DNA from: Chloroflexota bacterium
GTDB taxonomy: Bacteria > Chloroflexota > Dehalococcoidia > Lucifugimonadales > Lucifugimonadaceae
Length of the DNA: 19,772 nucleotides
Assembly: GCA_009837685.1 (NCBI GenBank)
Contig: VXTA01000103.1
Location: forward strand, 1-19,772
Direction: 5' to 3'
Of this stretch, positions 1-19,772 are shown one piece after another; the first letter of the stretch is position 1, and each line of letters opens with the position of its first letter. Made by a program: the position numbers and the translations under genes. Below the pieces are notes generated by a model. The model did not search any database, was not told the origin of the DNA, and saw nothing but the letters and a program-made list of their open reading frames with translations.

Positions 1-618
1 GGAAGAGTTTTGCAGGCCGGGGTTTGGGGATTGACTAGAAATCGCCGGTTTGCCGCGCGCATGGCTGGGAGAGCCGGACAGGTGTTGGCGATTGCGATGA
101 TTATTGCGGGAGTCGTTTTGATCATCAGAAATGGCGATCTGACGAGTGGGTTGTGGTTGATGTTGATAGCGATGTTCATTTTGCCAAGTTCAACTGCTGA
201 AACGCGTCGTGCGAGTCGCAACCGTCGTGAGAAACGAGTGGTGGGAATACCTGTACGTTCAGTTATGACGTCGGTTCCGACCGCTCTAAGCGCGTCGACG
301 CCATTGGACGCTGCGGTCAGGAATGTCCTTTCGCGGCATCCGGATACCGACATACCAGTGGTTGATGGAGGACGTGTGACTGGAGTCGCGTCGATGCGAG
401 ACGTGCAATCGCTGGGCCTGAGTGCGAATCAGGGCGTCGGTTTGACCGTGGCGGATGTCGCGCGTCCAGTATCGACGTTCGTGATCGATCCGAATGCGGA
501 CATTTCGTCAGCGCGCGAGTTGTTGGCCAAACGCGGGATCGATCTATTGCTGGTTTTCGAGAACGATTATCTGTTGGGGACGGTATCGTCTGCCGATCTG
601 GACGGCATGCGCGGCTAG
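1..618 (+). CDS. Site-2 protease (M50) type membrane metalloprotease with CBS domains, 5' truncated by window edge
   Basis: The frame is open from base 1, so the gene starts upstream. The first residues read GRVLQA, which fits the end of the 'PxDGGRxLRA' motif that carries the third zinc ligand in site-2 proteases; the HExxH motif would lie outside the window. A charged RRFAARMAGRAGQ segment and two hydrophobic stretches (about residues 28-43 and 50-63 of the visible 205) match the last membrane segments of the Rip3/SpoIVFB-like group. Two CBS motifs follow, at about 82-140 and 150-203, ending in a TVSSADL strand. CBS-containing family members cut membrane proteins, with the CBS pair thought to sense nucleotides. 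The substrate is unknown. No partner is visible; the next gene runs in the opposite direction. A free-standing CBS protein starting at the TTG at base 10 is the alternative, but the upstream GRV makes this unlikely. Confidence 0.8.
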   Translation, partial: GRVLQAGVWGLTRNRRFAARMAGRAGQVLAIAMIIAGVVLIIRNGDLTSGLWLMLIAMFILPSSTAETRRASRNRREKRVVGIPVRSVMTSVPTALSASTPLDAAVRNVLSRHPDTDIPVVDGGRVTGVASMRDVQSLGLSANQGVGLTVADVARPVSTFVIDPNADISSARELLAKRGIDLLLVFENDYLLGTVSSADLDGMRG

Positions 619-653
619 CCAGATAATTCCGCTTCCGCGGATCGGACGCCGTT

Positions 654-1028
654 CTAGGGGAAGATCGCGGCACGGCGATGCGTGCCTATGCCTATGAGTT
701 TGCCGCTGTCTAGATCATGGGCTTCGACATGAAATCGAAAGCGTGTGCCTGATACCTCAATGAGTTCGGCGGTCGTCTTCATGCGGGCGCCGGGAGGTGC
801 CGGTGCGACGTGTTTGATATCAACGTGGAAACCGACAGTAAACCCGTCGTTCGGTAGCAGGTGATCGAGGCCTAACATCGCGGTGGTTTCCAATTCGTTG
901 ATCATCGACGGACTCGAGAGGGTGGCTCGTGATGGGTCGCCGCCCGGCGAGTAGAGCATGCAATCGGCGACGGTCCACTCCCGTTCGTGCTTCAGTCCTT
1001 GTTGAATTTTGTCGGTGAGGTCAGGCAT
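654..1028 (-). CDS. FlK-like hotdog acyl-CoA thioesterase
   Basis: A 124-residue single hotdog domain, close to the usual length of the fluoroacetyl-CoA thioesterase (FlK) family. Recognisable pieces are the central helix around E47, G66, H73 in KHVAPAPPG, and the terminal GTHRRA motif with R119. E47, G66 and H73 keep the same spacing as E50, G69 and H76 of Streptomyces FlK; Ser39 sits where FlK has the catalytic Thr42. FlK hydrolyses fluoroacetyl-CoA, but most homologues act on other short acyl-CoAs, so the substrate is uncertain. It is the last gene of the minus-strand run, 15 bases after a 2-haloacid dehalogenase, which makes a role with haloacyl or small acid intermediates plausible. It is probably cytosolic: no signal peptide is seen. 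Confidence 0.8.
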   Translation of the reverse strand: MPDLTDKIQQGLKHEREWTVADCMLYSPGGDPSRATLSSPSMINELETTAMLGLDHLLPNDGFTVGFHVDIKHVAPAPPGARMKTTAELIEVSGTRFRFHVEAHDLDSGKLIGIGTHRRAAIFP

Positions 1029-1043
1029 ACGGGCAGATGATTT

Positions 1044-1757
1044 TCAGTGCACCAAGAGGTGGTCGGCCATCTCTGAGAAGTCGCGAACGGTCAAGTCTGG
1101 CTCATAGCGGGCGTCGGTGTCTTCGAAAGGCAGGTTGTAGCGGTTGACATATATGCCACGGAGGCCGCACGTTCTGGCGCCCATAACGTCGTAAGAGTTG
1201 GCAGAAACCATGATTAGTTCTCCGGGTTCCATGTTCAAGTGCCGCGCCACGCCGCGATAAACCCCGGGGTGCGGTTTGAATGCACCTACCTCTTCAACCG
1301 AGAAGACATCATCAAAATCGAACTTGATACGGTTTTCGATCAAGTGGTCGAGGAACCAAGGGTTGCCATTCGAGAATGCTACGAGCTTGTAGGAAGATTT
1401 CATCCGTTCGAGCGCGGGTAGGCAGTCAGAGAATGGAGAGAGCTGTTGCCATCCTGCCATGAAGGCTTCAACTTCGTCAGGCGTCGGCGCGAGGTCGTGG
1501 AGCTTGGCGATGTAGGCGAACGCTTTCTGTGCAGTTTCGAGGTACCCTGTGTGGCCAAGTTCCAACAGCGAGTCTTGATACTGCTCGATGCGTTGCCGGT
1601 GCCTCAGATCCGCCCAAAACGCGTCGGGATCGACTCGGTCAAGTGCATCGCGCCCGCGGATGAAGTTGGCGATGAATGGAGTGAGGCTGCCACCGAGATC
1701 CAATACGGTGCCAAAAAGGTCGAAGGTGAGAGCTTTGCGAGCGGTGAGATCTGTCAT
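1044..1757 (-). CDS. (S)-2-haloacid dehalogenase, HAD superfamily type II
   Basis: Hydrolytic dehalogenase (EC 3.8.1.2 type) converting 2-haloalkanoates to 2-hydroxyacids through an aspartyl ester. Numbering from the upstream alternative Met at 1805, the visible residues are nucleophile D29 and T33 in FDLFGT, R68 (position of R41 in the Pseudomonas L-DEX enzyme), S145-N146 in FSNGNP, K177 in FKPHPGVY, and S201, N203 and D206 in SANSYD. This is the full catalytic set of 2-haloacid dehalogenases rather than of generic HAD phosphatases. The start at 1757 (MTDLTARKALTF) is preferred because the domain begins there and it leaves a 16-base gap to the preceding remnant. The Met at 1805 would overlap that remnant. 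Neither start has a clear Shine-Dalgarno site. Followed by the FlK-like thioesterase. Confidence 0.87.
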   Translation of the reverse strand: MTDLTARKALTFDLFGTVLDLGGSLTPFIANFIRGRDALDRVDPDAFWADLRHRQRIEQYQDSLLELGHTGYLETAQKAFAYIAKLHDLAPTPDEVEAFMAGWQQLSPFSDCLPALERMKSSYKLVAFSNGNPWFLDHLIENRIKFDFDDVFSVEEVGAFKPHPGVYRGVARHLNMEPGELIMVSANSYDVMGARTCGLRGIYVNRYNLPFEDTDARYEPDLTVRDFSEMADHLLVH

Positions 1758-1773
1758 TTGCTGTGATTTGATT

Positions 1774-2292
1774 TCAGATGGCTTGATCTTGGACGACGGT
1801 GTCATCGAATGCTGGAGTTCTGCACTTCAACATCGTCATCGCTGCGACATCAGATTCTTCCGTGCTGAACAAGTTGCACACCGCGGCAGGCTTCCCTGGA
1901 GTGACGCCTTGCACGATCGGATAAAGATGCCAATCTCGCCCGTCGGTGATAGCGAAGACCGCAACGCCGGTTTGGACGCATCTTTGGAGGTGAAACTCGA
2001 TGCCCGTAACGATGTCGGCGCCTAGTGCACGTGTCTCGACAACGGCCAGAGTCCGATCTGGTATGGCATCTGAGTGCAACGCGTGCACCATGCGCGCATC
2101 CGCGTCATCAAGAGTCGATGGAATGAACCAGAACTCCGGATGGCTGAGCCGCCAACCCAGAAGATTCAGTATCGGAGCAACCAGAACGATGAAGGTACGT
2201 GATACGCTTCCATGCGCCCCGAGCAGTTCGAACTGCTTGGTGCGGGCCGATGCGGATTCGGCGAGGATTCTGCTTTCGAGTGTTGGCGAGAG
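1774..2292 (-). pseudogene. HsdR_N-like (type I restriction R-subunit N-domain) nuclease fold remnant, no normal start and catalytic residues lost
   Basis: The reading frame from 2292 to the stop at 1774 looks like the small orphan HsdR_N / PD-(D/E)XK family. It has VSRTFIV...LNLLGWRLSHPEFW (usual '..LL.ALGWDvxdp'), then RMVHALH where relatives have RVDYAL, then VVETRALGADI where relatives have IEVKALG, then ITDGRDWHLY matching 'lTDGreWrfY'. The catalytic Asp and the Lys of E-x-K are therefore replaced. The first ATG in frame is at 2091, which would drop the LGW segment. No ATG, GTG or TTG lies between the TAG at 2293-2295 and 2091, only CTG codons. I read it as a decaying or non-catalytic copy; expression of the 105-residue part from 2091 is possible. 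It sits between NIPSNAP and dehalogenase genes without modification or specificity partners. Confidence 0.5.
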
Positions 2293-2592
2293 CTAGTCCA
2301 CCGATTTGATCACCTTGATGTCACGGTGTGCCAAGTGACCACGGACAAGCGGCATGTTTTCTTCCCACCAATCTGAGCCGTAGAACGCCGCTTCCTTCTC
2401 TTCAAGCTCTTCCATCGTGTCGCCGTATGACCGGATCCAGATGAACTGCGATTCCTCCTCGTTGACCCAGACAGTCTCGGCCTTCATGCCGAAGCCGTCC
2501 ATGACGTCGATGAGGGTTTCATCGAAGAGTTTGAGCCACGAATCCATCATGCCTTTGTTGATGGTGTAGGTTCGCAGGTGCGCAATCGTCAT
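2293..2592 (-). CDS. NIPSNAP family protein
   Basis: A 99-residue single ferredoxin-like (dimeric alpha/beta barrel) domain of the NIPSNAP type. The N-terminal strand LRTYTINKG, the helix DSWLKLFDETL, the central QFIWIRSYGD strand and EKEAAFYGSDWW before a C-terminal strand are typical. The molecular role of the family is not established; bacterial members often sit beside dehydrogenase or sugar-degradation genes. The upstream bases carry an AAGGAG ribosome site about 10 bases before the ATG (complement of 2602-2608). It lies 88 bases downstream of the lactonase gene, so probably in the same transcript. Its TAG stop is directly followed, in the same frame, by the HsdR_N-like remnant. Confidence 0.8.
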   Translation of the reverse strand: MTIAHLRTYTINKGMMDSWLKLFDETLIDVMDGFGMKAETVWVNEEESQFIWIRSYGDTMEELEEKEAAFYGSDWWEENMPLVRGHLAHRDIKVIKSVD

Positions 2593-2680
2593 CGTCGTGT
2601 TTCTCCTTGTTAGTCGGCGAGCTGGTTGTTTGCCAATTCAACATTATCTACAAAACCCAGAAAACGCCGAACGTTCAGGT

Positions 2681-3586
2681 TCAGAAGCGATAGTATCTCT
2701 CAGCGTTCGATTTAAACAGCTTGTCGCGATCCGAATCGGAGAAATCGGAAGTTATCTCGTCATATGCGTTCCAGATGGCGGCATAGGAACTGAAAAGCAT
2801 GTCGACGGGGTAGTTTGAGGCGAACATGCATTTATCCACACCAAAGATTTCGATGGTGTCAAGGACGAACTGCTTGATCCGGTCGGCAGTGAATTCGCCT
2901 GAGAACATTCCTAGTGCCGAAATCTTCACCGAGACATTGTCGGTATCGGCCAAAACTTTCATTCCGTCCCGCCACAGTTCGACACCTGCGTCGTCCCAAT
3001 CACGCGGCATTCCGGTGTGGTCCAGGATTATCGGTACTTCAGGAACACGGTGCGCGAGCCCCGCTGCGTCTTCAAGCTGCCAAGGCCAAACCTGTAGATC
3101 AAAGGAGCCGTCGTGGTCAGCCAGCGCGCGATATCCACGGAGCCAATCGGGATCGGTCATTAAGTCGTTGCGGTCGGTGAACTGCCACTTAGGGTCTTCG
3201 GCCCAATTGAGCATATGTCGGATCCCGCGCCAGTTGGCGTGTTCGGCATGGCGGGCGATAAGTTCAGAAGCATTGGGTTCCGAGAGGTCTGCGAATCCGA
3301 CTATGGCGTGAGGCATCCCGCGTGATGCTTCAGAATCTGCGACGCTTTGGAGCCATGCGGTTTCGCCGACAGGATCGGCTTCGTGGTCCCACTCAGCTTG
3401 GACGTGAACCGATTTGATGAGCGGCAGTCCTTCCGCGTCTTGATGGAGGTGAGAGATCAGATACGTTCGGCGGAAGATTGAGTAATCTCCGACGAAGTGG
3501 TCTATGCCCTCAGTCAGCCAGGGATATGGATTGTTCTCGAGGTCCCATAGGTGGTGATGCGTGTCGATGAAGGGTGGCAATGCCAT
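2681..3586 (-). CDS. Amidohydrolase-2 family TIM-barrel hydrolase, probable deoxysugar lactonase (L-fucono/L-rhamnono-lactonase type)
   Basis: A 301-residue metal-dependent barrel of the COG3618 type. Visible motifs are DTHHHLWD (residues 8-15, with the H-x-H pair), IILDHTG with H190 on a later strand, and FASNYPVD with D262 near the C-terminus. Close families hydrolyse L-fucono-1,5-lactone, L-rhamnono-lactone, 4-sulfomuconolactone or 2-pyrone-4,6-dicarboxylate. The mutarotase gene ends only 22 bases upstream, which favours a sugar lactone, since both acts are steps of non-phosphorylative L-rhamnose/L-fucose breakdown. A GGGAG ribosome site lies about six bases before the ATG (complement of 3593-3597), supporting this start. 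Cytosolic. The exact lactone cannot be read from sequence. Confidence 0.82.
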   Translation of the reverse strand: MALPPFIDTHHHLWDLENNPYPWLTEGIDHFVGDYSIFRRTYLISHLHQDAEGLPLIKSVHVQAEWDHEADPVGETAWLQSVADSEASRGMPHAIVGFADLSEPNASELIARHAEHANWRGIRHMLNWAEDPKWQFTDRNDLMTDPDWLRGYRALADHDGSFDLQVWPWQLEDAAGLAHRVPEVPIILDHTGMPRDWDDAGVELWRDGMKVLADTDNVSVKISALGMFSGEFTADRIKQFVLDTIEIFGVDKCMFASNYPVDMLFSSYAAIWNAYDEITSDFSDSDRDKLFKSNAERYYRF

Positions 3587-3608
3587 TTCAAGCTCCCGGT
3601 GCTGTTAC

Positions 3609-3932
3609 TCAGTCGGTATAAAACACTTGCGTCAACTCGATCATCATCTGATCCGGTCGCGCACCCTCTGGTATCTCAAAATACGGCGCCATGAACTCCT
3701 GCCACCGATCATTGACTTCCTCTCCAGACATTCCTTCCAACGCCTTCTCGAACGAGTCATCCACCTCTACATATCCGAACAACGTACCATCATCCTTGGC
3801 GAAGATGCTGTAGTTGCGCCAACCGTGCTTACGCAAAGCATCCAGCATCTCTGGCCAGACATTCGCATGATGATGCGTATATTCCTCCATCACTTCTGGC
3901 TTGATCTTCATCAGAAAACCGACGCGTTTCAT
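3609..3932 (-). CDS. rhaM: L-rhamnose mutarotase
   Basis: A 107-residue RhaM-family protein interconverting the alpha and beta anomers of L-rhamnose (EC 5.1.3.32 type). It aligns almost without gaps to E. coli RhaM: Y18 and H22 in YTHHHANVWPEM occupy the positions of Tyr18 and the catalytic His22, and the protein ends in the typical ELTQVFY strand. It has a very strong ribosome site (GGAGGTGAT, complement of 3939-3947) six bases before the ATG. As first gene of the minus-strand run it probably marks the promoter-proximal end of a transcript including the lactonase and NIPSNAP genes. Specificity for rhamnose over other 6-deoxysugars is inferred from similarity only. Confidence 0.88.
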   Translation of the reverse strand: MKRVGFLMKIKPEVMEEYTHHHANVWPEMLDALRKHGWRNYSIFAKDDGTLFGYVEVDDSFEKALEGMSGEEVNDRWQEFMAPYFEIPEGARPDQMMIELTQVFYTD

Positions 3933-4093
3933 ATCTTGATCACCTCCGCACGGTGACGCTCCGCGCTATAGGACTCGGTACGACGACATGAATGACTATA
4001 TCTGATCGGAGAGTTTCATCGTCTTCGCTACCGATTGGATGGGAGAACTGTGCGGAGTGGATTCGTCGTATGGGAAATCGTTAACCTTTAAGA
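3933..4093. promoter_or_regulatory. Divergent intergenic region between rhaM and the beta-propeller lipoprotein
   Basis: This 161-base gap separates two divergent transcripts and must hold both promoters. The only clear signal is the GGAGGTGAT ribosome site for rhaM at 3939-3947 (minus strand). A/T-rich TATAT bases occur near 3993, but no -35/-10 pair with good spacing is visible on either strand, and I see no obvious operator palindrome. Confidence 0.4.
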
Positions 4094-6211
4094 ATGATGT
4101 ACGTGGGGAAATACGGCTCTTCAGCGCGGCGCGGCATCCTTTTCGCGGTCGCAATCGTGCTCAGTGGAGCGTTCGCGTTGATGATCGCGTGTACTTCCGA
4201 CAGCGAGACTGAAACCGCAATAGTCGAAACGGGCGAGCCCGAAGTAAAAGCGGTTGCTACCGATACGCAACCCGCATCTGGTGCCGCTGAAAAAACCACA
4301 GCCCAAAACCCTCCTAGATTCACCCGGACCCCAACCTTTACCGTTACATCGACATTCACTGCGACCGCGACGCACACTCCTGTACCAACTGATACACCGA
4401 GTCCGGAACCAACACCTACTTACACACCTACACCTACGTCTACGCCGACTTACACGCCAGTTCCGACACCTACCGACACGCCCACACCCGTTCCAACCTC
4501 CACTGCCACTCCAATCCCTCCGACACCGACACCGACGCCTGTTCCTACGGATACCGCAACGCCGACCGCGACCGCAACACCAGAAGTGGATATCTCTGTA
4601 ACGCTCGATCTCATCGACGAGCTGATCAAGTTGTCGACGGCTCTCGTCGAATTGAGCGCAATTTCTATCGAAGAGTGGGATTGGGATGAAGTCGAGGCGT
4701 TGACGAGTCGTAACACATTGCTGATGGAGCAGGTAGCGGAGTTAGAAGCCGCCTCAGAGGGCGAGCGTTCACCGGAACTTGACCAACTCGTCGAACTCGC
4801 CAGGCTGAACGAGGAAAATATAAAGCCGTTACGCGCCCTGATGGAAGCACCACCTGAGCCGACCGCTACCCCTACACCGGAACCAACCGCAACCTCTACG
4901 CCCGAACCGTCGCCTACGCCTACGCCGACCGATACACCCACGCCTACACCGACCCCTGAGCCGACCGACACTCCAACGCCGACTCCAACCCCGACGATTA
5001 CACCAACGCCGACCCCTGAACCCATAACGGATTTGACGCTCCGTTGGACATTCCAAACCGGCGCGTCTGGTAGCGTCGCTACCACCGCATCTAATGCGGA
5101 TTTAACCGTACGCGACGGAGTAGTTTACGCGGGTTCAAAAGACAACAAGATCTACGCCATCTACGCATCATCGGGCCAAGAAAAATGGTCTTACAACACG
5201 GGCAGTGATGTCACAAGTGGCGGAGTATTAAGTGCAGACGGAGCGATCCTCTATTTCGGTACCGACCACACCGGATTCTTCGCCCTAGACACTGATGATG
5301 GATCGAGGCGTTGGTGCTACCGATGCGATGAGGATGATCGGAGCGACTCGTTTGAAACAAAGCCGACGATCTATGAAGACATGGTGATCGCCCCAGCAAA
5401 TGGTCGTGTCTACGCCTTCAACGCGGATAGAACGAGCGAAGACGAGGGTAGACTGCTATGGGCAAACCCGAGGATCGGTCAAGACCCTGAAGATTGGCGA
5501 TTCATAGAAGCTGGTACCGCACACCGGGATGCGTTCTACATTGGGAATGGCCAAGCGGATAGCGACGGTACGTTGCACGGTTTCCATACGGACACTGGTG
5601 GACGCAACGGGAATGCTCGGTTGCGCGGGACGCAAATGCCCTATTGTCAAGAGGACGAAGACTGTAGAGGCGGAGGCGAGGATCTTGAGCCTTTGCGAAC
5701 CGCTGTCGTGCGAAACGGTCCCGATATCTACTTTGGCAACGACGCGGGTGAGCTTATCCAATACACCAGCAATACCATTAGCTGGGTCTTTACCACAGCA
5801 TCGAAGCGCAACGTACGGGGAGACATCGCCGCAACGGAAGAGATCGTGGTTTTCTCGGATCGTTCAGGTGCGATCTACGCCGTAAACCCAGATCGGGAAG
5901 AAGCAACTAAGAGAACCTCCGGCACCGGCAAAAAACCGGAACGGCTATGGGTGGAGTCTACCGAGGAGCGAAGATGGATTGCTGGAGGCCCGGTGATCAG
6001 CGGTGACTACGTTTACGTCATTGACAGTCACGGGCTCCTATACATGATTGACCTGGAACGGGGTGATACCCAATACACGTTGGACCTCTGGCCGGGCGAT
6101 GATCCGTGTGTGTCTTGCAGGTCAACCCCAGCCATCGAAGACGACATGCTCTTCGTCGGCACTCAAGAAGGCACTATCGTGGGTGTTCAACTGCCGATTT
6201 ACTCCGATTAG
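4094..6211 (+). CDS. Secreted lipoprotein with Thr/Pro-rich stalks and PQQ-like beta-propeller
   Basis: A 705-residue surface protein. Residues 12-33 form a lipoprotein signal (RR, hydrophobic core, MIAC with Cys33 as the lipidated residue; Met at -3 is slightly unusual). Thr/Pro-rich low-complexity stalks occupy about 78-163 and 254-310. They flank an acidic helical module (about 166-250) with heptad-like leucines. From about 315 to the end there are repeated blades of PQQ-like/WD type (DGVVYAGSKDNKIYAI, DGAILYFGTDHTGFFALD, GDYVYVIDSHGLLYMID, DDMLFVGTQEGTIVGV). Cys pairs (408/411, PYCQEDEDC, DPCVSC) suggest disulfides outside the cell. Stalks of this kind are common in Chloroflexota exported proteins. 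The propeller may bind a ligand or assemble a complex; no catalytic residues are recognised. The adjacent genes give no clear hint. Confidence 0.85.
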   Translation: MMYVGKYGSSARRGILFAVAIVLSGAFALMIACTSDSETETAIVETGEPEVKAVATDTQPASGAAEKTTAQNPPRFTRTPTFTVTSTFTATATHTPVPTDTPSPEPTPTYTPTPTSTPTYTPVPTPTDTPTPVPTSTATPIPPTPTPTPVPTDTATPTATATPEVDISVTLDLIDELIKLSTALVELSAISIEEWDWDEVEALTSRNTLLMEQVAELEAASEGERSPELDQLVELARLNEENIKPLRALMEAPPEPTATPTPEPTATSTPEPSPTPTPTDTPTPTPTPEPTDTPTPTPTPTITPTPTPEPITDLTLRWTFQTGASGSVATTASNADLTVRDGVVYAGSKDNKIYAIYASSGQEKWSYNTGSDVTSGGVLSADGAILYFGTDHTGFFALDTDDGSRRWCYRCDEDDRSDSFETKPTIYEDMVIAPANGRVYAFNADRTSEDEGRLLWANPRIGQDPEDWRFIEAGTAHRDAFYIGNGQADSDGTLHGFHTDTGGRNGNARLRGTQMPYCQEDEDCRGGGEDLEPLRTAVVRNGPDIYFGNDAGELIQYTSNTISWVFTTASKRNVRGDIAATEEIVVFSDRSGAIYAVNPDREEATKRTSGTGKKPERLWVESTEERRWIAGGPVISGDYVYVIDSHGLLYMIDLERGDTQYTLDLWPGDDPCVSCRSTPAIEDDMLFVGTQEGTIVGVQLPIYSD
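4325..4582 (+). repeat. Thr/Pro-rich low-complexity coding repeat, block 1
   Basis: Imperfect codon-level repeats of ACN-CCN (Thr-Pro) with inserted Val, Ser, Asp and Ala. They encode an extended, probably glycosylated stalk of the lipoprotein. The opposite strand is open over long stretches as Gly/Val repeats purely because of this composition. Confidence 0.8.
4853..5023 (+). repeat. Thr/Pro/Glu-rich low-complexity coding repeat, block 2
   Basis: A second repeat block in the same gene, more regular than the first and with recurring Pro-Glu-Pro-Thr units (TATPTPEPT-like). It connects the helical module to the beta-propeller. Such tracts tend to vary in length between strains by slippage or recombination. 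Confidence 0.75.
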
Positions 6212-6228
6212 GGCAAAGATTGTACGGT

Positions 6229-6285
6229 GCCGGAAACCGGCTTCGAACGCAGTGATAAACTCCGCAACGGAGCCGCAGACCGCGG
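6229..6285 (+). terminator. Three tandem short hairpins after the lipoprotein gene
   Basis: Eighteen bases after the lipoprotein stop there are three consecutive perfect small stems: GCCGG-AAA-CCGGC (6229-6241), CTCCG-CAA-CGGAG (6260-6272) and CCGC-5 nt-GCGG (6273-6285). No T-tract follows, so this is not a classical intrinsic terminator. It may stabilise the 3' end or separate the lipoprotein transcript from the mutarotase gene at 6341. Confidence 0.35.
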
Positions 6286-6340
6286 CGTCCGACCGAATCT
6301 AATTCTCAATCGCTGAATCAATCGAACGGTGTAACGCCCC

Positions 6341-6682
6341 ATGAAATCATTCGCACAAGTTCTCGACCTCAAAGACGATCCCGCGATCATCGCCGAATAC
6401 GAGGAGTACCACCGCAATGTATGGCCTGAGGTGCTGGAAGCGTTGAAAGGCATCGGCATTGAACGTATGGAGATATTCCGCATCGGAAACCATCTGTTCA
6501 TGTATTGCACCGCCCCAGACGACTTCGATCCGAGCCGCGACTTCCAAAGCTATACCTCGACCAAACGGGCGGAGGAGTGGAATGACCTGATGATGACTTA
6601 CCAGCAAAAAGTTCCAGAAGCTGGACCAAACGATTGGTGGGCTCCGATGTCTTTGGCGTTCGACTCTAAGTGGTTCGAGTAA
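6341..6682 (+). CDS. RhaM-family sugar mutarotase, L-fucose-type
   Basis: A 113-residue protein of the same fold family as RhaM (PF05336 type) but of the longer subgroup that includes L-fucose mutarotases of non-enteric bacteria. It starts with SFAQVLDLKDDPAIIAEYEEYHRNVWPE, here shown by Y20, H24 and WPE (28-30), followed by the MEIFRIGNHLFMYC strand and EWNDLMMTYQQKVP. It probably interconverts anomers of L-fucose or a related 6-deoxysugar in the cytosol. It lies alone between the lipoprotein and a small unknown gene. No Shine-Dalgarno site is obvious before the ATG. It differs strongly in sequence from the rhaM gene at 3609-3932, so it is a paralogue of different specificity rather than a recent duplicate. 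Confidence 0.83.
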   Translation: MKSFAQVLDLKDDPAIIAEYEEYHRNVWPEVLEALKGIGIERMEIFRIGNHLFMYCTAPDDFDPSRDFQSYTSTKRAEEWNDLMMTYQQKVPEAGPNDWWAPMSLAFDSKWFE

Positions 6683-6720
6683 CGGTTGGATTGGTTTAGG
6701 GGGTTGAACCGCACAACACT

Positions 6721-7044
6721 ATGTCCAAGGACGAGCCGGCTACTGCCGCCGAGCTAACGGAATCAATCGTAGAAGCAATCGAGACTGCGGAAGCGTTGGC
6801 ACTGACTTCCGTTGCCCGTGGGGACTTCACCCAATCTGAGGTCATTTCCGAACGATTGCCGCCGAATCTCATGCAGGCGAAGTTGTACGCAGAGATTAGT
6901 ATGACTTCCGTCCCCGAGATCAGGAGCGGGATAGCAGAAGCCACCGCCGTCGCATCGGATTTGGCCGATATGGACTCCAAATACTCCCCGTTGCTCAGCA
7001 TGTTGCGAAGGTTGCGGGAAGCGGTATCGAGGAATCTTTCCTAA
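6721..7044 (+). CDS. Hypothetical small alpha-helical protein
   Basis: A 107-residue protein I do not recognise. It is mostly predicted helix, rich in Ala, Glu and Ser, with alternating hydrophobic positions (ELTESIVEAIETAEALAL, SGIAEATAVASDLADM) and a basic C-terminal tail LRRLREAVSRNLS. No signal peptide or membrane segment is present. It ends only 11 bases before ybeY, so the two are probably co-transcribed. An antisense frame of similar length (6696-7001) exists; the plus-strand frame is preferred for its position, direction and ATG. An AGGGGG tract lies about 16 bases upstream of the ATG, too far to be a good ribosome site. Confidence 0.5.
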   Translation: MSKDEPATAAELTESIVEAIETAEALALTSVARGDFTQSEVISERLPPNLMQAKLYAEISMTSVPEIRSGIAEATAVASDLADMDSKYSPLLSMLRRLREAVSRNLS

Positions 7045-7055
7045 TCACATCGGCC

Positions 7056-7535
7056 ATGGCGAATCAAGTGGATGTGGAGATCGATTTCAGGGCAGCCGTG
7101 GCTTCAACCGCTAATGTCAAGTTGATTCGGCAAGCTGTTGCAAACATCCTGCGCCGAGAAGGGTTCGTCGAAGACAGATCCGTATCCGTTACGGTCTTGT
7201 TGACTGGTGACGAACAATTGCACAGGCTCAACCGTGAGTTCGCAGGCGAGGATCACGTAACCGATGTGCTTTCTTTCGAGAGAGATGCTGGAGCACCGTT
7301 CCCGAACGGGGATGATTCACTCGTAAACCAGATTGGCGACATCGCGATTTCAGTACCCCAAGCCGAACGCCAAGCAATCGAGAAACAAATTCCGTTCGAA
7401 CGCGAGTTAGCGATGTTGGCAATTCACGGAACGCTTCATTTGCTCGGCTACGATCATGCTACGCTCGAAGAGGAGCGCGTGATGTTCGGCAAGACCGACG
7501 ATGCGCTTGGCGAGGTATTCGAAGCGGACGCCTAG
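7056..7535 (+). CDS. ybeY: Endoribonuclease YbeY (rRNA maturation factor)
   Basis: A 159-residue zinc-dependent single-strand endoribonuclease used in 16S rRNA 3' end maturation and ribosome quality control. The signature HGTLHLLGYDH places the three zinc ligands at H124, H128 and H134. The other family blocks are LNREFAGEDHVTDVLSF (58-74, with R60) and IGDIAIS (93-99). The length is normal. It follows the helical hypothetical gene at 11 bases. In many genomes ybeY is beside phoH and era; neither is present here. The convergent spermidine-synthase-like gene ends 20 bases downstream. Confidence 0.95.
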   Translation: MANQVDVEIDFRAAVASTANVKLIRQAVANILRREGFVEDRSVSVTVLLTGDEQLHRLNREFAGEDHVTDVLSFERDAGAPFPNGDDSLVNQIGDIAISVPQAERQAIEKQIPFERELAMLAIHGTLHLLGYDHATLEEERVMFGKTDDALGEVFEADA

Positions 7536-7555
7536 TTCCCTACCGTTTATTACCG

Positions 7556-9109
7556 TTATCTGCTGTGCAGAAACACGGGAGCAAGCATCTGGTCCACTGG
7601 CACAAAGCCGTCTGTGAGCATAATCGGGTCTTCTTTGTGGAACCAGCGGAGAAAGACGTCGTCTGGCATGAAACGAGTTATTGGGTCGTGCCAACCAACG
7701 GCTTCATTGGCTTCCACCAGGTCCTCAAAGGATATCGGCGTCGACGAACCAACGACAACATAGGTAACGTTGGTCCGTTCGTCTTGTTCCCACAAATCAT
7801 CGTCCCTCAGCACATATACGTAGTCAAACGTGTGCTGCATGGTGTTGACATAGGCACGCAGGAACTGACCAATTTCTATGTTGTCAACGATATTGACGAT
7901 GTAGATTCCATCTGGGTTAAGTAGTTCCTTGACCTGTTGATTGAATTCATGGGTGGTGAGTTGATAAGGCACAGAAAAGTCATTGAACGCGTCGCCGACA
8001 ACCATGTCGTAGGTGCCTTTGTCGAGCTCCCGCGCCTTCATCCGCGCATCTTCGTGATAGCTGACGATGTTTGTATTCAAGGGCAGCCAAAGGTACTCGT
8101 GAGCGATTTGAGTGACGACGGGATCGATCTCGACGACTTCGACTTCCCAATCTCGGTATCGGTGCTCGATGAGCCGAGGCATCGTGTATCCACCGCCTCC
8201 GATGAACATGACCTTCGGCGTCTCTTGCCGATATTCTTGCAGCGCCACAAAGTCGGCAGTGATCTTCTCGTACCCGTATACGAGGAATGACGGATCATCC
8301 TTGGCGACGTAACTGTGCAAGAGCTGGTCGAGAGTCAACGTTCTGACAGTTTGGTCTTGGATAGTACGCTCGCGGACCTTGATACAGAAGTAGTTACTCT
8401 CTTCGTCGCAACCTGATTCCACCCAATCATCGATGTCTTCATAGGTGAAACTCAACAAGATGGCCACTAGCGAGACAACCACTGGCAACACAACCGGCAA
8501 CTTCCCTCGGATCTTCCATAAATCCCCGAAGAACAACGCCATCGCGAATAGCACGATCGCCACAGCCAAGACTATTGGGCGAGTGCCTATCCATTGGATG
8601 AGGACGAATCCGGTGAGAAAAACACCGAGGATTGAACCAGCGGTCGAGACAGCGTAAAACCTGCCCACGATGTCGCCAGTTCTCGATAGTTCTTGCAGTT
8701 GCAGCTTGATTACTATCGGCGTCACCATTCCCAAGATCAGGCTGACAGGTAGGAACAGAACCGCGGTCAATGTCACTATGCGCGGTAGCAGCGGCAGATC
8801 GCTGACAACATCGCCGGCAATGGATATCAGCGGCAATATGACGACCGTGAAAGCACCAGAAACGAACAGTATCAAACCAAGGGTCTGGCGCGACGGGTAC
8901 TTGTCAGCAACGAGTCCGCCTATGTAGTTGCCGACGCTGATGCCTGCCAGCACCACGCCGATGATGCTGGTCCACGTGTACAGAGACACTCCGATGACCG
9001 GAGCGAGGATTCGCCCTGCTACGATCTCTAGAATGAGGGTGCAAGCACTAGCGACAAAGACTATGAGATAAGGAACGACTGATGTAATCGGTGCGAGACG
9101 GTCTCTCAT
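7556..9109 (-). CDS. Membrane-anchored spermidine-synthase-like protein (N-terminal multi-TM plus Rossmann methyltransferase-fold domain)
   Basis: Numbered from the upstream GTG at 9136 (526 residues). About seven hydrophobic segments between 20 and 232 are followed by a Rossmann domain (about 255-500). The S-adenosyl ligand-binding region is visible as FIGGGGYTMPR (311-321), VEIDP (335-339) and EDARM (362-366). In true aminopropyltransferases the first loop is GGGDG and the catalytic block is D-S-T-D-P. Here it is DAFND (382-386), with Asn at the second Asp position, so classical spermidine synthesis is doubtful. This fused architecture is widespread but uncharacterised. The start at 9109 (ATG, MRDRLAPITS) is preferred over the GTG because it directly precedes the first membrane helix; neither start has a good ribosome site. 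The start is therefore uncertain by nine residues. Confidence 0.83.
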   Translation of the reverse strand: MRDRLAPITSVVPYLIVFVASACTLILEIVAGRILAPVIGVSLYTWTSIIGVVLAGISVGNYIGGLVADKYPSRQTLGLILFVSGAFTVVILPLISIAGDVVSDLPLLPRIVTLTAVLFLPVSLILGMVTPIVIKLQLQELSRTGDIVGRFYAVSTAGSILGVFLTGFVLIQWIGTRPIVLAVAIVLFAMALFFGDLWKIRGKLPVVLPVVVSLVAILLSFTYEDIDDWVESGCDEESNYFCIKVRERTIQDQTVRTLTLDQLLHSYVAKDDPSFLVYGYEKITADFVALQEYRQETPKVMFIGGGGYTMPRLIEHRYRDWEVEVVEIDPVVTQIAHEYLWLPLNTNIVSYHEDARMKARELDKGTYDMVVGDAFNDFSVPYQLTTHEFNQQVKELLNPDGIYIVNIVDNIEIGQFLRAYVNTMQHTFDYVYVLRDDDLWEQDERTNVTYVVVGSSTPISFEDLVEANEAVGWHDPITRFMPDDVFLRWFHKEDPIMLTDGFVPVDQMLAPVFLHSR

Positions 9110-9220
9110 ATTCGCTCTATCTAACCTTTCCGGCACGTTTGTAGACGGGTATCAAGTTGACGCATCCCAGATCTTGCTAGCAGGGATAAGGATACTTGGA
9201 TTTCGGGCACTGTCGAATCG

Positions 9221-10063
9221 TCAGACGTTTCGAATCGGGTCGAAAAACCTCAATACTCGGTCGGCGAAACGCTCTGGAAACGAACTGTGCATACCATGTC
9301 CCGAGTCTTCCCACTTCTCGTACTCGGCTCGCGGCAGCAGCTCCATCGCTTTCTCCGCCTCATCATCGAACAATGCCGATCCGAGCGACGGTTCGGCTTG
9401 CAGAAGAAGCCCCGGCGCTTGAGCTCGTTGAAGCAAGTCCTCCGATCGCCAATTGCTTCGCGCTCGACCGCTCAAGGTGGTTCGGAATACATCGGGATCC
9501 ATAGCCATCAGCTTTTCGGCGCGGTCTTGAGAACCTGCGTCATCATAATCCGGATTAGTTTCCTTAACATGGGCGAGAACCGTGGCGAAATCGGGGTTGG
9601 TGTCCAAGACTTGGAGGGTTACCGTGAATCTGAGGCGGAACTGGTTGCCCTCCCATCGCTGGTGAACAAATAGTGGAGGATCCTCGTAGACCGCGCCACG
9701 CACCAGATCGGTACGTTCTGCATTTAACCCCAAAGCGGTTACCCCGCCGAGGGAGTGCCCAACTACAAACACCGATTCGCCGATAACACCCTCAATGAAT
9801 TCCATTTGGTCCAATGCGTATTGGCGCCATCGATAATCGTTGTTCACCCATGAAGACTTGCCGTGACCGCGAAGATCTACCGCGTAGACATGCCAATCAG
9901 ACGTGAAAAACGGCAAAACCGAGTCCCAGTCCTCCCAGCGACCGCTTATACCGTGTAGCAGCAGCATCGGCGGACCATTATCCGGCCCCACCGCATAGTT
10001 GATATGGCGGTCGCCGATCAGCAATTTCGACTCGCGCATTTCTTCGGTGCTCTTAGATTTCAT
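9221..10063 (-). CDS. Alpha/beta-fold hydrolase
   Basis: A 280-residue single-domain hydrolase. It shows LLLHGISG (oxyanion loop, 35-41), VDLRGHGKS (62-70), the nucleophile elbow GHSLGG with Ser104, and the catalytic His256 in DSGHGMH near the C-terminus. The acid residue is not certain, with D233 or D234 as candidates. An extended lid lies around 125-200. These features fit the esterase / epoxide-hydrolase-like / C-C hydrolase group; the nucleophile Ser rather than Asp argues against epoxide hydrolase or haloalkane dehalogenase activity. No signal peptide is seen. It lies between the spermidine-synthase-like gene and the enolase on the same strand, with gaps of over 100 bases, so co-transcription is uncertain. 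The substrate is unknown. Confidence 0.85.
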   Translation of the reverse strand: MKSKSTEEMRESKLLIGDRHINYAVGPDNGPPMLLLHGISGRWEDWDSVLPFFTSDWHVYAVDLRGHGKSSWVNNDYRWRQYALDQMEFIEGVIGESVFVVGHSLGGVTALGLNAERTDLVRGAVYEDPPLFVHQRWEGNQFRLRFTVTLQVLDTNPDFATVLAHVKETNPDYDDAGSQDRAEKLMAMDPDVFRTTLSGRARSNWRSEDLLQRAQAPGLLLQAEPSLGSALFDDEAEKAMELLPRAEYEKWEDSGHGMHSSFPERFADRVLRFFDPIRNV

Positions 10064-10201
10064 AAGCGAATATCGATCCTATGGTGGTGGATTTGGACTA
10101 CCAAATGATATCTTTGAGGCGTGCAGGCACATTCACCTCGAAAAGCCGCTTCGCGATACGAGCATTCAGGCAAAAGTATGCCTAGCAAGTTAAGAGCCGG
10201 T
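10064..10201. other. Intergenic gap between the enolase and alpha/beta hydrolase genes
   Basis: A 138-base spacer, moderately A/T-rich, between two minus-strand genes. It should contain the hydrolase promoter or a read-through zone. I see no strong hairpin, T-tract or tRNA-like fold. Confidence 0.3.
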
Positions 10202-11365
10202 TCATTCAACCACGATCACTTCGCCTTGCCGGAAGTGATCCAACGCGTCTTCGTTTACTTCGATGCCCAAACCCGGACCTTCAGGAACATCGATGTATCC
10301 GTTTGATTGCCGGAAGAATGGATCAGTCAGCGCCTCTCTAACCGGGTGTGATGTCTGATCAAACTCAGTGACTGGCTCGTTAACGAACGGTTCCTTCGGA
10401 TGCGCCGGCGGTGCCTGAGATATCGTCGCAAGAGTGTGGAGTATGGCCGCGAGGCTGATGTGGGTGTTGAAGAAGTGCGGTAAAAACCGTACGTTGAACG
10501 CCTCGGACATGTCAGCGCACAGCTTGAGTTCAGAGATGCCGCCGACATTTACAACTTCGGGTTGGATGATGTCGAATATCCGTCGTCCCAGAAGATGCGC
10601 AACATCGCGATGAGTGCTCGCAGATTCTCCGCCAGCAGTCGGCACCGGCGACTGAGACGTGATCAGCAGGTTATCTTCCAGCGATTGCGAACTCGTAGGT
10701 TCTTCAAACCACGTCACGTCGAAATCCGCGATCCGTCTAGACATCGAAATCGCCGTCATCGGATCGTACGCCTCATTCGCGTCAACCATTATCCGAATGT
10801 CGTCTCCGACAGTGCGGCGCAGAGCCCCAACGCGGTCAACATCCTCCGCAAACGTGAAACCGCCTATCTTCATCTTCATCCCGATAAACCCGGCTTCAGC
10901 ATATCCTTGCGCTTCGTTGAGCAGATCAGTCCATGCGGGATCGTTAATGTCGGCTTCGGTATAGAAAAGACCGGTTGCGTAGGTACAGACGCGGTCTCGA
11001 ACCTTTCCACCAAGCAGTTCGTAGACTGGCACACCACGAGCCTTGCCCACCAGGTCGTGTAAGGCAATATCGATCGCGCTGGCGGTCTTGGATGCTAGAC
11101 CACCATATCCACCGCTTTGATAACGCGGGTTGATGATCGATTGCCAGATGCTCCCGAAATGCGCGGGATTCTTCCCGATCACACTCGCGGCTATCCCGGC
11201 GATTGCAGAAGCATCTCCGCCAGTTTCCCCCCAACCGTACGTCCCGTCGTCAGCGATGACGCGCACCGCAACAGTCCCCCTATGCGTCTTCCATTGCATC
11301 GATGACTTGTACGGCGCGGCCACCTTGCCGTTTAGTTGGTGAAGTTCGATTCGTTCAATCTTCAT
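10202..11365 (-). CDS. Mandelate-racemase-subgroup enolase superfamily enzyme (probable sugar-acid dehydratase)
   Basis: A 387-residue enolase-superfamily protein. Catalytic positions coincide in number with mandelate racemase: K164 and K166 in GMKMKIGG, metal ligands D195 (VDAN), E221 (FEEP) and E247 (AGGE), and general base H297 (PHFFN). The position of the His-paired Asp270 is Glu (IIQPE). MR-subgroup members mostly dehydrate acid sugars such as L-rhamnonate, L-fuconate or galactonate, or racemise alpha-hydroxyacids. The start at MKIERIEL (11365) was chosen because the family normally begins there; the longer frame from 11428 adds 21 residues unlike the family. The gene is divergent from a DHDPS-family lyase gene. 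Dehydratase and lyase together are two consecutive steps of non-phosphorylative sugar-acid breakdown. The substrate is unproven. Confidence 0.9.
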   Translation of the reverse strand: MKIERIELHQLNGKVAAPYKSSMQWKTHRGTVAVRVIADDGTYGWGETGGDASAIAGIAASVIGKNPAHFGSIWQSIINPRYQSGGYGGLASKTASAIDIALHDLVGKARGVPVYELLGGKVRDRVCTYATGLFYTEADINDPAWTDLLNEAQGYAEAGFIGMKMKIGGFTFAEDVDRVGALRRTVGDDIRIMVDANEAYDPMTAISMSRRIADFDVTWFEEPTSSQSLEDNLLITSQSPVPTAGGESASTHRDVAHLLGRRIFDIIQPEVVNVGGISELKLCADMSEAFNVRFLPHFFNTHISLAAILHTLATISQAPPAHPKEPFVNEPVTEFDQTSHPVREALTDPFFRQSNGYIDVPEGPGLGIEVNEDALDHFRQGEVIVVE

Positions 11366-11535
11366 AGCAGTACACGTTGGATTCCTTCGGGACAGATGCG
11401 ATAAGCGTAAAACGGCGTTGCCATCCAAGCCATCGCAACCATCGTACGCTGATTGTTCGAGCTGTGCGGAGGGTGCCGAATAGAATTATGCCCCTAAAAT
11501 ACGCACATCAAACTCCAACTCGAGGCGAGGAAATC
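11366..11535. promoter_or_regulatory. Divergent promoter region between enolase and DHDPS-family gene
   Basis: A 170-base divergent spacer. On the plus strand a TAGAAT -10-like box occurs in GCCGAATAGAATTATG just before 11488, with TTGTTC about 20 bases further upstream as a poor -35. The DHDPS ribosome site lies at 11522-11530. Shared control of the two divergent genes is likely but no operator repeat stands out. Confidence 0.35.
11522..11530 (+). promoter_or_regulatory. Shine-Dalgarno site deciding the DHDPS-family start
   Basis: GAGGCGAGG lies five bases before the ATG at 11536. It supports that start over the upstream in-frame ATGs at 11377 and 11488. The same purine string (GGAGGCGAGG) precedes the amidohydrolase gene at 17481. 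Confidence 0.7.
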
Positions 11536-12492
11536 ATGGCATCACAGTCCAGCAACGGCAGCATCTCTAAGAACCGCGGTGTCTTCTCGATACCCGTTAC
11601 CCCGTTCAACGAAGATGGCAGCGTCGACTATGAGTCTTTGCGCCGTTGCGTCTCATACTGCGTTGAAGCCGGCGCGCACGGCATCGTGATGCCGGTAAAC
11701 GCGAGTGAAGGACCTCGGTTGACCGACGAAGAACGCGACGAGGTACTGCGAGTCGGAGTCGCCACAGTCGATGCCGCAGTCCCGGTTGTGGCTGGCGCGA
11801 GCGGGATATCGATCGAACACTGCGTCGAAAGAGCGCGTGTAGCCGTGGAGTGCGGAGCTGACTCGATCATTGCAATGCCTGCAAACGGTATGGGCGGCGG
11901 TCAGGAGACGATAGACCTCTACGGAGCCTTATGGGATGCCACCGAATTGCCCGTATGGCTCCAAAACAACAAACCACCCACCGGTCCGACAATTCCCACG
12001 CCTACGATCATCCGGATCATTGAAGAAATCCCCGGAGCACGACTGCTGAAGGAAGAGAGTCTGTTACCCGGTAACGTGATGACTGCGGTATTGGAAGCGT
12101 GCGCCGACAAAGTGGAATCGATCATGGGCGGCATGGGCGGACGTTTCCTTTTGGCCGAGTACCGCCGCGGCGGCGCAGGAACGATGCCAGCCGGACATAT
12201 CACCGAGGCACACGTCGCGGTATGGGAGGCGTTGGAAGCAGGTGGATTGGACGAAAACGGTCAGCAAGTAGTGACAGAAGAAGCGCGAGCACTGTTCAAT
12301 CGAATACTTCCCTCGCTGAACTTCGAATTCTTCTTCGGCGTTACCACCTACAAACAAGCCTTCTGGCGAAGAGGCATCATCAAAACACCGGTTACACGCC
12401 AACCCGGCTCGAAACCATTCGATCGTTACGACGGCGAGGAACTAGACACCATCTTGAACGAGCTGTCAGACCTACTGACTTGGCGGGGCTGA
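11536..12492 (+). CDS. DHDPS / KDG-aldolase family (class I pyruvate lyase) protein
   Basis: A 318-residue (beta/alpha)8 barrel of the DapA/NanA family. It begins GVFSIPVTPFNEDGSVDYESL, the standard opening. The substrate-loop block VNASEGPRLTDEER (54-67) follows and the Schiff-base Lys is K172 in RLLKEES. Where DapA has the catalytic Tyr133 (YNxPxRT) this protein reads LQNNKPPTGP, so Gln143 replaces Tyr; Gln at this place occurs in some uncharacterised DHDPS-like subgroups. It is therefore unlikely to be the lysine-pathway enzyme. With the divergent enolase it would fit retro-aldol cleavage or dehydration of a 2-keto-3-deoxy sugar acid. The ATG at 11536 follows a good ribosome site. A membrane coiled-coil gene follows after 20 bases. 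Confidence 0.87.
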   Translation: MASQSSNGSISKNRGVFSIPVTPFNEDGSVDYESLRRCVSYCVEAGAHGIVMPVNASEGPRLTDEERDEVLRVGVATVDAAVPVVAGASGISIEHCVERARVAVECGADSIIAMPANGMGGGQETIDLYGALWDATELPVWLQNNKPPTGPTIPTPTIIRIIEEIPGARLLKEESLLPGNVMTAVLEACADKVESIMGGMGGRFLLAEYRRGGAGTMPAGHITEAHVAVWEALEAGGLDENGQQVVTEEARALFNRILPSLNFEFFFGVTTYKQAFWRRGIIKTPVTRQPGSKPFDRYDGEELDTILNELSDLLTWRG

Positions 12493-12512
12493 GAGGCCGA
12501 GTTCAGAACGTT

Positions 12513-13082
12513 ATGGACAGCGATAGTAAAGGTCACGATTGGCGATCGTGGCTGAAAATAAATTGCGCGTGGTTATTGCTGGTCGCGTTGCTGATCTTTG
12601 TTGGTGCGCTTATCTTCATCGGCATCGGAATCTATAACTCGATCAATGACGAAGTCGGTTTGCTTCGTCAACAAATCGAAAGGGCCCAAAATCAGTTCGA
12701 TCACGCATTGGACAACAACGACCGAGCGCTAGAGCTGTATGACGAAATACTCGTCGATTTCGATGTCAACAAACGCGCGCTCAACGACCAACTGGCTCGC
12801 GCAATTGAACGCAATGACGAAGCTCTAAAACTGTACGACGAGATGTTGGACAAGGCGGAAACGGCCATCGCTGAAGCGGAAAAATTGCCCTCTGATCTAC
12901 AGAGTTTCCGTATCGAAGTTGCCCGCCTAGCGGTCGAGACGTACAAGCTGAACAATGAGATCGGGTTGGTCCAGCAAGACGTGCGGACTCTCGGTCGAGA
13001 GATAGTCGAAGTTGCGAACGACATCGAAGATTTCCGCGACGTCCTCAGCCAAGTGCTTGAGGCAGTTGCCGTAGCTCGATGA
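12513..13082 (+). CDS. Membrane-anchored coiled-coil protein of unknown function
   Basis: A 189-residue protein with a short charged N-terminus, one strong membrane segment (about residues 18-42, AWLLLVALLIFVGALIFIGI) and then a long, highly charged helix that should form a coiled coil. Two units with the pattern A-[LI]-x-x-N-D-x-A-L-x-L-Y-D-E-[IM]-L are spaced 32 residues apart, pointing to an internal duplication. The start ATG at 12513 is 20 bases after the DHDPS-family stop. The frame is open further upstream, but that stretch overlaps the DHDPS gene. Predicted topology is N-terminus in, coiled coil outside or in the periplasm-like space. It resembles MCP-signalling-helix or PspA-like coils only in general character, and I do not recognise a family. 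Confidence 0.75.
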   Translation: MDSDSKGHDWRSWLKINCAWLLLVALLIFVGALIFIGIGIYNSINDEVGLLRQQIERAQNQFDHALDNNDRALELYDEILVDFDVNKRALNDQLARAIERNDEALKLYDEMLDKAETAIAEAEKLPSDLQSFRIEVARLAVETYKLNNEIGLVQQDVRTLGREIVEVANDIEDFRDVLSQVLEAVAVAR

Positions 13083-13099
13083 TCGAGATGTCCCTGACG

Positions 13100-13894
13100 C
13101 TATCGAGCACCGAGTCGTAACGACTTGGCGTACCACACAACTCCAGCAACGATCGTTAATCCGAGGATAAGCAATAGCGTAGCCAGGTTGCGAGAAGGCG
13201 CGGAACCGCCAGTAACCGGCAGCTCAACCACGCGTACCTCCACCACAACCTCCGGCGTCGGTGGCAGTGGCCCCGGTGCTCCCTCCAGACCGACCGCCAA
13301 GATGCTCGGAACTGTGCCCACGAACGCACACAACTTCAAACCAGTGTCTTGGACCCTTGTCCCCGAGTTCAAGACCGTTTGAGTCAAGCCCTCAGAGTCC
13401 GTCGCTATCACAGTCATCGAATCGATATTTGCGAAGAAATGCTGGGGTATCGGCAAGCACGCTAGAGGCGGGTTTCGGAACCTGAATGCAGGCGAAGGCG
13501 TTTTGCCATTCTCATCAACCGCGTCGATGATGAAGTAATTGCCGCTGAGCGTGTATCGGTGATGCGTCATGCCAGCATTCGAGGCCTCACCTCCCTTGGA
13601 CATTCGCACGCCAACGATGTACGCGCTGGGTACATCACCAGGCACCGCAATGAACGAATGATCCTCGCTAATGATTGAGCCGCCTTCTTCAGGCGTGAAC
13701 ACTTCATATGTGTTGCCGTCGGAGTCCGCTAGCACCGCTGGTATCGGACCGCGAGGGTTGACCGGAGCCGGGTCCACTGCGTTGGCCGGTTCGTATATCA
13801 ACGCGACGGCAACGAACGCGGAGACTGCCACAAGTGTCAACATGCCCCCGATCCGTTTGGGGGTAGTTGCAGTGATAATGCTGAGATTTCGCAT
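13100..13894 (-). CDS. Secreted surface protein with C-terminal LPVTG sorting signal
   Basis: 264 residues from the ATG at 13894 (a GTG at 13945 is possible but delays the signal peptide). Residues 1-39 form an export signal: TTPKR, hydrophobic core MLTLVAVSAFVAVALI, and a possible cut after ANA. The middle is a beta-rich domain without a recognised family. It has two well-separated Cys and a motif TPEEGGSI, and is followed by a Pro/Val linker. The C-terminus is a complete sortase signal: LPVTG at 225-229, then a hydrophobic segment (about 238-255) and a basic tail KSLRLGAR. No sortase gene is in the window. It is convergent with the coiled-coil gene (17 bases between stops) and divergent from rel. 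Confidence 0.75.
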   Translation of the reverse strand: MRNLSIITATTPKRIGGMLTLVAVSAFVAVALIYEPANAVDPAPVNPRGPIPAVLADSDGNTYEVFTPEEGGSIISEDHSFIAVPGDVPSAYIVGVRMSKGGEASNAGMTHHRYTLSGNYFIIDAVDENGKTPSPAFRFRNPPLACLPIPQHFFANIDSMTVIATDSEGLTQTVLNSGTRVQDTGLKLCAFVGTVPSILAVGLEGAPGPLPPTPEVVVEVRVVELPVTGGSAPSRNLATLLLILGLTIVAGVVWYAKSLRLGAR

Positions 13895-14143
13895 GGTGAA
13901 CACGGAATTTCGATCGATTTCTGTGCCGATCAAGCAAATCGACACCTATCGCCTTTTCAATTGATGAAATTCTAACGCCCAAATTCAAACGCGAATCCCA
14001 CGACGGATCGCGGAGGTTATTGAGGCTGTCGCATTCTGAATCTCGTCGCCAAACGCATTTCGCGGGGTTATTCGTTACGTGTAAACTGAAAAACACGACT
14101 CAACCGCTAATTCGTACGATACAAGCGGCACACGAAGCTGGAA
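13895..14143. other. Divergent upstream region of rel and the LPVTG protein
   Basis: A 249-base spacer, relatively A/T-rich around 13960-14000 and 14070-14125. It must carry the rel promoter and the promoter of the minus-strand gene. I could not fix a -35/-10 pair, and no tRNA or strong hairpin was found. Confidence 0.35.
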
Positions 14144-16438
14144 ATGGCGACCACCCAAACACTCGTCCCTCAAACCCCGAAATCTACGCGGCCTTCAAGC
14201 CGGAACGGATACCAGCGCTCGTTAACTAATCTGATGAAGGAGGTACAGAGTTACCTCCCCCCAGACGAGATTGAATTTATCAAGGCCGCGTACGAGTATG
14301 CTTACTTGGCTCACGACGGCCAGACGCGCAAGTCGGGCGAGCCTTACATCATCCATCCCATCAGCGTTTCGTTGCGACTGGCGCAATTGGCTCTGCCTTC
14401 CGACTTAATCGCAGCTGGTCTGCTCCATGACACCGTCGAGGACTGCGGAATCGAGGTGGACGACATCCGGAAAGAGTTCGGCGACAGCGTGGCACTCCTC
14501 GTTGACGGAGTCACGAAGTTGAAGCAGATCGAGTTGGCCGCTTCGAGTGGCGGGTCGAGACAGCGCCGACACTTCGTTGACCGTAAACAGGAGCGAATCG
14601 AAAGCCTCCGCAAGATGTTTGTAACCGCCGGCGAAGACCGCAGAGTCCTGCTGATCAAGTTGGCTGACCGTATGCATAACATCGAGACGTTGCGCTACCT
14701 GAAAGCGGAACAGCAGGAGCGCATCGCCCGCGAGACCATGGACATTTACGCTCCGTTGGCCGATCGACTGGGCATGAACGATTGGAAATGGCGCCTGGAA
14801 GACAAAGCCTTTTACTACCTTGATCACAAGGAATACCGCACGATTTCAGGTCTTGTGAAACGCAAGCGGCGTGAACGTGAGGCCTACACGAACCGAGCCG
14901 TCAAGATTCTTCAAGAAGCGATCATCAACCAGAACAACATCGAGGCATCGATAACCGGGCGTGCCAAACACCTCTTCAGCATCGCGCGTAAGAAGAAGCG
15001 CTACGAGGAGCTGGGCAGAACATTTGACGAGATAAATGACCTGATCGCCTTGCGGGTTATCACGCAAAACACCGCCGATTGCTACAACGCTCTGGGTGTC
15101 GTTCACGGCTTGTGGCCGATGATCGAAGGCACCTTTGACGACTACATATCGAAACCCAAATCCAACGGCTATAGCTCGTTGCACACCACCGTCCTCGGGC
15201 CTGACAATACTCCGCTGGAGGTGCAGATCCGATCGCGTGATATGCACGAGGTTGCGGAGCAGGGGTTCGCCGCTCACTGGGCCTACAAGCAAGGCGGCAA
15301 TAACGAGGGCGACAGAGATTCTTCCGATCGCACTATGTCTTGGCTGAAAGACATGTTGTCACTCACGGGCGATGCGGAAGATGGCGATGATTTCATCGAT
15401 CACGTCGACGAATCGCTCAGCACAGACCGAATCCAAGTCTTCACCCCGGCCGGCGATGTGATCGAACTTCCGCCCGGCGCAACGCCCTTGGACTTCGCGT
15501 ACCGGATTCACACTGAATTGGGACACAGCACCGTTGGCGCAGTAGTCAACGGCAAAATGGTGCCGCTCAACACCGGGTTGATGCCGGGCGATGTCATAGA
15601 GATACGAAAAGCGCGCGCGCCACGCGGACCGAGTCTCGATTGGCAGGACACCGAGAAAGGTTATTTGGTAACCAACAGCGGCCGAGCCAAGGTTCGGCAG
15701 TGGTTCAGCCGCCAAGCCCGCGAAACTAACCTGCAACAGGGACGACAGCAACTCAAGCGAGTTGTAGACCAGCTAAACCGTATGGGACACTCCGTCGACA
15801 CGGAGGAGATTGCCGATCTGATGGGCTACACCTCTACCGAAGAGCTGATTACCGATCTTGGCAAGACTCGACAGCAACCATCCATCATCGTCCGAACGGT
15901 CGTCAAGGCGATCGACGATAACCGCCCCGAAAACGTCATCGCGGAACAGCTAGCCGCTGGCGAACGCGAAGCCAACAAAAAGGGCGTTTCCGACCTCGCA
16001 AAAGGCGTGGTCGTGATGGGATTGCCCGGCGTTCAGGTCAACTTCCCGCGCTGCTGCAATCCGGTTTACGGCGACGATATCGTAGGTTACCTGACCCGAG
16101 GCCGGGGCGTCTCGGCGCATCGTGACAACTGCCGAAACCTCCGCAACGCTATCGATCATGATCGCCTTGTCGAAGTCGCATGGGGCCACATGTCCGGCAC
16201 CTATCCGGCGCGCCTGCGAGTCGAAGGTTCGGATCGCATCGGATTGATACACGATTTATGCGGCGTAATCCGCGATGAACGCATGAATCTACACAAAATG
16301 GCCTCCGGTGAGGACATAGGTCGGGGCAGCACACGGATCGACTTCACCGTCTACACCAGCGGTTTAGAGCAATTGGCGAGGCTCTTTGACCGCTTGGAAG
16401 CAGTCCGAGGCGTGTCATCCGTAATGCGCATCCACTGA
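14144..16438 (+). CDS. rel: Bifunctional (p)ppGpp synthetase/hydrolase, RelA/SpoT family
   Basis: A 764-residue long RSH protein that makes and degrades the stringent-response alarmone (p)ppGpp in the cytosol, at the ribosome. The order of domains is as follows. The HD hydrolase comes first (H71, H95-D96 in LLHDTVED, D175 in KLADRMHN), indicating an intact hydrolase. The synthetase holds GRAKHLFSI at 272-280, the region from DLIALRV, NGYSSLHT at 341-348 and EVQIRSRDMHEVAEQG. A TGS domain spans about 428-488. A Cys/His block contains PRCCNP, with RDNC further on, and a C-terminal ACT domain covers the last 75 residues. An extra linker of about 15 residues (SSGGSRQRRHF region, 134-148) sits inside the HD domain. 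It is followed by rpsT after 103 bases. It is the only RSH gene visible. Confidence 0.95.
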   Translation: MATTQTLVPQTPKSTRPSSRNGYQRSLTNLMKEVQSYLPPDEIEFIKAAYEYAYLAHDGQTRKSGEPYIIHPISVSLRLAQLALPSDLIAAGLLHDTVEDCGIEVDDIRKEFGDSVALLVDGVTKLKQIELAASSGGSRQRRHFVDRKQERIESLRKMFVTAGEDRRVLLIKLADRMHNIETLRYLKAEQQERIARETMDIYAPLADRLGMNDWKWRLEDKAFYYLDHKEYRTISGLVKRKRREREAYTNRAVKILQEAIINQNNIEASITGRAKHLFSIARKKKRYEELGRTFDEINDLIALRVITQNTADCYNALGVVHGLWPMIEGTFDDYISKPKSNGYSSLHTTVLGPDNTPLEVQIRSRDMHEVAEQGFAAHWAYKQGGNNEGDRDSSDRTMSWLKDMLSLTGDAEDGDDFIDHVDESLSTDRIQVFTPAGDVIELPPGATPLDFAYRIHTELGHSTVGAVVNGKMVPLNTGLMPGDVIEIRKARAPRGPSLDWQDTEKGYLVTNSGRAKVRQWFSRQARETNLQQGRQQLKRVVDQLNRMGHSVDTEEIADLMGYTSTEELITDLGKTRQQPSIIVRTVVKAIDDNRPENVIAEQLAAGEREANKKGVSDLAKGVVVMGLPGVQVNFPRCCNPVYGDDIVGYLTRGRGVSAHRDNCRNLRNAIDHDRLVEVAWGHMSGTYPARLRVEGSDRIGLIHDLCGVIRDERMNLHKMASGEDIGRGSTRIDFTVYTSGLEQLARLFDRLEAVRGVSSVMRIH

Positions 16439-16476
16439 AACGCGTCGGCTCCGTCGCGGGTTGCGCAACGCTTATA

Positions 16477-16482
16477 TAGAAT
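16477..16482 (+). promoter_or_regulatory. Possible -10 box of rpsT
   Basis: TAGAAT inside TATATAGAAT, 60 bases before the rpsT ATG. No TTGACA-like -35 is found at 16-18 bases. The same ATAGAAT string appears upstream of the DHDPS-family gene. The tentative transcript start would be just before the leader hairpin. Confidence 0.3.
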
Positions 16483-16486
16483 CAAA

Positions 16487-16516
16487 CGCGTTAGAACCTC
16501 AGACAGGTTCAACGCG
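16487..16516 (+). promoter_or_regulatory. 12-bp hairpin in the rpsT leader
   Basis: CGCGTTAGAACCT (16487-16499) pairs with AGGTTCAACGCG (16505-16516) around a CAGAC loop. That gives twelve base pairs with a single bulged A at 16493. No T-tract follows, so it is unlikely to be an intrinsic terminator for rel. It lies 14 bases before the rpsT ribosome site (AAAGG at 16531-16535), where it could act in autoregulation by S20 or in leader stability. Confidence 0.6.
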
Positions 16517-16541
16517 GCAACTTCGTCAAGAAAGGTCCCAA

Positions 16542-16802
16542 ATGCCTGCAGCCAAATCAATGCGCGTTCAGCGTCGCCGAGCGGCGCGAAATCGATCCGT
16601 GCGTTCCTTCGTGCGGACGCGCGTCGCGGCCGCACGTAGCGCGATCGACCAGTCACCATCCGACGAAGCGACAGCCGAGTCCCTCCGAGCGGCGATCAGC
16701 GCGTTGGATGTTGCCACCCGAAAAGGCGTCATTCATCGCAACCAATCCTCCCGCAAAAAGAGCCGGTTGACCAAGCGCCTCAACAAAGCTCTCGCGAGCT
16801 GA
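16542..16802 (+). CDS. rpsT: 30S ribosomal protein S20
   Basis: An 86-residue, strongly basic helical protein (MPAAKSMRVQRRRAARNRSVRS... ending KKSRLTKRLNKALAS) of normal S20 length. It binds the 5' domain and the helix 44 region of 16S rRNA early in 30S assembly. The typical C-terminal block 'kGvIHkNqAaRkkSRL' is present as KGVIHRNQSSRKKSRL. The ATG at 16542 is supported by an AAAGG site six bases upstream and by family length; the frame opens earlier at 16461 without family similarity. It follows rel after a leader that carries a 12-bp hairpin. Its TGA overlaps an ATG (TGATG) of the next reading frame. Confidence 0.95.
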   Translation: MPAAKSMRVQRRRAARNRSVRSFVRTRVAAARSAIDQSPSDEATAESLRAAISALDVATRKGVIHRNQSSRKKSRLTKRLNKALAS

Positions 16803-16818
16803 TGCTCCCGAATCAAGG

Positions 16819-16865
16819 TCCTCCCCTTTCCCCTCTGGGGGAAGTGCCGAAGGCGATGGGGGCCG
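16819..16865 (+). repeat. Palindromic GC-rich repeat, copy A
   Basis: Starts with TCCTCCCCTTT, has a C-run/TCT/G-run palindrome (CCCCTCTGGGG) and ends with the conserved tail GCCGAAGGCGATGGGGG. Counted by eye, copy A and copy B differ at only about five of 47 positions with no gaps. It lies at the junction of rpsT and the His-rich gene and provides that gene's likely ATG (16856). Confidence 0.8.
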
Positions 16866-17347
16866 ACCAACATCACCATCACGACGACGCGTCAGACGAA
16901 CACGTCCACACACATGGCACCGTCTCGTACGACGAGCCGCAATCGCGTTACAAGTGGCAAATACATCACCCCTTCGAAGACATCCACCACCGCGCGGCGA
17001 TCGAGGTCGCACCTTGGTCGGGGTTGCTACCACGTTGGCGGTTCATCATCCCATCCGATTACGAAGGATTGGTTAGATGGGGTGTAGGTCCACCCGGCGC
17101 TACGGAGATCAGCCTCGAAGCCGTACGACGACCGGTACGTCACGGACCCGTTCAACTAACTGACGGGCCAGAGGTAGAGTGGCTCGGCGGCCACAACCCG
17201 CTGTCCAACTCACTGAGCGCATACATCGTCATCGACGGCGACCCTCCGCACTACCTCGCCTTTGGACAATCCGAAGAACCCGAAGGCCCACCCACATCGC
17301 TCGAAGGCATCTACTTCGCCGCACACCACGAACCACACCCGCACTAG
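16856..17347 (+). CDS. His-rich protein of unknown function
   Basis: A 163-residue protein with no family I recognise. It has a His/Asp-rich start (HHHHDDASDEHVHTHG), which could bind metal, and ends in HHEPHPH. In between it looks like a beta-rich domain (RWRFIIPSDYEGLVRWGVGPPGATEISLEAV, SAYIVIDGDPPHYLAFG), possibly a small jelly-roll-like fold. No signal peptide is present. The ATG at 16856 lies inside palindromic repeat copy A and is preceded by GGGGGAAG about 11 bases upstream. A longer form starts at 16802, overlapping the rpsT stop; its first 18 residues are repeat-derived and it lacks a ribosome site. A hairpin follows the stop. It could be a metal-binding or sensor protein, but this is a guess from composition only. 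Confidence 0.65.
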   Translation: MGADQHHHHDDASDEHVHTHGTVSYDEPQSRYKWQIHHPFEDIHHRAAIEVAPWSGLLPRWRFIIPSDYEGLVRWGVGPPGATEISLEAVRRPVRHGPVQLTDGPEVEWLGGHNPLSNSLSAYIVIDGDPPHYLAFGQSEEPEGPPTSLEGIYFAAHHEPHPH

Positions 17348-17358
17348 AGACCTTTGTT

Positions 17359-17418
17359 CCTCCCCTTTTTGCGAAGCAAAAGGGGGGACGCTGCGAGCAC
17401 AGCGAGGCGCAGGAGGTT
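17359..17418 (+). repeat. Diverged palindromic repeat copy D / terminator-like hairpin
   Basis: Starting 12 bases after the stop of the His-rich gene. CCTCCCCTTTTTGC and GCAAAAGGGGGG pair around a GAA loop (about 11 pairs, one bulged T); the GCGAAGC core is known as an unusually stable mini-hairpin. The TCCTCCCCTTT head (from 17358) is identical to copy A, and the AGGCGCAGGAGG tail resembles the AGGCGATGGGGG tail, so it may be a diverged family member acting as a terminator. Confidence 0.5.
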
Positions 17419-17470
17419 CATACACTCCCTTGATGCGCTGATAGACTTTCTGCCACACTTGCGATCACCT

Positions 17471-17475
17471 GGAGG
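17471..17475 (+). promoter_or_regulatory. Strong Shine-Dalgarno site of the amidohydrolase gene
   Basis: GGAGG, within GGAGGCGAGG that abuts the ATG at 17481. It fixes this start. Confidence 0.75.
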
Positions 17476-17480
17476 CGAGG

Positions 17481-18794
17481 ATGACCGAAACGGTCCAATG
17501 TGATCTCCGCATTAACGGTGGACAGCTCCTAAACACCGACACCGCGACGCTTGCCCAAGGCGACATCGCCGTTAAAGGCGATCAAGTAATCGCGATCGAA
17601 AACGTCCCCGAAAACCACGTCGCAACCCGCACCATCGACGCCTCCGGCCTAGTCGTAACCCCCGGGATCATCGACCTCCATACCCACGTAGCAGGCGGAC
17701 TCCGTCGCTCTTCGCCATACGTCGAAGACATGATGCAAGACGCCGACCTCGCAGGCGTCCATTCAGGTGTCACGACCCTCGTCGACGCCGGATCCTGCGG
17801 CATCTCCAACATCGGCGGCCTAGTCAACCACGTCATCCCAAACGCCAAGACCCGTGTCCTTGCCCTCCTCAACGTCGGCTCCCTAGGCGTCAACCGCATT
17901 CCCGAAGTAACCTCCGCTCTCGACATCGAACATGATGAGGCAGTCGCAACGATCGATGCGAGGCGCGACATCATCATCGGAGTAAAGGCCAGAATGGTCT
18001 CACCCGGCATCTCCGAACTTGGCATGAACCTTCCGAAAGCAGCTAAAGCTATCGCAAACGATGCCGGCGTGCGCCTGATGGTCCACGTTGGCGATACTAC
18101 CGGGCAGTCAGATGAAGCCCTGAATGCCGCGCCGAAAATCCTCGCTGAACTACTCACCGAAAACGACATCGTGACTCACTCTTTCAGTGGCGCAAGGGGC
18201 GGACTCCTTTCTTCCCCTTCCCCCTCTGGGGGGAGTGCCGCAGGCGATGGGGGCCGGACACTCCTCCGCGAAGCACTCGACGCCCGCGCCCGCGGCGTAA
18301 AGTTCGACATCGGAGTCGGAGGCAAAAACTTCTCCTTCGACGCCGCGAAACGAGTTCTAGACGGCGGCCTAATACCCGACACCATCAGCTCCGACGTAAC
18401 CCTTCAAAGCCGATATGTCGGCACCTCCTTCTCGCAGATGGACTGCATTGGCAAAGTCATCTCCCTAGGCATCACACTCGAAGACGCACTCGTCATGTCG
18501 ACGCGCAGCCCAGCCGCCGTCCTTTCATCTTCCCTTCCCCCGCTTCTCGGGGAAAGGGCCGAAGGCGATGGGGGTTTCGAGCAAATGCTAGGCTGCATGG
18601 CCCCCGGCACCCAAGCCGACCTCACCATCCTCCGCATCCACGAAGGCGAATGGGAATACATCGATGGCGACGGCCAAATCAACATTGGCCCATACGCCCT
18701 CGAACCCGTCTCATGCATCCGCGCCGGCCAAGTCATGCCCATAGACTATGGCCCCAGAGAAGGCGGTTGGCTACCCAACCGGAAACGAACATGA
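17481..18794 (+). CDS. Binuclear amidohydrolase/deacetylase family metallohydrolase with two in-frame repeat insertions
   Basis: A 437-residue amidohydrolase of the dihydroorotase / D-aminoacylase-like deacetylase group. Metal-site residues are visible: H67 and H69 in DLHTH, the carbamylated Lys K169 in IGVKARM, H202 (VHVGD), H233 (THSFSG) and D305 (SSDVT). The C-terminal cap strand reads LGCMAPGTQADLTIL. Two stretches do not fit the family and are encoded by palindromic repeat copies B (about 242-259) and C (about 348-365). Both lie in loops between conserved blocks and preserve frame, so the enzyme may remain active. Relatives hydrolyse N-acyl amino acids, hydantoins or similar amides. The next gene overlaps by four bases (ATGA), pointing to coupled translation with a PLP enzyme. 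The exact substrate is unknown. Confidence 0.88.
   Translation: MTETVQCDLRINGGQLLNTDTATLAQGDIAVKGDQVIAIENVPENHVATRTIDASGLVVTPGIIDLHTHVAGGLRRSSPYVEDMMQDADLAGVHSGVTTLVDAGSCGISNIGGLVNHVIPNAKTRVLALLNVGSLGVNRIPEVTSALDIEHDEAVATIDARRDIIIGVKARMVSPGISELGMNLPKAAKAIANDAGVRLMVHVGDTTGQSDEALNAAPKILAELLTENDIVTHSFSGARGGLLSSPSPSGGSAAGDGGRTLLREALDARARGVKFDIGVGGKNFSFDAAKRVLDGGLIPDTISSDVTLQSRYVGTSFSQMDCIGKVISLGITLEDALVMSTRSPAAVLSSSLPPLLGERAEGDGGFEQMLGCMAPGTQADLTILRIHEGEWEYIDGDGQINIGPYALEPVSCIRAGQVMPIDYGPREGGWLPNRKRT
18205..18258 (+). repeat. Palindromic GC-rich repeat, copy B, inserted in frame in the amidohydrolase gene
   Basis: Contains TTCCCCTTCCCCCTCTGG and the tail GCCGCAGGCGATGGGGGCC, nearly identical to copy A. 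It encodes about 18 residues (LLSSPSPSGGSAAGDGGR) immediately after the conserved THSFSGARGG block. Confidence 0.85.
18524..18577 (+). repeat. Palindromic GC-rich repeat, copy C, inserted in frame in the amidohydrolase gene
   Basis: Contains CTTCCC repeats, a stem TTCCCC/GGGGAA and the tail GCCGAAGGCGATGGGGG, identical to that of copy A over 17 bases. It encodes LSSSLPPLLGERAEGDGG between 'STRSPAAV' and 'LGCMAPGTQADL', where relatives have a short loop. Confidence 0.85.
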
Positions 18795-19772
18795 ACAACC
18801 AAACAATCCTTGACCGCATCGCCGAACTCCCGCGCATCAAACTGGCACGACTCTGCACGCCATTCGAAGAAGCCGCAAGACTCCGAACCGCAATCGCCGA
18901 GTCGATGGATGCCGATGTTGACGCCGTCCCCCGTATCTTCATCAAGCGCGACGACGCCACTGGATTCGCATTCGGAGGCAACAAAGCCCGACACATGGAG
19001 TTCTTATTCGCTCACCTGATCGAGCGAGGCTTCGACACCGTCGTCAACATCAACCACTATCACTCCAACCAAGCCCGATTCGTCGCCGCGTCCTGCGCCA
19101 AAATGGACATGAGGTGCCATATGGTGGCAGTCGATATGGTTGACGCGCCAGTGATCGGCAACCTCCTTATCGGCCATCTCACCGGTGCCGAGATCCACCG
19201 CATCCCCGGAGAATACTCCCGCGAAGTTGCAGAAAAACTCGTCGCTGATGAGAACGACGCTGGACGAAATGCCACCATCCTCTCCGACAACGATTTCTCC
19301 GACATCGCCGGCATGATCGGATTTGTCGAAACAGGCGTCGAATTAAGTGCCCAAACCGAGGATGCAGGCGTGGGCGATGTGCCCCTCCGCATGTGGGGCC
19401 TAGTCGGACGCTCCATCGCGGGACTGCGACTCTACGCCCGCAACACTGGCAAAAACTGGACTGCATCAGCAACCGCATACTCACACACCCAGCCCGATTC
19501 CTACGAAGCCGTATACATCGACCGCTCAACCCGCGTCGCTGAACTCCTAGGCCTAGACACCGCACTCGAACCTAACGACCTCGACACCATAATCGGCTAC
19601 ACCGGCGACGACTATGGCATCCCTACCGAAGGTGTATTCGAAGCCATCCACTTGGTCGCAAAAACCGAGGGCATCATCCTCGATCCCAACTACACCGGCA
19701 AATCCATGTCCGCCCTCATCGGCGAAATCCGGGCCGGAAACGTAGATCCCGACGTGCCCGTAGTCTTCGTCC
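18791..19772 (+). CDS. PLP-dependent ACC deaminase / D-cysteine desulfhydrase-like enzyme, 3' truncated by window edge
   Basis: The frame starts at ATG 18791, overlapping the previous stop (ATGA), and stays open to the window end (327 residues, nearly the family's full length). It is a fold-type II PLP protein. FIKRDDATGFAFGGNKARHMEF (50-71) carries the Schiff-base Lys65, and HYHSNQARFVAASCAK matches the substrate-site helix ('SNHxRqxAaaaa'). Close to the end, the blocks GYTGDDYGIPTEGVFEAI and TEGIILDPNYTGKSM are the classical C-terminal motifs, and VPVVFV should lead into HTGG. Family members deaminate 1-aminocyclopropane-1-carboxylate or release sulfide from D-cysteine or ammonia from other D-amino acids. 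Together with the deacetylase it could handle an N-acylated (D-)amino acid. Substrate unproven. Confidence 0.87.
   Translation, partial: MNNQTILDRIAELPRIKLARLCTPFEEAARLRTAIAESMDADVDAVPRIFIKRDDATGFAFGGNKARHMEFLFAHLIERGFDTVVNINHYHSNQARFVAASCAKMDMRCHMVAVDMVDAPVIGNLLIGHLTGAEIHRIPGEYSREVAEKLVADENDAGRNATILSDNDFSDIAGMIGFVETGVELSAQTEDAGVGDVPLRMWGLVGRSIAGLRLYARNTGKNWTASATAYSHTQPDSYEAVYIDRSTRVAELLGLDTALEPNDLDTIIGYTGDDYGIPTEGVFEAIHLVAKTEGIILDPNYTGKSMSALIGEIRAGNVDPDVPVVFV

Follow-up and report, generated by a model that had tools for sequence, protein, structure and literature searches.

Palindromic repeats inserted in frame in two loops of a Dehalococcoidia amidohydrolase, and filling of the same loops by different repeats in related genomes

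The amidohydrolase gene at positions 17481-18794 (+) of the DNA analysed here (the window: 19,772 nt, one whole contig, C52, of genome G000, which comprises 1.92 Mb in 356 contigs and is 77% complete) contains two copies of a short palindromic repeat in its reading frame. Our preferred explanation, to which we assign a probability of about 85%, is that in-frame repeats are tolerated in two loops of a functional-looking enzyme, that the set of repeats we see has been filtered, and that the same loops are refilled by different repeats. The repeat possesses stop-free frames, and the protein-borne ones tend to encode hydrophilic, linker-like peptides; therefore, according to this explanation, a loop could tolerate a copy that alters the length of the gene by a net multiple of three nucleotides. 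Selection would remove most other copies arising in genes, so that a filtered set is observed, and the same loops would have been occupied several times, with the repeat differing from one species to another.

The repeat is represented in the window by three copies, all on the forward strand: copy A (16819-16865), located in frame near the N-terminus of the ORF 16802-17347 (+), where it encodes the peptide PPLSPLGEVPKAMGA, and copies B (18210-18256) and C (18531-18577), both in frame of the amidohydrolase ORF. B and C are 91% and 64% identical to A, respectively, and A is read in another frame of the repeat (PLGEVPKAMG) than B and C. The core GCCGAAGGCGATGGGG has 3 matches in the window with up to 3 mismatches, compared to 0.30 expected, and this number was reached in 0 of 200 shuffles. 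The element is ~45 bp long and corresponds to a C-tract, a hairpin, a G-tract, a hairpin with a GAA loop, and another G-tract. Folding of copies A and B as RNA gives a three-way junction, but none of the three copies A, B and C folds better than its dinucleotide shuffles (z = 0.23, 0.40 and 0.44), hence we claim nothing from the folding energy. A similarly built element, in which a C-tract, a hairpin and a G-tract are followed by another hairpin and another G-rich arm, is found at 17357-17418 (+), between the host ORF of copy A and the amidohydrolase gene; it is reminiscent in form of family F6 from the complete chromosome described below and folds with z = -2.1 relative to shuffles. No Rfam matches were found in the window.

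The host ORF of copy A encodes a 181-aa protein with no Pfam match; its ATG overlaps the stop codon of the preceding gene, which we take to be S20-like. The site of copy A is occupied by a diverged copy in the sister genome G001 and by none in G005 and G006. At the G001 locus (L048, corresponding to 16819-16865 of the window) a longer, different sequence replaces the second hairpin of copy A, with the remaining element kept. Elsewhere in the window, a 705-aa ORF (4094-6211) contains two long Pro/Thr-rich stretches built from short degenerate repeats.

The amidohydrolase (437 aa, Pfam PF01979) exhibits the HxH, Lys, His, His and Asp set of its superfamily, and the best matches among solved structures, by sequence and fold, are 8je0, 8wzy, 2ogj and 2ics in the PDB, with the first three supporting the assignment to the superfamily. 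The residues H67, H69, K169, H202, H233 and D305, presumably the metal-binding and catalytic ones, were reported as intact by the initial annotation, made from the sequence of the window alone, and proved to be invariant in 58 of 58 aligned homologues. The same annotation proposed two in-frame repeat copies of about 18 codons each. Both copies are indeed in frame, as insert B (18207-18254, +; 16 codons, LSSPSPSGGSAAGDGG, residues 243-258) and insert C (18525-18578, +; 18 codons, SSSLPPLLGERAEGDGGF, residues 349-366). The proposed length is slightly high: the net gain relative to insert-free homologues is only 12 codons for B and 14 for C, because in each case four native codons are replaced (IGAD and GPQT in G001, respectively). 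Thus, where G001 has GGLIGADRTLL at the B site and AILGPQTEQMLG at the C site, the window has GGLLSSPSPSGGSAAGDGGRTLL and AVLSSSLPPLLGERAEGDGGFEQMLG; one junction of native and inserted sequence lies around GGLLSSPSPSGGSAAGDGGR. The comparison of 411 codons between G000 and G001 yielded dN/dS of 0.14, indicative of purifying selection. Judged from its sequence, the gene looks functional despite the inserts, which are probably translated and may be nearly neutral.

The AlphaFold2 model built with 58 sequences (mean pLDDT 69.9, pTM 0.80) places both inserts in loops, with pLDDT below 50 at residues 245-258 and 352-363; similarly low values are seen at residues 70-96, 103-121, 135-148 and 309-315. 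In the model, insert B lies between the strand 230-232, which adjoins H233, and the helix 260-270, while insert C lies between the helices 342-348 and 366-370, ahead of the C-terminal strands. In (beta/alpha)8 barrels the loop leading from a strand to the following helix is on the active-site face, which is therefore the predicted position of insert B.

Homologues with and without the inserts were obtained in a protein search that returned 1330 matches, of which the best 120 were listed; the alignment comprises the 114 sequences with a length of 400 aa or more and omits the other 6, which are shorter. Five named relatives have the same gene (one SAR202 cluster bacterium, three Dehalococcoidia and one Chloroflexi). 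The sister sequence from G001, 90% identical in the amidohydrolase, lacks both B and C. Among the 114 aligned sequences (of the best 120 of 1330), 88 lack an insert at the B site, 67 at the C site and 51 at both, and 10 have inserts at both sites together. The initial annotation held that insertion would be contradicted if homologues had equally long stretches in these two places that were conserved and free of the repeat; the alignment with insert-free homologues, which it had suggested, reveals instead that all 88 sequences without the B-site insert and all 67 without the C-site insert share the same shorter loop. The likeness to Rickettsia palindromic elements (RPEs), which insert without destroying the gene, is borne out by these close homologues, by the dN/dS value, by the low-pLDDT loops and by the in-frame copies in other genes described below. 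Sequences P0002 (93% identical) and P0003 (92% identical, from a 2.7-Mb contig) are filled at both the B and C sites, which makes an assembly artefact less likely.

The variable loops of the alignment are at sites 245 (insert B), 352 (insert C), 39 and 182, filled in 26, 47, 8 and 5 of the 114 aligned sequences, respectively, with none of the four filled in 46 (all counts among the best 120 of 1330 matches). Most fillings are repeat peptides of several kinds. Site 245 harbours the type-1 repeat, which is read there in two frames, as well as a longer C/G type, the VIPAKAGIQ type and further kinds (e.g. PLGEVPQAMG in P0010, the long type in P0030, the VIPAKAGIQ type in P0085 and P0098), and those at sites 39 and 182 include the SPSRSEGDAGAKRQQG type. 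At site 39 of P0022 a type-1 repeat peptide is nested inside another repeat peptide (QSPS...GAKRQQG). A few fillings are like no known repeat (P0060, P0068 and P0069 at site 352, P0091 and P0092 at site 245), and this, together with the abundance of Gly, Ser and Pro codons in the inserts and the variability expected of loops, could be taken as a sign of ordinary lineage-specific expansion of low-complexity loops by slippage in G/C-rich codons, with an accidental likeness to repeats. We regard such an expansion as highly improbable: the inserted DNA matches interspersed and intergenic repeats of the genome and of the genus, a reversed control pattern found 0 matches in the 60 genomes searched, and several repeat families are involved.

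A more serious alternative is that there were few gains and that the filled alleles spread between related species by homologous recombination, with the consequence that the same codon position appears to be reused. It would agree with the identical net gain of 14 codons in 40 of the 47 filled alleles at site 352, many of them from one close clade (the others gained 23 codons in 6 cases and 45 in 1), with the absence of the native residues at both sites in the listed filled alleles (save for a kept G in P0073 and P0101), and with tree neighbours that differ in the presence of an insert (P0009 vs P0031, P0010 vs P0038). On the other hand, the net gain at site 245 is 12 codons in 7 of 26 alleles, 13 in 5, 11 in 4 and other values (5 to 32) in 10, different repeats and frames are found there, and loops of GcvPB and Mfd hold different repeats in different congeners (see below). 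A single gain cannot account for such varied repeats, frames and gains at one site, and we consider exchange of a few alleles rather unlikely as the explanation. The tree of the 114 sequences, made without the insert columns, is weak (52 of 111 inner branches are drawn open). On it, the fewest state changes are 17 for site 245, 15 for site 352, 6 for site 39 and 5 for site 182, i.e. at least 43 for the four loops together; these are not counts of events, given the weak resolution of the tree and the inflation that exchange of alleles could cause.

Repeated filling of tolerant loops, our preferred reading, is also seen in other genes of the genus. The initial annotation suggested to look for the repeat peptide in other proteins of the genome; copies of the repeat lie in frame in the ORF 16802-17347 (copy A) and in Mfd (contig C61). 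Altogether, G000 has 5 convincing copies of the window type, of which 4 are in genes (A, B, C and the one in Mfd), while the fifth (contig C115) is upstream of the start of a gene presumed to be trpE-like. The Mfd locus of G000 (C61:8639-9259, L191) contains two tandem type-1 copies in frame, the first of them incomplete, and the sister G001 has one there (L192).

G004, a congener represented by the complete chromosome OX638325.1 (2,609,140 bp) and the only single-contig genome of the genus, was analysed with a simple hexamer-based gene caller of our own, which gave 2041 genes (85% coding). According to these calls, 56 copies of seven repeat families lie 20 nt or more inside a gene; most copies in G004 are intergenic (e.g. 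46 of 58 in family F2). All 6 host genes tested have a Pfam match: a class-I tRNA synthetase (which we take to be valyl), Mfd (TRCF), GcvP2, gamma-glutamyltranspeptidase, a CobT-like phosphoribosyltransferase and a PLP enzyme. The peptides encoded by the 56 in-gene copies are more hydrophilic than the other open frames of the same copies (mean Kyte-Doolittle -1.22 vs -0.84, P = 0.0034). Both top pairs of the first hairpin are of the Watson-Crick type in 42 of the 52 F2 copies with a clear C-tract; their combinations vary, the outer pair being A-T in 4 copies and the inner one T-A in 16. The remaining 10 do not pair in that register. In family F4 the G-rich half of the strand GGGAGAGGGCTAGGGTGAGGG has four GGG tracts with three-base spacers, in the form of a G-quadruplex motif.

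The orthologous loops in the other genomes of the genus, found by two chimeric searches, contain different repeats, or none, in GcvPB, Mfd, the PLP enzyme, the CobT-like enzyme and a late loop of the tRNA synthetase. The GcvPB loop carries an F4 element in G004 and F1 plus a long type in G003, is empty in G000, G001 and G002, and is slightly longer and repeat-free in G005 and G006. In the first loop of Mfd, F4 is present in G004 and, behind an F3-like sequence, in G003, a different C/G element occupies the loop in G000 and G001, and the loop is empty in G002, G005 and G006; the second is occupied by the type-1 repeat in G001, G003, G004 and, with two copies, G000, and is empty in G002, G005 and G006. 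For the PLP enzyme, G003 and G004 show three elements, G002 shows one of the long type, and G000, G001, G005 and G006 show none. In the tRNA synthetase the first loop is filled in G004 only, of four genomes compared, and the late loop in 4 of 4 (F4 as the sole element in G005, F4 together with an F6-like element in G001, F1 and F2 in G003, a longer series in G004), and the loop compared in gamma-glutamyltranspeptidase is filled in G004 only, of five genomes. The tRNA-synthetase gene of G004 (C1, about 2460424-2463522) has several elements of different families in two loops that are far apart in the protein. We infer that the recurrence of such loops reflects their permissiveness and not a targeting of the insertions.

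The orientation of the elements bears on another explanation, in which a mechanism with fixed polarity or preferred sites (a recombinase, or a process coupled to transcription or RNA) places them and the tolerance of proteins is secondary. Of the 37 in-gene copies that belong to the five families of G004 with a C-tract, a G-tract and a second G-tract, 36 are sense to their host (in 28 of 29 genes), compared to 18.1 of 37 expected if all open frames were equally likely (P about 5e-11), therefore the sense excess in G004 exceeds what stop codons explain. Between tandem genes of G004, where selection on proteins cannot act, 73 of 104 C/G-tract copies are sense and 31 antisense (P = 4.7e-5); the in-gene and intergenic orientations differ from each other (P = 0.0004). 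The orientation of F4 was set by its structure after the first counts had been seen, which weakens the case for such a mechanism and renders the pooled P values partly post hoc. The polarity is moreover at odds with families F1 and F3 of G004, which show no in-gene bias (8 sense, 11 antisense), and with the gene of the Lhr helicase in G000 (Pfam WH_Lhr; C166, L237:2-2128, -), where three elements (F4, F2, F4) are antisense in one 709-aa ORF and are true exceptions to the sense orientation. A crude count with looser patterns in available loci of the other congeners, with the strand of the gene decided by ORF length, gave 21 sense, 8 antisense and 11 unclear cases (P = 0.024); strand calls in this count are unreliable, as illustrated by the C115 copy, which is upstream of the trpE-like start, and the antisense calls other than Lhr look doubtful. 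One of them is a stretch of a membrane protein, CobS-like as we presume, without a repeat peptide. Replication strand was considered as a cause of the polarity and rejected: 77 of the C/G-tract copies of G004 are on the leading and 122 on the lagging strand (P = 0.002), and this lagging excess is opposite to that expected from co-orientation with genes, since 54% of the coding bases of G004 are on the leading strand.

The search for a mover argues further against placement by a polar mechanism, which we hold to be doubtful: a reverse transcriptase was found in 1 of the 7 genomes of the genus, and the Y1 transposase (PF01797) in 0 of 7, compared to 1 of 40 relatives and 5 of 14 control genomes. 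The core of F2 (up to 3 mismatches) occurs in 7 of the 60 genomes, all of them in the genus (24 copies in G000, 20 in G001, 44 in G002, 34 in G003, 55 in G004, 1 in G005 and 29 in G006), while the repeat type of the window occurs in 6 of 60, of which 5 are in the genus. Comparison of junctions with insert-free congeners revealed that short native stretches are replaced, not merely split, and no clear target-site duplication, a mark of MITEs of DNA transposons, was recognised there; hence the junctions do not show simple transposition. We suppose that the elements have been moved or copied by a trans-acting enzyme or by recombination.

The filling of tolerant loops by a filtered set of in-frame repeats, as preferred here, would make these repeats act like ready-made protein linkers, in a genus far from Proteobacteria that has many palindromes in core enzymes and whose orthologous loops differ in their repeats between species. 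Two old questions thereby become testable, namely what share of the diversity of protein loops mobile repeats contribute, and by what means palindromes that lack a known enzyme are spread. We speculate, tentatively, that in this genus the class of hairpin elements with a C-tract and two G-tracts is inserted or kept with a preferred polarity to transcription in genomes with no resident Y1 transposase, and continues to refill a small number of permissive loops in core enzymes. If so, orthologous proteins would gain different ready-made hydrophilic linkers in each species, and the elements would continually supply proteins with new segments, their spread involving a step coupled to RNA or transcription.

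Rickettsia is the best-known source of coding palindromes, and REPs inside genes are for the most part listed as a by-catch of intergenic families. Like the palindromic elements of Rickettsia and Wolbachia, the elements described here are palindromic, interspersed, present in frame in diverse housekeeping genes, tolerated, and represented by several families per genome. They differ from RPEs in length, ~45 bp compared to 105-146 bp according to PMC2229807, and in their occurrence in another phylum. The likeness to RPEs concerns their way of working (presence in frame in unrelated genes with insert-free orthologues, with constraint documented for the amidohydrolase only).

CGTC-tagged REPs, which according to Di Nocera et al. 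2013 (PMC3733652) include RPE-4 and RPE-6, are likewise described there as small, mostly intergenic and in some cases intragenic palindromes with no associated transposase genes. Copies A, B and C lack the CGTC tag and do not conform to this class, which has an unpaired CGTC tag at one end, a stem of 8-9 bp, a loop of 4-5 bases and CCA as the tail; unlike CGTC REPs, the repeat of the window has two hairpins and two G-tracts. Family F1 of G004 (CGTC ATTCCGGC GAAA GCCGGAAT CCA) does fit the class as outlined in PMC3733652, with the tag, an 8-bp stem starting with AT, a 4-base loop and a CCA tail. In G004, a Dehalococcoidia genome, F1 has 124 matches (up to 4 mismatches; L049-L179) to the CGTC-tagged REP core CATTCCGGCGAAAGCCGGAATCC. 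The genus thus has both the CGTC-REP class (F1) and the class of the window; the five phyla listed for CGTC repeats in the relevant passages of PMC3733652 do not include Chloroflexi.

GTAG REPs with RAYT transposases are also short palindromic repeats that at times reside inside ORFs, and they are reported for Chloroflexi in PMC3733652. Copies A, B and C have no GTAG tag, and a Y1 transposase domain (Y1_Tnp) was found in none of the 7 genomes of the genus, of which G004 alone is a single contig. REP candidates were counted in three Chloroflexota species (PMC12306157). ERIC/RU and Correia/NEMIS resemble our elements in being small, non-autonomous repeats whose copies in genes can be part of the translated frame, and differ from them in being longer and in having terminal inverted repeats and target duplications (PMC2229807); neither terminal inverted repeats nor target duplications were recognised in the elements of the window, for which the transposase search covered Y1.

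The phenomenon of intragenic palindromes is thus already known: RPEs in Rickettsia as well as GTAG and CGTC REPs in ORFs of several species are on record (PMC3733652, PMC2229807 and PMC10969869), intragenic REPs are in print for several phyla, and two species of Xanthomonas were reported to have different REPs in nearly the same position of recB (both PMC3733652). Of the small variable loci in the species compared in PMC2884548, 35-55% are reported to be intragenic without perturbing the frame. No description of palindromes inside coding genes of SAR202 or Chloroflexota was found in the passages retrieved from the open-licence PMC literature. What is new in relation to these systems is the lineage, the class of the repeat, and a reuse of loops that can be compared between congeners.
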